Source: Halorubrum salinarum
GTDB lineage: Archaea; Halobacteriota; Halobacteria; Halobacteriales; Haloferacaceae
DNA length: 64,000 nt
Assembly (NCBI RefSeq): GCF_013267195.1
Contig: NZ_CP053942.1
Coordinates: 62,001-126,000, forward strand
Reading direction: 5' to 3'
Shown here: one piece after another, positions 1 through 64,000 of the stretch
How the letters are laid out: every line of letters begins with the position of its first letter
Position numbering within the stretch: the stretch's first letter is position 1
Made by a program: the position numbers and the translations under genes
The notes under the pieces: generated by a model
The model's input: the letters and a program-made list of their open reading frames with translations, nothing else
Told to the model about the DNA's origin: nothing
Database searches by the model: none

Positions 1-114
1 TCGCGTGTGGGTTTTTTTACTGAAATTTCGGTCTCGTCGGCTTCTGCTGCCCGGCGCGCAATTCCGCGCTCAGCTTGGTTGTCGGGTGAAATATCTGATG
101 ACAAGTCAGTTCGA
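1..114. other. window edge, no gene seen
   Basis: This short stretch lies downstream of the first regulator gene, which runs leftwards. It has a T-run near position 10 but no reading frame with recognisable content. A gene ending further left may begin outside the window. Confidence 0.4.
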
Positions 115-543
115 CTACTCATCATTTGCCACCTCCTCGCCTGAGCGATCCGGAAGACGCGGGCCGGTCGGCTTCCGCATTTCATCGACCTCACCATTAA
201 ATAAATATTCTCGGCCCCACCTGAGCATTGGATCGAGAACCGATTCTAATTCTTTACCTCGAGGAGTTAATGTGTACTTGACTCGGACTGGCTTTTCGCT
301 CACCACCTTCCGATCGACAAGTCCCTCGGCCTCGAGCGTCGAGAGACTATCCGAGAGCATCTTGTTCGACACGTCGTCGATGGCCGCGCTGAGTTCACTG
401 AACGTGTGCTCCCCATTCAGCAACTGCGTGAGAATAACTGGATGCCATTTGTGACCCAGGACATCTGCGACCTCAATGAGGACGCGCTGCGTGCGTTCGT
501 GTGAGCTGTCGAGTCGGGACAGCGGGATCTGCTCAGTGCTCAT
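115..543 (-). CDS. HxlR-family winged-helix transcriptional regulator
   Basis: The 142-residue product is a DNA-binding regulator of the HxlR type. Seen: a winged-helix core with VLGHKWHPVILTQLLNGEHTF, a helix-turn-helix around SELSAAIDDVSNKMLSDSLSTLEAEGLV (roughly residues 45-75), and the wing VKYTLTPRGKEL. The start at the ATG in MSTEQIPL is chosen because family members begin just before this point; a longer frame continues 24 codons upstream. Family knowledge: HxlR proteins are small dimeric one-component regulators, often of redox or aldehyde stress genes. The usual N-terminal cysteine of redox-sensing members is absent, so the signal is unknown. It stands alone, transcribed leftwards. 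Confidence 0.85.
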   Translation of the reverse strand: MSTEQIPLSRLDSSHERTQRVLIEVADVLGHKWHPVILTQLLNGEHTFSELSAAIDDVSNKMLSDSLSTLEAEGLVDRKVVSEKPVRVKYTLTPRGKELESVLDPMLRWGREYLFNGEVDEMRKPTGPRLPDRSGEEVANDE

Positions 544-642
544 ATAGGGAGAGTCACGCGCCACCAATATGATCACCCACGCTACGTGTCTCGGGGGAGG
601 CATACCGAGACACATAGGTGGTCGGTCAACATTATATAAAAC

Positions 643-3063
643 TCATTCATCGTCGACGTACGATGAGACCAGCACGTGCTCCGCCGCACGGAGGTGCTGA
701 TGGAGCGTCGATGAGGCGATATCGAGGCTCTCGGCGATTTCCTCAGCAGTGTGGTCGCGGGGCCAATCGTAGTATCCTTTCTCGTAGGCGGTCTCCAGCA
801 CCGACCGCTGCCTGTCGGTGAGGCCCGCCGCACTGTCGGGCGGGATCGGGAGGTCCGCCCCGCGGGTCGGAGTTTGGCGCTTGGCGACCAGTTCGACATT
901 GTCCCAGTACTCTGAGAGCGCGTCAACCACGCGTGTGACATCCTCGTCGCTTGGGACTTCGGCAATCAGCCTCGTCTCGCCGTTGCTTGCGTGGAGTGAC
1001 ACCAGGCCGAATCCGGCCTCGGCGAGAAGCCCCGGCGGTGCGCCCGCTACCGTGACTTCGACGAGACACGTCTCGCCGCGACACTCAACGAGTCGGCACT
1101 CGCGAATTTCAGGATATTTATTGAGGAAGGCCTGAATCTCGTCGAAGTCTCCGTGCGTAATTCGTGTCTCGTACGCGTGCGTATCGTCGCCATCGACGAC
1201 GCTTCCTAAATGGTCACAGCGGCAGCCGAACGCGGCGGACAGGTCGGCCAGCGGGCTCGCAAACGAGAATTCTAATTCAACAGCGTCGCTCTCGATCAAT
1301 GTATTTCGGCGCCGGTCGGCGATGATGGCGAATCCGAGTGTCTCCCCGAGCAATTCGAGCCCGCTTTGTGCCGTCTCGGAGAATCCGCTCTCTTCGGTCC
1401 CAGCCACGGCGAGCACGCCAAACCGCTGTCGGCCACAGGCCACAGGGACTGCTGCGGCGATGGACTCCATGTCGTCGTTTGGCGCAGTCTCGTTTGCGGA
1501 CTCAAATCGTCGCCGCTGGACGACTGCGGCGTCCTTTTCGCTGGCTTGTCGGACTAGTTGGCGCGCGAACGGTGACGTGAGCAATGACTCCGCGTTGGTT
1601 TCGCTGAACGAATCCGTCGCGACTGAGCTGGAGTCGATCGTTACGGCATCGGCGTCGTCTCCCGTCTCGACGGTCGCGATCCACGCTGCTTCGTACAGCG
1701 ACGATTTGGCGAGATCCTCACAAATAGACTGTTTGACCGCTGCTCCGCTGGTCACCCGTAATACTGAACGAATCACTTCAGTGACGAGAGAATTGAACCG
1801 GTCCGCAGCGGTTAGCTCCTCGCGACGTCGCTCCAATTGATTCTGGCGAGACCGGAGCCGCTCATCGCGCTCGGCGCGGGTCAATGCCGAGCGGACGACG
1901 CCGGCAAACAGTTCGATCAGCTGGACATCTCCATCCGTCAACGGCTCCTCGCGGTCAAAGACACTCAAAACCCCGAACTCGCCAAGCGGTACATGGGCCT
2001 CGGCCCGACACGGGTCGTCGGTGTACGCGTCGTCCGCCCTCGACTCGTTTCGGACCGTCTCCTTGCTTCTGTACGCCGCACCGGCGTTCGACGATTTGAG
2101 GTCGTAGGCCACCGCCTGTTTAACGAGCGCCGCGGCTGCGTCCGATGTTGCGGTCCGCACCAGCTCGTTGGTGTCGGGGTCGTACAGCCGCACGCACGCG
2201 ACCTCGTGCCCTAGCGCGTCAACGACAGTCCGGATTGCGGTTCGGCTCACGTCGTCGCGATCGGCAGCGGCGAGGAGTTCGCCGCTTGCCTCAGTCACCC
2301 CAGTAAGTCGCCGCTCTCGACGGCGCTCTGTGCTCACGTCGCGGGCGACACAGACGAACTCGCCGTCTTCAAGACTCGTCACCGACGCGCGGACTGGCAG
2401 ATCGTCGCCGTTCGTTCGGGAGGCCGTCAGTTCGCCGCGCCACTCCCCTGAATCGACGACGGTCGGTCGACAATCGAGTTCGAACCGATCCGGGGCCGCG
2501 TACAACTCATCCCAGCACCTACCGACGATAGCGTCCGGATTATTGTACCCGAACAGCGAGGCATAGGCAGCATTCGCGTGGACGACAACGCCGTCCGCAT
2601 CGAGTACGGCGATCCCATCATCCGCCGCGGCCATCGCTGCCGATCGGCGGCGTAGTTCTCGTTCCTGTTCCGTCCGTGTAGATGCGTCCCGCACGATCGC
2701 GAGTATCCGGTCAGCCCCACCGAACTGGACGGCCGTCGCAGTGACGTCGACGGGAACAATATCGCCGTCTCGGGTATGGCACGACAGTTCTGCGGTGAAC
2801 CCGCTTCCCCTATCGTTGACGCGCTTGACGAACGATTCAAAAACATCGTAATCATGCGGGTGGATATCCGGTGGGCCGAGCGAGAGGAGGTGGTCTCGGT
2901 CGTACCCGAGCAACTCGCATGCCTGGTCGTTACACCGTAGGATACGATTCGCCTCTGTATCGATGACGAGTACCGCGTCAGGGGTGTGCTCGAACAGCTG
3001 TTCAAAAACTGCTGACTCCGGGTCATCACCCGTTACGGAACCGGATTCGGGCGCGTCGCTCAT
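643..3063 (-). CDS. Bat-like PAS/GAF sensor with bacterioopsin-activator HTH
   Basis: An 806-residue one-component sensor-regulator. Domains in order: PAS about residues 15-135, a second PAS about 140-250, GAF about 255-400, a coiled linker, a GAF-like and activator region about 430-740, and a C-terminal helix-turn-helix of the HTH_10 type (GLTDRQRSVLETAYEKGYY, then AEEIAESLDIASSTLHQHLRAAE). This arrangement is that of halobacterial Bat, the activator of bacterioopsin genes, and its many paralogues. No Cys-containing LOV motif is seen in either PAS, so light sensing is not supported. No opsin gene is in the window, so the target is unknown. An AT-rich stretch about 25 bp upstream of the ATG can serve as a TATA box. 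Confidence 0.88.
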   Translation of the reverse strand: MSDAPESGSVTGDDPESAVFEQLFEHTPDAVLVIDTEANRILRCNDQACELLGYDRDHLLSLGPPDIHPHDYDVFESFVKRVNDRGSGFTAELSCHTRDGDIVPVDVTATAVQFGGADRILAIVRDASTRTEQERELRRRSAAMAAADDGIAVLDADGVVVHANAAYASLFGYNNPDAIVGRCWDELYAAPDRFELDCRPTVVDSGEWRGELTASRTNGDDLPVRASVTSLEDGEFVCVARDVSTERRRERRLTGVTEASGELLAAADRDDVSRTAIRTVVDALGHEVACVRLYDPDTNELVRTATSDAAAALVKQAVAYDLKSSNAGAAYRSKETVRNESRADDAYTDDPCRAEAHVPLGEFGVLSVFDREEPLTDGDVQLIELFAGVVRSALTRAERDERLRSRQNQLERRREELTAADRFNSLVTEVIRSVLRVTSGAAVKQSICEDLAKSSLYEAAWIATVETGDDADAVTIDSSSVATDSFSETNAESLLTSPFARQLVRQASEKDAAVVQRRRFESANETAPNDDMESIAAAVPVACGRQRFGVLAVAGTEESGFSETAQSGLELLGETLGFAIIADRRRNTLIESDAVELEFSFASPLADLSAAFGCRCDHLGSVVDGDDTHAYETRITHGDFDEIQAFLNKYPEIRECRLVECRGETCLVEVTVAGAPPGLLAEAGFGLVSLHASNGETRLIAEVPSDEDVTRVVDALSEYWDNVELVAKRQTPTRGADLPIPPDSAAGLTDRQRSVLETAYEKGYYDWPRDHTAEEIAESLDIASSTLHQHLRAAEHVLVSSYVDDE

Positions 3064-3164
3064 GCCGACTGGTCAAGCGGAGAATATTTATTGATCATTC
3101 GGCGTGCCACTCAGTTGCTCCGTTCGGCGCGCATACTTAAGAAACCAACCGCGAAATAATAAAT

Positions 3165-3223
3165 TGGACCGTCGGGGTCAAGCCCCGAAGCACTCGGTCT
3201 GCTCCGTTTGTAGACCGATTCGC
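3165..3223 (+). repeat. orphan IS200/IS605-type end with hairpin
   Basis: The stretch contains TCGGGG-TCAAG-CCCCGA followed by GCACTCGG...TGCT...TGTAGAC. It matches, with small changes, the right end of the complete IS200/IS605 element at 43-45 kb, including the TCAAG loop and the downstream GTAGAC. No transposase gene is next to it. It is probably a relic end left after deletion or a partial transposition. Confidence 0.7.
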
Positions 3224-3240
3224 CCCCGACCGCGCGGCAG

Positions 3241-3606
3241 TCAAGACATTGTGAGCAGCTCGTAGCCGTCGGCGACGAGGGCCGCGATGTCCGGACCGTG
3301 CTCTTCGCCGGCCGTGCCGAGAAGCGGGATTTCGTTCGTTTGACAGCCCGTCGTCGCGTCGAAGGCGGCCGCACAGTACGCACAGGCGGCGATCTCAACG
3401 TCTCCAGCCACCACCCTGTCGAGCCCGTCGCGGAGCGGATGATCGGTCCGGGTCGCAAGCTCTTCCGGCCATCTAGTCGCCGCCCCGTCAAGAAACACCC
3501 GCACGTCGTGGCCACCGTCGGCGAGCCGAAGGGCGTACTCCACCCCGTTGAGCGCGCTCCCGGTCCGGTCCGGGCCCGCGCTGAGCAACACCGCGTACTT
3601 TCCCAT
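3241..3606 (-). CDS. DsrE/DsrF-like small protein
   Basis: A 121-residue protein with the DsrE-like alpha/beta fold: MGKYAVLLSAGPDRTGSALN at the start, then VEYALRLADGGHDVRVFLDG and a central CAYCAAAF. Family knowledge: DsrE/F and related proteins handle sulfur by transfer on cysteines, but many archaeal members are uncharacterised. Here the pair C-A-Y-C (about residues 75-78) and a further Cys in TTGCQTNEIP could be the active thiols. No dsr or tus partner genes lie nearby. A clear TATA box sits at the expected distance for a leaderless message. Confidence 0.75.
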   Translation of the reverse strand: MGKYAVLLSAGPDRTGSALNGVEYALRLADGGHDVRVFLDGAATRWPEELATRTDHPLRDGLDRVVAGDVEIAACAYCAAAFDATTGCQTNEIPLLGTAGEEHGPDIAALVADGYELLTMS

Positions 3607-3621
3607 ACAGATTAGCTGAGA

Positions 3622-3634
3622 GTATTTATATAAA
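3622..3634 (-). promoter_or_regulatory. TATA box of the DsrE-like gene
   Basis: On the minus strand TTTATATAAA lies about 20-27 bp before the ATG of the DsrE-like gene. That is the spacing expected for leaderless haloarchaeal transcripts. Confidence 0.6.
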
Positions 3635-3721
3635 CGCTATCGGGGAGCTGGGTTATGTTGTTACGTTGCGGTTACGGTGTGGGGAATCAACCGGACCTGT
3701 GAATTCGAGAGCGACGCCGCA

Positions 3722-5353
3722 TCAGTCGTCGGCAACTGACGCCGAGCTGTCGGATTCTCCTCCGACCTCTGCCGGCTCCGTGCGGTCACGGGTCCGGAAT
3801 GTCGCAAGCGACTCGCGAAGGCGTGTCGTGCGCTCGGCGAGTCCCTCGACTTTTTCGGAGACACGGTCCGAGGAAACAGCTTGTTCCTCAGCGGCAGCTG
3901 CGACCGACGAAGCGTTTGTCGAGGTCTGCTGACTGATTTCGGCGACATCGTCGACTGAGGTCGTTACGTCATTGACCGCGCGGGCCTGCTCATCCATCGC
4001 GTCAGAAATCTCCTTGACACCGTCATCTGCCTCTGTGATGCGAGCGTCGATATCGGCGAGTGCGGCCTCCGCAGCTTCCACCGTGTCTACACCCGCATCG
4101 ATCCGCTCGCGGATCGCCGCCATCTCCGTCACGCTCTCGTCGGTTCGCTCTTCGAGTTCCGCGATGAGCGACTCGACCTCTGCGGCGGCCTCGCTCGTCT
4201 CTTCGGCCAGGCTCTTGACTTCATCCGCAACAACGCCGAATCCGGAGCCTGCCTCGCCGGCCCGTGCTGCCTCGATCGAGGCGTTCAGCGCCAATAGATT
4301 CGTTTGATCAGCAATCTCGGTGATCGTGTCGACAATGATGCCGATCCGCTCCATGCCGTCTTCGAGTTGGCTGACGGCCTCCGTCGCAGACCGGGACCGC
4401 TCTTCGACGGCATGGAGTTCCTCGACAGCACGTCGCGTCGCCGACCGACCCTCGTCGCTGAGTTCGGTCGCTCGTTCAGACGTCGCCGCGACTTGTTCGG
4501 CCGAAACGGCAACCTCCTCCGTCGTCGAGGACATCGTCTCCATTTCGCCGGCGATTTCGACGAGCCGGTCGTTCTGTTTCTCCGCGCCGGCTGAAATCTC
4601 GTCTATCGACCCGCTCGTTTCCTGGGCGGCCGCGGCGACCTCTTCTGCGCTCGTCGTCATCGCGTCACTTGCGTCGGCCACCTGGTCGGCGAAGCGACGC
4701 ACGTCGGAGACCGTGGTCTCCAGTTCCGACAGCGCCTCGTTGAACGCGTCTGCGATCTCGTGGAGCGCTTCCGGATCGTCGCCCTCGACCGAGAGCCGAA
4801 CGGTAAGGTCGCCATCTGCGGCCTCTCCCATCGTTCCCGCAAAAGCCTCAGCGCGCGTCTCGAGCGTGTCGGCAAATCTTTCTGTCTCACGTTTGGCTTC
4901 ACGGGCGCGCTTCCGCTCTGCCTCCACGTCCTCGATGCGACCCTTGAGCGCGGTCCGCATCGCGTCGAACGACTCGTATAGCCGGCCGATCTCGTCGTCT
5001 GTCTTCGGTTCCAGATCGACATCGAGATCGCCGTTTTCTAGTGCTTCAGCCCGTCGGCCGAGTTCGTCGAGTTCGCGGATCGTCGGCCGTGCGAGGCCCA
5101 TTCCGACGGCCCCGAGGCCGACGATGGCGACGCCGATAATCAAGAGGATATTTCGCGTCACGGCGGCGTGTGCGGCCGGGTCGACTACCCCGGCCGTCTG
5201 TCGGATAGTAAAGAGGCCTGTTACCGCAATCACAGCGATGACAAAGGCAATTGAGAGGCCGAACTTGACGAGTCGGTTCTGTTCCACCACGGCGGGGACA
5301 AGTCGACTTCGAACCATTTCGCGGCGGTTTTGATCGGACGTCACGCTCTCCAC
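3722..5353 (-). CDS. methyl-accepting chemotaxis transducer with almost no extracellular domain
   Basis: A 543-residue transducer. Two transmembrane helices (about residues 29-49 and 68-88) are separated by only some 18 residues, so there is no room for an external ligand domain. A HAMP segment follows ([25 protein letters not shown]), then coiled coil and the conserved signalling tip ([20 protein letters not shown]). The C-terminus carries EEQA-type adaptation motifs. Such transducers sense membrane state, work through a partner, or read cytoplasmic cues; this is inference. The GTG at 5353 overlaps the purine-rich GGAGG. A GTG three codons later (5344) has better Shine-Dalgarno spacing, and an ATG at 5314 is also possible. 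Confidence 0.88.
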
Positions 5354-5603
5354 CTCCAGCGGCGGTCAAGCGAGACGCAGACAGTGATCTGTCGCGAGTC
5401 CATGTGGATGGCTGTGACAGTCTCCGATTTAATTCGTCGGTGCCGATTATCACGCACGGGTCTCATGGGTAACGGCGACGTAACGGCGTTTCTCACGGCT
5501 CACGTCGGGGGTCGCCTCGGGATCGGTTGATACCCTCCGTCTGCCCGAGTCGAATGCCCTCGCGGCGAGAGTTTATGCGTCGCAACCGACGAAAGAGAAT
5601 CGC

Positions 5604-5909
5604 ATGATTGTGTTACACGCAGTCTTTCCGCTCGATCCCGAGAAGCGCGACGAGGCGCTCGAACTGATCGCCGACCTCGCGGAGAAATCCCGCGCCGAGC
5701 CGGGGATGATCGATTACCGGCCGGCGACGGACGTGGACGACCCGAATGTAGTCCGGTTCTTCGAGCAGTACGAGGACGAGGCCGCCTTCGAGGCGCACTC
5801 ACAGACCGACCACTTTCAGGAGTTCGAGGCGGCGCTGCCCGACCTGCTCGCGGGCGAGCCGGAGGTCACCCGGTTCGAAGTCGATTCGGCGGCAGAGATG
5901 GACCTCTAA
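5604..5909 (+). CDS. antibiotic biosynthesis monooxygenase (ABM) domain protein
   Basis: A 101-residue ferredoxin-like ABM-fold protein: MIVLHAVFPLDPEKRDEALE, then RAEPGMIDYRPATDVDDPN, VRFFEQYEDEAAFEAHSQTDHF. Family knowledge: these dimeric proteins are often quinol monooxygenases or stress-linked small oxygenases (YgiN-like) that need no metal. The motif F-E-x-Y-x-(D/E)-x-x-A-x-x-x-H is present. It is monocistronic and divergent from the transducer upstream; substrate unknown. Confidence 0.82.
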   Translation: MIVLHAVFPLDPEKRDEALELIADLAEKSRAEPGMIDYRPATDVDDPNVVRFFEQYEDEAAFEAHSQTDHFQEFEAALPDLLAGEPEVTRFEVDSAAEMDL

Positions 5910-5943
5910 ACGAAGGCTCCCAGTCAGCCGCCATCAAACCGAA

Positions 5944-6726
5944 TTACTGCTCCGCCGAAGGGTTCGTCCGCTCGTCAATCTCGTTCGCCTGACTGATCGC
6001 GTCGATTACATCCCTCGCGATGTGGTCAAGATCGTCCGCGTACGCTTGTGTCGTCTCGCTCACCTCGTCGACGTTTTCCGAGGTTCGAACTGCGCTGTCA
6101 GCGATTCCGTCGAGATCGTCGACCGCGTCTGTGATCGATTCTGCCGCAGTGTCCGTACGCGTGTCGACAGTTTCGATCTGGTCTATCGTCTCGTCCGCGG
6201 TTGAGCGCACCTCCTCGACGGTCGCTTCTATTTCAGTCGCACGCTCTTGTGCCTGTTCGGCGAGGTCTTTGACTTCGTCTGCGACGACGGCAAAGCCCGA
6301 GCCTGCCTCGCCCACACGCGCGGCCTCGATCGAGGCATTCAACGCGAGCATGTTCGTCTGGTCGGCGATCTCGTTCAGCATCGCGACGATGTCGTCGATC
6401 TCGGTGACTGTCTCGCGGAGCAACTCCAGTTTCTCCTCGGCCGCGGCGGCTGCGGCCTTGGCTTCGTCGACATCAGCGTTTGCCTCACGGGCCGACCCTC
6501 GGGCCGTCTCCGCGAGCGAGGCCGTATCGGAACTTGACTCGTTCGCCTCCGCGGCACCCCGAGACAGCGACTCGATCGCGTCGCTCGACTCGCTCAGTTC
6601 CGTCCCGATCTCCGAGAGGAGCTTCGCGTGCTCGGCTGTGAGCGTCGAGAGCGGCGTCTTTCCCTCCGGATCGGCCGCTCCGTCCGATCCGTCACGCCCG
6701 TTTCGATTGTGTGATTGTCGACTCAT
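5944..6726 (-). CDS. soluble chemotaxis transducer (signalling domain only)
   Basis: A 260-residue cytoplasmic transducer from the start MSRQSHNRN, which has GGGAG at good spacing. It has no transmembrane helix and no recognisable sensor domain. Nearly all of it is coiled coil with the transducer tip [39 protein letters not shown] in the middle. Family knowledge: the tip couples CheA and CheW. Inferred role: a soluble receptor or a partner that joins arrays with membrane transducers such as the one two genes away. Acidic N-terminus with an Asn/Arg/Asp-rich start. Confidence 0.85.
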
Positions 6727-6804
6727 GAGTGTGCTCCCGCTGAGGCGGTTGCCATACACTCCCGCGGGGGCTATTTAATCGTGGTCCACATATTATCAAA
6801 TGCG

Positions 6805-6951
6805 ATGTCTGACCACGAGCATGACCACGACGACGGCGATATCCACGCGTGTGACTGCGGCGCGACGTTCGACACGCTCGACGAACTGAAAGACCACGCG
6901 AAAAAGAATCACCCTGACGCCTACGAGGAGAACTTCGGGGACGAAGCGTAG
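6805..6951 (+). CDS. small C2H2-type zinc-finger protein
   Basis: A 48-residue protein, MSDHEHDHDDGDIHACDCG onward, with one finger: C-D-C, then TFDTLDELKDHAKKNH giving the two histidines. The His/Asp-rich head (HEHDHDDGDIH) is typical of small haloarchaeal zinc fingers. The ATG at 6805 is chosen over an in-frame ATG 90 bp upstream, which would lie inside the start of the divergent transducer gene. It is followed after 21 bp by another tiny zinc protein, so the two may be co-transcribed. Confidence 0.75.
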   Translation: MSDHEHDHDDGDIHACDCGATFDTLDELKDHAKKNHPDAYEENFGDEA

Positions 6952-6972
6952 ACTCAGAGGTCAGATCGAATC

Positions 6973-7119
6973 ATGAGCGGAGACGCCACCTGTCCGACCT
7001 GCGGGGACGAGACGGAAAGCAGGCTCGCCATCATCGAGCCCTCGGAATTAAAAAAAGAGCGCGAGTACTGCCTCACCTGTGAAACGTTTGTCGACGATGA
7101 CGCTCGGAAGCCGGAATAA
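6973..7119 (+). CDS. 48-residue CPxCG-type zinc ribbon micro-protein
   Basis: A very short reading frame, MSGDATCPTCGDETE at its start and EYCLTCETFVDDD near its end. The two pairs C-P-T-C and C-L-T-C can bind one zinc. Family knowledge: haloarchaea encode many sub-70-residue proteins with two C(P)xC(G) motifs, several with regulatory effects on biofilm or swarming. It lies directly behind the small C2H2 gene. The short spacing and the conserved cysteine pattern support it as a real gene despite its size. Confidence 0.65.
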   Translation: MSGDATCPTCGDETESRLAIIEPSELKKEREYCLTCETFVDDDARKPE

Positions 7120-7372
7120 ATCGCGGTTCAGGCGGTGTCGCGGTGTAATGTGAAATTGTAGGCCAGAGACGAGAGCAGGTATCGTTTCATATCTGTAACC
7201 ATCGAATAACTGTCGCGAGTGATTCGTATCTCTTGAGATTGTGAAATATTATATTATTCGGGGACAAACACGTCTCAGAGAGACGTGATAGGGTTTAGTT
7301 CGCAGCGAAGGGTGCGGTGGATCCCGGCCGTCCGCAACAGACACCAAACTCTCAGGCAGGGGTGGCTGATAC
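7120..7372. promoter_or_regulatory. intergenic promoter region of the PAS kinase
   Basis: About 250 bp without a gene. AT-rich AAATATTATATTATTC near 7236-7251 is the best promoter candidate for the kinase starting at 7373, but it would give a leader of roughly 100 nt. Nothing else was recognised. Confidence 0.35.
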
Positions 7373-8464
7373 ATGAGTAACGAATCGACGGACGAGGGTG
7401 ACATCGAGACGGGGGAAACCCACGAAATCCGGTCGTCGGTCGAGGAGCGGTACCGAAAGGTCTTCGAACACAACAACGACGCCATCATGATCGTCAACTT
7501 TGAGACCGAGTCGTTTGTCGACGTCAACCCGCGGGCGTGCGAGTTGCTGGGATACTCCCGCGAAGAGCTCCTGTCAATGGAGCCCGAAGACATCCATCCT
7601 GACGACATCGCCCGGGTTCGCGAGGAGTTTATTTCGCAGGTCAAAACGGAAGGAACCGGCTTCACCGACGACCTGACTTGCCTGACGAAGGACGGAGACG
7701 AGGTCCAGACGGAAATATCCGGAGCGGCGCTGGAGCCGGCAGACGGAGCCGATGCCGCGGCGGATGCCGAACCGAAGCAGATGGTCGCGATGCTCCGGGA
7801 CGTGTCCGATCGCGTCCGGAACCGCCGGCAATTAGAAGAGAAGGTCGAACGGCTCGACCGGTTCGCCGGTATCGTCTCACACGATCTCCAGAACCCCCTT
7901 TCAATCATTCAAGGGCACGCGGAACTCGCCCGACAAACCGGCGATGTCAAGCATTTCGACGCGATCGAGGACGCCGCCGATCGCATGGAAGAGATGCTGT
8001 CGGAACTCCTCCAGCTCACCCGGGAGGGAGACTTGGTTCACGAGCGGACCGAGGTCGATCTGGCGGCGATCGCGGAGACCGTCTGGACTGACTGCGATAT
8101 GGCGCCGGCGACACTCGAGATTGAGTCCTCGACGACGTTCCAAGCGGACCGAGACCGGCTTTACGAGCTTTTTGTGAACTTCTTTGAGAACGCCCGCGAT
8201 CACGGAGGATCGTCGGTGACGGTCCGAGTCGGGGTGCTGGAAGGACCGGAACAGAACGGTTTCTACGTCGAAGACGACGGGGCGGGCATTCCGGCGGAAG
8301 ACAGGGACGACATCTTTGAGTGGGGTCATACGACTACGGGAGACGGGACCGGATTCGGGCTCGCGATCGTCGCCGAAATCGCTGAGGCCCACGGCTGGGA
8401 AATCGGAGTCGGAGAGTCCGCGAACGGTGGAACCCGGTTCGAGGTCACCGGAATCGACTCTTGA
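7373..8464 (+). CDS. PAS-domain sensor histidine kinase
   Basis: A 363-residue cytoplasmic kinase. One PAS domain (about residues 23-147: YRKVFEHNNDAIMIVNFETESFVDVNPRACELLGYSREELL). Then HisKA with H-box FAGIVSHDLQNPLSII and an HATPase with N-box FVNFFENARDHGG, G1 VEDDGAGIP and G2 GDGTGFGLAIV. It has no transmembrane helix, so the signal is cytoplasmic. No response regulator lies beside it. The kinase core resembles those at 33.4 kb and 50 kb (same DDGxGIPxxxRDxxFExG motif). Confidence 0.9.
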   Translation: MSNESTDEGDIETGETHEIRSSVEERYRKVFEHNNDAIMIVNFETESFVDVNPRACELLGYSREELLSMEPEDIHPDDIARVREEFISQVKTEGTGFTDDLTCLTKDGDEVQTEISGAALEPADGADAAADAEPKQMVAMLRDVSDRVRNRRQLEEKVERLDRFAGIVSHDLQNPLSIIQGHAELARQTGDVKHFDAIEDAADRMEEMLSELLQLTREGDLVHERTEVDLAAIAETVWTDCDMAPATLEIESSTTFQADRDRLYELFVNFFENARDHGGSSVTVRVGVLEGPEQNGFYVEDDGAGIPAEDRDDIFEWGHTTTGDGTGFGLAIVAEIAEAHGWEIGVGESANGGTRFEVTGIDS

Positions 8465-8555
8465 CCGCGTGAACCCACATATATTTGCCGCGAGCGGATG
8501 ATGCGGTCGAACACCCGCCGCGGTTTTAATCTCTCTCGGAGCGGCTGACGAACTC

Positions 8556-10544
8556 ATGGCCGAACGCTCGTCTCCAGACGGTTCGAGAGGCAACGTGACG
8601 TGGCACAGGGCGCTCGGTCCGGACGAACTCCCCGAGGGGCGGGTGAAGCCGGTAACCTGCGGCGACACGACAGTCGCGATGACTCACCAAGACGGCGAGT
8701 ATGGGGCGCTCGACAATCGCTGTCCCCACCAAGGCGGACCGCTCGGCGAGGGATCTATCGAAACCGGGCTGCTCCGCTGTCCGTGGCACGGCTGGGACTT
8801 CGACCCGCTGACGGGGGAAACACCCGGATCCCACGACGACTGCGTCGAGACGTTCCCGGTCGAAGTGCGCGAGGACGGGATCTACGTTGGATTCCCCGAC
8901 GAGGAGCCGCACGAGCGGACGGTGTCGGATGTGATCGCCGAGACGCTGGTCAACTGGGGGGTCCGGCAGGTGTGGGGGATCGTCGGGCACTCGAATCTCG
9001 GGCTCGCCGACGCGCTCCGCCGCGAAGCGGCCGGGGGAAACCTCGCTTATTACGGCGTCCGCCACGAGGGGGCCGCCGCGTTCGCCGCCTCTGCGTACGG
9101 GAAGCTCACCGGCCGTCCGGCGGCGTGCTTCTCCATCGCCGGCCCCGGTGCGACGAACATGCTCACCGGACTGTGGGACGCGAACGTCGACCGTTCGCCG
9201 ACGATCGCGCTCACCGGACAGGTCGAGTCGCAGGTGCTCGGCACAGGGAACTTCCAGGAAGTCGATCTGGAGGCGGCCTACGGCGACGTTGCTGAGTTCG
9301 AGGCGACCGTCCTCCCCGACAGCGACCACGCCGAACTCGCGACTCGGGCGGCCAAGACTGCGATCCTCGAACGCGGTGTCTCACACCTCGTCTTTCCCGA
9401 CGAAATCCAGACCCAGTCGGCCGAGGGCGTCGATCCCGGGGACCCGGAGGGACGTATTACAGACCGCGAGATCACACCCCCGGAGAGCGCCCTCAAGGAT
9501 GCGGTAGAACTACTGGAAACTGCCGAGCGGCCGGTGATCGTCGTCGGGCACGGTGCCCGCTTCGAGATGGACGGAATTGTGGACCTCGCCGAGCGGTTCG
9601 ACTGCCCGGTGCTGACGACGTTCAAGGCGAAAGGGCAGATTCCCGACTCGCACCCGCTCGCGGGGGGCGTACTCGGCCGGAGCGGGACCCCGATTGCGAG
9701 CCACTTCATGAACGAGGCGGACCTGCTGGCCGTCTTCGGCGCGAGCTTCTCGAATCACACCGGGATTGCCGAGTACAAGCCGACGATCCACGTCGATTAC
9801 GACGCGATGACGCTCGGGAAATTCCACGGCATCGACGTGCCGGTGTGGGGCGAGATCGGCGTCACCGTTGACGAGCTCGAGGAACGGCTTGGGGACGACC
9901 TCGCGGCGGAAAACCAGCGCGAGGAGCTCGCCGACCGCTGGGAAATTTGGCGCGAAGAGAAGGCGACACGGCGGGAGCAGACGCCCGAGCGCGGCGTCAA
10001 TTACGCCACTGCCTTCGAGGCGATGACCCGACTCGTTCCCGACGACGCGATCATCCCCGTCGACGTGGGGAACAACACCTACGCGTTCGGCCGGTACTTC
10101 GAGCCGGAACACCAGTCTGTACTCATGTCGGGGTACCTCGGTTCCATCGGATTCGCGTTCCCGGCGGCGCTGGGCGCGTGGGCAGCCACCCAAGAGCCGG
10201 AGTCGGAGTTCGCCGGTCGCAAGGTGGTCTCGGTATCCAGCGACGGTGGCTTCGGCCAGTACATGAGTGAGTTCACGACCGCGGTGAAGTACGACATGGA
10301 CGTTACCCACGTCCTGTTGAACGACGACGAACTCGGGAAGATCAGCAAAGAGCAGCGGACCGGGGGCTGGGACGTCTGGCAGACCGACCTCGTCAACCCT
10401 GAGTTCGCTGCGTTCGCAGAAAATTGTGGGGGCCTCGGTCTCTTCGTCGACGACCCCGCCGACCTCAACGACGCACTCGAAAAGGCGATCGCCCATGACG
10501 GTCCCGCGCTCGTCGAAATCCTCACCGATGCCGATCCGGTGTGA
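8556..10544 (+). CDS. Rieske domain fused to a thiamine-diphosphate-dependent enzyme
   Basis: A 662-residue fusion. Residues about 10-120 are a Rieske ferredoxin domain with C56-P-H58 and C75-P-W-H78, the complete CxH/CxxH ligand set for a [2Fe-2S] cluster. From about residue 130 follows a full pyruvate oxidase/acetolactate synthase type chain. It has the catalytic Glu of ThDP enzymes (RHEGAAAF, E181), GPGATNMLTGLWDAN, a central domain, and the ThDP motif SSDGGFGQYMSEF...LLNDDELGKI near residues 560-600. Family knowledge: the chain decarboxylates 2-oxo acids. Inference: the iron-sulfur domain could accept electrons from the ThDP intermediate. Substrate unknown; stands alone between a kinase and a hypothetical gene. 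Confidence 0.87.
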   Translation: MAERSSPDGSRGNVTWHRALGPDELPEGRVKPVTCGDTTVAMTHQDGEYGALDNRCPHQGGPLGEGSIETGLLRCPWHGWDFDPLTGETPGSHDDCVETFPVEVREDGIYVGFPDEEPHERTVSDVIAETLVNWGVRQVWGIVGHSNLGLADALRREAAGGNLAYYGVRHEGAAAFAASAYGKLTGRPAACFSIAGPGATNMLTGLWDANVDRSPTIALTGQVESQVLGTGNFQEVDLEAAYGDVAEFEATVLPDSDHAELATRAAKTAILERGVSHLVFPDEIQTQSAEGVDPGDPEGRITDREITPPESALKDAVELLETAERPVIVVGHGARFEMDGIVDLAERFDCPVLTTFKAKGQIPDSHPLAGGVLGRSGTPIASHFMNEADLLAVFGASFSNHTGIAEYKPTIHVDYDAMTLGKFHGIDVPVWGEIGVTVDELEERLGDDLAAENQREELADRWEIWREEKATRREQTPERGVNYATAFEAMTRLVPDDAIIPVDVGNNTYAFGRYFEPEHQSVLMSGYLGSIGFAFPAALGAWAATQEPESEFAGRKVVSVSSDGGFGQYMSEFTTAVKYDMDVTHVLLNDDELGKISKEQRTGGWDVWQTDLVNPEFAAFAENCGGLGLFVDDPADLNDALEKAIAHDGPALVEILTDADPV

Positions 10545-10666
10545 ACGCCAGTCTCGATGCGTAGCTGCGGTCTCCGAGACGCCTATATTCAATAAATCCA
10601 CCGCTCGCGTGTCCAGCCGGTGACCGGACGCGATACGTATTAATTTTTATTGAGAGACTATCGGAC

Positions 10667-10939
10667 ATGGGAACTGACACTGCTCGGGAGAGACCCACCC
10701 CGAACCGCGACACCGCTGTCCCCGATTCTTACGCGATCTACGTCGACGATCGAGGCGTCGATGTCTGGCAGTATCGCGTCGACCTCGAGGAACCGGGCGG
10801 CGCTTGGCGGTTCGTCGAAACGCACGACGCCGAGAGCGACCTCCGAGTGTCGCTCGACCTCGCCACGCTGACGCCCCCGTCCGAGAGCGGGTACTGGGTG
10901 TACAGCAGGACCTACGACTGCGAAACCGATTGTAAATAG
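10667..10939 (+). CDS. hypothetical acidic protein, 90 residues
   Basis: An acidic 90-residue protein, YAIYVDDRGVDVWQYRVDLEE...WRFVETHDAESDLRVSLDL, ending YDCETDCK. The strand-rich pattern suggests a small beta protein; two closing cysteines could bind metal. I do not recognise the family. It ends head-to-head with the MarR-like gene on the other strand. The ATG lies about 35 bp after an AT-rich TTAATTTTTATTG stretch that fits a promoter. Confidence 0.6.
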   Translation: MGTDTARERPTPNRDTAVPDSYAIYVDDRGVDVWQYRVDLEEPGGAWRFVETHDAESDLRVSLDLATLTPPSESGYWVYSRTYDCETDCK

Positions 10940-10955
10940 CGCGCGGCCGGGTCGC

Positions 10956-11213
10956 TCACGCCTCTATTTCGAGCGAGTAAATCCGCTTTCGGGCGTCGGC
11001 GAACGAGATTCGCGACGAAACGACCTCGGCCTCTTCGAGCTGATCGAGCGCGTACCGAACGGTCCGCGGGGGGAGAAGCGTCGACTCGGCGAGCGCCGAC
11101 TGCGTGCTCTCGCCCTCGTAGTCGAGGGTCTTCGCCACCAGCTTCGCGCTGGGCGAGAGGTCGGCAAGGGCGTCCGGCGCCGACTGCGCCGAGAGCGTGA
11201 ATTCGTCCGGCAT
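10956..11213 (-). CDS. winged-helix (MarR/ArsR-like) regulator
   Basis: An 85-residue protein starting MPDEFTLSAQSAPDAL. It is essentially one winged helix: LSPSAKLVAKTLDYEGESTQSALAESTLLPPRTVRYALDQLEEAEVVSSR followed by a wing ending RKRIYSLEI. Haloarchaea carry many such minimal MarR-like proteins. It is transcribed convergently to the hypothetical gene at 10.7 kb and in the same direction as the HxlR gene upstream. An in-frame start 12 codons earlier is possible. Confidence 0.75.
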   Translation of the reverse strand: MPDEFTLSAQSAPDALADLSPSAKLVAKTLDYEGESTQSALAESTLLPPRTVRYALDQLEEAEVVSSRISFADARKRIYSLEIEA

Positions 11214-11294
11214 TCCGTGCGGAGGTAGCGCACGAGCCGTCTTAACCACCGAGCGATCGTGTGGTCCGTCCGCACGATCGGTCGCCGCCGGGAG

Positions 11295-11639
11295 TCACTC
11301 GGTCGCGGCGGCCCACTCCAAGAGCGGTTCGAGCCGCGTCCGGAGTTCGTCGCCCTCCTCGGTGAGCGCGTACTCGACGCGGGGCGGGATCTCGTCGTAC
11401 TGCGTTCGGGTGATCAGATCCGCCTCCTCGAACTCGTCGAGCCGCTTCGAGATGGTCGAAGTGCTGGCGCCGGGGAGGTGATCCTCGATCTCGGCGAACC
11501 GGAGCGACTCGTGCGCTCCGACGATGCTTATCAGTTGTATCGCGTACTTCCGACTCAACACGGTAATGACGCCGGTCAGCGGACAGTAGCACGTTCCGTC
11601 GACGTCGCACGCGGGCGGTGATGGTGTCGTATCTGCCAT
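11295..11639 (-). CDS. HxlR-family regulator with N-terminal cysteine cluster
   Basis: A 114-residue HxlR-type winged helix (VITVLSRKYAIQLISIVGAHESLRFAEIEDHLPGASTSTISKRLDEFEEADLI, wing VEYALTEEGDEL). Before the fold it has C-D-V-D-G-T-C-Y-C-P-L-T-G, three cysteines within nine residues, where most family members have at most one. It is divergent from the mercuric reductase gene with only 76 bp between start codons. Inference: a thiol- or metal-responsive repressor or activator of that gene. Repeated AGCTTYGGA motifs in the shared promoter are candidate sites. Confidence 0.82.
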   Translation of the reverse strand: MADTTPSPPACDVDGTCYCPLTGVITVLSRKYAIQLISIVGAHESLRFAEIEDHLPGASTSTISKRLDEFEEADLITRTQYDEIPPRVEYALTEEGDELRTRLEPLLEWAAATE

Positions 11640-11715
11640 AGCTTTGGAGCCTCGGAGTTACTCTATAGCTTCGGACTTCACAGTTTAAACACTTCGTATT
11701 CTAAACCAAGATCAA
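11640..11715. promoter_or_regulatory. divergent promoter between HxlR gene and mercuric reductase
   Basis: AGCTTYGGA occurs twice in direct orientation (11640-11648 and 11667-11675, 27 bp apart). GTTTAAAC near 11682 is a TATA candidate for the rightward gene, about 30 bp before its ATG. The repeats are plausible operator half sites for the HxlR regulator. Confidence 0.5.
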
Positions 11716-13185
11716 ATGGACGACGCAAACTCCTATGATCTGGTCATCCTCGGCGGCGGGGCGGCCGCGTTCGCCGCCGTCACCGAGGCGGACCGCCGCG
11801 GGCTGTCGACGGCGATGGTGAACGCGGGCCTCCCGATCGGCGGGACCTGCGTGAACGTCGGTTGCGTCCCCAGCAAACGGCTGCTGGCGGTCGCGGAGAG
11901 CGCCTTCGCGCCCCGCGACAATCCTTTCGACGCGGTCCGGTACGGCGACGGCGAGCCGAACGTCGACTGGGCGGCCGCGCTGGACGGCACCGACGAACTC
12001 GTCGACCGGTTCCGCCGGGAGAACTACGTCGACGTCGCCGAGCAGTTCGAGACCGACGTCTACGAGGGTTACGGCCAGCTGACCGACGACACGACTATCG
12101 AGGTCGTCGACGGTCCCGACGAAGGGGCCCGAATCACCGGAGAGAAGGCGCTCGTCGCGACCGGAAGCTCACCTCGGGCGCCGCCTATCGACGGCCTCGG
12201 CGCGGTCGACTACTGTACGAGCGAGACCATCTTGGAGGAGCACGACCTCCCGGAGCGGCTCGTGATGATCGGGGGCGGTTACATCGCGCTCGAATGGGGG
12301 CAGATCCTCCACCGCGTCGGCGTCGACGTGACGGTTCTCCAGCGCTCCGACCGCGTCCTCTCCGGAATGGAAGGCCAGCTCGGGCGAGAAGTGAAACGTG
12401 CCTTCGAGGAGGAGGGAGTCGAGGTCGTCACCGGCACCGACTTCGAGCGCGTCCGCGGCCCGGCGACCGACGGCGGGACCGACGCCGGCCCCGAGGCGAC
12501 GGGGTCGGGCGTCGCCGTCGAGGTGACCGTCGACGGCGCCGAGCGCACCGTCACCGGCGACGCGCTGTTCGTAGCGACCGGCGTTCGGCCGAACAGCGAG
12601 GGGATCGGCCTCGGAACCGTGGGAATCGAAACGAACGACGACGGGACGATCCACGTCGACACCCATTTCCGGACGACGAACCCCGATATCTACGCCGCCG
12701 GCGACGTGATCGGCGAGCCCGAACTGGAGACGGCCGCCGCCAAGGAGGGCAATCACGCCGTAAAGAACGCCTTCGGCAACGAGGGCGTCAGTATCGACTA
12801 CGACGCGGTCCCGTCGGTCGTGTTCACCAGCCCCGAGGTCGCCTCGGTGGGGACGACTGAACTGGAGTACACTGAGGAACACGGGACCTGTTCGTGCCGG
12901 ACGGTTCAGATGGGGGATGTACCACGGGCAAAAGCCGTCAAGGACACGGATGGTCTCGTTCAAGTCGTCAAGCACCACGAGACCGACGAGATCGTCGGCG
13001 TCCACATGGTCGGCCCCCGTGCCGCCGACATGATCATGGAAGCGACGCTGGCGGTGAAGTTCGGCCTCACCGTCGACGACATCATCGATACTGTTCACCC
13101 CTTCCCGACGTTCAGCGAAGCGTTCAAGCAAGCGTGTCAGGCGTTCCGCAGGGATACGTCGACGATGAGCTGCTGTATCGAGTGA
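11716..13185 (+). CDS. merA: mercuric reductase (MerA-type flavoprotein)
   Basis: A 489-residue pyridine nucleotide-disulfide oxidoreductase. FAD site DLVILGGGAAAFAA at the N-terminus, redox pair GGTCVNVGCVPSK (C45, C50), NAD(P)H site MIGGGYIALEWGQIL, ATGVRPNSEGIGL, second FAD motif IYAAGDV, and interface HPFPTFSEAFKQACQAF. The C-terminus ends T-M-S-C-C-I-E, the vicinal cysteine pair that delivers Hg(II) to the active site in MerA. There is no N-terminal heavy-metal-associated domain, as in many archaeal MerA. It reduces Hg(II) to volatile Hg(0) with NAD(P)H. No merB or mercury transporter is visible nearby. Confidence 0.9.
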   Translation: MDDANSYDLVILGGGAAAFAAVTEADRRGLSTAMVNAGLPIGGTCVNVGCVPSKRLLAVAESAFAPRDNPFDAVRYGDGEPNVDWAAALDGTDELVDRFRRENYVDVAEQFETDVYEGYGQLTDDTTIEVVDGPDEGARITGEKALVATGSSPRAPPIDGLGAVDYCTSETILEEHDLPERLVMIGGGYIALEWGQILHRVGVDVTVLQRSDRVLSGMEGQLGREVKRAFEEEGVEVVTGTDFERVRGPATDGGTDAGPEATGSGVAVEVTVDGAERTVTGDALFVATGVRPNSEGIGLGTVGIETNDDGTIHVDTHFRTTNPDIYAAGDVIGEPELETAAAKEGNHAVKNAFGNEGVSIDYDAVPSVVFTSPEVASVGTTELEYTEEHGTCSCRTVQMGDVPRAKAVKDTDGLVQVVKHHETDEIVGVHMVGPRAADMIMEATLAVKFGLTVDDIIDTVHPFPTFSEAFKQACQAFRRDTSTMSCCIE

Positions 13186-13320
13186 GTCGTCTCCGAAGGA
13201 ATCACGAGAGATTCCGGCGGTGTTTGTCCGTTCGTCCCGCCAGCCACACGCTCGTGTGAATTCAGTTCACAGCCGCGAAGAGTGTTTAATGCGGCTGCGC
13301 TCACTATCTACCCAGTTCTA

Positions 13321-13560
13321 ATGCTTGAACTCTACCGGCTCCCCGGTTGCCCGTACTGCGCGAAGGTCGAAACCAAACTGGACGAACTGGGCCTGGAATA
13401 CGAGACGCACAACGTACTCCCATTCCGATTTCTCCGGTTCGAAGTAAAATCCGTGAGTGGACAGTCTGGGGTCCCGGTGCTCGTCGATCCGGAACACGGG
13501 ATCGAGGGGCTGGCAGAGAGCGACGACATCGTCTCCTACCTCGAGGAGACGTACACCTGA
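13321..13560 (+). CDS. glutaredoxin-like protein
   Basis: A 79-residue thioredoxin-fold protein: MLELYRLPGCPYCAKVETKLDELGLEYE with the active site C-P-Y-C, then the cis-Pro SGVPVLVDPEHGIEGLAESDDIVSYLEETY. Family knowledge: glutaredoxins reduce mixed disulfides. In this location it may keep MerA or other metal-exposed thiols reduced. The ATG at 13321 fits the fold; an upstream in-frame start would add a non-homologous head. Confidence 0.88.
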   Translation: MLELYRLPGCPYCAKVETKLDELGLEYETHNVLPFRFLRFEVKSVSGQSGVPVLVDPEHGIEGLAESDDIVSYLEETYT

Positions 13561-13623
13561 CGTGGTCCCAGACGACGGCCGGGAGCGGCGGTCCCCCACG
13601 TACGGTTGTCCAAACCCGTCAAA

Positions 13624-14397
13624 ATGATCGACTCCGGCGTCGCGTTCGTCCTCGCTAGTATTTCAATTGTCTCGATAGCGTGGGCCCTTCCCCGTCGCCA
13701 CGTCGCCGTGACCGGGGCCGATATCGCGGCGACGCTTCCGTGGTTCGCCGTCATCGGTGTCGCGGTTGCCGTCGGCCGTTCGGTACCCTTGTCTGGACTG
13801 ACCGCTGGATTCGTTCAGAGCCCAACGGTGTACCTCGCGGTTACGGGGCTAGTTGCAGGGCTGTGGCTGATACTCGACGTCGTCGGGGTGAACGACGTCT
13901 CTCGATGGACGGCCGTGAGCGGCGTCCTCACAGCTATCGCCGTCGGCGGAGCGAGTCTCCTCGCAACTGGGGCACTCCACTGGCGGGTTCTCGTCTGGAA
14001 CGCCGTTGCAATCGTGCTGGCGTTCGGTATCACCGGACCCGTCCTGCGAGGGGTTCGAGATTTACGTCTGTCCACCCACGGGTGGCTCGGTGGCGGAGTC
14101 CTCTTCGCGCACGTCCTCGACGGGACGACCACTGGGATCGGACTCCGGCACCTCGGGACGATTGAACGGAATCCGATCTCCGCGACGATCATTCAGGCAG
14201 GAGACGGCATCGGCCCATCCGGCGTCGTGCTCTTTCTGCTCGTGAAAATCGCGGCCGCCCTGCTCGTCTTGGCTGTCCTCGACAGAGACAGCGATTATGT
14301 CGGCCGAGAGACCGCCGGTCTGCTCGTCATCGCCGGTGGTGCCGGTCTCCTCCCTGCGGTTCACAATCTCACCCTGTTCGCGCTCACGATTCCCTAA
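13624..14397 (+). CDS. DUF63-family membrane protein
   Basis: A 257-residue integral membrane protein with about seven or eight helices. The signature AHVLDGTTTGIGLRHLGTIERNPIS matches the conserved 'AH.LDA..T' region of DUF63, a family confined to archaea with no known function. A TTG start 18 bp upstream would add six residues. Its 3' end overlaps by 14 bp the convergent redoxin gene. Co-localisation with redox and metal genes is the only functional hint. Confidence 0.7.
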   Translation: MIDSGVAFVLASISIVSIAWALPRRHVAVTGADIAATLPWFAVIGVAVAVGRSVPLSGLTAGFVQSPTVYLAVTGLVAGLWLILDVVGVNDVSRWTAVSGVLTAIAVGGASLLATGALHWRVLVWNAVAIVLAFGITGPVLRGVRDLRLSTHGWLGGGVLFAHVLDGTTTGIGLRHLGTIERNPISATIIQAGDGIGPSGVVLFLLVKIAAALLVLAVLDRDSDYVGRETAGLLVIAGGAGLLPAVHNLTLFALTIP

Positions 14398-15100
14398 CCG
14401 CAAATTCGTATTCCGCTGGCCCGGGGAATCGCTCAGACGCGACGTGCCGTCGTTCCGGGTGCTCGAACTCGAACTCCTTCGACCGGATCATTTCGAGAGT
14501 CTCCTCGATGGACGGCCGATCGCCCCAGAACGTTCCGTAATACGCGAAGCGAACGGTGCCGTTCGGGTCGAGAATGATCGTCGCGGGGCGGTTGATATAC
14601 TCGGCGTGGACGGCGTAGGACATCGGATCGACGCCGTATTTCGCGCCGACCGCTCCCGCGCGGTCGAGGAGGTGCGGCCACCAGATCCGCTCCGCGTACG
14701 ATTCGATGAACGACTCCTCGGCGAACCAGTACTCCGGTTCGAGCTCCCGTCTGACCATCACTCGGCCGCGGTAGCCGCCGTGACACTCGATCGTCGCCAC
14801 GTTGACGTCCGCCTCGTGTAGTTCGTCGCGAAGCTCGATCAGCTCGTCGAACCCGCGGTGACAGACTGGACACCAGTCGGCGAACACCCAGATCAGGACC
14901 GTCCACTCGCCGTCCCCGATCGCATCCGCGGGGTCCCATCTCCCTCCGTCGATGTCCGGCAACGCGAACAACGGCGCGGCCGCACCGACCGCCAGCTGCT
15001 CGAACGTATCCTCATCGAGGTTTCGATACGCGGCCTCCAGTTCAGGTTCGGCGAATTCCTCGAGTACCTCGTCACGGTTGGCTTCGCGGACGAACGCCAC
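14384..15100 (-). CDS. thioredoxin-fold redoxin (AhpC/TSA-like)
   Basis: A 238-residue cytoplasmic protein. After an acidic helical head comes a thioredoxin fold: GAAAPLFALPDIDGGRWDPAD, then the dithiol WVFADWCPVCHRGFDEL (C-P-V-C), and later a cis-Pro region YINRPATIILDPNGTVRFAYYGT. The signature places it near peroxiredoxin-like/ResA-like redoxins, but no signal peptide is seen. It lies between DUF63 and the exporter in a metal/redox block. GTG start, preceded by GGAGC. Confidence 0.8.
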   Translation of the reverse strand: MAFVREANRDEVLEEFAEPELEAAYRNLDEDTFEQLAVGAAAPLFALPDIDGGRWDPADAIGDGEWTVLIWVFADWCPVCHRGFDELIELRDELHEADVNVATIECHGGYRGRVMVRRELEPEYWFAEESFIESYAERIWWPHLLDRAGAVGAKYGVDPMSYAVHAEYINRPATIILDPNGTVRFAYYGTFWGDRPSIEETLEMIRSKEFEFEHPERRHVASERFPGPAEYEFAVRES

Positions 15101-15150
15101 GAGCTCCGCTGACCGAAGCCTACGGTTTCGTTTGTAGGATCGAAGGTGGC

Positions 15151-16158
15151 TCAGTCACCTTGTCCAACATCAAGATCAAGGAGTTGGTTGGGAGCTTCTG
15201 GCACTAACCACGCCGGGACGACTCGGGTGAGGACGACCATCCCCGTCAGTTCGACGAGGGTCTGGGTGACGACGACCGCCGGTGCGAGCGCATAGCTCGA
15301 CGGCAACGCGAGTGCCAGCGGAAGAATGACCAGCGAGTTCCGGGTGACGGAGGTGAACACGAGCGCCCGGCTCTCGCCAGCCCCCATCCCAAGCACTCCC
15401 GCCACGAATCGACCGAGGAGCGGCATAATGATCAAGAACGCGACGTAGATGGGGACGACTGCCGCGATCTGTTTGATCGAGTCCTGTACGCGAGGCAGCT
15501 GAGAGGCGATGACGACGAACAGCGTCGCCCCCATCATCGGGACCGGCAACCATCCCATCGTGTCCTGCCACTGGGCGCCGCGGCTGGAGCGCTCCGCCCA
15601 GTATTCGGTCGCCCATGCGAGCGTCAGTGGCAGCGCGATGATGACGACGAACGCCTCGATGAACGGCCCAGCCTCGATGAACTCGGCTACCTGCTGACCC
15701 ATGAACAGCCAGAGATACAGCGGGAGCAACAACAGCTGGATGAGCATCAGCGCCGGCGTCGCGGCCGTGATCTGCTCGGCGTCACCGTCTGCGAGTTCGG
15801 TGAACGTGATGACGTAGTCGATACACGGCGTCAACAACACCATGAACGCGCCAACGAGAATCACCGGCTCCTGCGGGAGGAACCGCGTGAGCCCAAATAC
15901 GACGACCGGCACGACCAAGAAGTTCATACCCAGCGCAGCCGCCATGAACCGGCCGTTTCGGAACGCACGCCGGATCCGGACGAACGGTATCTCGAGGAAT
16001 GTGACGTACAACAGCACGGCCAACACGGGATTGATGAGCGGTTCCAGGACCGAGCTCGCACTTGGGAGCCCAAACCCGGCCCCAACCGAGAGGAGAGCGG
16101 CGACGGCGTAGATCGCGACCTGATTGTGCTGAATCCGCTGTTTCGAGAGTGTGGTCAT
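15151..16158 (-). CDS. ACR3/bile acid:sodium symporter family transporter (probable arsenite exporter)
   Basis: A 335-residue membrane protein with about ten helices. LLTPCIDYVITFTELADGDAEQITAATPALMLIQLLLLPLYLWLF holds the single conserved cysteine found in the fourth helix of ACR3 arsenite exporters. GESRALVFTSVTRNSLVILPLALALP matches the conserved second half. Family knowledge: ACR3 extrudes As(III) with proton antiport, while close relatives move organic anions. No arsR, arsC or arsA gene is adjacent, so the arsenite role is likely but not proven. Confidence 0.8.
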   Translation of the reverse strand: MTTLSKQRIQHNQVAIYAVAALLSVGAGFGLPSASSVLEPLINPVLAVLLYVTFLEIPFVRIRRAFRNGRFMAAALGMNFLVVPVVVFGLTRFLPQEPVILVGAFMVLLTPCIDYVITFTELADGDAEQITAATPALMLIQLLLLPLYLWLFMGQQVAEFIEAGPFIEAFVVIIALPLTLAWATEYWAERSSRGAQWQDTMGWLPVPMMGATLFVVIASQLPRVQDSIKQIAAVVPIYVAFLIIMPLLGRFVAGVLGMGAGESRALVFTSVTRNSLVILPLALALPSSYALAPAVVVTQTLVELTGMVVLTRVVPAWLVPEAPNQLLDLDVGQGD

Positions 16159-16402
16159 AGATGAATAAAAGGGGAACCAGTAGCAACATCAAGCAATCTG
16201 CCCCCTCGTTTTGTAGAGGTGGTAGGAGCAGTCGTAAGTCCCCATCGGTGACCGATCTGTAGTATTTGTACTTTGAGTATTTCCCCCGCAGAATCGATTG
16301 AACCGGTCAGTTGCGCTGTTGCGATGTGTTTTTAGACGCCCCTGAGGGGTGCGGCACGATCTGAACAGACGCAGTCGCCGTGAACTCGATTCGGTGAACA
16401 CG

Positions 16403-16687
16403 ATGTCCACGACCAGAGACTCGTCGATCTCCTTCGAAGAGACCAACACGCGATCAGACGAAATGAACAGTACCATCAAAAAGTGGATCGACGACCTCGT
16501 CGCCGGCGTCGACGACGCGCAGACTAGTGAGGAGTTCCAGGAGTGGCTGGACATCCAGAGCCGCTTCCACGACTACTCGTATCGGACCTTGTTGGACCCC
16601 ACGCGGCCCGACACCGGATCGATCGACAATACGTATCGCCTCCGAATCAATGTCGAGCCAGCCATGCTGGAGCCGACAGAGTCCTAG
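16403..16687 (+). pseudogene. truncated ArdC-like ssDNA-binding protein
   Basis: The first 60 residues (SISFEETNTRSDEMNSTIKKWIDDLV...EFQEWLDIQSRFHDYSYR) match the start of haloarchaeal ArdC-like proteins, plasmid-borne anti-restriction/ssDNA-binding domains of some 300 residues. Just where the family reads RNTLLI the sequence reads RTLLDPTRP and then diverges, stopping at 94 residues. This is a 5' fragment fused to unrelated DNA and marks the left edge of the plasmid-like segment. Confidence 0.65.
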
Positions 16688-16750
16688 CCGGATCACCCGG
16701 GGAGTGGTAGAGCGTCTGTCTGCGTGTCGCCGCTATTTGTTTATATCTTG

Positions 16751-16758
16751 TTGCGCAA
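16751..16758. promoter_or_regulatory. palindrome before the first MNT antitoxin gene
   Basis: TTGCGCAA sits 10 bp before the GTG start, next to TTTATATC that can act as TATA. It may be an autoregulatory site for the antitoxin's own N-terminal winged helix. Short and therefore weak evidence. Confidence 0.3.
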
Positions 16759-16767
16759 TATCAGATA

Positions 16768-17457
16768 GTGTCTGAAATTACAAAACAGGATATAACGGTC
16801 TGTATCGATGCGTATCCCGACCAGGATACTGATGTGTTTCGTATCGGTGCCGCAGACGACATCCTCCGGCTACTCGCCGACGCTCACGAGACGGAGTTTA
16901 CGATTCCTGAACTTGTCGACGCCACAGGTGTCACCCGCTCAACGGTCTGGCGAGCTGTGAACCTGCTCGACAGTATCGGGGCCATCCGAATTCGAGAGAC
17001 GCCACAACGAAACCACATCGCGATCGACCCCAACCGCCTCCAGAAGGACGATCCGGTACTTGCTATTCCGCAGTCGGAGTTCCATACACCGATTCGGGCA
17101 TTCGTTACCCGCGTAGAAGCTACGCTCACTAACGCCGACAACATCGACAACCTCCTCGGTATCGTTATTTTCGGGAGTGTCGCTCGGGGGGAGGCTGACC
17201 GGCAAAGTGACATCGATTGTTTTGTCGTCGTCGATGGCGACCGGACGACAGCTCGCCGACAGGTCACCGACGTCGTCGCAGAACTCCAATCAGAGCGCTT
17301 CGACGGTGACCGATTCGCGTTCGAACCGTATGTTGAATCCGCCGAGAGCGCACGGAGAGTCGGGTCAAAACTCCATAACATCTTCGCGGAGGGCATTACA
17401 GTGTATGGGAGCGACCAGCTTGACTCACTCCGAAAAGAGGTCATCGCCAATGAGTAG
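16768..17457 (+). CDS. winged-helix + nucleotidyltransferase (MNT) antitoxin, copy 1
   Basis: A 229-residue protein. The N-terminal helix-turn-helix (FTIPELVDATGVTRSTVWRAVNLLDSIGAIRI) is joined to a minimal nucleotidyltransferase with FGSVARGEADRQSDIDCFVVVD, the G-S-x-A-R-G...D-x-D active site. Family knowledge: MNT antitoxins neutralise HEPN RNase toxins, in studied cases by adding AMP units to a toxin tyrosine. The gene overlaps the HEPN gene by 8 bp, the usual co-translated order. GTG start. Fusion to a DNA-binding domain suggests it also represses its operon. Confidence 0.85.
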   Translation: MSEITKQDITVCIDAYPDQDTDVFRIGAADDILRLLADAHETEFTIPELVDATGVTRSTVWRAVNLLDSIGAIRIRETPQRNHIAIDPNRLQKDDPVLAIPQSEFHTPIRAFVTRVEATLTNADNIDNLLGIVIFGSVARGEADRQSDIDCFVVVDGDRTTARRQVTDVVAELQSERFDGDRFAFEPYVESAESARRVGSKLHNIFAEGITVYGSDQLDSLRKEVIANE

Positions 17458-17947
17458 TACGCGAATCGACCAGCTCATCGACAACGTACAAGCCGCGTTC
17501 GACCGCCGCCCAACAGATATCGAAGCTGGGCTTGATGTCGAGGATGCCGCTCTCCTCCAGCTGCGGAAGGCCTGTCGCTTGCTGGCCGGCGCCGAGGCAC
17601 TACAGGATGCCAGCTACTACACGCTCGTCATCGAAGCATCGTTCGTGGCTATCGAACGGACCGTGGAATTCCGGCTTCTCGAACGAGGCACGATACAGCC
17701 GGATTATCTCCCTGGCACACATCCTGGTGTCTACCGCGAGGCGGCAGCAGTTGGTGTGTTCGACGAATCGATAGCGGCCTTTCTCGCTGATCTCTGGCGC
17801 GACCACCGAGCAAAAACATACTAGCAGGATGGGCTCGCCTCAGCAGCGCGTACAGACGCGATGTACGAACTCGCCACCGAGATTCATGCGTACGTTATTG
17901 GGCGATCCCGACAGGGACACGAGTGTATCTGCGGGGAACCAAGGTAG
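17450..17947 (+). pseudogene. HEPN toxin, copy 1, interrupted by an in-frame TAG
   Basis: The frame from ATG 17450 (MSSTRIDQLIDNVQAAF) reads 124 residues to a TAG at 17822-17824. Beyond the stop the same frame continues with strong similarity to the intact copy at 28 kb: ARTDAMYELATEIHAYV versus KEQAEAMYRLADDIHRHL, then both share HECIC. The full gene would be 165 residues. The stop replaces the second Tyr of the K-T-Y-Y motif found in the intact copy. Thus a single nonsense change removes the last quarter. The shortened 124-residue protein could still be made. Confidence 0.75.
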
Positions 17948-17988
17948 TGATTGCGTCTCTATCAGTCGTGGGGAGGTGGTCGGTTCTA

Positions 17989-18029
17989 TTAACCAACACA
18001 GGAGACAATAGGACGATATTGTTGGTTAA
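17989..18029. repeat. inverted repeat R1 (TTAACCAACA / TGTTGGTTAA)
   Basis: Perfect 10-bp arms at 17989-17998 and 18020-18029 with 21 bp between. It lies between the HEPN gene and the winged-helix gene, ending 40 bp before the latter's start. Confidence 0.85.
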
Positions 18030-18068
18030 GCAGATTGGGATTCGTAGTTTACTCAGGGGTAAACTACT

Positions 18069-18509
18069 TTGACACTCACAGTCGAATACGCAGCTATCGG
18101 CGCCAGTTTGGTCGAGAAGGACGACACGACCCAACGCAAACTCGTCCACTTCGTCACCCAACAGACGCGGTTCGCGCTGATTAACAACATCCTCCAGCAT
18201 CCCGACCAGCTGCCCTCGATGTACGAGCTTGAGGAGCTCAACCCCAGCGTGAGCGATGCCACCGTTTACAAGCACATCCAGAAACTCATCGACGCCGGCA
18301 TCGTCACAGAGGTTGCCCTGGACGACGACCATCGCCGGCAGGGCTACCCTTGGAAGTTCTATGGCCTGACCGACGAGGGGCGGGAGTTCCTGGCAGAGCA
18401 CAACCTGCTCGCTGCGGAGGAGACGCTCCAGCAGATCTACGACACCATTTCCGACAAGCCCGAGAAGATGGTCAAGTACGAGAACGCCCCCCGTCCGGAC
18501 GGCGTCTAA
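18069..18509 (+). CDS. winged-helix transcriptional regulator (PadR-like)
   Basis: A 146-residue regulator: KLVHFVTQQTRFALINNILQHPDQLPSMYELEELNPSVSDATVYKHIQKLIDAGIV, then a wing with WKFYGLTDEGREFLAEHNLL and a helical tail. It is of the haloarchaeal winged-helix type often seen on plasmids. A TTG start is inferred because no ATG precedes the conserved region. It lies between inverted repeats R1 and R2 and is a natural candidate for the protein that binds that repeat family. Confidence 0.72.
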   Translation: MTLTVEYAAIGASLVEKDDTTQRKLVHFVTQQTRFALINNILQHPDQLPSMYELEELNPSVSDATVYKHIQKLIDAGIVTEVALDDDHRRQGYPWKFYGLTDEGREFLAEHNLLAAEETLQQIYDTISDKPEKMVKYENAPRPDGV

Positions 18510-18572
18510 CGGCACGTCTATTTCTGAATAGTTTGCTATTCGCACTCTTTAGCGTGACGAGACGATATCTTG

Positions 18573-18613
18573 TTAACCAACAAATCTATGTCATTACGCG
18601 CTCTGTTGGTTAA
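18573..18613. repeat. inverted repeat R2
   Basis: Arms at 18573-18582 and 18604-18613, spacer 21 bp. It ends 14 bp before the ATG of the 107-residue gene, so it covers that gene's core promoter. Confidence 0.85.
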
Positions 18614-18626
18614 TACTAGATCGCAG

Positions 18627-18950
18627 ATGTCTCACAAGCCACCGACGCCACCTGCTGACCTCTCAACGGAGATGGTCGACAAACTCAACAGCTACTCGCC
18701 TGAACAGCTCCGGTACGTCGCACACTACGCTGAGGCGTTGGCATCGCATAAGGCTCGTGGAGTCGACGTCGATGAAGAGTCCGGTGATGACGAAAGTGAC
18801 GAGCAACCCGACGACTTCCCGGATGACGTCCCCACGAAGGCCACGATTACAATCAAGGAGATCAACGACAACCGCTACTACTACTGGCAGTGGCGGACCG
18901 GAAGCTCGGTGAAGTCAAAATATAAAGGGCCGGTTGACCCCGACGAGTGA
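18627..18950 (+). CDS. hypothetical acidic protein next to the origin
   Basis: A 107-residue protein: MSHKPPTPPADLSTEMVDKL, a helical section SPEQLRYVAHYAEALASHKA, an Asp/Glu/Ser-rich linker, and a basic strand-rich end NDNRYYYWQWRTGSSVKSKYKGPV. I do not recognise a named family with certainty; similar small proteins accompany haloarchaeal plasmid genes. The tail with Tyr/Trp/Lys could bind nucleic acid. The start at 18627 follows inverted repeat R2 directly. Confidence 0.65.
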   Translation: MSHKPPTPPADLSTEMVDKLNSYSPEQLRYVAHYAEALASHKARGVDVDEESGDDESDEQPDDFPDDVPTKATITIKEINDNRYYYWQWRTGSSVKSKYKGPVDPDE

Positions 18951-18973
18951 CCACTCCTGTCCCCTAATCCGGT

Positions 18974-18993
18974 ACACATCGATAGAGGGGTGT
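18974..18993 (+). repeat. origin box ORB1 (outlying copy)
   Basis: Perfect copy of ACACATCGATAGAGGGGTGT directly after the stop of the 107-residue gene. A half copy (ACACATCGATA) follows at 19016-19026. Confidence 0.85.
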
Positions 18994-19145
18994 CGACGAG
19001 GATCGGGTCGGGAGAACACATCGATACAGGCTCTGGTCGAGTAGTTCGCATGGCGATCGCTCAACTCGAGAGGGATGGTGGTGTCGGTGAGCACGTGATA
19101 TTTATCTGCCGAATATGTTCGTTTTGGCGGCTCTCATGGAGAATC

Positions 19146-19560
19146 ACACATCGATAGAGGGGTGTCTATCGGAAACAATGGAAAATAACTAAACACCCGT
19201 GGATGAGTTACTCAGATATCAAGTGAGACCTGATAACAAACTTCGGATACACATCGATAGAGGGGTGTCTATCAGACATAATGGAAAAGTCCCATAACCG
19301 GGGTGGGAGAGCACAATAGCCGACACATCGAACACATCGATAGAGGGGTGTCTATTGGAAATCATGGAAAAGGCTCATAAGCGGGATGGGTGAGTCGATA
19401 GCCGACACGATGAACACATCGATAGAGGGGTGTCTATCAGACATAATGGAAAAGTCTCATAACCGGGGTGGAAGAGCACGATAGCCCACCCATCGAACAC
19501 ATCGATAGAGGGGTGTCTATCAGACATAATGGAAAAGTCTCATAAAACAGGGGACACCGT
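19146..19560 (+). repeat. array of five origin boxes in about 83-bp units
   Basis: Perfect boxes start at 19146, 19249, 19332, 19414 and 19497. The last four are 82-83 bp apart, and the DNA between them is itself repeated (TATCAGACATAATGGAAAAG, then CATAACCGGGGTGG and a GATAGCC segment). All boxes point the same way. The array lies just beyond the 3' end of orc1. Confidence 0.9.
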
Positions 19561-19592
19561 GCCGCAAAAGACCACATCAATAACTGAAATGT

Positions 19593-21062
19593 CTACGTCT
19601 GGTTTCGGATCTGCGCTTTGACCACGGAGGTAACCTCCTCTTCAGAAATCGCTTCAATACGCGAGTCTTCACGGAGTGTCTCGAGAATTGTCCCTGGACT
19701 TTCGCCAAACTGGAACTCGAGGAACATCCCCGAGCTGGGCCCGTGGCTCCGTCGCTCGAAGTCGACCAGAGAGTACGTCGTGAGTTCTTTCATCTTATTC
19801 ACGTACGTTTCCTGGTGGTACTGATCCGTGTCAATAGCATCAGTCAGATATTGATACACACGATAGCCGGTCGTACTCCTGGCGCTCCCACCGTCAGTTT
19901 GGGACGCAACCGCTGCGGTTGCGTACAGACAGAGCTTCTTTTGTGTGCTGATACCACGAACGACCTCTAACACCCGATTCTTCTCGACTTTCTCCTGTGC
20001 GGTACGGACGTGTTTTTCGCTAACGCGGTTGTCGCCTTCACGCTCAGCCAGCTCGCCGGCAACCCGCATGAGATCGATCGCCTTCCTCGCGTCACCATGC
20101 GTCTGTGCTGCGAACGCCGCTGCGAGTGGAATCACATCATCGTCGACGACGTCGTCATGGAACGCATCCTGACGCCGTCGGAGGATTGCTTGGAGTTGGT
20201 TTGCGTCGTAGTCGTCGAAATGGACGTCCTCTGGGGTGAACGAACTGACAGCGCGACTCCCAACGGATTCCATCATCTTCGTGTCGTTTGAAATAGCAAC
20301 GACGGAGATGTACGCGTCCAGTTCGTCGTTTGCCCCTGCCCGGGAGAGCTGATACAGGAGCCGTGAAAACGCAGGTTCTTGTTTGTCTCGCCGGCCAACG
20401 AGCATGTCCAGTTCGTCGAGGACAAACACAACAGAGTCGAAATGCTCGTTGACGATCCGGTAGAGCTCATCCCACTTCTCTTTCGTTGCCACGCCGTGTT
20501 TTGGCACCTCAACAGGGACTCCTGCCGCATCAGCAGCCTGCTGAACGAGTTCATACACGGCGATACCAAGCGTGTCTAGATCCTGGCAGTTCACTTCAAC
20601 AGTGCCAAACCGGATGTCACGGCTCTCACAGATACGGCTGATATTATGACAAACTGCCTTCGTAATTAGCGATTTCCCAGTTCCAGACGGGCCGTAGAGG
20701 AACAGGTTTGGCGGTCGGTTATCGCCGAGGGCAACCCGAAGCATCTTGGTGACTTCTTGGAGCTGCTCATCACGGCCCACGATGCGATCTTCTTCAACAA
20801 CGTAATTCGGATCGAGTAGCTCTCGGTCCCGAATTAGCCCCTCCTGATCGTCAAACTCGAGGAGCATATCCTCGATTGACTGTGATGGCCCCTCGGAATC
20901 TGCCCCTTCGTCGGGCTGTGAGTCACCGTTAGTGACATGAGACGATGACGCCTGTCGCGATGACTCCGGCTGCGACGCACTCGACAGCTCAGCCTGAGCC
21001 GTCACCTCGTCCTCCGACGGTCCCGGATTCTCTGCGGGATCATCGGAGTCGTCAGTACCCAT
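19593..21062 (-). CDS. orc1: Orc1/Cdc6 replication initiator
   Basis: A 489-residue AAA+ ATPase. An acidic, disordered N-terminus of about 75 residues precedes GRDEQLQEVTKMLRVAL. Walker A is GPSGTGKS (about 124-131), Walker B VFVLDELDML (about 212-221), sensor-1 VVAISND, and a C-terminal winged helix follows (LCLYATAAVASQTDG...RVYQYLTDAI). Family knowledge: it binds ORB elements as ATP-bound initiator and loads MCM. The gene sits inside its own box array, so autoregulation and origin firing are likely linked. Intact, unlike the fragment at 31 kb. Confidence 0.93.
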   Translation of the reverse strand: MGTDDSDDPAENPGPSEDEVTAQAELSSASQPESSRQASSSHVTNGDSQPDEGADSEGPSQSIEDMLLEFDDQEGLIRDRELLDPNYVVEEDRIVGRDEQLQEVTKMLRVALGDNRPPNLFLYGPSGTGKSLITKAVCHNISRICESRDIRFGTVEVNCQDLDTLGIAVYELVQQAADAAGVPVEVPKHGVATKEKWDELYRIVNEHFDSVVFVLDELDMLVGRRDKQEPAFSRLLYQLSRAGANDELDAYISVVAISNDTKMMESVGSRAVSSFTPEDVHFDDYDANQLQAILRRRQDAFHDDVVDDDVIPLAAAFAAQTHGDARKAIDLMRVAGELAEREGDNRVSEKHVRTAQEKVEKNRVLEVVRGISTQKKLCLYATAAVASQTDGGSARSTTGYRVYQYLTDAIDTDQYHQETYVNKMKELTTYSLVDFERRSHGPSSGMFLEFQFGESPGTILETLREDSRIEAISEEEVTSVVKAQIRNQT

Positions 21063-21227
21063 AGGCCAATTGATACACGCCTGTATGAAAAAGGTTCCCC
21101 ACCTCTATCGAAGTGTGATTAGCCGTTTGAAACCTGTAATACCCGGTTAACCGCATAATTCCCGAGAGAATGGGTTAATTGGCCGTAGCCGATGACGATG
21201 TGTTTCGCAGTCCCCGGTCGAAGACAC

Positions 21228-21247
21228 ACACCCCTCTATCGATGTGT
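21228..21247 (-). repeat. origin box ORB7, reverse
   Basis: Perfect reverse copy (ACACCCCTCTATCGATGTGT on the plus strand) 166 bp upstream of the orc1 start. A degenerate copy, CCCCACCTCTATCGAAGTGT, lies closer at about 21097-21116. Confidence 0.88.
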
Positions 21248-21374
21248 TCGAAGTCTTCACGGGGTGGGGTGTGACGGGATCTTATTTGAGCTAACTGGTC
21301 GATACAGTCCTCGTACCGGTTTAGAACAGAGAAGGAATGTCCTCGTCATCTCATAGCCACTCATTTCGAGTCGG

Positions 21375-21399
21375 TTCTTCTCTTCTCTTCTCTTCTTCT
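21375..21399. other. polypyrimidine tract in the origin
   Basis: A run of about 25 pyrimidines made of TTCTC units on the plus strand, directly before box 21416. Such asymmetric tracts melt or form triplexes easily and are frequent in origins; function here is inference. Confidence 0.5.
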
Positions 21400-21415
21400 A
21401 ATAACACAAACACAC

Positions 21416-21435
21416 ACACCCCTCTATCGATGTGT
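21416..21435 (-). repeat. origin box ORB8, reverse
   Basis: Perfect reverse copy following a CA-repeat (CACACACA) and the polypyrimidine tract. Confidence 0.88.
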
Positions 21436-21602
21436 TCGATGTGTTTCGGCCAGCGACAATAAGTCCCTAGAAACCCGACACAAATACATCGGGCTTGAAT
21501 ACGATAATCCAGGGATAGAGAGACGCTGTCGATGTTCTTTGCCGACAGCGAGGTTTGTAGCAGAGAATCGAGTTTCTCCCTCGTTTCGCCTACTCAGTTG
21601 GA

Positions 21603-21622
21603 ACACATCGATAGAGGGGTGT
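21603..21622 (+). repeat. origin box ORB9, forward
   Basis: Perfect forward copy, facing the two reverse boxes. The region 21228-21622 is thus bounded by inverted boxes, as in other haloarchaeal origins. Confidence 0.88.
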
Positions 21623-21852
21623 GTGTCTCATCGTGTCGGGCTCGTCGAAAGATGTCCGTCTTGCCGTCTGGTGAGGTGAAGACGTTCCCTCGTCTGGTCT
21701 TCTGCTATCAGATCCAGCCCCAAGACACTCGGCCTGTCCGTCCGTAGATCTCGCGTGTACTGATTGATACGACAGTCTTCCTTGGTGCCGTGTACTGACG
21801 GGATGGAACCCATGATGCTGTGTCTCCCCTGTCCCAAGGCATTGACTAAGTA

Positions 21853-21894
21853 TTAACCAACAAATCCATGCTAGATGGCTCCCGTGTTGGTTAA
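21853..21894. repeat. inverted repeat R3
   Basis: Arms at 21853-21862 and 21885-21894, spacer 22 bp. The right arm overlaps the TAA stop codon of the polymerase gene, so this copy is not a promoter of that gene. It may act on the origin side or as a transcript end. Confidence 0.85.
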
Positions 21895-24053
21895 CTGTTC
21901 CTTGTGGCGAACGCCATCAACTCTGGCACCCGCGTCTCCACGAGTTCTCGCTGAATCTCCGTCCGGTCCCAGCCAAGCGGTGACAGCACACTCTCGACAG
22001 CTCTGACGAGTTGTGTCTCGTAATAGGACGCATCGTACGACTCAATCTCTTCGTGAGCCAACGCGACCCGTTCTCGCGATGTTTTCTCGTCGTCGACGAC
22101 GACGTACTCGATGTCTTGCCCTGGATGGACGGCGAGGTTCTGCTCTTGAGCCCGCTTCAACGCGGCTACATTCTGTGTGTTCTGTGTATATCCCTCCAGC
22201 GGCTTGGAGACACGATTCCGTTCGACGAGCTGCTTGACCGGCACCGTTCCAGTGTGAAGGCGCTTGATTGCGTCCTGGAGACAGTCAAGTACAGCGTCTG
22301 GAGATCGAGTCGCGTCGAGTCGGTCGAGACAATCCTGCTGGACGTCCTCGATGAACGGTGGGGTTGAGCGCTGTCGGGCTTCGATACCCCGTATCTTGAA
22401 CTCGTCGTCCCCCGCGACCGTCCCGAAGTACTTCGTCAACGCGCCGGCGTCACTCTCGCGCTGCGGGACGAACGCCACCCAGTCGTAGTGGGCTTCGTGT
22501 TCGAGTCGGATCTCGACCTCTTCGGTAATCTCCGTCGCGAGTGTCTTGAGATCTTTGCGGTCCTCGTCGTCGACGTCGGGGTCCGGCGTCACCCAGATGG
22601 AGTCGACGATGCCATGAATGACCCGCCACCCGCCAGCTTCAAGTCGCTGTTTCGCCGTCAGGAGAATCTCGCGCGCATACGCGTTAATTGCCTCGTGACA
22701 CTCGATACGTCCGAACTTGGCGTTGCTGAACCCCTGATATCCAAAGCAGGCGACGAGGATCCACTTCAGCGCGCCTGACCGCCCTTCGAGTTCCGTCAGT
22801 CTGTCCTCGTTGGGGTCATCCCGAGCCTTCTCGTGACGGATGGCCGTCTTGATCTCGTCGCGCGCGTCGATGATCGGCTGGAGGACGTCGACGAGGTAGC
22901 CTTGGTCGTCACAAATTGAGTACCCGAGGCCGGGGACATCGTCGCGGTCGCTGTGACAATCACACCGGATGACGTCGGGCGAGACGTTCCGCGTACAGAT
23001 GATGTTCGGATACAACGAGGAGAAGTCGAGTTCGTGGACATTCTCGTGGAGGCCGACCTCGGGCGCGAAGATGAAGCCGCCACGGTCGGCGTCATGAAGC
23101 GTCCCCGTCGGCTTGAAGAACTCATGCCGCCAGGAGTTCCACGGGACGAGAACACCGCGGTCGTGGGCCTCACAGATCTGGATTGCCGTGAGGACGTTCC
23201 CAATTGATGCCCACGCGAGTTCCTGGACGGGCTTTTTCGAGCGCGATACAAGGTCGAGGACACCGTCGAGGTTTGTTTCCCCGTAGAAGAACGTGTTCGA
23301 CTCGTCGATGATCGCCCGCCCGGGCACGTTGTACCGCGCCGGAGAGTGGCCGACGCGACCGTAGCTCGAGTACGTTGAGTGACTCGCGAGCTGCTGGTAG
23401 TCGACATCCGGCCACCGGCTCAGCGAGAAGTCGTCGACGCCGGCGTTCGTCGCCATCTCGTGTAGCGTCGGGATGATCTCGCTCGTCGAGCAGACGAGGA
23501 TGTCTGGATCATGTGTTTCGATCGCCGCTTGGACGGTGGTGAGGATGTCACCTGCTGACCCGGTAACAGTCTCGCCGGCAATCGTGAGCTCGCTGTACGT
23601 GTCTTGGCCTGTCTCGGTCACTGGAATATCGAGCCGGAGCATCGACAGTTCCGCCGCCGGCGTTGGATCGCGATTCGTCTCCAGACAGTAGCGAAACTCC
23701 CGTGAGAAATCGACGTTGAAGCAGGCGAGATCGCCAACGGGGTACGCTATCAGTTGGTGTGCCTGTCGCGCAAGCGGTGTGACGCGGTCGACGTGGTCGA
23801 CATCGACAGCTAGAGCGGACTCGCCGTCACGACGAAATCCGGGCCGCCGGGATACGATCTCGGTCGCGACGACATCAGGATGGCGTTCGTATAGTGAATG
23901 AAGTTGTGTAAGATCGATGTCGGTGTCAGGGTCACGTGATGCGACGTAGAAACGGGGCGTGTAGTCGTCGTGTTCGGTCGCGGTCGCGCCGTCGTTGGTC
24001 GCCTCCCACTCGAGGACGCGACCATCGTCAAGGAAATCGATTGTGAACGGCAT
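21891..24053 (-). CDS. family-B DNA polymerase with degenerate exonuclease domain
   Basis: A 720-residue polymerase, shorter than cellular PolB (about 780-1000 plus). Polymerase motif A is intact (LDFSSLYPNI, about 342-351). Motif B is divergent (K430-W-I-L-V-A-C-F-G-Y instead of K-x3-N-S-x-Y-G). Motif C is GIVDSI (about 481-486) and keeps the second, essential Asp but not the first. GIEARQRSTPPFIEDVQ matches the thumb-proximal R-D region. In the exonuclease half the first motif reads RLDIPVTETG rather than D-x-E, and motifs II and III are not found. So synthesis is probably retained while proofreading is lost. It follows the origin and reads towards it. Confidence 0.85.
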   Translation of the reverse strand: MPFTIDFLDDGRVLEWEATNDGATATEHDDYTPRFYVASRDPDTDIDLTQLHSLYERHPDVVATEIVSRRPGFRRDGESALAVDVDHVDRVTPLARQAHQLIAYPVGDLACFNVDFSREFRYCLETNRDPTPAAELSMLRLDIPVTETGQDTYSELTIAGETVTGSAGDILTTVQAAIETHDPDILVCSTSEIIPTLHEMATNAGVDDFSLSRWPDVDYQQLASHSTYSSYGRVGHSPARYNVPGRAIIDESNTFFYGETNLDGVLDLVSRSKKPVQELAWASIGNVLTAIQICEAHDRGVLVPWNSWRHEFFKPTGTLHDADRGGFIFAPEVGLHENVHELDFSSLYPNIICTRNVSPDVIRCDCHSDRDDVPGLGYSICDDQGYLVDVLQPIIDARDEIKTAIRHEKARDDPNEDRLTELEGRSGALKWILVACFGYQGFSNAKFGRIECHEAINAYAREILLTAKQRLEAGGWRVIHGIVDSIWVTPDPDVDDEDRKDLKTLATEITEEVEIRLEHEAHYDWVAFVPQRESDAGALTKYFGTVAGDDEFKIRGIEARQRSTPPFIEDVQQDCLDRLDATRSPDAVLDCLQDAIKRLHTGTVPVKQLVERNRVSKPLEGYTQNTQNVAALKRAQEQNLAVHPGQDIEYVVVDDEKTSRERVALAHEEIESYDASYYETQLVRAVESVLSPLGWDRTEIQRELVETRVPELMAFATRNS

Positions 24054-24370
24054 TTTCGTAAGTCACCCACCTTCCCGTCTTTACACCGGAGTCTCGCATA
24101 ATCGCCGGCGTGTCTGTTCCGGATTTCAGGGAATGGAGATCGCCTAGACAGAAACAGCGGACTCTCGCGGATTCGCTCTGTTAACGCCACTTCCAGAATT
24201 GTTTCCGAGTTTGTTAGCTGAACCTCCGGTAGCGCGTTAACCAACAGAACGGCCGTTTCACAGATGGTTGTTGGTTAAGCCTGCTATGGACAGTCCTCCA
24301 TATCTTGAATTCGGTGAACAATATACTACCCCACAGATTATTATACCGCTCTCTCGTTGGTTGGCACATA
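24054..24370. other. divergent intergenic region with promoters
   Basis: 317 bp between the polymerase (leftward) and winged-helix gene (rightward). It holds inverted repeat R4 in the middle and the AT-rich AATATACTACC...ATTATTATACC (24316-24345), a probable TATA box for the rightward gene. Confidence 0.5.
24237..24278. repeat. inverted repeat R4
   Basis: Arms 24237-24246 and 24269-24278, spacer 22 bp. It lies 184 bp from the polymerase start and 93 bp from the winged-helix start. Confidence 0.85.
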
Positions 24371-24982
24371 ATGTCCGAAGAGCCGTCCCCGCCCCACCGA
24401 CTGAGCCCGGATGGCGGTACCGAACACCGTGACGTGAACGACGTCGTCGAAGAGGAATGGATCGAGGAGACGACGCCGTTTGAACGAGTGTACGAAGTCA
24501 TCTCTCGTGTGTACGATCCGCTGTCTGTAGCACAGATCGCCGAGCGTGCCCGCGTCTCACCGACCACGGCGCGAAAGCACCTGCGAACGCTCGAGAGCGC
24601 TGGTGAGGTAACGACGTCACAGGACGGTCAGACGACACACTACCGACGGTCGGAAACCGCTATCGTCACCGAACACGCCCAGTCGCTCCTCGCGGAACGG
24701 ACGCCCGAAGAGATCGCGTCCGGCATCGCCGATATGAAGTCGCAGATCCAGGCGTGGCGCGAGGAATACGGTGTTGATTCACCCGAGGAATTCGCCCGAG
24801 AACTGGATATCGGGGACGCCGACAGCGATCATGGTGCGCTCCTCACAGAATGGCAAACGACGCGACGCAACCTCGCACTCGCACAGGCAACACTCGCGAT
24901 CGGTGAGGTGAGTCAGACTGGTCACCTCACTGGCACGGATACGGACGACGATGGTAACGGCGATACATCCATCGTCGTATGA
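24371..24982 (+). CDS. winged-helix regulator, first gene of a two-gene unit
   Basis: A 203-residue protein: an acidic head, then a winged helix PLSVAQIAERARVSPTTARKHLRTLESAGEVTTSQDGQTTHYRRS, then a helical tail EEIASGIADMKSQIQAWREEYGVDSPEEFARELD. The tail matches a haloarchaeal family of plasmid-linked regulators. Its stop codon overlaps the next start by 4 bp (ATGA), indicating translational coupling and a shared function, possibly antitoxin-like. Start chosen at ATG 24371, as the upstream extension crosses the promoter. Confidence 0.75.
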   Translation: MSEEPSPPHRLSPDGGTEHRDVNDVVEEEWIEETTPFERVYEVISRVYDPLSVAQIAERARVSPTTARKHLRTLESAGEVTTSQDGQTTHYRRSETAIVTEHAQSLLAERTPEEIASGIADMKSQIQAWREEYGVDSPEEFARELDIGDADSDHGALLTEWQTTRRNLALAQATLAIGEVSQTGHLTGTDTDDDGNGDTSIVV

Positions 24983-25461
24983 GTGACGACGGAGATCCCC
25001 CTCACCATATTCAGCCAGACGAACAGTCTGAGGTGTTTGGTCCTATCGACGCCGGGGCGCTACGGGAAATCCGAGACCTGATTGTGGACCTCGAGCCGCT
25101 GGTCCAGACCGCGTCATTGGACGATCCGCTGAATCCCCAGACACTTTCGGCTGAATTATCCGACGGCGTCGGAGCGGCGTCAACCGCCCGGATAGACGTC
25201 CGGTGGAGTCTCACCGGGAACTACGCCGCACACTACACAGATGATCGAGACCGAAATTTTCGGTTTGACTGTCACCCGAAACCCGACGCGCCGCGACGAC
25301 ACTTCCATTCACCCCCCGATGCTCTGAGCCGTCCTGTCGACCCATCTTGTATTGCCGTGTCTGAAACAAGTCTTGTGACGCGAGCGATTCTCCAACGGTG
25401 GCGATACGTCTATACGAATGGAACATTCGATGGGATCAACGACGCAGAAAATCCACCGTAA
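24979..25461 (+). CDS. TumE-like hypothetical protein
   Basis: A 160-residue protein. The middle, ARIDVRWSLTGNYAAHYTDD, then FRFDCHPKPDAPRRHFHSPPDAL, resembles the strand-rich core with paired histidines of TumE-type (DUF6516-like) toxins found next to DNA-binding antitoxins in haloarchaea. The partner here is the coupled winged-helix gene. The similarity is weak to moderate, so the toxin role is inference. Confidence 0.5.
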   Translation: MSDDGDPPHHIQPDEQSEVFGPIDAGALREIRDLIVDLEPLVQTASLDDPLNPQTLSAELSDGVGAASTARIDVRWSLTGNYAAHYTDDRDRNFRFDCHPKPDAPRRHFHSPPDALSRPVDPSCIAVSETSLVTRAILQRWRYVYTNGTFDGINDAENPP

Positions 25462-25507
25462 TATCTTCCTCACCGTTCACGACAAGGCGGACGCCACGTT
25501 AATCGAG

Positions 25508-26164
25508 TCACTGGCTATCCATCACCGGATCGAGCGATTTCATCGAAAAGTCTGATTTCGAGCAGTACCGTTCCGCAACGTCCATCAGCGCTCGTGTACG
25601 CCGAATATCGGCGACGTTGTGGAGTACGACCGCTTCGAAATCACCAGTCTCCCACGCGTCGACGGCCTCGCTACTTTCCCCAAATGGATCGACTGTGCCG
25701 TGGCCGGAAGCCACGAGCTCACCATACACTCCAGTGAGGCTGTTCTCGCTCGTATTGAACCGTGAGGAGAAGACCTCCATCACGTCGATGTACGGTAGCT
25801 CGGCGAACGGCCACTCGCGTTCGTGATGGCTTAACCGCGTTCGAAGGAATGGCAGATCGAATCCGCCTTTCCAGGTTTCCCCATTATACGCTACGAGTTT
25901 GACATCTCGCTGTGCGATCGTGGTATCGACGAACGTCTTGACGGCGTCCAACAGGACGCTCTCATCGTCATGAACAGAGAGCGTCACTGGCGTGGTGAGA
26001 TGGTCGTTCACGCGTTCTTCGATATCTGAGGCACACGTACTCCCGTCTGTATTGAGGAACACTCGCGAGCCGATTTCGGCGTCAAAGCCGACGACGGTCA
26101 ACTGGTCAGTCGTCGAAAACCCTGTCGTCTCGATGTCGAATGCGATCGTCGCGAGTGTACTCAT
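25508..26164 (-). CDS. stand-alone 3'-5' exonuclease (DnaQ/RNase H fold)
   Basis: A 218-residue nuclease. Exo I is AFDIETTGF (D10, E12), Exo II is in VAYNGETWKGGFDLPFLRTR, and Exo III is VLHNVADIRRTRALMD. All catalytic acids of a DEDD exonuclease are present. The motifs are closest to the proofreading domain of B-family polymerases. It is the last gene of a three-gene leftward operon, overlapping the preceding small gene by 4 bp. Inference: it supplies the proofreading that the nearby polymerase lacks. Confidence 0.85.
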   Translation of the reverse strand: MSTLATIAFDIETTGFSTTDQLTVVGFDAEIGSRVFLNTDGSTCASDIEERVNDHLTTPVTLSVHDDESVLLDAVKTFVDTTIAQRDVKLVAYNGETWKGGFDLPFLRTRLSHHEREWPFAELPYIDVMEVFSSRFNTSENSLTGVYGELVASGHGTVDPFGESSEAVDAWETGDFEAVVLHNVADIRRTRALMDVAERYCSKSDFSMKSLDPVMDSQ

Positions 26165-26478
26165 TGGGGTTCCTCGCTGGTTTCCCCATCGGGTCCTTGC
26201 GCATCGGTGCTCTGTTCGTTGAGCCGGTGTTCAAGCGCTTCGAGGCGTTCCCCATGGTCTTCCAATGTGGCCTCCTGTTCGAGATCGATACTGAACAGCG
26301 CCGGCACCAGTGGATTCTGATGGTTCAACAGCCCGCTCGCGTCGGCGTGTTCGCGAGCGTACTCGAACAGCCGGTCGAAGCGTGGTTGGTCGTGACGACG
26401 GAGTGCCCGACGGAACTCCGCCCAGCGCTCTTCGATGGCCCGCAGCGCATCCCGATATGTCGGGTTTGTGCGTCCCAT
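26161..26478 (-). CDS. small hypothetical protein between RadA-like and exonuclease genes
   Basis: A 105-residue, mostly helical protein: TNPTYRDALRAIEERWAEFRRALRRHDQPRFDRLFEYAREHADASGLLNHQNPLVPALFSIDLEQE, then a heptad-like DHGERLEALEHRLNEQ. I do not recognise a named family. Position and the ATGA overlap with the exonuclease suggest a partner or clamp-like accessory factor. The start lies 2 bp after the stop of the RadA-like gene, so the three genes form one operon. Confidence 0.72.
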   Translation of the reverse strand: MGRTNPTYRDALRAIEERWAEFRRALRRHDQPRFDRLFEYAREHADASGLLNHQNPLVPALFSIDLEQEATLEDHGERLEALEHRLNEQSTDAQGPDGETSEEPQ

Positions 26479-26480
26479 TG

Positions 26481-27419
26481 TTAGCGCCCCCTAGGTGCTG
26501 TCCACGCATCGAGGAGCGGACTTGTGGTGAGCGATGTCGCCTCGCCGTCAGCGGTCACGCCTGTTCCGACACCTGGCGGACTCGACGTCGACGACGGGAG
26601 TGTCGCGGGTTCGAGGCCAACCTGTGTCGCCCGCGTAGCGAGCAGCTGTCGCCAGTAGGCGAACGTGGTCTGGTAGTACGCACCGTCATCAACGGGATAG
26701 ACGAGTGTCTCGAACTCGTCACCGACGAGTCGCGGCCCCATCCGGGTTTGCTCACACTCAAGATGGTGATTGGCGGCCGTCGCGACCGGTACTGTGAACT
26801 CGTCGATCGTACTCCGAGTAACGAGTACCGGGACGTCGTAGCTGTCGGCGTACGTCGCTAGTCGAGCGAGGGTTCTCGCTTGGAGTGTTTCCGCGTGCTG
26901 TTCCCTGAGTGTGTCATCGCTGCGATACTGGGCGTCGACAGCCGGTGCGACGATGAGCGACGGGGTGTGTGGAGACGAGTTTTCGTTTTGTACCGTTGAC
27001 TGTCGACCGGATGTGTCGGTGACAGCGGTCGATTTCTGGATGCTCTGGTTTACTGTCGTCGGGAGATTGTCGACAGCGCCGTAGTGCTGGTACGCGGTGA
27101 ATCCACGTGCGACGTGGATCCGGTCGAGCAACCGCTGGCTCGGTGTGATCTGAGCCAGCGTCGTCGTCGTCGCGTGGCCGTTCGCGTCAACCCAGAAGGC
27201 GGGCCCATCGTGTACCAGGAGATGGTCCAGCACGAGCGACTGGAGGATTGGGACGCCTCGGCCGTCGTCAACGTCGAGCAACGTGACGCCGTCGTCGAGT
27301 GACGGTAGGAGCATCTCTTCTGTGGCTGGATCGGCTTGATCTGCCAAGGTCCGATTGCGGTCAGCCCCCCGTGTCGGCTTGTCGGCCGCCATTCGGTTCG
27401 ATGGTGGGTGATCTCCCAT
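26481..27419 (-). CDS. RadA/RecA-like protein lacking a Walker A lysine
   Basis: A 312-residue protein. The pattern LLDRIHVARGFTAYQHY matches RadA (LLD.IYVARA), and SLIVAPAVDAQYR...LARLATYADSYDVPVLVTRS matches the RadA Walker B region and following strand. Where RadA has G-x4-G-K-T, this protein reads DVDDGRGVPILQS, so ATP binding by the usual loop is unlikely. The N-terminus is short and there is no helix-hairpin-helix domain. First gene of the operon with the small protein and exonuclease. Possible role: structural or regulatory relative of RadA in replication or repair. Confidence 0.7.
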   Translation of the reverse strand: MGDHPPSNRMAADKPTRGADRNRTLADQADPATEEMLLPSLDDGVTLLDVDDGRGVPILQSLVLDHLLVHDGPAFWVDANGHATTTTLAQITPSQRLLDRIHVARGFTAYQHYGAVDNLPTTVNQSIQKSTAVTDTSGRQSTVQNENSSPHTPSLIVAPAVDAQYRSDDTLREQHAETLQARTLARLATYADSYDVPVLVTRSTIDEFTVPVATAANHHLECEQTRMGPRLVGDEFETLVYPVDDGAYYQTTFAYWRQLLATRATQVGLEPATLPSSTSSPPGVGTGVTADGEATSLTTSPLLDAWTAPRGR

Positions 27420-27837
27420 ACTCGATAACTAGTCACGCTCTCAATAAGCGACGGCGCGGCGCTTCCGGACTTCCAGAAAGGAATGTACCAGACACTAATT
27501 CGAACTCTGTCACCGGATCTTGAGGAGTGGTAGACTGTTTCCAAGACTCTTTCCGGGGTGGCCGTCGCCTTTGATCGTCAGATTAACCAACACTTCGGTA
27601 TGCCCCGGCAATTTGTTGGTTAAGCTAGTTAGCATCGTTGTACCGAGCCCGTCGATGATGACATCTGTAGATATGATATTCTAGAATATGATTATTCAGA
27701 ATATTTTTATTAGACACAACAGAAGCCACGGCAGCTTTGACTCGAACAGTTCGTCGAAGCTGCGGCCGACACGGTTCCTGGTCTCGAAGACATTCGTCCT
27801 GATTGTTGCCCGCGACCCAGGAAACGCATCATACCGG
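27420..27837. other. intergenic region with repeat R5 and a possible gene fragment
   Basis: 418 bp. It contains inverted repeat R5 at 27583-27623, which is 164 bp before the RadA-like start. AT-rich DNA lies at 27668-27714. On the minus strand 27696-27852 reads a start-less frame with PDRYDAFPGSRATIRTNVFE and ELFESKLPWLL. It overlaps the end of the HEPN gene in another frame and may be a gene remnant; I do not recognise it. Confidence 0.4.
27583..27623. repeat. inverted repeat R5
   Basis: Arms 27583-27592 and 27614-27623, spacer 21 bp, upstream of the RadA-like operon. Confidence 0.85.
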
Positions 27838-28326
27838 TCAGGCTCGACAGATACACTCGTGTGATACCCGTGTCATATCGATGAGGTGGCGGTGGATATC
27901 GTCGGCAAGCCGGTACATTGCCTCTGCCTGTTCCTTCGTTGCGATACCGAGTCTGTAATAGGTCTTCGTTCGGTTTCGGTTCCACAGCTCGGCAAGCTCC
28001 TCTCCGAACGCGTCGTCGTAGAGGCCTATCTCGGCACCACGTTGGTAGAGTCGGCGGTGGCTACTGATGACCTCCGCCGCGGACATTGCCCCATCGTGGA
28101 TCAATCGGAACTGGATAGTGCGCTCGATGGCGACGAACGCCGACTCGATCACGACCGTGTAGTACCCTTGGTCGAGGAGATTTGATCCCACCTCCAGCAG
28201 CCGACAGGCACGGCGAAGTTGGACCAACTCCGCGTCGTCGACATCTAATCCCTCCTCGATCGTTCCGGGACTGCCCTCGAAGGTCCGCTCGGCTTCTCCC
28301 AACTGGTCTCGGATATCGTCATTCAT
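27838..28326 (-). CDS. HEPN toxin, copy 2 (intact)
   Basis: A 162-residue all-helical HEPN-type protein from ATG 28326 (an ATG two codons upstream is possible). Seen: LQLRRACRLLEVGSN-like core (residues ELVQLRRACRLLE), YYTVVIESAFVAIERTIQFRLI, and ELWNRNRTKTYYRLG. Family knowledge: HEPN toxins are RNases with an R-x4-6-H motif; here the Arg-rich R-N-R-T-K-T-Y-Y stands at that place without the His. Two tyrosines are possible AMP acceptors for the partner MNT. The start overlaps the antitoxin's 3' end. Confidence 0.8.
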   Translation of the reverse strand: MNDDIRDQLGEAERTFEGSPGTIEEGLDVDDAELVQLRRACRLLEVGSNLLDQGYYTVVIESAFVAIERTIQFRLIHDGAMSAAEVISSHRRLYQRGAEIGLYDDAFGEELAELWNRNRTKTYYRLGIATKEQAEAMYRLADDIHRHLIDMTRVSHECICRA

Positions 28327-28984
28327 CGGCATACACCTCGGTTCGGAGTTCGGAGAGTTGGTCGGAACTGACCAACGTGATCCCGCCGTCGAACTGAGGG
28401 CGAAGTTGATCACCGATTCGTTGGACGCTGTCCGTCGATTCGACAAGCGGCTGGAACGTGTACCGATTCCCTTCGAACCGTTGGTCTTCGAGATCGCTAA
28501 CAACCGTCTGGACAGTCCGGCGAGCTGCCGTTTGGTCTTTGTCGACGATCACCAATAGGTCGATGTCGCTGGCCCTATCTGCCTCTCCCCGAGCGACGCT
28601 TCCGAACAGGACGACCCCGACTAATCCATCCAACTCGTCCTGAAGTCGTTGTAGAAATGCCTGAACTGGTTGGTGGAACTCGCTCTGCGGGATCGAGAGA
28701 ATTGGATCTGGTTTTGTGAGCCGTTCACGGTTAATCTGGACCTGCTGAGTCCGCCCATCTGGTGCGATCTCGATGACATCAAGCTCGGAAAGCAATGTCA
28801 CCGCCTTTGAGATCGTTCCCTTATTTGCCCCTGTGAGGCTTGCGAGTTCGCTCATCGAGTATGTCGCATACGGCTGATCTATGAGAACGTTGAGAACGTC
28901 CTGCATTGCCTGGTATCGGAATACCCGATCCTCCGGAAACGGATACTGTAACTCTATTGAGATCGACTCTTTCCTATTAGGCAT
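28319..28984 (-). CDS. winged-helix + nucleotidyltransferase (MNT) antitoxin, copy 2
   Basis: A 221-residue homologue of the protein at 16.8 kb. The N-terminal winged helix is TYSMSELASLTGANKGTISKAVTLLSELDVIEI. The nucleotidyltransferase has LFGSVARGEADRASDIDLLVIVD, with both catalytic aspartates. Both copies share the linker DPILSIPQSEFHQPVQAF (DPVLAIPQSEFHTPIRAF in copy 1). It overlaps its HEPN partner. Two CCTATTAGG palindromes bracket the start codon, a likely autoregulatory operator. Confidence 0.87.
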   Translation of the reverse strand: MPNRKESISIELQYPFPEDRVFRYQAMQDVLNVLIDQPYATYSMSELASLTGANKGTISKAVTLLSELDVIEIAPDGRTQQVQINRERLTKPDPILSIPQSEFHQPVQAFLQRLQDELDGLVGVVLFGSVARGEADRASDIDLLVIVDKDQTAARRTVQTVVSDLEDQRFEGNRYTFQPLVESTDSVQRIGDQLRPQFDGGITLVSSDQLSELRTEVYADE

Positions 28985-28999
28985 ACGATTCCTATTAGG
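28973..28999. promoter_or_regulatory. tandem CCTATTAGG palindromes over the start of MNT copy 2
   Basis: CCTATTAGG lies at 28973-28981 and again at 28991-28999, 18 bp apart. The first covers codons 2-4 and abuts the ATG; the second is just upstream. The spacing suits two dimers of the protein's own winged helix. Confidence 0.6.
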
Positions 29000-29252
29000 A
29001 AACGGTGTAAAAATCTGGCGGTGAACTGGCCAAATTACGGCGTGCTAGACTGTAGCCCTCTGAGTTCGTCTTCTATGTCCGCAGGGCCTCTCCGACTCGT
29101 GCCTCGATCATCTTCGTAAGCTAGGGTTCAATAGCAGAGTAGTCGGACCATCTACTGGTTCTCATCACTTGTACTGAGAGATTCGTGAATCCCCTCTCTA
29201 TGTCATGGCGGTTCCACTCTGTTATCTAATGGTGTGTCTCTAGGCGTACAAT

Positions 29253-30953
29253 TTACTGATTAACTCCTCCATCTAAGTCTTCATCAGTAGGGGGCTCACC
29301 AACCCGTCCAAAACGTCTCCCTCGGAATATGAAGGGTTGAGTATTAATCCATTCTGTAAATGTCCGGTCGGGGTCTTGGAGTATCGGTGTTTTGTGGCCG
29401 GTGAGTGGATGTTTAATGGGATCAACCCCTCCCGGTATGAAATCAATTCGAGCAGTCGGGTCGAGGCGACCGTCCTGAATCTTTTCAACGGTTTCCTCAC
29501 CGATGTCGCGAGTGACTCTGTGACGTCCATACGAGTCAAATCCAGACATGATGTCAGAAGACGACTCTCGGGCGATGTACTCCAAATAAAGCGTCGTTCC
29601 GAACCAAAGCTGTGCCATCTCGTCTAAGTTCATCTGGGTGAGAGAATCGAGACCACTAGACCAGCCACTAGCCACACTCTCCCACCTTACGATCTGCTGT
29701 CCTGTCTTGAGCTCATATCTGATTGCTGCCGATGTTAGTTCTGCCATTGAACCGTATACACTACCAATCAATTGCTCCACAGGGGTCACCGGCTCAACGT
29801 GCTCGCTGTTCTGTGCTCGGAGCCACTGATGGTAAGTTAGATCATTTACCTCCATATCGGATTCAGCAACCGTTGAGATGAGGCTTGGAAAGTGGCGAAT
29901 CAACAAGGAAGTGTAACTTTGGTTTCGACCATCCTCTATATCCCGTTTCATAATGGATGAAGCGGCTGTCCAGCCAAGAAATCGAGCACTAACTGCGGAA
30001 CCAGTATAGACTTGATTTTCTGCTGCCGCACTAACTAGTTCTTGAGAGGTCTCGATAACTTCCGTTCGAACTCGCTCCACATTTGTCTCGTAGGGGAGGT
30101 TATCGATTAAGCCGGCTTGCCCCCGTACTACGTGTTCAACCGCTCGATTGGAATCCTCCTTAATTGCCGCCTCCCCGATCGTCCCTGCTGTCTCAGTAGA
30201 TTGTATAGCTGTTTCAGTCAGTTCCTCATTAACCGCTTGCTCCAGAATCAGGGGGAGTTGGTCTTTACATACGTATTCTATTGTCTGATCAACTGGAGAG
30301 TCTTCTTCGGCTTTCCCATTCTGCTTGATAAGCGCTGAAACTCGGTCTCCGAAGATTGAGAGGCCTAGTGCGGAACTCGCCCGATCATGCTCTTCGATTG
30401 TGGAATTGATTACAGAGATAAGCGTCTGAAATGGATCTGGGTGAGCTGCGTCGTCGGCTGATAACTCAGCTTCTTCCAGCATCGATTTTGGCGTTAGCTT
30501 GTCTTCGATGTGCGATAATATCCCCTCGGGAGTCGTTCTCTCTAGTATCTGATTCATAAATCCGTAGAGAGAAACGAATGAGCCAGCCGCTAGAATACCA
30601 GATGACGCGAGTACGACTCTAAGGGTAGCATCGGAAACTGCCCCCACAACAAAGAGACCAAAGATGTCGATCGCGATAGAAAATGCGAAAACCCCAACTG
30701 TCACTCGGTATGTGGAATCTGAGCTGAAACTCTTCGCAAGCCGTGGGGAATACCGTGAGGCAGAGAGTCGTACTCCCAAAATGACGATGGAGAATACAAT
30801 CGCGAAGATACCAGCTTGTACTCTTGCCAGCGTGCTCAAAATACTACGAGCTGTCTGTTGATTTGGAGTGTGGCTGCTAAATATTGCTATTCCAATAGCA
30901 GCAATCCACAATCCAATGAAAGCAACCCAGAAAAATAGGGATCTTCGGTTCAT
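29253..30953 (-). CDS. DUF2254-like membrane protein
   Basis: A 566-residue protein. The N-terminal 155 residues contain four hydrophobic helices, with LARVQAGIFAIVFSIVILGVRLSASRYSPRL resembling the start of DUF2254 membrane proteins (AG.ifsitlvalql.asq.sPR). The remaining 400 residues are soluble, helical and cytoplasmic. The gene is visibly richer in A+T and less acidic than its neighbours, which suggests recent acquisition. No partner gene; function unknown. Confidence 0.65.
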   Translation of the reverse strand: MNRRSLFFWVAFIGLWIAAIGIAIFSSHTPNQQTARSILSTLARVQAGIFAIVFSIVILGVRLSASRYSPRLAKSFSSDSTYRVTVGVFAFSIAIDIFGLFVVGAVSDATLRVVLASSGILAAGSFVSLYGFMNQILERTTPEGILSHIEDKLTPKSMLEEAELSADDAAHPDPFQTLISVINSTIEEHDRASSALGLSIFGDRVSALIKQNGKAEEDSPVDQTIEYVCKDQLPLILEQAVNEELTETAIQSTETAGTIGEAAIKEDSNRAVEHVVRGQAGLIDNLPYETNVERVRTEVIETSQELVSAAAENQVYTGSAVSARFLGWTAASSIMKRDIEDGRNQSYTSLLIRHFPSLISTVAESDMEVNDLTYHQWLRAQNSEHVEPVTPVEQLIGSVYGSMAELTSAAIRYELKTGQQIVRWESVASGWSSGLDSLTQMNLDEMAQLWFGTTLYLEYIARESSSDIMSGFDSYGRHRVTRDIGEETVEKIQDGRLDPTARIDFIPGGVDPIKHPLTGHKTPILQDPDRTFTEWINTQPFIFRGRRFGRVGEPPTDEDLDGGVNQ

Positions 30954-30966
30954 AGCTCACCAAATT

Positions 30967-31384
30967 TTACGAAACCGGCGACGCAGCTGCTGAATCAACG
31001 AGTGAGTACTTGCGGTCTCGACTCGTCCCTTCTGCTTCCAAGAGATTGTACTGTGCCATCTTCGAAAGGTAGGTCCGGACGGTGCGCTTCGTCCGCGGAT
31101 CGTCGACCGCCTCAGTATACCGGTCGTGAATCTCGCTGGGTCCAAGCGGGCCGTGGTCGCGAACAATATCGTAGACGACCCGCTGGTGTGGTGTGAGCGA
31201 GTCGAGACTCTTCTGCTTGATTTGGGCCCGAGCATCTTCAGCAGCGTCTCTGAGAATGTCGTTGGTGATCTCTTCGTGATTTTCGCGATCAGCTGTGCTG
31301 GCTGCGCTGCGAAGCATCCCGATCGCGAGACGAGCGTCGCCAGCGGCGGCATCAGCAATCTGATAGAGCTGCTTGTCGGTGCCG
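30967..31384 (-). pseudogene. C-terminal fragment of a second Orc1/Cdc6
   Basis: The fragment reads YQIADAAAGDARLAIGMLRS, then ITNDILRDAAEDARAQIKQKSLDSLTPHQRVVYDIV, and a winged helix GPLGPSEIHDRYTEAVDDPRTKRTVRTYLSKM. This is the lid and winged-helix part of Orc1. Walker A and B are missing: at 31384 the similarity stops abruptly and an unrelated rightward frame begins. Distinct in sequence from the intact Orc1 at 20 kb. Confidence 0.82.
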
Positions 31385-31391
31385 GGAGGCC

Positions 31392-31646
31392 CTCACCCGT
31401 GTCGACCGCGGTGAGTCGTTCGCGACTGTCGCCGACGACACCGGCATCGCTGAGTCGACGCTCCGGAGCCTCCACCAGGATCGCCGCGATCTTTACCTCG
31501 GCGGCGAGGCCGAGGACAAGCGCGTCGACGACGCACTCACCGATGTCCGCCCGCTGGAGGATGCGCGGGCCGAGGATCCCAACCTCGAAGAACTGCGCGA
31601 ACGCGTCGAGCGGCTGGAGGAGGCCACCGATATCGACCCCCACTGA
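31392..31646 (+). pseudogene. C-terminal fragment of an HTH protein
   Basis: A start-less frame of 84 codons: LTRVDRGESFATVADDTGIAESTLRSLHQDR is a clear helix-turn-helix of the Fis/homeodomain-like type, followed by an acidic helical tail ELRERVERLEEATDIDPH. It abuts the Orc1 fragment on the other strand. The missing 5' part and the head-on junction indicate a deletion or recombination between two genes. Confidence 0.65.
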
Positions 31647-31702
31647 CGCACACCCTACCTCCTCAAACCCGAGTCGTGCGTACGTGTCGAATTGGTTCTA
31701 TT

Positions 31703-31758
31703 AAAACCCTCAACCGGCGATCTGTCGTCAACCATTTGCTGAATATAGAGTGCGAATC
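31703..31758. repeat. dispersed 56-bp sequence, copy A
   Basis: It shares AACCGG-GAT-TGTC-TCA, then TTTGCTGAATA and GAG-GC-A-TC with 58187-58242 at the same spacing. Both copies lie just past the 3' end of related small genes. A shorter relative (CTCTATATTCAGCAA) is at about 60852. Possibly an insertion-sequence terminus. Confidence 0.6.
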
Positions 31759-31816
31759 GGCCGTGTACTATCTATCAACCAGGTAGGTTCGCCAACAGTA
31801 CGAGCACGTACCAATC

Positions 31817-32053
31817 CTATCCAGCGAAGTCGTCAACTGCTGGCTGTATATAATCTAACTCACGGAGCCGGTCGAGCAACTCATCGTCGGAGACTGCTTC
31901 GCTGACTGCCATACTTAGGTCTTCGTTACGCTGTTCAAGCACACTAAGAAGTTGTCTCGCAGTCCTCAGTTTGTAACTTGCGTCCGGGTTGTCCATATCT
32001 TCTTGAACCTCTCCTAACAGCTCCTCTATCGTCGTGAGCACATCCACTACCAT
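31817..32053 (-). CDS. small helical hypothetical protein, paralogue A
   Basis: A 78-residue helical protein: MVVDVLTTIEELLGEVQEDMDNPDASYKLRTARQLLSVL, ending DELLDRLRELDYI. It is clearly related to the 70-residue protein at 58.3 kb: VQED-x3-DP-x3-KLRTARQL and the closing LRELxY are shared. I do not know the family. Both genes are monocistronic on the minus strand with the same 56-bp sequence behind them. Confidence 0.68.
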   Translation of the reverse strand: MVVDVLTTIEELLGEVQEDMDNPDASYKLRTARQLLSVLEQRNEDLSMAVSEAVSDDELLDRLRELDYIQPAVDDFAG

Positions 32054-32434
32054 GAGCTAACTACGAGAACGAGTATCATATAGATGACTGGCGATTCGCA
32101 AAATACCCTGTGAGACGAAGTTTCTATATTTAGCACATCCCCAGAAACCTATTATCTCTTGAGGATCTCAACAGGGCCGCTTAACCAACAAAACCGCCCT
32201 TATCTACCCCTGTTGGTTAACGTCAGAGAGTACGAATTCCTCTGTGATGGGTCTTTATACACCGATCTGTTGGTTAGAAATCATCAGTGGGTATAACACT
32301 CGAGATGATGTTTTAATCCTCGAACAATAGACACGGACGATCAACGGTGTAACCTCTCGACCGCGTGCTGATAGGCCCACGGACCGGCACTCGGCGAGCG
32401 AAGGGCTTTGTCCGGTGACGCCGAAGCGCACCAC
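32054..32434. other. intergenic region with repeat R6 and a half site
   Basis: 381 bp. It holds inverted repeat R6 and, 48 bp further, a single right arm TGTTGGTTAG at 32268-32277. No gene was found. It marks the right limit of the TTAACCAACA repeat family. Confidence 0.5.
32181..32220. repeat. inverted repeat R6
   Basis: Arms 32181-32190 and 32211-32220, spacer 20 bp, the shortest of the family. Confidence 0.85.
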
Positions 32435-32809
32435 ATGAGCAGAGCCGTTTCTGTCGCCACGGCGTTTCTTGTCGGTGTCTGTGTGTTCGCGTGGCTCGCA
32501 GGGCCAGTGCTGGAGGCTCGGTTCGGTGCTGAGGCGTTGTTGGCCGCCTACGGGGCCGTGGCCGCTGGAACTGCAGCCACGACGTACGTACTCGTCCGTC
32601 GGGTCGACGCCCGGCTTTCGGGAGGAGAGACTAGCGGAGACGAACCGACAACCGCCAACGAGGTCGACACGGCCGACAACGATGGGCGGAACGCGAACGC
32701 TGGTGAGGACGAGACGCTGATCGTCCGGTTCGACGATCTGGACGATCTCGACGTGGAACGGGAGGTTCGACAGCTGAAGGCCGAACGTTCTGGCAGTGGC
32801 AAGGACTGA
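32435..32809 (+). CDS. small membrane protein with acidic tail
   Basis: A 124-residue protein with two hydrophobic helices (VSVATAFLVGVCVFAWLAG and AYGAVAAGTAATTYVLV) and an acidic cytoplasmic tail ending TLIVRFDDLDDLDVEREVRQLKAERS. Such proteins are frequent in haloarchaea; function unknown. High G+C resembles the host rather than the preceding segment. ATG 32435 chosen; a TTG nine codons upstream is in frame. Confidence 0.65.
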   Translation: MSRAVSVATAFLVGVCVFAWLAGPVLEARFGAEALLAAYGAVAAGTAATTYVLVRRVDARLSGGETSGDEPTTANEVDTADNDGRNANAGEDETLIVRFDDLDDLDVEREVRQLKAERSGSGKD

Positions 32810-33170
32810 CGCGCCGTTCATCGACTCACCACGAGATGCTCGATACCACCACGCGAAACGCTTCGGTATCGACACGAGCTATCGACTCTCTAAACAAAGT
32901 ATTGCGACGACCTCAACACAAAATCCGGTCGTACGGCTGCTGTACGTCGTGGTGAGCTTGTTGTTACAGAACGTCTGGCGGTATTTACACTGGGAGTACG
33001 TGGCGACGCCCCGCCGTGGGGGGGCGTCGCCTCTGGAAGTGGTCGTTCAAGGAGTTCATCAATATGGTTCAACGGGCAGCGTGGACGGCCCTCGCGACGC
33101 GTCGGGCCGTCTCCCCAAATCGACCACCAGACGATCGGTTTACTCGCTACTCTCCGACAGGGCTAGCCTT
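32810..33170 (+). pseudogene. ISH3-like transposase remnant, frameshifted
   Basis: Frame one reads AKRFGIDTSYRLSKQSIATT, then NPVVRLLYVVVSLLLQNVWR and YLHWEYVATPRRGG, typical of the C-terminal part of DDE transposases of ISH3-type elements. In a run of seven G (about 33015-33023) the reading shifts, and the next frame gives RRLWKWSFKEFINMVQRAAWTALATRRA. The N-terminal two thirds are missing. Confidence 0.7.
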
Positions 33171-33221
33171 CGTCATGAGTGGCGACGCTGTCGCGTCGGC
33201 GGCAGTCGCCGCCGACAGCGA

Positions 33222-33328
33222 CAGCTCTGCGTCAGTTCGTCGAAGATTTTCTCGTCAAGGCCACCCAGCACAACCGCTTCGCCACAGAGCTCAGGCTTCA
33301 GAAACAGCTAGCTGAGGGTGCTTTGTGA
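33222..33328 (+). pseudogene. short coding remnant after the transposase relic
   Basis: The frame LRQFVEDFLVKATQHNRFATELRLQKQLAEGAL-stop is helical and gene-like but has no start, and the upstream DNA is in other frames. It is probably the tail of a lost gene. Confidence 0.35.
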
Positions 33329-33362
33329 GGTTCGGCAACTACTGTTTACGACGGGGAGGAGG

Positions 33363-36300
33363 TCACACCTCCCCTGATGATTTCTCAAATTCGACATCCA
33401 TAACCTCAAATCGAGCTCCACCGTCACTCCCGCCTGTGACACGAATCTGCCAGTCATGAGCGGCGATAATCTCTTCAACAATACTCAGCCCAAATCCGGT
33501 TCCGTCTGCCGATTTCGAGTACCCGGCCTCAAAGATGTCATCATATTCCTCGGACGAAATACCCGGACCATCGTCCTCAATATAGAATCCGTCGTCAAGT
33601 TCCCCGACCGTCACAGTCACGTCAGATCCGCCGTGTTCGATTGCGTTTCGAAACAGGTTCTCAAACACCTGCTTGAGGCGGCTTTTATCTGCAAGTATAC
33701 TCCGTTCGATATTGTTGAATAATGCTGCTTGGCCTGTGTCAACGGTTTCCCAGCACCCATTAATCATCGTGGCGAGATCGAACGGCTGTGCGTCGGTTAC
33801 TTCTTTTCCTTCACGGGCTAGCATCAGGAGATCGTCAATCAGCGTCTCCATCCGGTTGAGACCTTTTTTTGCCTCATCCAGATAGTCGCTGTCACACTCT
33901 ATGGATGCCATTTCAATTCCCCCCGTAGCGATTTGTAGTGGATTTCTCAAGTCGTGTGAAACAACACTTGTGAACTCCTCTAGTCGTTTGTTTGTGCGTT
34001 TAACCGACTCACGTTCAGTAATGTCGATATACATTGCTACCGTTCCGATGATCTCACCGTCTGCTGTACGACGTGGAACCGAGCGCAAGAGAGCCTCTAC
34101 TACCTCACTATCGTTAGCCACTAGATTGCGTTTCTCTCTAGTGAACTCACCGTTAATCGATCGACTATATCCTCCAGATTGTAATTCTTCTTCCGACTCA
34201 GGTGTGTAGAATTCTGTGAGTTTGCTGCCGGTTATTGCGTCCGCATCGTATCCAAGTGTCTCGACGAACTGGCTATTGTAGTCCTCAATAATCGGCCGGT
34301 CGTCCTCAGATCGAGTGAGAACCGTCATCACTGGGGCTTCCTCGAACAGCGTTCGGTACTGTGATTCATATTTGTTCGCCAAATGCTCCAGTTCCTCTGT
34401 TTGTTGTTCCAACTGCTGTTTGCGTTCTATTCGTCTGGTGATGTCGGTCGTGACACCGGTAATCCGAAACGGATCACCGTTCTCGTTGGTAATTACGTCG
34501 AGGCGGGCCTGTACCCAGCGTACCCCACGGTTGGGATGGTTGACACGGAACTCCTGCTCGATTGGCCACTCTACTGTTCCATCTTGTTGGGCCTCCAGAT
34601 TTTTGAGCAGCTCGTCCTTGTCATCGGTATGGACGTGCCGGAGCCAAGCCGTCGGGTCATCGTAGGCCTCCTCAGGTGTAATCCCGTAGATTGTTTCCAC
34701 TGCCGGATTTACGTACTTAGTTTCTGAGTAATCAGTTGGTAATAAGAAAAACGCGTCTTGGACATTGCCGGCAAATCGTTCAAACCGCTCACGGACCATC
34801 CGAAGCTCCTGCTCGCGTTCCTTGCGCTCAGTGATGTCTTGGAACGTCCCTTGCACGGCGACGATTTTATCATCTTCATACTCTGGTTCTCCAAGGGCGC
34901 TTATCCACCGCACATCACCTTCCACTGTGAGAATCCGAACCTCCAGTTCGTACGGATCGCCCTCGGTTGCGAGACCGTTAAAGGCTTTTTCGAGGGTCTC
35001 TCTATCCTCCGGATGATAAGATTCAATTGCGTCTTCGAATGTCACATTAGTCTCCCGTGACACTCCGTGAATGTGGTACATTTCATCCGACCATCGCAAA
35101 GACTCTGACTGTATAGTAAATTCCCAACCACCGACAGCTGCGACTTCCTGTGTGTCTCGCAGAAACTGACTGCTCCGTTCAAGTTCCTCCTTTCGCTGCT
35201 TGCGTTCTGTTACATCACGGTATAGCCACAGAATCGCCTCACCTTCTGGCAGGGTGTACGGCACGTAATCGCGCTCAACAACGCGATTGTCTGCGAGGGT
35301 GAGCTCCTCGTTTTGAACCGCCTCCCGGCGTTCAATCCGATCTGCTATGCCTTGGATAAACCCCTCAGGATCGGCGAACTGGTTTTTGAGCTCTTCAGCC
35401 GCCGCGGCACAGTCACGCCCAACAAGTTGGTCACTATCGATAGGTTTGCCAAGTGTTTCGCCCAGTAGGTCATTCGCCATGAGTACGTCACGTTCGGCAT
35501 CTTCGACGAGCACCCCCATCGGCAGATTTTCGACGATTGTACGGAGAACAGTATTCGTCTGCTTAATCTTCTGCTCGCGCTCTTTGCGCTCAGTGATGTC
35601 CCGGTTTGTACAGATAAGACCGCCATCGTCAAGCAGTGAGAGCGTGATCTCTTGAGAGACTGTGGTCCCGTCGCGTCGCTTACCCACAGTCTCGCCTCGC
35701 CACTCACCTTTCTCTTCGACTACTGGCAAGACGTCCCGTTCGATCCGTGTGATCTCGTCGTCGCCATACAGTCGTCGCCAGGTGCTGCCGAGGAGTTCAC
35801 CGGCCTCGTAATCGAAGATATCGGCATGGGCTTGGTTCATGTAGATATACTCGTGGTCCTCGTTCAGGATCGAGATACCGTCCATCGCCGCTTCCATCGC
35901 AGCGGACTGCATCTCTAGTTCGGTTTTTCTTTTTTTACGTTGGGTGATGTCTGTTGAGATCCCGAGCACAGCGTTGCTGTCGGTTTCTACCGGGTCGTAA
36001 GGGATCTTTGTCGTCTCCAAGAGCCGTGTCTCACCATCGGCGGTCGTCAACGTCTCCTTGGGAATTTGTTTAGGCTCGCCAGACGCTATAACGGCCTGAT
36101 CGTCGGAGCGGAACTGGCTAACTTGCTCCTTGGAGTCTGCGAAGTCGGCGTCTGTAGCACCCTCGAGGTTATTGACGCTGGTCCCATACGCGTCGGCAGT
36201 GGCCTCGTTTGCTAGCAGAAACTCACCGGTCTCGTCTTTAGCGAAGACGAGCTGTGGGAGCATATCGATGATTTGGCGCAACTGGTCGCGAGTCGCTTGG

Positions 36301-36707
36301 GCACGGTCTCGATGGCGATGTCTTTCTACGGCGTTTCGAATCTGATTGGCAAGGATCGTGTACTGAGCTGTTCCAGAGTCTTTTTGTAGATAGTCTGTCA
36401 CACCGGAAGCGATCGCATCGCTTGCGACCGCTTCACTACCTTTGCCTGTATAAAGAATAAACGGCAAGGCGGGATCTTCCTCGCGCACTGTTTTGAGGAA
36501 CTCAATACCGTTCTGGCCGGGCATATCGTAGTCGCTCACAATACAATCGAAGTTATCTGTGGCGAGTCGATCCAGCCCTTCGCTGGCGCTTGTTACTGTT
36601 TCAACAGCAAATTGGCTCTCCTGTTCAGAGAGTATATCGGCTGTTAGTCCCGCGAGAGCGGGGTCATCATCAACGAGAAGAACCGAAACGCCTGTTGACT
36701 CAATCAT
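33363..36707 (-). CDS. hybrid receiver/multi-PAS histidine kinase
   Basis: A 1114-residue cytoplasmic kinase. Order: receiver domain (about 5-125; VLLVDDDPALAG, phospho-acceptor in CIVSDYDMPGQNG, Lys in YTGKGSE). Then six PAS domains (about 135-260, 265-385, 390-510, 515-640, 645-770, 775-895). Then HisKA (FTSVVSHDLRNPLQIA) and HATPase (FENLFRNAIEHGG, IEDDGPGIS, GTGFGLSIV). The receiver keeps its acidic pocket, so it can accept phosphate from another kinase. This is the only canonical receiver in the signalling island, so it may be the collecting node. No transmembrane segment. Confidence 0.92.
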   Translation of the reverse strand: MIESTGVSVLLVDDDPALAGLTADILSEQESQFAVETVTSASEGLDRLATDNFDCIVSDYDMPGQNGIEFLKTVREEDPALPFILYTGKGSEAVASDAIASGVTDYLQKDSGTAQYTILANQIRNAVERHRHRDRAQATRDQLRQIIDMLPQLVFAKDETGEFLLANEATADAYGTSVNNLEGATDADFADSKEQVSQFRSDDQAVIASGEPKQIPKETLTTADGETRLLETTKIPYDPVETDSNAVLGISTDITQRKKRKTELEMQSAAMEAAMDGISILNEDHEYIYMNQAHADIFDYEAGELLGSTWRRLYGDDEITRIERDVLPVVEEKGEWRGETVGKRRDGTTVSQEITLSLLDDGGLICTNRDITERKEREQKIKQTNTVLRTIVENLPMGVLVEDAERDVLMANDLLGETLGKPIDSDQLVGRDCAAAAEELKNQFADPEGFIQGIADRIERREAVQNEELTLADNRVVERDYVPYTLPEGEAILWLYRDVTERKQRKEELERSSQFLRDTQEVAAVGGWEFTIQSESLRWSDEMYHIHGVSRETNVTFEDAIESYHPEDRETLEKAFNGLATEGDPYELEVRILTVEGDVRWISALGEPEYEDDKIVAVQGTFQDITERKEREQELRMVRERFERFAGNVQDAFFLLPTDYSETKYVNPAVETIYGITPEEAYDDPTAWLRHVHTDDKDELLKNLEAQQDGTVEWPIEQEFRVNHPNRGVRWVQARLDVITNENGDPFRITGVTTDITRRIERKQQLEQQTEELEHLANKYESQYRTLFEEAPVMTVLTRSEDDRPIIEDYNSQFVETLGYDADAITGSKLTEFYTPESEEELQSGGYSRSINGEFTREKRNLVANDSEVVEALLRSVPRRTADGEIIGTVAMYIDITERESVKRTNKRLEEFTSVVSHDLRNPLQIATGGIEMASIECDSDYLDEAKKGLNRMETLIDDLLMLAREGKEVTDAQPFDLATMINGCWETVDTGQAALFNNIERSILADKSRLKQVFENLFRNAIEHGGSDVTVTVGELDDGFYIEDDGPGISSEEYDDIFEAGYSKSADGTGFGLSIVEEIIAAHDWQIRVTGGSDGGARFEVMDVEFEKSSGEV

Positions 36708-37314
36708 GTATGATAACTAAGCGGTGACACATATAGCATTTCGGAGGAAATTTTCATTCGGGATACTCAGCCGATTTTTCCATCTACTGTGAGGTTGATA
36801 CAAGACTCGTCCAGATCTAGCCGGTCCTCAGACTAATTGACATCCTCCCACGCCTGAAGACGCGGGAATCCCACGGCACCGCACCGCTGAGTTGGGATAT
36901 TACGGTTCGCAGTTCACGACCTGTTCTCGCGGGGCGAAACTGCCCTCGCTGCGGTCAAACAGGTGAACCGCTGGCTGTGCCAACCAGCCGTTATCCCTAT
37001 CGCCGCCATCCGTGGCGAGACTCGGGAGTACCTTTTGTCGAAAGTACTCTACCGAGCTCAAAAGGGAATCCACGAAGCTAAGAACTCGTATTTTAACCGG
37101 CGAGAATGCTAAGGTGGAATTAGGCGCTAATCCCCCTTTTTCAAGGAGCAACGCAGAAATTGAAGCGACGAAGTAGCGCAGTAGGGAGTGGGGTTAGCAG
37201 AATACAGGCGGTAAGCCCCCTTCCTCAAGGAGCGACCAGCGGGAGCGAGTAGGGTGGGGTAGTTCACCGAGTAGACGTGACACGTTCCAGCGACTGCGTC
37301 GAAGGGTCCCACAA
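36708..37314. other. intergenic stretch with IS1341/IS605-type remnants
   Basis: 607 bp without an intact gene. At about 36836-36880 is GACATCCTCCCACGCCTGAA followed by ACGCGGGAATCCC, the hairpin-bearing end typical of tnpB-only (IS1341-type) elements. A second part, 37125-37260, contains two related units around CAAGGAGC (37143 and 37218), each followed by an AGTAGGG...GGGGT stretch. No transposase frame remains. Confidence 0.55.
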
Positions 37315-38751
37315 TCACACTCTGGCAAGAGATTGTTGTTGTTGACCTCTGCTTGGGAGTTGAAACTGAAGTGCGGTCCCGTTACTGAGATCATCCACAG
37401 AGATGTTGCCGCCCGCTTGCTTGACTGCCATCCGAATTTTCCAGATTCCAAGGGCGCTACCGTGCATTAATGCTGATTCTTGGCCTGTCTCTAATACCGC
37501 AGCCTCTGCTGGTGGTATTCCGGGCCCATCATCCGCAATCGTAATTTTGATCCAATTGTTATCGGTGTTAGCTACGGTCACACCTACTGTTGGCGTCTCT
37601 TCGGTGCTTGCCGCCACGGCATTATCAATTGCTTCGATGATTGCTTTCTGTACATACACTGGGATGCGTCCGGTGAATGGAGCGTCTAGTGTCAACGAGA
37701 TATCTGCTTCAGGATGTTTAGATTGTTGGGACTCAACGATATCTGGTAAGAAATCACCTGGAAGCTTATGATCTGGCTTTCCGGATTCTGATTCGATCAA
37801 CTTTTGGACTTCTTTCAGTTCACCTGTCATTTTTTCCCATGAATCCAAGATATTCTTAACTCTATTTGCGTGAGACATGCGCTCTTCACGAGAAACCGCT
37901 GTCGCAGCCATTTGTGTCCAGCCATTTACTTTCATCAAATCATTTCGCATGTTATGACGCATCAGACGGTGGAGAACTCGAAGGTGTTCTCTCTGCCGTT
38001 GTTTGTCAGTTATATCGTAGCCAGCCACGATGAGCTGTATGACCTCACCGTTCTCATTAGTAACTGGCTTCGCTGAAACCTCAATAGTTCGAAGACCATC
38101 AGCTCCCCTCGCTTCAGTTTCGTAACGAACAAACCCACCATCTCTTGCTTGTGCTATCGCATCTTGAATACCTTTTTTGACCTCTTCAGAGTGCGTCCAC
38201 CACGAGATCTCGTCGAACTGCTCATTAACGACGTTATCACGCTCAAGACCACCAAATTCCAGTGCGGTGTCGTTGATCTCGATGATGCTTCCGTCTAATC
38301 GTAAGAGACCAGTTATCTGAATCGTGTTATTGAACAGGGTTTCGTATCGGTGATTGAGCGTTTGTTGGCGGGCTGCGTAGTATCCGGCAGTAAACAGTAC
38401 TAACGCCCCACCACCCGCGGAAACTAACAGCCTAAACTGTGGTTCTACGAGCGGCCGACCCTCAATTACCTCGACTGTAAGTGTTATTCCTGCAATCGTA
38501 GCTCCTACAAGACCACCAAAAATCGTCCAAATACCAACAGACCATTCGGTAGTAGCGGTCAGATTTCTTTGACGAAGCCAGTATCCTGCGTATATTAATC
38601 CGAGACTGAGGCTCCCGTCTAAAAATAGTGCGATCATCGGTCCAAGTTGAGTAGAGAGTACAGCAATCTCTCGTACATGGTGGCTAACGGATAGGGTCAA
38701 TAGCAGACCACCAAGTGTCATGACCGCGGCTGATCCTCGCAGTCTAGACAT
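37315..38751 (-). CDS. membrane-bound PAS histidine kinase
   Basis: A 478-residue kinase from ATG 38751 (a GTG 14 codons earlier is in frame). Four hydrophobic helices in the first 135 residues, one PAS domain (about 140-265: YETLFNNTIQITGLLRLDGSIIEINDTAL), H-box LHRLMRHNMRNDLMKVNGW, and HATPase with IEAIDNAVAAS and IADDGPGIPPAEAAVLETGQESALMHGSALGIWKI. The H-box RHNMRND defines the haloarchaeal subfamily shared by four neighbours. The PAS is closely related to the last PAS of the split kinase that follows upstream. Confidence 0.88.
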   Translation of the reverse strand: MSRLRGSAAVMTLGGLLLTLSVSHHVREIAVLSTQLGPMIALFLDGSLSLGLIYAGYWLRQRNLTATTEWSVGIWTIFGGLVGATIAGITLTVEVIEGRPLVEPQFRLLVSAGGGALVLFTAGYYAARQQTLNHRYETLFNNTIQITGLLRLDGSIIEINDTALEFGGLERDNVVNEQFDEISWWTHSEEVKKGIQDAIAQARDGGFVRYETEARGADGLRTIEVSAKPVTNENGEVIQLIVAGYDITDKQRQREHLRVLHRLMRHNMRNDLMKVNGWTQMAATAVSREERMSHANRVKNILDSWEKMTGELKEVQKLIESESGKPDHKLPGDFLPDIVESQQSKHPEADISLTLDAPFTGRIPVYVQKAIIEAIDNAVAASTEETPTVGVTVANTDNNWIKITIADDGPGIPPAEAAVLETGQESALMHGSALGIWKIRMAVKQAGGNISVDDLSNGTALQFQLPSRGQQQQSLARV

Positions 38752-38823
38752 ACATACTACTGTAGGCGCACCCGGATATTGCTTGTTGCTCACTCTAGAA
38801 TTTGTACATGTAATACTTTTTCG

Positions 38824-39507
38824 TCATTTAGTAGGAATGTGGAGGTTGATTTCCGTTCCCTTCTCATTCAGTTCAACCGAGATATCTCCGCCTATCTGTG
38901 TGGTGATCATCCGAACCATCCACAGTCCAAGGCCCTGCCCATGATCAAGGTCGGTTTCGTTCCCAGTCTCGAGGGCATGAGCCTCGATTTCTGGGAGACC
39001 GGGTCCGTCGTCGCAGACACGGAGTTCAACCCACTCGTTTTCAGCCGGGGTGACCTCAACATTAATCGTAGCGTCAGTATCAGCCTTAGCTGCGTTCTCC
39101 ACAAGTTCTCGGACAGCGTCAAGCAGTATCGCCGGCACTTGTGTTGACGCGTCAACTGATATGTCAGTTGAAATAGTCGCGGTGGGGTACTGTTCGTTGA
39201 TTGGAGCCACAGCGTCCTCAATTAGTGACCCGGGATTAACACCAGCTACTTTGTTTGATTGTCGAGATGCTTGGCGTATCTGTTTTACACGATCAGTCAT
39301 TGACTCCCACTTGTCAAATATCCGTTCGAGCGTTGCGAGGTGTTCGGCACGCGTGCTCGGCTCTGGCTCCTCACTCATTTGCTGTGCCCAGCCACGAAGT
39401 TTTGATAGGTCATTTCGCATGTTGTGCCGCATCACCCGGTGGATGACATCAATATGCTGGCGTCGGTGCTGTTGGTCGGTAATGTCGCGACCCTCTGCGA
39501 CAAGCAC
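38824..39507 (-). CDS. kinase half of a split sensor histidine kinase
   Basis: A 227-residue frame: VAEGRDITDQQHRRQHIDVIHRVMRHNMRNDLSKLRGW, then HATPase LLDAVRELVENAAKA and VCDDGPGLPEIEAHALETGNETDLDHGQGLGLWMV. It is in the same frame as the sensor gene upstream and separated from it only by a TAA at 39577-39579. The codons between the stop and this GTG (DASGLATVDLSIKPVITGEG) align with the neighbour kinase, so this is the natural C-terminus. A separate start would be the GTG at 39507, with no clear ribosome site. Confidence 0.75.
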   Translation of the reverse strand: MLVAEGRDITDQQHRRQHIDVIHRVMRHNMRNDLSKLRGWAQQMSEEPEPSTRAEHLATLERIFDKWESMTDRVKQIRQASRQSNKVAGVNPGSLIEDAVAPINEQYPTATISTDISVDASTQVPAILLDAVRELVENAAKADTDATINVEVTPAENEWVELRVCDDGPGLPEIEAHALETGNETDLDHGQGLGLWMVRMITTQIGGDISVELNEKGTEINLHIPTK

Positions 39508-39576
39508 AGAAATATCTCCTTCACCCGTTATGACCGGTTTTATCGAGAGGTCAACCGTCGCGAGACCGGACGCGTC

Positions 39577-42500
39577 TTACATCTCCGTTTTGAATCGAAC
39601 GGTCTCACCCTTTCGGGCTTGAGTGATCGCATCCTGTACTTTATTTTGTACTGTCTCTGAGTGCACCCAGAAGGGCGTTTCGTGGAATAGATCTCCAGCT
39701 ATTCCGTCACTTTGATCGCTAGCGGGTATTATTTCACTGTCGTTCACCTCGATAACCGTTCCGTCAGGTTCCAACAACCCCGCAAACTGGAACGTCTGAT
39801 TGAAGATACTCTCAAATCGGCGTGCACGCTGTTTACTGTCGGTAACGTCTCGGAGGTACAGCAGCATTCCGTCGATAGCGTCGTCGTCCAACATATTCCG
39901 GCACAGTAACTCAATATTGAGCCAGTCGTCGTTACCCGATTTGAAGCGACATTCTGCCTGCTGGTCAGCATCCGTGCTTTCGACAGTAGCGAAAAACGTC
40001 TGCATCAACTGCTCGCGTTCAGTTTCATAGACGTAATCGAAGATATTCTCACCGACCATCTCATTTGGATCATACGCAAGAACTGCTTGTGCTGAGCCGC
40101 TAACGTAGCTAAACGTCCCGTCTGTCCCGACGATTGCGATCACGTCCTCAGACTCTTCAACGAACCGCTCAGTACGACGCCGCTGCTGGCGTCGCTCAGT
40201 CATGTCCCGGACAATCTGCGCGTACCCATGAGACGTCCCCTCGTCGTTCTCGAGCCGGACGTACCGTGTATCAGCATAGAACTGGTCCCCATCAGCTGTC
40301 ACTCGCCATCCTTCGTGAGAGCTCTTCCCAGCGACTTTGGCCTGCTGAAGCAGTCTCTCTGGGATCTTTGACTTTCGATCAGCAGGCGGGTGGAGTGTAG
40401 CGACGTCCATCCCAAGTGCCGATTCATCAGTGTATCCGAACAGCTGTTTGGCGCTCTCGTTCCACGTCTGGATCTGCCCGTCTTCATTGATGGCGAGGAA
40501 AGCATACTCGTCAACGCTTTCAATCAATAACCGGAATCGCTCGCGCTCTGCAAGCAATTTCTGTTCGCGCTCTCTGCGTTCAGTAATATCCTGCTGGATA
40601 CCGATGTAGTTCTCGACAGTACCGTGTTTGTCTGTAACGGGTGTGATCGAGAGCTGACTCCAGTACGGTGTCCCGTCTTTTCGATAGTTTTGAATGTCAA
40701 GTGAGACCGGTTCTTCTCGGCTAATCGCTTCGCGTAGCCTCTGTCTACTTTCTGGGTCGGTGTCGTCACCCTGGAGAAACCGTGGATTTTGGCCGATTAC
40801 CTCCTCTGGCTCGTATCCAGTTATTTGTTCGAACCCGTCATTAACGTACACTAACGGATTGTCGTCTTTTGTTGCGTCAGCGATCTGGATGGCAACAGTG
40901 GCTTCGTCCATCGCCCGCTCTTTCAGTTCCAGTTCACGCTCGCGTTCTTTGCGGTCCGTTTCGTCCCGGACAGTACAGACGAGGCGACCATCGTCGATGA
41001 TTGTCAGAGAGAGTTCAGCAGGGAACGTCGTTCCATCAGGCTGGGTACCCGTGACCGGCCCACGCCAGTGGCCGTCAGCTTCGAGAGCTGGGAAGACCTC
41101 GGTTTCGAACCGTTCGATCTCAGCGTCATCGTACAGTCTGCGCCAAGAGTCTCCAAGCAACTCCTCCTTACTCTCGAAGCCGTACATCTCAATATGTGTC
41201 TTGTCGATGTACGTGTATTTGTCATCTTTAAGAACTGCGACGCCATCAGCCGCTTGTTCAATAGCCTGCTGGAAGAGTTTGAGCTCACGCTGTTGACGTC
41301 GTTGCTCGGTCTCGTCGCGAGCAGTACACACAATCCGACCATCATCGATCAGAGTTAGGGAGATCTCAGTCGGGAAAGTCGTTCCGTCCGGACGTTGACC
41401 TGTGACCTGTCCGCGCCAGTGACCGTCGGACTCAACTGCTGGGAGGGCTTCTGCTTCGAGCCGAGAAATCTCAGAATCGTCGTACAGCGTGTGCCACGTT
41501 GACCCAATTAACTGGTCTTTGTTGTCGAATCCGTACATCTCGACATGAGTGTCATCAACATAGACGTACTCCTCGTCGTCCAGAATAGCGACGCCATCAG
41601 CACCTTGCTCAATTGCCCTTTGAAACGAGGCCAACTGCCGCTCTCGTTCTTTTCTACTGGTGACGTCTCGAAGGACACCAGCTGTCCCTCGGAATTCATT
41701 TTTGCCAATTAATCCGATACGGTTTTCGACAATCTTACGCTCGCCGTTACGCGATTTAAGTTCGAATTCCGATCGTTTTGACCGCTGATCGGTCGTAATT
41801 AGATCATCAATCTGCGATTGGATATGAGCGATGTCGTTCTCATCCATCCCGACTGATGGGTCTGCACCGATCACGTCCTCTCCGTACCCGAACTCTCGCT
41901 CTGCGGCATCGTTGACGAATGTGAATTTTCCATTAGCATCGAGCGCATATACTGGGTCATCAACTGCTTGAAGAATAGTCTCGTACCGTTCGACATCTAA
42001 AAGTTGGTTCTGGTGTTCGATTTCAATTCCAATCCGCTGTGCGAGAAGGTTGATAAACTCGTGTTCGTCGCGGTCAAACGCCTCTGACCGCGGCTCGCTA
42101 CTCGTAAAGTTGATCGTTCCGTATAGTTCACTATCAACAAAGACTGGAACGCCGATATACGCGACGCTGTTCTCAGACGCTGGATGCGTTCCGTAATCCT
42201 CCACAGACGCGTCGGCGAACGATATGGATTCGAGAAGGTCTTGATTGAGTGTGGCTTCACACAGCTGATCCGAAATATCGTATGTCGTCTCTTTTTCGCG
42301 CTCGGTCGTCGAACCAACCGTGTACTCAATCTCGATTGTTGAGTTTTCTACTTTCGTAAGAATTCCAGTGTCGAGTCCAACGTAATCCTGACCAAGTGAG
42401 AGTAGTTGGGTGACGATTGTCTCGTGACTATCTGTAGTTGTTTTAGGCTGATAGACTTGATCGAGTGAGTCCGCATCAAATTCGACTGTACGCTGTTGTT

Positions 42501-42996
42501 CGTCCTCATCTGCTCCGTTATTTTGGATCAGTCGGTCAAGTGCTGCTGTAGCCGCAGATGTAGCCTGAGTCAGTCGCGAAAGATCACCGCTGGGGACATG
42601 GTCTTCATTCAACATTTCAACTCGTAATACGCCATGCTTACCTACAGGTAGAAAGACGTCTGCTGGGGCACATTCCTTACTTTCACTGAGGCTCTTTGTT
42701 TCCAAGTCAGTACGCCGCTGTGATTGACCTCTCTCAATAACAGAGCGTACAACTGATACTGACACGGTTTCTTCCCTAACATTTCCAAAGTTATCTGTAG
42801 TTTTTTGTGGGCTAAGTTCTGTAGCTAAATCTGATTCAGTACCATTTCTGTAGAAAGCAACCGCCGAGTTAGAAAGAAATGACTGAGCTAGCAACAGTAG
42901 GTTATCAACAACTATTTCACTCGATCTCGCGCCGCCAATAGTTTCAGCGAAGGCTAACGAATTAACCTCGCTGCTTGATTGGTCGGTAATATTCAT
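39577..42996 (-). CDS. GAF/multi-PAS sensor half of a split histidine kinase
   Basis: A 1139-residue sensor ending at TAA in the middle of its last PAS. Domains: GAF-like (about 15-160), GAF (about 180-335), then PAS about 340-460, a near-duplicate PAS pair about 462-690 (AIEQGADGVAIL / AIEQAADGVAVL), a LOV-like PAS about 692-815 with GQNPRFLQG where LOV has GxNCRFLQ, and further PAS about 820-945, 945-1060 and 1065 onwards. The kinase core follows in the same frame past the stop (38824-39507). The LOV-like domain lacks the photo-adduct cysteine but could bind flavin. Confidence 0.85.
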   Translation of the reverse strand: MNITDQSSSEVNSLAFAETIGGARSSEIVVDNLLLLAQSFLSNSAVAFYRNGTESDLATELSPQKTTDNFGNVREETVSVSVVRSVIERGQSQRRTDLETKSLSESKECAPADVFLPVGKHGVLRVEMLNEDHVPSGDLSRLTQATSAATAALDRLIQNNGADEDEQQRTVEFDADSLDQVYQPKTTTDSHETIVTQLLSLGQDYVGLDTGILTKVENSTIEIEYTVGSTTEREKETTYDISDQLCEATLNQDLLESISFADASVEDYGTHPASENSVAYIGVPVFVDSELYGTINFTSSEPRSEAFDRDEHEFINLLAQRIGIEIEHQNQLLDVERYETILQAVDDPVYALDANGKFTFVNDAAEREFGYGEDVIGADPSVGMDENDIAHIQSQIDDLITTDQRSKRSEFELKSRNGERKIVENRIGLIGKNEFRGTAGVLRDVTSRKERERQLASFQRAIEQGADGVAILDDEEYVYVDDTHVEMYGFDNKDQLIGSTWHTLYDDSEISRLEAEALPAVESDGHWRGQVTGQRPDGTTFPTEISLTLIDDGRIVCTARDETEQRRQQRELKLFQQAIEQAADGVAVLKDDKYTYIDKTHIEMYGFESKEELLGDSWRRLYDDAEIERFETEVFPALEADGHWRGPVTGTQPDGTTFPAELSLTIIDDGRLVCTVRDETDRKERERELELKERAMDEATVAIQIADATKDDNPLVYVNDGFEQITGYEPEEVIGQNPRFLQGDDTDPESRQRLREAISREEPVSLDIQNYRKDGTPYWSQLSITPVTDKHGTVENYIGIQQDITERREREQKLLAERERFRLLIESVDEYAFLAINEDGQIQTWNESAKQLFGYTDESALGMDVATLHPPADRKSKIPERLLQQAKVAGKSSHEGWRVTADGDQFYADTRYVRLENDEGTSHGYAQIVRDMTERRQQRRRTERFVEESEDVIAIVGTDGTFSYVSGSAQAVLAYDPNEMVGENIFDYVYETEREQLMQTFFATVESTDADQQAECRFKSGNDDWLNIELLCRNMLDDDAIDGMLLYLRDVTDSKQRARRFESIFNQTFQFAGLLEPDGTVIEVNDSEIIPASDQSDGIAGDLFHETPFWVHSETVQNKVQDAITQARKGETVRFKTEM

Positions 42997-43059
42997 ATAT
43001 AGTTATCGAAATAGGAGCACATTAACCTGTTGGATGATTTGTGATATGAGAACTACACT

Positions 43060-43116
43060 TTCTACAGAAGTGAACCGCCTCGGGGTCAAGCCCCGAGGCT
43101 TCTGTCTTCCCGCAGG
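43060..43116 (-). ncRNA. probable omega-RNA 3' region of the TnpB element
   Basis: In this family the guide RNA is encoded over the end of tnpB and the adjoining element end. Here that is the hairpin GCCTCGGGG/CCCCGAGGC behind the tnpB stop, with the guide expected from the flanking DNA beyond about 43060. Placement is by family knowledge; transcript ends cannot be read from sequence. Confidence 0.45.
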
Positions 43117-44412
43117 TTAGTCTGACACTCCCACCGTCCTCGACGCCATACCCCGAGATGGGTCACGGTCGTCTCGAACGGACGAGTGGGTTGCGGTCGG
43201 GGCGTCCACGGCCCCCGATGCCTGCCGTCGCACCTTCCGAACTTGGGGAAGGCTGTTGAGAGCAGGCACATTCCAGTCCTGATGCTTCTCGATACCTTTC
43301 ACGGCGATGTTGACGCTTGCACCACGGTCGCTGTGGTCTTGATGCTCACAGTCCTTGCACTTGAATCGCTTTTTGTTGCGGTTCGCTCGCTCCGTATGCC
43401 CGCACATCGGACACCGTTGGCTCGTGTACTCGGGATTAATCCAACCAGTCGGGATGCCCTCGAATGACGCCTTGTACGACGTATAGAACTGTAGGGCGCG
43501 GAACGGGAGATGGTGCAAGCGTCGGTTCATCCGCGTGCCGTAGTCGATACTGTCGCGCATCTCTTTGAGGTCTTCAAAGACGATGCACGACCTCTCGAAC
43601 TGTTGGCTCCACTCCACGATGTGCCGAGACACCTTGTGGAGTCGGTCGCGGACGAACCGTTCCTCACGCCCTTCCAGCGTATCGTGCATACTGTCTTTCC
43701 CCGCGTTCTGGACGCGCTTCCGCATCGTGAAGTACCGATGGCGCTCGAACTTGATTTCGGGGAAGTCGATGACCAACGTATCTTCGACACCATCCGTTGA
43801 GAGTGCGGTGAGAGCCACGTTGTCCTCATTCACGTCCACGCCGACAACCGTCCGTGAGTCCTGCTTGTCTCGAACGGTCTGCTTGGTGTTGCGGATGTTA
43901 ACGTGAAGTTCTGGCTCACCGTCACGCCACAGCGTCTCCGACGTTGAGACCTTCCACTCGTCACCAGTGAGCGCAGTCTTGAGGAGGTCAAGGTGGGCGT
44001 CACTTCCTTCGAGGACGCCCTTGACGTGCTTGTAGGGTGCCGCGCTGATGCGGAACGCCACGTCGCCGTCGTCGGTGAGTGACAGGTTGTACCCCTCCTC
44101 GTAGTTCGCTCGGAGCGGGTAGGTGCCGTCCTTGGTGTGACTGGGTTTCCCGAAGTCGTCGTACTCGTAGTAGTTCTCCATCGCCCCGAGTGCCTTGGCC
44201 ACGATTCGTTGAGTCGTGTTCTTCACGAGGTCGGCGTCGTCTTCGAGGCGTGGGGAAATCGAGTTCCAGTCCACACCATCCTTAGCGAATCGGATGGTCT
44301 CGTTGTACACCCGACGGGCTTCGAGTGTGGCGTCGTACAGCAGGCCCTCGTTGTCGCTCTGGATGTCGAGTTGGAAATCCAGCGTCTTGACGAGGCCCTG
44401 CGGGTTGTTCAT
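43117..44412 (-). CDS. tnpB: TnpB (IS605 OrfB) RNA-guided nuclease
   Basis: A 431-residue TnpB. RuvC acids D193 (GVDVNEDNVAL), E280 (CIVFEDLKEMR) and D362 (HSDRGASVNIA) are all present, as is the zinc finger C334-P-M-C337 ... C352-K-D-C355. Family knowledge: TnpB is an RNA-guided DNA nuclease that helps the element persist at donor sites. Start overlaps the DUF2080 gene by 4 bp. The C-terminal 60 residues after the last acid are basic and disordered. Confidence 0.92.
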   Translation of the reverse strand: MNNPQGLVKTLDFQLDIQSDNEGLLYDATLEARRVYNETIRFAKDGVDWNSISPRLEDDADLVKNTTQRIVAKALGAMENYYEYDDFGKPSHTKDGTYPLRANYEEGYNLSLTDDGDVAFRISAAPYKHVKGVLEGSDAHLDLLKTALTGDEWKVSTSETLWRDGEPELHVNIRNTKQTVRDKQDSRTVVGVDVNEDNVALTALSTDGVEDTLVIDFPEIKFERHRYFTMRKRVQNAGKDSMHDTLEGREERFVRDRLHKVSRHIVEWSQQFERSCIVFEDLKEMRDSIDYGTRMNRRLHHLPFRALQFYTSYKASFEGIPTGWINPEYTSQRCPMCGHTERANRNKKRFKCKDCEHQDHSDRGASVNIAVKGIEKHQDWNVPALNSLPQVRKVRRQASGAVDAPTATHSSVRDDRDPSRGMASRTVGVSD

Positions 44413-44564
44413 TCTTCGTCTTGTTCGATAGGTTCTGAGGTCCGGACAACCTTCACGTCCGCACCACGCCAGCGTTTGGGGACGGTGACGTGGGCACTAT
44501 TCCCGAACGGTTTGACCTCACCGTCGAGAACTTCCTCGCCGTCGATTTCAAAGCGATTCACCAT
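44409..44564 (-). CDS. DUF2080 transposase-associated protein
   Basis: A 51-residue protein: MVNRFEIDGEEVLDGEVKPF, then GNSAHVTVPKRWRGADVKVV and an acidic end. SAHVTVPKRWRG is the family signature and looks like an AbrB-type DNA-binding strand. Such proteins are always found directly before haloarchaeal tnpB. ATGA overlap with tnpB shows translational coupling. Likely a repressor of the transposition genes. Confidence 0.85.
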   Translation of the reverse strand: MVNRFEIDGEEVLDGEVKPFGNSAHVTVPKRWRGADVKVVRTSEPIEQDEE

Positions 44565-44617
44565 ACCTGAGTATATCCTTTGGATATACTTAACTGTGTT
44601 GGTGGAGTGGGTTCGGT

Positions 44618-45016
44618 ATGGGTGAGAAGCGGTCGAACCACACGATGTATAACGTCAACTACCACTTCGTGTGGTGTCCGAAGTACCGTCACTCGATACT
44701 CGAACCGATTGAGGACTCGTTGGAGACGAGTCTCCGGGGCGTGTGCGACGAGTACGACTACGAGATACTGTCGCTCCACATCTCACCAGACCACGTGCAT
44801 CTGTTCCTCTCTGCTCACCCAAAGCACGCACCGAGCGAGATTGTTCGGACGGTCAAAAGCGTCACGGCCCGAAAGATGTGGGAACAGCACGAGTCGTTCT
44901 TGGAGGAGTATTTGTGGGGCGGTAGGTTCTGGGAGCGGTCGTACTACATTGGGACTGCGGGAACCGTCTCAACAGAGACGATTGAACGGTACATCGAACT
45001 AACAGAACACATCTAA
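44618..45016 (+). CDS. tnpA: TnpA (IS200/IS605) HUH single-strand transposase
   Basis: A 132-residue Y1 transposase. The HUH pair is PDHVHLF (H59, H61) and the catalytic tyrosine is most likely Y125 in VSTETIERYIE. NYHFVWCPKYRHSILEP is the usual N-terminal strand. It cuts and joins single-stranded element ends at replication forks. Length and all motifs are normal, so it should be functional. Confidence 0.92.
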   Translation: MGEKRSNHTMYNVNYHFVWCPKYRHSILEPIEDSLETSLRGVCDEYDYEILSLHISPDHVHLFLSAHPKHAPSEIVRTVKSVTARKMWEQHESFLEEYLWGGRFWERSYYIGTAGTVSTETIERYIELTEHI

Positions 45017-45178
45017 GTGTCGGCTTCACCCTCGGGGTCAAGCCCCGAGGCACTCGCCTTGCTTATCTGTAGACACACATTTCATTGCCCCAATTTTCTT
45101 GGGAAACTACCCTTCTTGAATATCACAGACAATATCTAGGTACGTAACTACTTATCAAACAGACATACAATCTCAGAT

Positions 45179-47368
45179 ATGCTGAATAAGATTGCGATCG
45201 ACCGGTTGGACCTTCGGCCGAAACTCATCATCGCATTCGTCTTAGTGGCGCTACTGGTGGGCGTCACCGGCGCAATTGGATACCAAGCCGTTGGAAACGT
45301 CGATGAAGAGGCACACGTCATCTCTGAAGACGGCGACAAAATCGATGCTTCGCTAAACATGCTCGTAGCCATCGAAGAGCAACAAGTCGCTGTACACGCC
45401 GCACTCCTCGGCGAAGAAGGAGAGCAGTCAAAATTTGAAGCAGCAGGTCGGAGATTCGACGAATACTCCGCCAAGCTACAACAGCAAGAGCTGAGCGAAG
45501 CAGAACAAGCAGAGTTCGAAGAATTACAGGGGCAACACGAACAGTACTCGACGATCGCTCAGGAACTGTTTACAGCCTTAGAAGCCGGTGATATGGAGCA
45601 AGCACAGGTCAAGAGTGATGAGTTAGACGCAATCGTCACAGATACCAAGGACTCCGCGCAGACGCTCGAGCAGGCAGCTATCGAAGACAAAGAAGCATCG
45701 GTTGTTGCAGCCGACAGTACCACACAAACCGCACAGTTGGAAGTTCTTGGGCTGACCATCGGAGCGTTCATCGTGGCGATTATGATCGGCCTGTTCGTCG
45801 CCGGGCGCATCACACCACCAATCAAGCAGCTATCGAACGGGCTCACCGCGATCAGTAACGGAGAACTCGATAAGGAGGTAGATCAGCACGTCGAGAATGA
45901 TGAAATCGGGCGGATGGTCGAGGCGTACACCAAGATGCAGGAAAACCTTGAGGGGGTGTTTTCCCAGATTGGAACCGCAAGTGAAGGGCTCAAACAGGGG
46001 GACCTCAACTGGGAGTTTAAATCCCAATACCCCGGAACGTACGGTGAGACAATAACTAATCTTGAAACGGGTGCCGGCGAGCTCGCGGCAAGTTTCGAGC
46101 AAATTCAGAGCGTTAGTAGCGATCTTCAGCAGGGTGTGCTCGATGACGACGTCAACACAAACCGCCCCGGGCAGTACGGTGCCGTGCTTGATGATCTCGC
46201 GGTGGGGACGACCCAGCTGTCGAACAGTTTCGAGCAAATATCGACTGCGAGCGACCGGTTAGAGCAGGGTCAACTCGCGCAAGACATCGATACCGACTAC
46301 CCAGGAGCGTACGGCGACGTGCTGTCTAACTTAGAAAATGGAATAGACCGCCTTAGTGATAGTGTTGGTAGTGTTAAAGAAATTGTTGAGAACGTCGCCA
46401 CTTCAAGTGATGTTGTTGCGCAAAACACGGAAGAAGTCAAGGAAGCAAGTGAAGAGGTTGCCGGGTCGGTCGAGGAGATCTCACACGGAGCAGACACGCA
46501 GAGTGAAAATCTGCAAGAATTCGCTAACGAGATGAACGACATGTCCGCTACGGTCGAAGAGATTGCGTCTTCGGCAGATCAAGTGGCTGCAACTGCGGGG
46601 ACGGCAGTTGAACAGGGGAATGAAGGGCGTGAGTACGCATCGGAGGCGACTGAAGAAATTGAGTCGATAGAGGAACAAGCCGACGAGGCGGCCGCACAAG
46701 TCGAGGCTCTCGAAGAGGATATGGACGAGATTGGAGAGATTGTAGAGATGATCTCCGGAATCGCGGAGAAAACAAACATTCTGGCCCTGAACGCGTCGAT
46801 AGAGGCAGCGCGTGCTGGAGAAGCTGGAGAGGGGTTCGGTGTTGTAGCCTCTGAAGTCAAATCGCTCGCAGAGGAAGCAGGAAAAGCGACGACTGCTGTA
46901 GAAGAGCGGATTGAGACTGCGCAAGAAAGTACAACGGAAACAGTTGCGGGAATGGAGGAGATGAGCGAGCGCGTTGAGCGCGGGTCGGAAACGATCGAGA
47001 GTACAATTGAGATGTTTGATGAGATCGCGGACGCAGTACAGGAGTCTGAGAGCGGCATCCGAGAAATTAGTGACGCGACGGATGACCAGGCCGCCTCGAC
47101 AGAGGAGGTCGTCTCGGTGGTAGATGAGGTGGCAAGTGTGAGTGAACAGACCGCCGCGGAGGCGAGCAACGTTTCGGCGGCGACCGAGGAGCAGACGTCG
47201 TCACTCGCGGAAACGACCGAAACGATTCAAGAACTCTCGACGCTGGCTGATGATCTCAACGATCAGGTGACTGGGTTCGAAACACAACAAGAAACGACAG
47301 TTCAGGCAAACACACAGTCTCAGATGGCCGCGGATGGAGGCAATGTGTCGTCTGAGGGAAGTAACTGA
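45179..47368 (+). CDS. membrane chemotaxis transducer with three 45-residue repeats
   Basis: A 729-residue transducer. TM1 about 17-38, an external four-helix-bundle-like domain about 40-185 rich in Glu/Gln, TM2 about 190-210, then HAMP ([24 protein letters not shown]). Three tandem 45-residue repeats follow (about 262-396), each with L-x-Q-G-x-L and a P-G-x-Y-G core (YPGTYG, RPGQYG, YPGAYG). Then comes the signalling tip [20 protein letters not shown]. The repeats look like extra HAMP-type modules that relay signals. It is transcribed rightwards, unlike most neighbours. Confidence 0.9.
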
Positions 47369-47460
47369 TTTGACTCCTCTCCCCTACTGTTGGGAGATAT
47401 TTTGAGTCGTAGAATTCCAATAGTAATGACACAAAAGAATCTTGCGACCACCATAACACA

Positions 47461-47468
47461 TTTTATAA
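47461..47468 (+). promoter_or_regulatory. TATA box before the 7TM kinase
   Basis: TTTTATAA lies 20-27 bp before the ATG at 47488, the spacing of a leaderless haloarchaeal promoter. Confidence 0.55.
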
Positions 47469-47487
47469 TAGATAAAATGAGATATGT

Positions 47488-49899
47488 ATGGAGGTAGCAC
47501 GGGCGGCGTATATCGCGGTTTTCGCTTTCGCGACGCTCATTTCGGGTTATGGGGCTTGGCGAGCAACCGATATCGCCGAGCGTGATACACGCCTTGGACT
47601 TGTGTCAGTGTTCGTTCTGGCTGGTGGGTGGACAGCGACAACTGCGATACAGTTCGCGATCAGTTGGGTTTCAGCAGCCATATGGTTACGAATCATCGGG
47701 TTAATTGTTGGACTTGCTAGTATTGGCGCGTGGCTATACTTTGCGTCGGCGTACGCAGGTCACGAATACCACCGGCGCCCCGCACTGCGGCGTCTTGCGG
47801 TTGGGCTGTACCTCGTCGCTATCGCTATCAAACTCACTAACCCCACGTATAATCTCTACTTCACTACCTATGTCTCAACCGAACCGTTCGCGCACCTTGC
47901 GTTTAATCCCGGTGTTACCTATTGGTTGATCTCCGGGGCGGCATACCTGTCGGTCGGGGTTGCAACGATCTGGCTGATCGAAGCCGTGACCACCTCTCGC
48001 ATCAAAGACTGGCGGCTCGGGATCGTTGTAGTCCTCACAGCCGTCCCAGCAGTAGTGGACGTCGCTATCGGACTGGGGCGCGTCCCGGCGCAGTTTGTCG
48101 AGACGAGCTATGCTCCTCTTGGAATGGCCGTTTTCGCGTTGGGAAGCTTCGTGTTTTTGAATGAGACGTTTCGCCCGATTCCACGGTTCTGGCGAAAACA
48201 GGTGCTTACACATCTCAACGAAGCAACGGTTATCGTTGACGCCGATGGAGAAATCAGACACATAAGCCCCACCGCCGCTGAGACATTCGATGAGCTCCGC
48301 GGGGCCGGTGAAACGAGTTTCGCTGACACTGCGCCGAGACTGTACGAGTGTACGGTTCGAGACGATCCGATCTTCGAGTGGGAAGCTGACGGTGAAACTC
48401 GGTATTACCGGGTGGTTGAGACGGGGTTACCGAGCGAGCGGGTGGGCGCGCACCGAGCATACGTGTATACTGAAGTGACGGCATCCGAGCGGACACGCCG
48501 CGAACTCCATCGCAAATCCAGAGTGATGGATAAAGCACCGATTGGAATCACAATATTCGATTTACATCAGGAAGACGACCCGCTCGTGTACGCAAACGAT
48601 CGGTTCGACGAACTAGCGCAGAACGATCTGGAGGATCGGTCTGACCTCACAGCGCTGTTCTGTGATGGCAAAGATTCGGAAATGGCCGCAACGGTCCAGA
48701 GAGCCGTCGAAGAAGGTGAATCAGTGACCATCGAGCGCTGTGACAACCACGATGATCGACCGGAATTCTGGACAAAAGAAACGTTTGCTCCTATTACCGA
48801 CACAGAGGGTACAATCAGCGAATTCGCCGGTGTTCACCGGGATATCACAGAAGACAAAGAGAAACGGGAGCGGCTCCGACAATACAAATCGGCAGTCGAG
48901 GCGTCGCCTACGTGGATTTTCTGTATTGACTCATCAGAGCGACTTATATTCGCTAACGAGGACTTTCGGCAGTTTTATGGACTTGATTCGGGCCGAGTGC
49001 GGGGGACACAAATTGATTCGATCGTTGAAAAAAGTACTGCTGAGAAGATTGAGCCCGCAATAAAACAAGCGCTGGATGGAGAATCAGTTGTTTTGGAACT
49101 CGAAACTGAGGCCAATACGGGTGAACGACAGCGCTTCGTTCGGGCTGTTCTTTCGCCGTTGTGGGACGACGATGGAGCGGTTACCGGTGTAGTGGGGTCG
49201 GTTCATGATCTTAGCGAGGTTAGACAACGTGAGCAGCAGCTTCAGGTTCTTGACCGGGTGCTCCGTCATAACATAAAGAATACGATGAACGTTGTGAAGG
49301 GGAGCGCAGAGCTGATTGAACAACAGACAACTGACCCCGAAGTTGTGAACACCGCTGAAACAGTCTCGGAGCACAGTCAGAAGTTGATTGATATGGCTGG
49401 GAAAATACGGCAGGTCACAAAAGTTCTCTCGAAGTCGCGAACGGCTGAGTCAACCGATCTTACACAGTCAGCCGAATACGCAGTATCAAACACTCAAACA
49501 GAATTCCCTGAGGCAGACATTACGCTGGAAACGTCGAATGAGCCAGTCAGCGTTCCAAACGGAACGATCGAAACAGCGGTCGAAGAACTTATCGAAAACG
49601 CGGTTATCCATTCAGACCGTGACCAAGCGTCAGTTTCGATTCGGGTCTGGTCAGATAGTGATGCATCGTATCTCGAAGTGAGTGACAGCGGGCCGGGTAT
49701 TCCGGATGAGGAGCGCGATATACGGACTGGTGAAGAAACGATTCAGCCTGTTCTTCATGGGTCTGGTCTTGGACTATGGCTCGTGAAAGCGATTGTTGAA
49801 CAGGCTGGTGGAGTACTCCAATTTAACGATAATGAGCCACGGGGAACGACGGTGAGAATGGTGTTCCGATCTTCTAACGATCTCAATCTCGTACGTTAA
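47488..49899 (+). CDS. membrane histidine kinase with 7TM N-terminus and PAS domains
   Basis: An 803-residue kinase. About seven hydrophobic helices in the first 230 residues form the 7TM histidine-kinase N-terminal domain. Then PAS domains at about 235-340, 345-465 (MDKAPIGITIFDLHQEDDPLVYANDRF, a degenerate LOV-like type) and 470-590. H-box LDRVLRHNIKNTMNVVKG, N-box VEELIENAVIHS, G-boxes VSDSGPGIP and GSGLGLWLV. The membrane part resembles receptors for small ligands but has no known signal. Separate transcription unit with a good TATA box. Confidence 0.9.
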   Translation: MEVARAAYIAVFAFATLISGYGAWRATDIAERDTRLGLVSVFVLAGGWTATTAIQFAISWVSAAIWLRIIGLIVGLASIGAWLYFASAYAGHEYHRRPALRRLAVGLYLVAIAIKLTNPTYNLYFTTYVSTEPFAHLAFNPGVTYWLISGAAYLSVGVATIWLIEAVTTSRIKDWRLGIVVVLTAVPAVVDVAIGLGRVPAQFVETSYAPLGMAVFALGSFVFLNETFRPIPRFWRKQVLTHLNEATVIVDADGEIRHISPTAAETFDELRGAGETSFADTAPRLYECTVRDDPIFEWEADGETRYYRVVETGLPSERVGAHRAYVYTEVTASERTRRELHRKSRVMDKAPIGITIFDLHQEDDPLVYANDRFDELAQNDLEDRSDLTALFCDGKDSEMAATVQRAVEEGESVTIERCDNHDDRPEFWTKETFAPITDTEGTISEFAGVHRDITEDKEKRERLRQYKSAVEASPTWIFCIDSSERLIFANEDFRQFYGLDSGRVRGTQIDSIVEKSTAEKIEPAIKQALDGESVVLELETEANTGERQRFVRAVLSPLWDDDGAVTGVVGSVHDLSEVRQREQQLQVLDRVLRHNIKNTMNVVKGSAELIEQQTTDPEVVNTAETVSEHSQKLIDMAGKIRQVTKVLSKSRTAESTDLTQSAEYAVSNTQTEFPEADITLETSNEPVSVPNGTIETAVEELIENAVIHSDRDQASVSIRVWSDSDASYLEVSDSGPGIPDEERDIRTGEETIQPVLHGSGLGLWLVKAIVEQAGGVLQFNDNEPRGTTVRMVFRSSNDLNLVR

Positions 49900-49960
49900 G
49901 ACAATATCTTAGAGGCTCTCTCGATACGTGTCCCTTGCTGTATCACCCTGTGCGGGGGTG

Positions 49961-51064
49961 TCACTGAGAAATAATGTCAATCTTAGTAATCTCGAATCGT
50001 GTACCGTTGTCACTTCCTTCGGTAATACGAATGTCCCACCCATGTGCTTCAGTAACCTGCTTAACAATACTTAATCCAAATCCAGTACCTTCCGTACCCG
50101 GAGAGTATCCCGCCTCAAATACAGCCGTGCGATCTGTAGCTGGAATACCGGGGCCATCATCTTCAATATAGAAGCCATCTTCAAGTTCCCCGACCCTCAC
50201 AAAAACATCTGACCCACCATACATCACTGCGTTTGACAAAATATTCTCCAACAACTGACGAAGACGCGTCCGATCTGCGCTGATATATTGCTCTGTGTCA
50301 ATAGATAACGTGGCGTTCTGTTGATCAACACTCGACCAACTTTCTTCAGTGAGTTGTGCTAACTCTACAGTCTCCAGATTGAGCGCCTCTGTTCCGATTC
50401 GTGCAAAAGTTAACATGTCGTCAATCAAGTGGTCCATTCGTTCATGAGCAGCGGCGACCTTTCGAAGAGGCTCACTATCTTCCTTCTCACGAACGGTTTC
50501 GAGGTATCCTTGAGCGATATTCAGTGGGTTGCGGAGGTCGTGGCTGACTACTGAGGCAAACCGATCTAGACGTTCAATTTGCTGTTTCAGTTCTTGCTCT
50601 CTTTCGATGCGATCAAGAGCTGTTTTTGAGTGACTCACAAGTAGCTCAGCTAACTCAATATCGTCTACGGTAAACGCAGACTCAGTCGTACTAACCGCCT
50701 GAAAAACACCGTGGTCGTCGATTGGAACACTTATGCCTGACCGATAGTCCGGCTTCGCGGGGTCCGTATTGTCATCCGGTTCTATTGTGTTAACAAGCTG
50801 CGACTCTCCGGTCTGATATGTTTTGCCTGCTAATCCTTGGTCAAGACGCATCTGACGACTTCCGTCTGCTGGAGCATCTTTTGATGTGCCGCGCGGAACG
50901 AGCCACTCGCCATCGCGAATCAAGATAGTACAAAGATTAAAATCCAGAATATCTGATGCGGCACTAACCGTTAAATCACAGACACTCTCAGTCGTATCCT
51001 GAGATTGAAGTCTGGTCGCAACGTCATGTAGAGCCTCAATCGTCTCGCCAGGCGAGTTGGTCAT
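49961..51064 (-). CDS. GAF-domain sensor histidine kinase
   Basis: A 367-residue kinase from MTNSPGETIEALHD (ATG 51064; a TTG three codons earlier is in frame). One GAF domain (about 10-155; ILDFNLCTILIRDGEWLVPRG, SGISVPIDDHGVFQAVS), HisKA FASVVSHDLRNPLNIAQGYL, and HATPase LENILSNAVMYGG, IEDDGPGIPATDRTAVFEAGYSPGTEGTGFGLSIV. The Cys in the GAF could sense redox or bind a cofactor; this is inference. Last gene in the same direction as the KaiC-kinase operon, after a 55-bp gap. Confidence 0.88.
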   Translation of the reverse strand: MTNSPGETIEALHDVATRLQSQDTTESVCDLTVSAASDILDFNLCTILIRDGEWLVPRGTSKDAPADGSRQMRLDQGLAGKTYQTGESQLVNTIEPDDNTDPAKPDYRSGISVPIDDHGVFQAVSTTESAFTVDDIELAELLVSHSKTALDRIEREQELKQQIERLDRFASVVSHDLRNPLNIAQGYLETVREKEDSEPLRKVAAAHERMDHLIDDMLTFARIGTEALNLETVELAQLTEESWSSVDQQNATLSIDTEQYISADRTRLRQLLENILSNAVMYGGSDVFVRVGELEDGFYIEDDGPGIPATDRTAVFEAGYSPGTEGTGFGLSIVKQVTEAHGWDIRITEGSDNGTRFEITKIDIISQ

Positions 51065-51119
51065 ATCAAACAAATGGGAGCACAGCCGGTAAAATTACTT
51101 GTTAAAGGAGTAGAAGAAG

Positions 51120-52949
51120 TCACTTCTCAGCTGCTAACGGGAGCCTAATCGTAATCTCGGTCCCACCTTGCTCGCGGTCGTCAACACGAATCTTTCCGCC
51201 AGAGTGAGTGATGGTCCAATAGACGAGCCACAATCCGAGTCCGCTGCCGTGAGAGAGTGTCTCGATAGCACCGCCCGATTCAAGAACGTTTCTGTCAAAC
51301 TCCGGAATACCCGGACCATTGTCTCGCACGCGGAGGATACCCCATGAACTGTCAACAGTAAGGTCAACAGATACACGTGGTTCGTCGCTGTCGTTGTGGA
51401 CTACAGCGTTAATCAGTAGCTCTTCGATAGCGGTATCAATCGAGTCAGACGCAGAGACAACAAGTTGAGCCGGGGCCGAAACATCGATACTTGCGTTAGA
51501 CCATTTTTGACCCGTCTCTTCCGCAAGATTTCGAACTACCTGTCCGAGGTCTACCGGGGCCGGGTCGCGTGGATCACTGAGGCCGTCAGTAATCTTTCGT
51601 GACTTCTCGCTCGTCGTCAACAGGCCGTTAGCTCGCTCAACAATAACATCGGCAGCAGCCTTGAGGTCACCATCGAGTTCATCTTGAAGCTGCTTGCCTC
51701 GACCACGGATTACATTCACATCGTTGCGAATATTATGGCGCAAAATATTGTCGAAGACTTTCAACTGTCGCGTCCGCTTGTCGAGATTGGTGACATCCCG
51801 ACAGATCGCAACTGTGCCTGTGAGTTCTCCATCCTCATAGTAGGGGTACCGGCTCGTGTAGAAGACCGCCTCCTTGTCAGTATGTGTGAACGTCGGCTCA
51901 ACACTGTATTCGACTGGCTGTTCGGTCTCGATTACACGCTGTTTCTGCCGGGCAATCTCTGTGGCAGTGGCTGCGTCCATAAACTCGTATTCACCATCGC
52001 CGAGTAATTCATCCCTTGAGAGCCCGGCAAACGAGCACAGTGCGTCGTTAACCAGTCGAAACTCTCCCTCACAGCTCTGGAGCATAATTGGATCCTCAAG
52101 CCGCTCAACAATATCACGATATAAGGAGAGCCGTTGCTCAATCTCTTTGCGCTCGGTGATATCTCTTTGGACTGCGACGAAGGCTTTCGGCTCACCATCT
52201 TCGACAATTGGCGCGATAGTTTGATCTGCGACGTACTGGGAGCCGTCTCGTCGTTGGTTTGTAATTTCTTCATGCCACGTGTCGCCAGCGGTGATCGTCT
52301 CCCAAAGATCACTGTAGTAGTCGTCGGTCATCGCTCCAGAACTGATAAGCTCTGGTGACTCACCGACAGCTTCAGTCCGACTGTAACCCGTAATCGATTC
52401 GAACTCTGAGTTGACGTACTTGATCGTTCCTGTCGCGTCGGACATCCAGATGGCGTGACCAGAGGATTCAACCGCTTGTTTGAATAGTTCCAGCGTCTCC
52501 GTCCGTTTTTTGAGACGCAGTGATTGGGTTCGCAGCCTCGTAAGTGCCTCTACCCGCCATTCTAATTCAGCCTTTTTGATCGGCATCGAAACCACTTCGT
52601 CAGCGGTTTCGAACACAACGCTGTCGGCAATCTCACCACGATCGGTTTCAATAACGGAGAGGTCTGCTCCCGGAATGAGCAGAAGGCATGGCAAGAGAGC
52701 GGGCTCAGCCTTTCGTTTCCGAGCTCGGAGCGTTTCAGCATGCGTCTGTAACATCTCCCCATCAACGATACAACAATCGAATGTCGCTGTTTCGACTGGC
52801 TGGTCAGGATCGACAAGCGTGTAGCTATCGTGGGATTCAATCCACTCAACAATCAGCCGCCGATCTCCTTTATCAGAGAGTAAAGGGAACAAGGCCGCTT
52901 GGTCAGTAACATCATCAGAGAAGTCATTTACAGAAAGTGTATCGTTCAT
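51120..52949 (-). CDS. PAS histidine kinase with degenerate receiver-like head (second of pair)
   Basis: A 609-residue kinase. The first 140 residues have receiver-like strands (FPLLSDKGDRRLIVEWIE, FDCCIVDGEML, LLPCLLLIPGA, EVVSMPIKKAELEWRV) but lack the N-terminal acidic pair and the conserved Lys. Then PAS about 155-280 and 285-405, H-box FDNILRHNIRNDVNVIRG, N-box IEELLINAVVHN, VRDNGPGIP and GSGLGLWLV. The start overlaps the previous kinase stop by 4 bp. Inference: the degenerate receiver may bind a partner such as the KaiC protein encoded first in this operon. Confidence 0.88.
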   Translation of the reverse strand: MNDTLSVNDFSDDVTDQAALFPLLSDKGDRRLIVEWIESHDSYTLVDPDQPVETATFDCCIVDGEMLQTHAETLRARKRKAEPALLPCLLLIPGADLSVIETDRGEIADSVVFETADEVVSMPIKKAELEWRVEALTRLRTQSLRLKKRTETLELFKQAVESSGHAIWMSDATGTIKYVNSEFESITGYSRTEAVGESPELISSGAMTDDYYSDLWETITAGDTWHEEITNQRRDGSQYVADQTIAPIVEDGEPKAFVAVQRDITERKEIEQRLSLYRDIVERLEDPIMLQSCEGEFRLVNDALCSFAGLSRDELLGDGEYEFMDAATATEIARQKQRVIETEQPVEYSVEPTFTHTDKEAVFYTSRYPYYEDGELTGTVAICRDVTNLDKRTRQLKVFDNILRHNIRNDVNVIRGRGKQLQDELDGDLKAAADVIVERANGLLTTSEKSRKITDGLSDPRDPAPVDLGQVVRNLAEETGQKWSNASIDVSAPAQLVVSASDSIDTAIEELLINAVVHNDSDEPRVSVDLTVDSSWGILRVRDNGPGIPEFDRNVLESGGAIETLSHGSGLGLWLVYWTITHSGGKIRVDDREQGGTEITIRLPLAAEK

Positions 52950-54487
52950 CGATCGCCCCCCTCGCTATTGTTTGTAGCCTCAGTCGTCTGTAACTCAACA
53001 ACAAAGGCTACGCCAGGTTGATCCGTCTCAGTTGCTTCTCTGGGCAATTCATCCTCACTGCAATCCGCGATCCAGACTTTTCCATCGTAACTCTCAAGAA
53101 GATTATCAACGAGGAACAAACCCATTCCGGTCCCCCCGCTCTCTAGTCCCTTCTGACCTTCTTGAAACAGATCTTTTCGGACGTCGGCTGGAATTCCTGG
53201 TCCGTTGTCAGCCACTCTGACACGGACGGTGTCATCCATCTCTTCAACGGTGATGACTACCTTCGGATCTGGTCTTTGATTGTGTTGGACCGCATTGTTG
53301 ACAAGGTTCCGAAACACTGACGAGAGCAACTCATTTGCCAGTACCCGCGTTTCTTGATCGGGTGGGTCTGGCATCGTAATTTCTGCGTCGGAAAACGTCT
53401 CCCGACGCTTTTCGAGTTCTTCAGTGAGGAGTTGTCGAAGTGAGATCGGCTTGAGATCTGGCGTTTCATCACCGTGAATGAGTGCTGATAGGTCACGGGC
53501 AACGTTTGTGAGTTCGATAACATGATTTCCTGCCCGGAGGACCCGGTCAAGTTTCTCTTTACCGTCCGAAGAGAGCTCATTTTCAAGCATTTCTCCCCAC
53601 GAAACAATGACGTTCATATCATTTCGGATATCATGACGGAGAACTCTGTTCAACACGTCGAGTTGCTCACGTTGCTCACGAAGACGTTCTTGGAGATCTC
53701 GGAGATCAGTAATTTCGTGATTAACGGCGATGAACTGTGTGATATCACTATTTGGGTTTTCAACCGGAGCAATTGTTTGTTGGACAATATACCTCTCGCC
53801 GTCTTTGCGTCTGTTGACAACCGTGCCATGCCACGTCTCACCGGCGGTGATAGTCTTCCACAGCTCTTCATAGAACGCCTCATCATGTTCACCAGATTTG
53901 AGCATCCGCGGGGTATTTCCGACGACTTCCTCACTTGTATACCCTGATTGTGACTCAAAACCTCTATTGACGTACTCAATTGTTCCGTCGACGTCGGTGA
54001 TCAATACTCCGTGACCGGCGTGTCGGTCGCGGATTTGGCGGAGTTGCTCACGTCGGTTGAACGCGACAGTCGACTGGTCTCGCAGGCGGAGAGCCATCTC
54101 TAGTTGTTCGCCAAGTCTGTGTTCTGCGAGTGGCATATCGATCAGCCCATCGATAGCATCCCACAGCTCCGGGTGTGTCTCGCGGAGACGATTACAGATC
54201 TGGCGGTGCTTTGCCTCAGGGACCAACAACAGGTACGGCAGCACAACCTGCTCATGTTGCTTTCGTGTGAGCAGTTCCGAGCGGTGCTCATTGAGGGCTG
54301 TCTTGTCGACGAGACAGCAGTCGAACGCCGCCTCAGCGATATCTACGCTCTCAACAATCGTATATTGGTCATGTTTGGTTAGCCACTCTGTGAGGACACG
54401 TCGGTTCCCTTGGTCACTAACCAGCAGCAAGACGCGCTTTGCTTCGTCGGCTGTCTCTTGATATGGCTGCTGTTCGTTCGTGGACAT
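52946..54487 (-). CDS. PAS histidine kinase with degenerate receiver-like head (first of pair)
   Basis: A 513-residue kinase, paralogous to the next gene. The head (RVLLLVSDQGNRRVLTEWLTKHDQYTIV, FDCCLVDKTAL, VLPYLLLVPEA, IDGLIDMPLAEHRL) has the same degenerate receiver design; the phospho-acceptor Asp in CLVD is kept but the acidic pair is not. One PAS about 155-275 (HAGHGVLITDVDGTIEYVNRGFES), H-box LNRVLRHDIRNDMNVIV, N-box FRNLVNNAVQHN, VADNGPGIPADVRKDLF, GGTGMGLFLV. It follows the KaiC-like gene by 48 bp in the same direction and is coupled to the next kinase. Confidence 0.88.
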   Translation of the reverse strand: MSTNEQQPYQETADEAKRVLLLVSDQGNRRVLTEWLTKHDQYTIVESVDIAEAAFDCCLVDKTALNEHRSELLTRKQHEQVVLPYLLLVPEAKHRQICNRLRETHPELWDAIDGLIDMPLAEHRLGEQLEMALRLRDQSTVAFNRREQLRQIRDRHAGHGVLITDVDGTIEYVNRGFESQSGYTSEEVVGNTPRMLKSGEHDEAFYEELWKTITAGETWHGTVVNRRKDGERYIVQQTIAPVENPNSDITQFIAVNHEITDLRDLQERLREQREQLDVLNRVLRHDIRNDMNVIVSWGEMLENELSSDGKEKLDRVLRAGNHVIELTNVARDLSALIHGDETPDLKPISLRQLLTEELEKRRETFSDAEITMPDPPDQETRVLANELLSSVFRNLVNNAVQHNQRPDPKVVITVEEMDDTVRVRVADNGPGIPADVRKDLFQEGQKGLESGGTGMGLFLVDNLLESYDGKVWIADCSEDELPREATETDQPGVAFVVELQTTEATNNSEGGDR

Positions 54488-54535
54488 GAGGTTTGATCGT
54501 GTGGGCTCGTATTTGGTGCCTATATCACGCGAGGG

Positions 54536-56014
54536 CTACGATTGGTCGGTGTCAGCCACATCGCGACTAGTGCCGCCAGTATCCTCGTTCCAGTCAGGCG
54601 TCCCAGTGAGAATGCCCCGAAGTTGTGGGAGAGGCTCCCCGACGCGTATCCCGTCGGCCGTAATCTCAAGTTCGCGAAGGCTGCGTTCGAAGTCGCTCGT
54701 TCGCATTTTCAGTGTCCCAATCACTTTCCGCATCTCGCCACGGTACTCAACGTGGCGCAGGAACACAATATTATCGGCAAGATTGCTCGTCCGCTCTTCA
54801 GACGCTTGGAAGTCCCCGGTGATATTGTGGACTTCATTAACCAGGAGAGTGGTGACACCAGCAGCCCGCAGGAACCGGCCAATCCGCACCAACGCACCCG
54901 TCGTGTCGGCAAGTCCACGGAGATTCTCTTGGAAGCCTTGTGACCCATCAATCATTACAACCTCAGTCCCGTCGGTAACGGCCTCCCGGAGGAGTTGCTC
55001 AAATTCACCAACCGTGTACTCATCGGGAGAGACCTCAACAATAGAGAGTTCACCGCCTTCCAGCGCAGCCTGAAGTGGAAGCCCAATTGCTTTTGCGCGA
55101 TCACGAATGGTCCATTCTGCTTCTTCGAACTGGAATAATACGCTCTGTTTGCCCGCAAGTGCTGCTTGAATGAGAAACTGAAGCCCAGTCGTCGTCTTGC
55201 CGACACCGGTTGGCCCACTAAGCATTGTTATCGTGCCCTGATCTAAGCCGCCATAGAGCAACTCATCGAGTTCGTCCACGCCAGACGACAGCGGTTCTGC
55301 GTCGATCGCTTGTTTCTGCGTATCGGGTACGAGCTCCGGCCAAACTTCCAGTCCCGCTGTAGAAATATCGTAGAAATGATCTCCACGTCGGAACGATGAC
55401 CCTCGGAACTTAGAGACAGTGACCATCCGGCTCTCAGAAGTTACATCAAGAGAAATGACAGTATCAACAAGAAATTGGATATCATCGTCTTTGATTGGCC
55501 CCCCAGCTTGAGACGTTAACATGCCCATCGCGCCAATTTCTTTGAGATAATCAAGGAGACCAAGGATTCCAGACCGGAATTGCCGCTCGTCAGTTGTAAG
55601 ATGCCTGAATTCTGTGATTGGGTCCAGTAACACGCGATCTGGTTCAATCTCATCAATCTTCTCACGGAGTTCCGCAATAAAATCCGGCTGTTCAACTTCC
55701 GCTGACTCAAAGACAGTGTAAGAGTTACGCTCTGAGAACTGTTCTTCTGTCGGCGAAATATTATGGAAGTGAATTTGCTCGGTATGAAGATCGAATGCAT
55801 CAGCGGTTTCTTCAACGTACGCCTGCGGCTCACCCATGTTGACGTACAGAGATGTCTCGCCGGCGTCTATCCCCGTCGAAAGAAAATGTAAACCGAAAAT
55901 TGTCTTCCCTGAACCAGGCGACCCGCGTATAAGCACGTTTCGCGGGTGAATAAGACCGCCGTCTAATATATCGTCTAACCCACTAATACCCGTGGACAAT
56001 CGCTGACCTGTCAT
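54536..56014 (-). CDS. KaiC-like ATPase with two RecA domains
   Basis: A 492-residue double-domain protein. CI Walker A GSPGSGKT (about 31-38), Walker B VLLDPITEF. CII Walker A GPTGVGKTT (about 267-275), catalytic Glu pair FEEAEW (297-298) and Walker B VVMIDGSQGF. The opening pattern STGISGLDDILDGGL repeats as SSGVDELDELLYGGL. Family knowledge: archaeal KaiC homologues act as signal-transduction hubs with histidine kinases rather than as clocks, since kaiA and kaiB are missing. First gene of an operon with three kinases downstream. The Ser/Thr autophosphorylation pair of cyanobacterial KaiC is not apparent. Confidence 0.9.
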   Translation of the reverse strand: MTGQRLSTGISGLDDILDGGLIHPRNVLIRGSPGSGKTIFGLHFLSTGIDAGETSLYVNMGEPQAYVEETADAFDLHTEQIHFHNISPTEEQFSERNSYTVFESAEVEQPDFIAELREKIDEIEPDRVLLDPITEFRHLTTDERQFRSGILGLLDYLKEIGAMGMLTSQAGGPIKDDDIQFLVDTVISLDVTSESRMVTVSKFRGSSFRRGDHFYDISTAGLEVWPELVPDTQKQAIDAEPLSSGVDELDELLYGGLDQGTITMLSGPTGVGKTTTGLQFLIQAALAGKQSVLFQFEEAEWTIRDRAKAIGLPLQAALEGGELSIVEVSPDEYTVGEFEQLLREAVTDGTEVVMIDGSQGFQENLRGLADTTGALVRIGRFLRAAGVTTLLVNEVHNITGDFQASEERTSNLADNIVFLRHVEYRGEMRKVIGTLKMRTSDFERSLRELEITADGIRVGEPLPQLRGILTGTPDWNEDTGGTSRDVADTDQS

Positions 56015-56214
56015 AATAGCATATTACCCTTAGTATTCAAGTAGTTTGTTGCTGTGACCGTGTTCTAGTATCACCTTTTGTGAAATACTACATGATCTAC
56101 TGATCTCCGTTCTAGAGATCCACACTAGACTTATCTCGAATCTGGTGCCCGGAGGGTACAGATCTATATTATATATTTGAAAATAGAATGTCAACAGAGC
56201 CGGCAAGATGACTG

Positions 56215-58113
56215 TCACTCTGTATTGCCACCATCACCTACTACCTTGACCGAATTACCCACCTGCGCTCCGACATGTTCACCCGCTATATCGCTAACCC
56301 GGTTAGGGTCCGCATCAATAGTGAACCCGCTGAGGCGGTCTTGAAGCTTCCCCGCTCGTTCTTTGAGATTGTCTGCATTCTGAGAGACCTCCGCAAGCGA
56401 CGACGTTTGTTCTTCGGCTGCTGCGGAAACATTATCGGACTCGCTGTTCACCTCATTTGCCGCGTTAGCGACCTCCTCGACGATGCTTACGACCTCTTCC
56501 GTAGAGGCAGCTTGGCTGTCTGTTGCGTCACTAATCTCCTGAATACCATCATTCACGCCTTCGACAGTGGTCGTGATCTCATCGAGCGCAGCGAGAGCCG
56601 ACTCAACCGTGTCTGCGCCCGAACGAACCTGTTCCTGCATTAACTCCATATCCCCAACGGCTTCACCAGAGGTAGACTGTACACGTTCAATCCGCTCGGT
56701 AACGTCATCAACCGCCTCCGCTGTCTCCTCTGCAAGCTCTTTCACTTCGTCTGCCACTACAGCGAACCCGGACCCGGCCTCACCGGCACGAGCCGCTTCT
56801 ATCGAGGCATTCAGCGCAAGCAGGTTCGTCTGTTCAGCAATATCCTCGATCAACTCAACAACATCTCCGATTTCCTCAAGTTCGTCCGCGAGCGTGTTGA
56901 CCTGCTCGACCGTCTGCTCAGACTGCGACTCGATATCCTCCATCTCATCAATCGCCTCTGTCGCGGCCGCTTGACCGCTATTGCTGAGTTCAACGGCATC
57001 CTGAGAAGCTGTGGCAACTTCATCCGCTGAGGACGCAACCTCTTCAACGGTTCCGGAAAGATTCTGCATCTCGTCCGATGCCTCTCGGCTCTGCCCATGC
57101 TGTGTATCCGCGTCTGCCGCAATCGCTTGGATAGAGTCCGCGACTTGCTCGCTCGCACGCTGCGTCTCTGCCGTCGATGCACTCACGTCTTCACTCGCGG
57201 ACGCGACCTCATCTGCGAAGTTTTGAATCTGCGCGAACGTCAGCTCAAGATCCTCTACCATATCGTTGAACGTGGTGGCGATCTTCACCATCGCCTCGTT
57301 GCTCACGTCGGTGTCGAGTCGGCGGGTGAAATCACCGGCTGCGCACTCAACCATGACCGACTGGTAGTCGGTAGCGGCCTGCTCGAGTTCCGCGTTAAGT
57401 TCCTGCATCTCTTCGCGCTGTTCGGCCGCCTCTACTTCCTTCTCTTTGGCACGATCTCTTGCTTGCTTTGCTTCTTCTAGTTTCTCTTGGACCTTCTCGC
57501 GGGCCTGTTGTCGCTGAATCGCGAGCGATTGCCAGAGGAACGTGATTGTCCCCGCAAGCATCAACACGCCAACAGCGTGTATCCCACCCCAAACGACCGG
57601 GTTGGCCATTGCTGCCGGGTGATTGTAGACGGTGAACCACTCTAAGAGCCCGAACACGCTGTGTTGGATGGCGACATAGCCGATTGTGATCGCGAACGGT
57701 ACCCAGTCTTCATAGAGTGCGACAAGCCCGACTCCCACAAAGTAGAGGAAGTGTGCCTCGATGAATCCTCCAGTAAAGTAGGCCAGCACTGACGCCTGTA
57801 CCATGAACGCGACAGCGCCCGTGGCGGCTCTGGTTCTGCGAGGGAGTACCGGTAGTGCGGCTATCACCACCAATCCTAAGACGATGCTAGTGCCGACAAT
57901 GGAGTGTAGCATCGGAATCACTGGCAATTCAGCACCAGTGATCGACTCCATGCCGGTCATCCGACTGACGCCGAAAACAAACGGAACGAAAGCGAGCGTG
58001 AACGCCAACACACCGATGTGCCGCCGGCCGAACGTCTCGTCAGGAATCTCCGTGCCATTCGGTGTGTTCTCTATGTACTGCTGAAGTGGCGATTCTGTGT
58101 CTGTCAGGCCCAT
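56215..58113 (-). CDS. HtrVIII-like membrane transducer
   Basis: A 632-residue transducer. Six hydrophobic helices (about 33-215) contain conserved histidines: [29 protein letters not shown] and [10 protein letters not shown]. This pattern resembles the aerotaxis transducer HtrVIII and related sensor heads, in which His may bind heme or sense redox state. A long coiled coil, a HAMP-like [20 protein letters not shown] and the tip [20 protein letters not shown] follow. No external ligand domain. The C-terminus ends GDGGNTE. Confidence 0.85.
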
Positions 58114-58186
58114 ACATCGCTACGGCGCGACCTCCTATTTAATCGCTCTCGCCAAGTTATCGCTTTTGAGAAACCTCTGCGCTGTT

Positions 58187-58242
58187 GAAATCCTTAACCG
58201 GTGATATGTCCTCAGCGATTTGCTGAATAGGGAGCGCAAGTC
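58187..58242. repeat. dispersed 56-bp sequence, copy B
   Basis: Counterpart of 31703-31758 with shared CTTAACCGGTGATATGTC and GATTTGCTGAATAGGGAGCG sections. It lies 17 bp after the 3' end of small paralogue B. Confidence 0.6.
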
Positions 58243-58258
58243 TTCTACAGCGTTCCAC

Positions 58259-58471
58259 TCAGTCCAGATACCCTAATTCACGGAGCGATTCAAGCGTTTT
58301 TTCATCTATGTCAGCTCTTTCAATCGCTTTTTGCCCCGCTACATAATGTTCTTTCATCATACCGCACAATTGACGTGCGGTACGTAATTTGAATCTTAGC
58401 TCTGGATCCGTCACGTCTTCTTGAACGCTCTTGAGCATCGTATCTATATGCTCATATGAATCTACTCCCAT
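58259..58471 (-). CDS. small helical hypothetical protein, paralogue B
   Basis: A 70-residue protein, DTMLKSVQEDVTDPELRFKLRTARQLCGMM, ending LESLRELGYLD. It is homologous to the 78-residue protein at 31.8 kb. Strongly helical, no cysteine pair or membrane segment. The two loci also share their 3' flank, so the whole block was duplicated or moved together. Function unknown. Confidence 0.68.
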   Translation of the reverse strand: MGVDSYEHIDTMLKSVQEDVTDPELRFKLRTARQLCGMMKEHYVAGQKAIERADIDEKTLESLRELGYLD

Positions 58472-59038
58472 ATTCGCATATCAGGGAATTTAATATATGA
58501 ACTTTACCACATTTCTCACTATTTTTATAAGCTTTCTACCCTTCCACAACAACTGTTATTTACTTTTATTACTCCATTCGGGCCGGTGAATCCACTCTAT
58601 CGGTCATGTGGTTACTGACAGCGACTGTGGAGTTAATTCCGCTCGTGCTGTATAGAGGGAGCGAATGTGGTACGAACCGAGGTTGGTCTACGGGAGAGAG
58701 TGATCGCTCAGTACAGTCCGTATATTGCCTGTGTTTGACTTACACTCGGCACCTTTTGGAATCTCTCTGGAGGCCGTTATCACGAGTTGATTTTATAACA
58801 GATTCAACAGACTCAATCTATTGATAATGCTGTCGGACCAACTTGCGCTGTGCCTCATGTACGTCCCAGATTAACAAATATGTCTATTATCGGAGAACAA
58901 GTGACTGGTAGAGCGATTACGATGATCTACAGACACCAGATGCAATAAGTTGTTAGAGGCGTGTACCACTGCTAGACTCATATACCAAACGACACTTTAC
59001 ACGTGGTCCCGTATAGTCGTAGTGAGGCTACGAAACTG
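58472..59038. other. intergenic region, AT-rich
   Basis: 567 bp with notably low G+C compared with the host part. No reading frame with protein-like composition was seen. AT-rich blocks at 58489-58530 and 58553-58572 could be promoters of the small gene to the left. Confidence 0.4.
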
Positions 59039-59677
59039 ATGAAATCTAACAGTCGGAAAATAATCGGAGGTGCCGTTGTTGCAATCGCCTTGCTCGCCGT
59101 TGTCGGCAGCGGGGTAGCATTCGCGCAAGGGAGTGGATCATCACTCGTATCGGACGTTGATGACGACGACTCAATTCCAGAGAGTAACGTCACACTTTCT
59201 GAGCAAGAAGCAATTGATATCGCAACTGCCGAAGCTAATGGGACTGTTAATGAAGTTGAACTTGAAAACGAAGACGGCGTACCTGTCTACGAAATCAAGC
59301 TCGTGACGACAAGCGGCTCAGAGACCGAAGTTGCTGTCCACGCAGACGATGGCACGGTCCTCGAAACTGAGAGCGAAGACGAGGAGATGGACGAAGACTC
59401 GATCTCGGAGAGTAACGTCACACTTTCTGAGCAAGAAGCAATTGATATCGCAACTGCCGAAGCCAACGGAACTGTTGACGAAGTTGAACTCGAAACCGAG
59501 GATGGCGCACCCGTCTACGAAGTCGAACTCGTGACGGCAAACGGCTCAGAAACTGAAGTTGCCGTCCACGCAGACGATGGTACGGTCCTCGAAACTGAGA
59601 GCGAAGCCGACGAAGATGAGCGGGAAGACGAAGAGATGGACGACGAAGATGAGTACGAAGACAGCGACGACGAATAA
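59039..59677 (+). CDS. secreted or membrane-anchored protein with two tandem PepSY domains
   Basis: A 212-residue protein. MKSNSRKIIGGAVVAIALLAVVGSGVAFAQG is a signal peptide or anchor. Two PepSY units follow (VTLSEQEAIDIATAEANGTV...VYEIKLVTTSGSETEVAVHADDGTVLE and its copy), joined by acidic linkers, then a long Asp/Glu tail. The units are a 228-bp tandem DNA duplication, nearly identical at the start (from 59183 and 59411). Family knowledge: PepSY domains inhibit proteases or bind partners outside the cell. The start at ATG 59039 gives the proper basic signal-peptide head. Confidence 0.83.
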   Translation: MKSNSRKIIGGAVVAIALLAVVGSGVAFAQGSGSSLVSDVDDDDSIPESNVTLSEQEAIDIATAEANGTVNEVELENEDGVPVYEIKLVTTSGSETEVAVHADDGTVLETESEDEEMDEDSISESNVTLSEQEAIDIATAEANGTVDEVELETEDGAPVYEVELVTANGSETEVAVHADDGTVLETESEADEDEREDEEMDDEDEYEDSDDE

Positions 59678-59774
59678 ACTGTGATGTCGGTCAATAATAT
59701 GACCGTCAGAACTAACGGTCACGTGTGACCACCGTGGCAAATAATTAGATAGCCCCCACACCCAATTTCATTAT

Positions 59775-60071
59775 ATGACGGAGATTGAATTGTTTGAACC
59801 GGAAACGTTCATCCGGGCTCTTACGCTCTTAGTGACGATGATCGTGGTTCTTATTACCGCGTTCGCCTACTATCGCACTCGGGTCCGTCGTATTCTGGTC
59901 CTTGCGCTGCTCGCAGCGCTACTCGCAACCGATCTCATGTTAGAGGTCGGTGACGAGTTCTTCGAGGAAGGTATCCCACACTTCGAGTTGCTCACGAGCC
60001 TGTTTGCACTCGGGATTGCACTCCTCTTGTTATCGACAGTAGTCTGGCGCTTCGACTGGCAGCCACGATGA
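59775..60071 (+). CDS. small three-helix membrane protein
   Basis: A 98-residue protein with three hydrophobic helices (LTLLVTMIVVLITAFAYY, RILVLALLAALLATDLML, LLTSLFALGIALLLLSTVVW). Unknown function. It is followed 42 bp later by a double winged-helix regulator in the same direction. The same set of PepSY protein, small membrane protein and regulator is plausible as one envelope-response unit. Confidence 0.65.
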   Translation: MTEIELFEPETFIRALTLLVTMIVVLITAFAYYRTRVRRILVLALLAALLATDLMLEVGDEFFEEGIPHFELLTSLFALGIALLLLSTVVWRFDWQPR

Positions 60072-60113
60072 CATCCCCACGCGCCACACCCGGCTCACAG
60101 AGACGAAACGCAG

Positions 60114-60653
60114 ATGGTTAGACGCCGACCTCAAGACGGCGAGGAAGACATCCTTGAGCTAGAGACGCGAAAGGAAATCTTCGAATACGTCAAAGCAAAC
60201 CCGGGTGTTCACTTCAGCCAAGCGAAGCGCCAACTCGATATGGAGACCGGGCTTTTACAACACCATCTCGACACGCTCGAAAACTATGACGTGCTCATGA
60301 GCGAGGACCATCAGGGTAAACGTCGGTTGTTCGTTGCCGAGGAACTCGATAGTGAAGAGCGAGAGATACTGTCGTCCCTCCGATACGAGACGACCCGCCA
60401 TGTCTTGTTGTTCTTGATACAAGAGGAGACGGCCCGAAATGGGGCAATCGCCGAAGAGGTCGGCGTGGCACCAGCGACGGTTTCTTGGCACGTGTCACGC
60501 CTCGTTGAAGAGGAGATTATCTCCGAGGTTCGAGATGGCCGAACGACGCTCTACACTGTTGCCGACGAGGAATTGACGATGCAACTCCTCGTACGATATC
60601 AGGAAAGTTTCGTTGACAGAGCAGTCGATAATGTGCTGGATTTCTGGGGTTAA
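60114..60653 (+). CDS. transcriptional regulator with two winged helices
   Basis: A 179-residue protein with tandem helix-turn-helix units: TRKEIFEYVKANPGVHFSQAKRQLDMETGLLQHHLDTLENYDVL (about 18-62) and TTRHVLLFLIQEETARNGAIAEEVGVAPATVSWHVSRLVEEEII (about 97-140). Haloarchaeal regulators of this double type are common. It probably controls the upstream PepSY/membrane gene pair. An acidic head and no sensor domain are seen. Confidence 0.78.
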   Translation: MVRRRPQDGEEDILELETRKEIFEYVKANPGVHFSQAKRQLDMETGLLQHHLDTLENYDVLMSEDHQGKRRLFVAEELDSEEREILSSLRYETTRHVLLFLIQEETARNGAIAEEVGVAPATVSWHVSRLVEEEIISEVRDGRTTLYTVADEELTMQLLVRYQESFVDRAVDNVLDFWG

Positions 60654-60956
60654 CTCCGCGATCTGAAGTACAAACTAATTAAAAATATACTTCATTCTTA
60701 CACCACTACCTAACAGATACATGTATCCCCAGCATGGTCACCGGAACATACGTTAAAATCACAGAGCTTCCGGCAGCCAACACGCAAGCGAATTCTATCG
60801 GTTGATTTAGCATTCAGATAGAAGAGACGCAGTTCCCGTGCTGACCACACCCTCTATATTCAGCAATTAGTAGCAGCCTATGTCACATATCGAATAGTTG
60901 TTTCGCCAGGTTGGGCAAGAGCCATCTACAAATTGGCCTACGATTAGGCCTAGAAA
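60654..60956. other. intergenic region next to integrase relic
   Basis: 303 bp with no gene. At about 60852 CTCTATATTCAGCAA is a piece of the dispersed 56-bp sequence in opposite orientation. AATTAAAAATATACTT at 60678-60693 is a T/A-rich tract behind the regulator gene and may end its transcript. Confidence 0.4.
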
Positions 60957-61390
60957 TCAGTATAGAGAACTCGATTGAACCGTCGGCTCGAAAACCGGAT
61001 CTACACCCGGGTCGGACCCGACATCGCCCGTAACATACGAGATCTTCTTCCGCTCTCGCTCGGCAGCTGCTGGACTCATTTCTCCGAGGTAGTGGTTCCG
61101 GAACGTCTCCCAGTCTTCCCAGACGCCTCAACTCATCACGACGGCAGGAAGAACACCGCAGTCCCATAGCAGATGACCGCCCCAAGTACGCCGGAGGTCG
61201 TGAACGTCTAGGTAAGTCCATCCCTCGTCACCGGTCGCTGCGTAGCGTCGCTCGCCAGCTCGCTTCACCCAGCGATAGATCGAGTTCGGCTCAACGCCGA
61301 CAATTGGTTCGTCGGTTGTCGCGTCTCGACTGCGGACAATTCCGGAAGATGGCGAGCCATATGGTCATGTCTCGCGAATCGGATATAGCG
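60957..61390 (-). pseudogene. tyrosine recombinase (integrase) C-terminal relic
   Basis: On the minus strand: DEPIVGVEPNSIYRWVKRAGERRYAATGDEGWTYLDVHDLRRTWGG holds the H-x-L-R-R box of tyrosine recombinases, and FRNHYLGEMSP holds the catalytic Tyr. Between them a TGA (61128-61130) stands where homologues have Trp (MSWGG). Near 61345 the frame shifts (HDHMARHLP continues in another frame). No N-terminal half is present. Broken integrase, relic of a mobile element. Confidence 0.72.
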
Positions 61391-61467
61391 GCTGGTATGT
61401 GGTATCATGAGGCGTCTATATCGTTGTGTACGTGTCGATAGGGGTTGTCGGCGACCAGCGGTACCGG

Positions 61468-61640
61468 CTAGGCGACTCTCGCGCCACCGAAGATCAGCTG
61501 GCTCCCGATGATCGCGAGGAGGGCGTGAACGACCTCGCGCTGGAGTCGTTCGCTCACGCGTTCGCCGAGGCGCATTCCGACGGTGAGGCTGGAAACCACG
61601 AGGGTCGGTGTGGCGGCCGACGTCAGGGCAAAGCCGAGGT
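61468..61640 (-). pseudogene. TauE/SafE-type exporter fragment
   Basis: The C-terminal piece ALTSAATPTLVVSSLTVGMRLGERVSERLQREVVHALLAIIGSQLIFGG matches the end of TauE/SafE (TSUP) membrane proteins, including G-x-R-L-G-E-R-V. The first three quarters are missing; the upstream DNA does not continue the homology. Confidence 0.6.
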
Positions 61641-61798
61641 CTAGGAGGGTCCGAGCGCGGTCACGAGCGCGACCGTCTCCACCGGTCCGGCTGGGGGGCC
61701 GAGAAGCATACATTCGACGCGAGTGGAAGTAGAATACCGGATTCTAACACATCCAGAGACAAAGAATCAAATAGTCAATCAGAGTGGGATTTGCTATC

Positions 61799-62206
61799 AT
61801 GCTTCCAGACGATCTCCCAGTTGATCGCCAGAAATTGCTGACGTGGGAAACAGAATGCTGGCAGTGTGGCGAGCAAACGCCTGTGGTCTGGCCACGAGGA
61901 GACCATCTTGATACTCCCCTCGGAGATATATTAGCGAATTACCAAACCCCTGTTGAACGGGTCTACAGCAATACTCTCAGCAAGAAAGTCTGGGGGAACG
62001 TCTGTCAGCACTGTGATTCTTACCAAGGAAATCATTTCATCCAGCAAGAGGCACTGGAGATTGACCCTCCACTGGTAGAATGTCCACATTGTGGGGATGA
62101 ACACGAATGGAACCCGGACCAAGGGATGGGTGGGGCATTTGGACAGGGATGGGTCTCATGTCCAGAATATGGTGAAATACCGGTTGGTGACCCACGAGGA
62201 GAGTGA
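61799..62206 (+). CDS. zinc-ribbon hypothetical protein
   Basis: A 135-residue protein. Cysteine pairs: WETECWQCGEQTPVVWP, NVCQHCDSYQGNHF, and VECPHCGDEHEW. Three C-x2-C pairs can bind one or two zinc ions. The rest is Trp/Pro/Gly-rich without a known family. Similar double-ribbon proteins are scattered in haloarchaea. ATG 61799 is preferred over a GTG five codons upstream. Confidence 0.65.
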   Translation: MLPDDLPVDRQKLLTWETECWQCGEQTPVVWPRGDHLDTPLGDILANYQTPVERVYSNTLSKKVWGNVCQHCDSYQGNHFIQQEALEIDPPLVECPHCGDEHEWNPDQGMGGAFGQGWVSCPEYGEIPVGDPRGE

Positions 62207-62273
62207 CGAATTCCTTCGCTCTATACAGGCCCAGATCAGTAGTATTTCAAAACTCGAATGAGTAGATTGCGAC

Positions 62274-62555
62274 ATGTACGATCTCACTGGCTTTCAGCGC
62301 GATCTGCTGTACGTAGTTGCCGGACTTGATGACCCCCACGGACTTGCGATCAAAGACGAGCTCGAGGACTACTACGAAAAGGAAATCCATCATGGGCGGC
62401 TCTATCCCAACCTCGACACGCTCGTTGAGAAGGGACTCATCGAAAAGAGTCAGCGCGACCGACGGACCAACGAGTACAGCACTACTCGCCGGGGCACTAG
62501 AGAAATCGAAGCTCGGACTGAATGGGAAGCCGGGTATATTGACCACGACGGGTGA
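62274..62555 (+). CDS. PadR-like transcriptional regulator
   Basis: A 93-residue winged helix: LTGFQRDLLYVVAGLDDPHGLAIKDELEDYYEKEIHHGRLYPNLDTLVEKGLIEKSQRDRRTNEYSTTRRG. The GRLYPNLDTL segment is the PadR signature. It has no long C-terminal helix, as in the short PadR-s2 type. No obvious partner gene. Confidence 0.82.
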   Translation: MYDLTGFQRDLLYVVAGLDDPHGLAIKDELEDYYEKEIHHGRLYPNLDTLVEKGLIEKSQRDRRTNEYSTTRRGTREIEARTEWEAGYIDHDG

Positions 62556-62957
62556 GCGAACCGCTGTGTTCGAGGACTGTTTGACTCTAGTATTTCGCGC
62601 TCTTCTCGCGAGAGATCCACTTAGGATCACTAGGCATCGTAGAAAGAGTGTTTTAGATTAATATTACAGTTAAGGTTAAGATTAACTCATATCGTTCCAA
62701 TTGCCGAGCTATACTTGGAATCTGTTCGAGAAGGGCATCAGCCGGGCAGTAGCTCAGACAGGCAACGGACAGTTTTCTAGGTCTCGTCGATGACGACTCC
62801 GACGACGAGTAGTACGGCACTAGCCACATCTGAGTATAGCCTCACCGCTGACAGAGCGATCGCTCGATGTTGCCGTCATGGGTACTATCTGTTGCTTTGC
62901 TATTGTTAGGGTTTTTCCTAACACTTATCGGAACAGGGTGCGTCTACACGTGTGTGG
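62556..62957. other. intergenic region before the TumE/TumA unit
   Basis: 402 bp with no gene. TTAATATTACAGTTAAGGTTAAG (62659-62681) is AT-rich; its function is unknown. The TGTTAGG palindrome lies near the right end. Confidence 0.4.
62904..62923. promoter_or_regulatory. palindrome TGTTAGG-N6-CCTAACA before tumE
   Basis: TGTTAGGGTTTTTCCTAACA is a perfect 7+7 palindrome with 6 bp between, ending 34 bp before the ATG. It is well placed as operator for the DNA-binding antitoxin encoded by the second gene. Confidence 0.6.
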
Positions 62958-63254
62958 ATGAGCGATGATGTCACCGTACTTGAAGACGAGATTGAAGCCT
63001 ACGCCGACGGCACCGTTGCGAGGGTACGCGTGCTTTCGGTCCCGACCTCAGACCGGTTCGAGGACGGGATCAAGTACGCCTACCACTACGGCGAAGCCGG
63101 CGCAGATGATCCGATCATCCGGTTCGACAACCACCACGGCGTCCACGAACTCCACCTCGGCGGTGAGACCTTCGAGATCGACTACCCCGGCCTTGCGGAG
63201 ATCTTCCGCGCCTGGCGGGCGGCACTCCCAGAAGAGAAGCGCGACGACTGGTAG
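62958..63254 (+). CDS. tumE: TumE-family toxin
   Basis: A 98-residue protein: VTVLEDEIEAYADGTVARVRVLSV, FEDGIKYAYHYGEA, IIRFDNHHGVHELHLGGETFEIDYPG. The D-N-x-H-G-x-H-x-x-H pattern is that of TumE (DUF6516). Family knowledge: TumE is the toxin of a TA pair with the DNA-binding antitoxin TumA, found in archaea and bacteria. A GTG two codons earlier is possible. The partner follows after 69 bp. Confidence 0.78.
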   Translation: MSDDVTVLEDEIEAYADGTVARVRVLSVPTSDRFEDGIKYAYHYGEAGADDPIIRFDNHHGVHELHLGGETFEIDYPGLAEIFRAWRAALPEEKRDDW

Positions 63255-63323
63255 CCCGATCAACTACGGTGACCAACGTACAGACCCGCGACTAATTCCG
63301 ACCCACAGCCCTACACCCCACCC

Positions 63324-63719
63324 ATGACCCAGACACTCCACGTTCAGATCAAGTCCGCCGACCGTAGTGATCTCGAAGAGCGTCTCGAAGCGATCGACGC
63401 TGGCGAGGACGTTGACCCCAGCGAGCCGACGCTGTCGATCGAGAACCTCGAAACGTTCGGCCGCGTTTTCCGCTCGACCAACCTTGAGCTCTTGGAGGCG
63501 ATCGTCGAACACGAGCCGGGGAGCATCCGCGAGCTCGCACGCCTCGTTGACCGGAACCCGCCAGAGGTCCTCGAGAACGTGAACGAACTGGCTGACTACG
63601 GCCTCGTCGAACTCGAGGAAAATGGCCGAGCAAAGCGCCCAGTTGTGTGGTACGACGAGATCGACGCGGACCTCCCGCTCACGAGTAAGTCCGGACAGGG
63701 CCCGAAGGCGAACGCCTGA
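63324..63719 (+). CDS. tumA: TumA-type DNA-binding antitoxin (HVO_A0114 family)
   Basis: A 131-residue protein: helical N-terminus, then winged helix FRSTNLELLEAIVEHEPGSIRELARLVDRNPPEVLENVNELADYGLVELEENGRAKRPVVWYDEIDADLPL. This matches HVO_A0114-type putative DNA-binding proteins paired with TumE. It probably binds the TumE palindrome upstream. The order toxin first, antitoxin second is common for this family. Confidence 0.82.
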   Translation: MTQTLHVQIKSADRSDLEERLEAIDAGEDVDPSEPTLSIENLETFGRVFRSTNLELLEAIVEHEPGSIRELARLVDRNPPEVLENVNELADYGLVELEENGRAKRPVVWYDEIDADLPLTSKSGQGPKANA

Positions 63720-64000
63720 CCCAACGAGCACACAATAGGCGACGACGTCGATCCCGAGGATCCGCGCCCCGGTGGTCACTACCATGTCGACCGCAACGCA
63801 AAGTGGTACTACGTCGACGACGACCACGCAGGGACGATTGCCCTCGGGCCAGCGACCGACGGTGAGCCCGGTGACGACTGGGTGCTTACGCTCTCGGCTG
63901 CAACGTCGGACGAGGATCCCAATCCGGCCGAGCGTGTCGCCGTTCGTCTCACTCCGTGGGCGCTCCACGAGCTCTACACTGAGTCGCGGAATCTCTCACC
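63720..64000 (+). other. open frame without start codon, running off the window
   Basis: In the same frame as TumA, directly after its TGA, the sequence stays open to the window end: IGDDVDPEDPRPGGHYHVDR, then KWYYVDDDHAGTIALGPATD and VAVRLTPWALHELYTESRNL. Composition and the RLTPWALHELY section look like a haloarchaeal protein. No ATG, GTG or TTG precedes the conserved part, so it is either a fragment or uses an unusual start. Confidence 0.45.

Follow-up and report, generated by a model that had tools for sequence, protein, structure and literature searches.

The closest described systems are the archaeal and bacterial PolB2 mutasomes, for which the passages on PolB2 in Makarova 2014 (PMC4104785) and Timinskas 2025 (PMC11791011) name two known partners of the polymerase, PPB2 (arCOG07300) and iRadA. 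According to the sections on the Sulfolobus enzyme, PolB2 was formerly believed to be inactive, but is actually an active extender polymerase (PMC8764526; PMC11791011). It is induced by DNA damage and performs translesion extension (PMC8764526, PMC7390963). In the B2 group of polymerases, Exo I is not conserved, Exo III is missing and a single Asp remains in motif C (PMC7544198). We analyzed a stretch of 64,000 nucleotides, referred to as the window, from an extrachromosomal contig (plasmid) of a 3.34-Mb haloarchaeal genome with three contigs, in which genes for a B-family DNA polymerase and a stand-alone exonuclease (exo) lie close to each other.

The polymerase (720 aa, 21891..24053, minus strand) matched the Pfam family DNA_pol_B (E=1e-27) and, over its full length, NCBIfam NF004418 with 1418 bits (cut-off 692), whereas another B-family polymerase, on the chromosome of the same genome, scored 63 bits with NF004418; this comparison with the subfamily model bears on a placement with PolB2 rather than PolB3. 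A preliminary description of this DNA had stated that the polymerase keeps motif A and the key Asp of motif C, and indeed motif A (D343-FSSLYP) and motif C with D484 were invariant in the alignment of 18 homologues. Motif C reads HGIVDS (I482-V483-D484-S485, with GIVDS invariant in the 18 sequences), so that the second Asp is retained and Ile takes the place of the first one; the IID of S. islandicus PolB2, as given in PMC11791011, shows a corresponding replacement. The reported loss of the exonuclease D-x-E was likewise borne out: Exo I reads LDIP, with the Glu absent in 17 of 18 homologues, the Asp of Exo II is gone and the window protein has Y-x3-N at the position of Exo III, in line with the unconserved Exo I and lost Exo III of the B2 group. 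These signatures and the dedicated partners PPB2 and iRadA identify the polymerase as, most probably, a PolB2 of the archaeal translesion type. The predicted structure of PolB2 was poor (pLDDT 61.9) and a fold search with this model was therefore left out.

The exo gene (218 aa, 25508..26164, minus strand) lies 1.45 kb upstream of the polymerase gene, on the same strand; both are genuine open genes with family matches. It is the third gene of an iRadA-PPB2-exo cassette. The 105-aa protein encoded at 26161..26478 (minus strand) fits PPB2, a small helical, arCOG07300-like partner of PolB2; this assignment draws on its length, its position and its conserved occurrence beside PolB2 and iRadA, following the descriptions in PMC4104785 and PMC11791011. 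The 312-aa protein encoded at 26481..27419 (minus strand) fits iRadA, an inactivated RadA paralogue, as its family profile matched RadA structures (E=1.3e-6) beginning just past the Walker A position, where the Lys-Thr is missing and the sequence reads DGRGVP. Both genes, situated directly upstream of exo, had been overlooked in the preliminary description. The start codon of exo and the stop codon of PPB2 overlap by 4 bp (26161-26164), an arrangement by which exo is predicted to be translationally coupled to PPB2, rather than to the polymerase.

PPB2 and an iRadA without ATPase site, as found here, characterize the PolB2 mutasome operon, with PolB2 parted from PPB2 in the window by exo and a pair of genes on the opposite strand. 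The first of the pair encodes a winged-helix protein (DUF7342, 24305..24982, plus strand; PF24033, E=1.9e-32), a possible regulator, and is divergent from the PolB2 gene with a gap of 251 bp; its 160-aa partner gene (24979..25461, plus strand) overlaps it by 4 bp and matched PF20126 (TumE-like) below the cut-off (E=0.0079). The pair is a variable insert: the DUF7342 gene is present in many, but not all, exo-containing loci and the pair recurs elsewhere. That exo is a mere part of this insert was rejected, because exo occurs without the pair at the loci L112-L118, L122 and L125.

Direct sequence searches with exo against solved structures yielded no match, but its AlphaFold2 model (pLDDT 86.8) retrieved the B-family polymerases Pol epsilon, Tgo and KOD as best PDB matches in Foldseek (E 7e-10 to 1e-8). 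At the sequence level, exo matched Pfam RNase_H_2 (PF13482, E=1.7e-8), as did all 31 family members, and DNA_pol_B_exo1 was also matched by 16 of 31 homologues. D10, E12, D103, H182 and D186 were invariant in 62 of 62 homologues. Both the four acidic residues and the fold of a PolB-type DEDD 3'-5' exonuclease, as which exo had originally been described, are present. A His occupies the place of the Tyr in the DEDDy motif Y-x3-D (H182-x3-D186, 62/62), and the predicted general-base residue is therefore a His with DEDDy spacing, a hybrid at the exo III position. With dN/dS values of 0.08-0.21 against six near relatives, exo is under purifying selection; its active site is intact and 3'-5' exonuclease activity is predicted. 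An origin of exo as a domain broken off the window PolB2 was not supported, since exo belongs to RNase_H_2 and to a haloarchaeal family of its own with Cas-linked sisters, and PolB2 retains a degenerate remnant of its exonuclease domain. A virus origin was rejected, as exo and PPB2 had no match among 50,697 phage records and the viral contigs searched gave a single, weak match.

The distribution of the two genes was determined in 292 haloarchaeal genomes, among which PolB2 was detected in 197 (E<=1e-30) and the exonuclease in 83 (E<=1e-5). For a closer comparison, a close exo clade (at least 63% identity, n=34 copies) and close PolB2 genes (at least 67% identity, n=95) were defined. All 31 genomes with the close exo clade also carried PolB2, compared to 197 of 292 overall (hypergeometric P=2e-6), so that, within this close clade, the exonuclease does not occur mostly without the polymerase. 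At 26 of 33 close-exo loci an intact PolB2 gene followed within 10 kb downstream, in one case (G066) only if the contig is circular. The converse expectation, that the exonuclease is present whenever the polymerase is, failed: exo was nearby for 26 of the 95 close PolB2 genes, and 69 (~73%) had none within 10 kb. When the presence of exo was mapped on the PolB2 tree, 14 changes were obtained, at least 9 of which were forced by well-supported branches. Since most close PolB2 genes lack exo and the label changed 9-14 times, exo appears dispensable for PolB2 function; it accompanies roughly one in four close PolB2 genes as an optional extra and does not represent one half of a divided replication enzyme.

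These data bear directly on the original interpretation, namely that polymerase and proofreading are split into two genes in what looks like a two-protein replicase with proofreading supplied in trans. Taken as a rival model, the two proteins would be a replicase dedicated to the plasmid, with PolB copying the DNA and exo contributing all of the proofreading. The missing exonuclease of the polymerase, the linked intact PolB-type exonuclease, the strict genome co-occurrence in the close exo clade and the Orc1/Cdc6 gene nearby (19593..21062, minus strand; TIGR02928, 434 bits) would all suit a replicase. The section of PMC11791011 on gene neighborhoods reports an enrichment of orc1/cdc6 around polB2. 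Against a replicase, the polymerase most probably is a PolB2 of the damage-tolerance type with iRadA and PPB2 as partners, exo is coupled to PPB2 and has a Cas-linked sister clade, and most PolB2 copies have no exo. In addition, the polB2 homologue on pNRC200 is dispensable in Halobacterium NRC-1 (PMC1906834), the PolB2 gene of Haloferax can be deleted (PMC7776575) and NRC-1 has only a 79-residue remnant of exo upstream of polB2. The genome analyzed here even contains three PolB2 operons, one of them chromosomal. For these reasons the replicase interpretation fails and we regard it as very improbable.

Two of the three PolB2 operons lack exo. On the second plasmid (contig C3), a compact iRadA-PPB2-PolB2 operon encodes a PolB2 with 85% identity to the window PolB2, and there PolB2 itself overlaps the PPB2 stop codon by 4 bp, i.e. 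it holds the slot that is occupied by exo in the window. The chromosomal operon, whose PolB2 is 50% identical to that of the window, also has no exo. In the comparison of exo-containing and exo-free loci, residues 85-101 of PPB2 differed sharply: position 86 was Leu in 27 of 29 PPB2 sequences from loci with exo and Val in 17 of 18 from loci without (p=1e-9). The PPB2 cores of the two groups were 94% identical and the tails 35%. The best columns of PolB2 and iRadA reached 1e-4 and 5e-4, near the level obtained with shuffled labels (best ~5e-4). This association could reflect a tail on which exo docks, or plain DNA linkage of the tail to the adjacent gene; under either explanation, exo travels with PPB2 and not with PolB2.

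The tree of 82 exonucleases divides the family by genomic context. The PPB2-linked clade comprises 35 rows, 33 of which are in iRadA-PPB2 loci (support 100/98). The cassette of the window recurs in many haloarchaea, and the end of PPB2 is overlapped by exo in 32 of the 34 close copies. A sister clade of 32 rows (support 100/97) shares about 50% identity with the window exo, and 31 of its members adjoin Cas7-like/Cas5-like genes; a third clade has different neighbors. One member of the sister clade is the second exonuclease of the same genome, a chromosomal paralogue (L007) that is 53% identical to the window exo over the search match and is adjoined by Cas5/Cas7-like genes. In the Cas-linked loci, exo is the last of the coupled genes, and at most of these ~30 loci its start lies 1 or 4 bp within the Cas5-like gene, which indicates that the exo family is able to serve different partners. 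PMC8730458, in the part citing Makarova 2019, describes HRAMP as a system of haloarchaea that derives from CRISPR and comprises nucleases together with homologues of Cas5 and Cas7. The Cas-linked loci are probably HRAMP loci, judging from gene order and a weak Cmr3 profile match; we grade this assignment as probable only, because the Cas5/Cas7-like genes did not match any PDB profile. Beside exo in the window, Cas5/Cas7-like genes are absent and the window locus is consequently not classified as HRAMP.

Because of this Cas-linked sister clade, the main rival explanation is that exo acts as a plasmid-borne effector in defense or inter-plasmid competition, with iRadA-PPB2-exo as a separate nuclease module and the proximity of PolB2 being secondary. 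Such a module would agree with the translational coupling of the sister exonucleases to Cas5-like genes, and also with the near-invariant PPB2-exo coupling compared to an exo-PolB2 distance that varies from 2 bp to 8 kb. At several iRadA-PPB2-exo cassettes PolB2 is broken or distant (L050, L055, L056, L059 and L119), and divergence is block-wise, with dS mostly 0.14-0.24 for iRadA/PPB2 versus 0.42-0.53 for PolB2. On the other hand, PolB2 is kept in each of the 31 genomes, the loci L115 and L116 are uninterrupted four-gene operons in the order iRadA-PPB2-exo-PolB2, and further exo lineages have joined PolB2 operons: the diverged exonucleases L060-L063, which are outside the main PolB2-linked clade on other tree branches, lie in (L060, iRadA-exo-PPB2-PolB2) or near (L061-L063) such operons. 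Weighing both sides, we consider the effector explanation unlikely, albeit deserving serious attention. Another assumption would be that exo is passenger cargo at a recombination-prone site of the operon without functional ties, as might be suggested by the variable inserts between exo and PolB2, by the frequent gain and loss of exo and by the IS elements and fragments of pseudogenes that accompany some of the copies. Purifying selection, the invariant active site and the 4-bp coupling to PPB2, conserved across exo identities from 63 to 100%, argue against a mere passenger and render this assumption highly doubtful.

We therefore favor, with a confidence that only modestly exceeds an even balance, that exo serves the PolB2 mutasome facultatively, as an exonuclease subunit or effector, and is tied more closely to PPB2 than to the polymerase. 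A stand-alone PolB-fold exonuclease would have been recruited between PPB2 and PolB2 of a plasmid-borne translesion mutasome locus and would be co-produced with iRadA and PPB2. PPB2 may bring exo to the site of damage, perhaps by the C-terminal tail that varies with the presence of exo, where exo would probably trim blocked primers whose 3' ends are mispaired or damaged. Synthesis could then be resumed from the trimmed ends by the regular replicase or by PolB2, an extender that lacks an exonuclease of its own. Exo would thus edit in trans for a polymerase of damage tolerance, rather than for a replicase, and may in this way provide proofreading for PolB2. A more far-reaching version is speculative: the mutasome would have four parts, its detachable PolB-fold exonuclease would dock on the tail of PPB2 and edit for an extender whose own exonuclease is dead, the gain and loss of exo on plasmids would tune the damage-induced mutation rate, and the exo lineage would be shared with a CRISPR derivative.

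Studies of PolB2 mutasomes have so far treated them as error-prone extenders whose exonuclease domains are dead. A recurrent and optional, yet intact, PolB-type exonuclease within the operon offers a natural comparison of translesion synthesis with and without editing in genetically tractable haloarchaea, and the shared nuclease lineage connects the PolB2 mutasome with a CRISPR-derived system, probably HRAMP.

Eukaryotic Pol zeta is likewise a B-family extender with an inactivated exonuclease and accessory subunits, as summarized in the corresponding passage of PMC11791011. This likeness concerns the mode of working and not descent. To our knowledge, Pol zeta has no dedicated exonuclease subunit. 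In Methanothermobacter, PolB function is distributed over two polypeptides (PMC7776575), but there the PolB chain itself is split, whereas the polymerase chain of the window is whole. In comparison with HRAMP as outlined in PMC8730458, where the sister clade of the window exo probably belongs, the partner in the window is PPB2 instead of Cas5/Cas7-like proteins. With the PolB2 mutasomes of Makarova 2014 (PMC4104785) and Timinskas 2025 (PMC11791011), the window shares the three core genes, the degenerate motif C and exonuclease domain, the inactivated RadA and the orc1/cdc6 neighbors; SRAP neighbors occur in relatives. It differs by the additional PolB-fold exo gene coupled to PPB2. An exonuclease partner of PolB2 was not described in the searched main-text passages of these two papers or in literature retrieved by gene name. 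Measured against these sources, HRAMP and the PolB2 mutasome with its neighboring orc1/cdc6 and SRAP genes were already known, and the new element is a PolB2 mutasome locus that bears an exonuclease gene.

When the window genes are compared with the nearest relatives, synonymous divergence was higher for PolB2 (dS 0.42-0.53) than for iRadA-PPB2 (dS 0.12-0.24), which suggests that the iRadA/PPB2/exonuclease block and PolB2 recombine separately. PPB2 (26161-26478) matched phrog_30126, of unknown function (E=2e-23), but despite this match, tblastn with PPB2 against phage records returned no matches. On pNRC200 of Halobacterium NRC-1 (L147:6873-11253), an exonuclease remnant of 79 residues and an IS200/IS605 element lie upstream of polB2, and NRC-1, a model strain, therefore lacks an intact exonuclease at that locus. 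The exonuclease-less PolB2 operon on the second plasmid of the window's own genome (C3) has two neighbours within L008:1326-4227, one encoding an SRAP protein (E=7.6e-67) and the other a restriction gene of the GmrSD type.

In the window, the PolB2 locus is flanked on both sides by a nucleotidyltransferase (MNT) gene with an overlapping second gene, possibly of HEPN type (16768-17824, plus strand; 27838-28984, minus strand), and a nucleotidyltransferase gene likewise precedes iRadA in Halorubrum sp. CBA1229. A DUF7342 winged-helix gene and a 160-aa partner gene, overlapping by 4 bp (24305-25461, plus strand), form a pair that recurs between exonuclease and PolB2, and is also found 3' of PolB2 in locus L060 and downstream of two probable loci (L078 and L135) of HRAMP, the haloarchaeal CRISPR derivative with Cas5/Cas7 homologues and nucleases. 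This pair may be regulatory or toxin-antitoxin-like.

The chromosomal exonuclease paralogue (C1:2285316-2285954, minus strand; L007:5302-5958) is the final gene of a coupled series, preceded by a Cas7-like gene, a gene without assigned identity and a Cas5-like gene. This gene order is repeated in approximately 30 haloarchaeal loci, and the chromosomal series is probably HRAMP.
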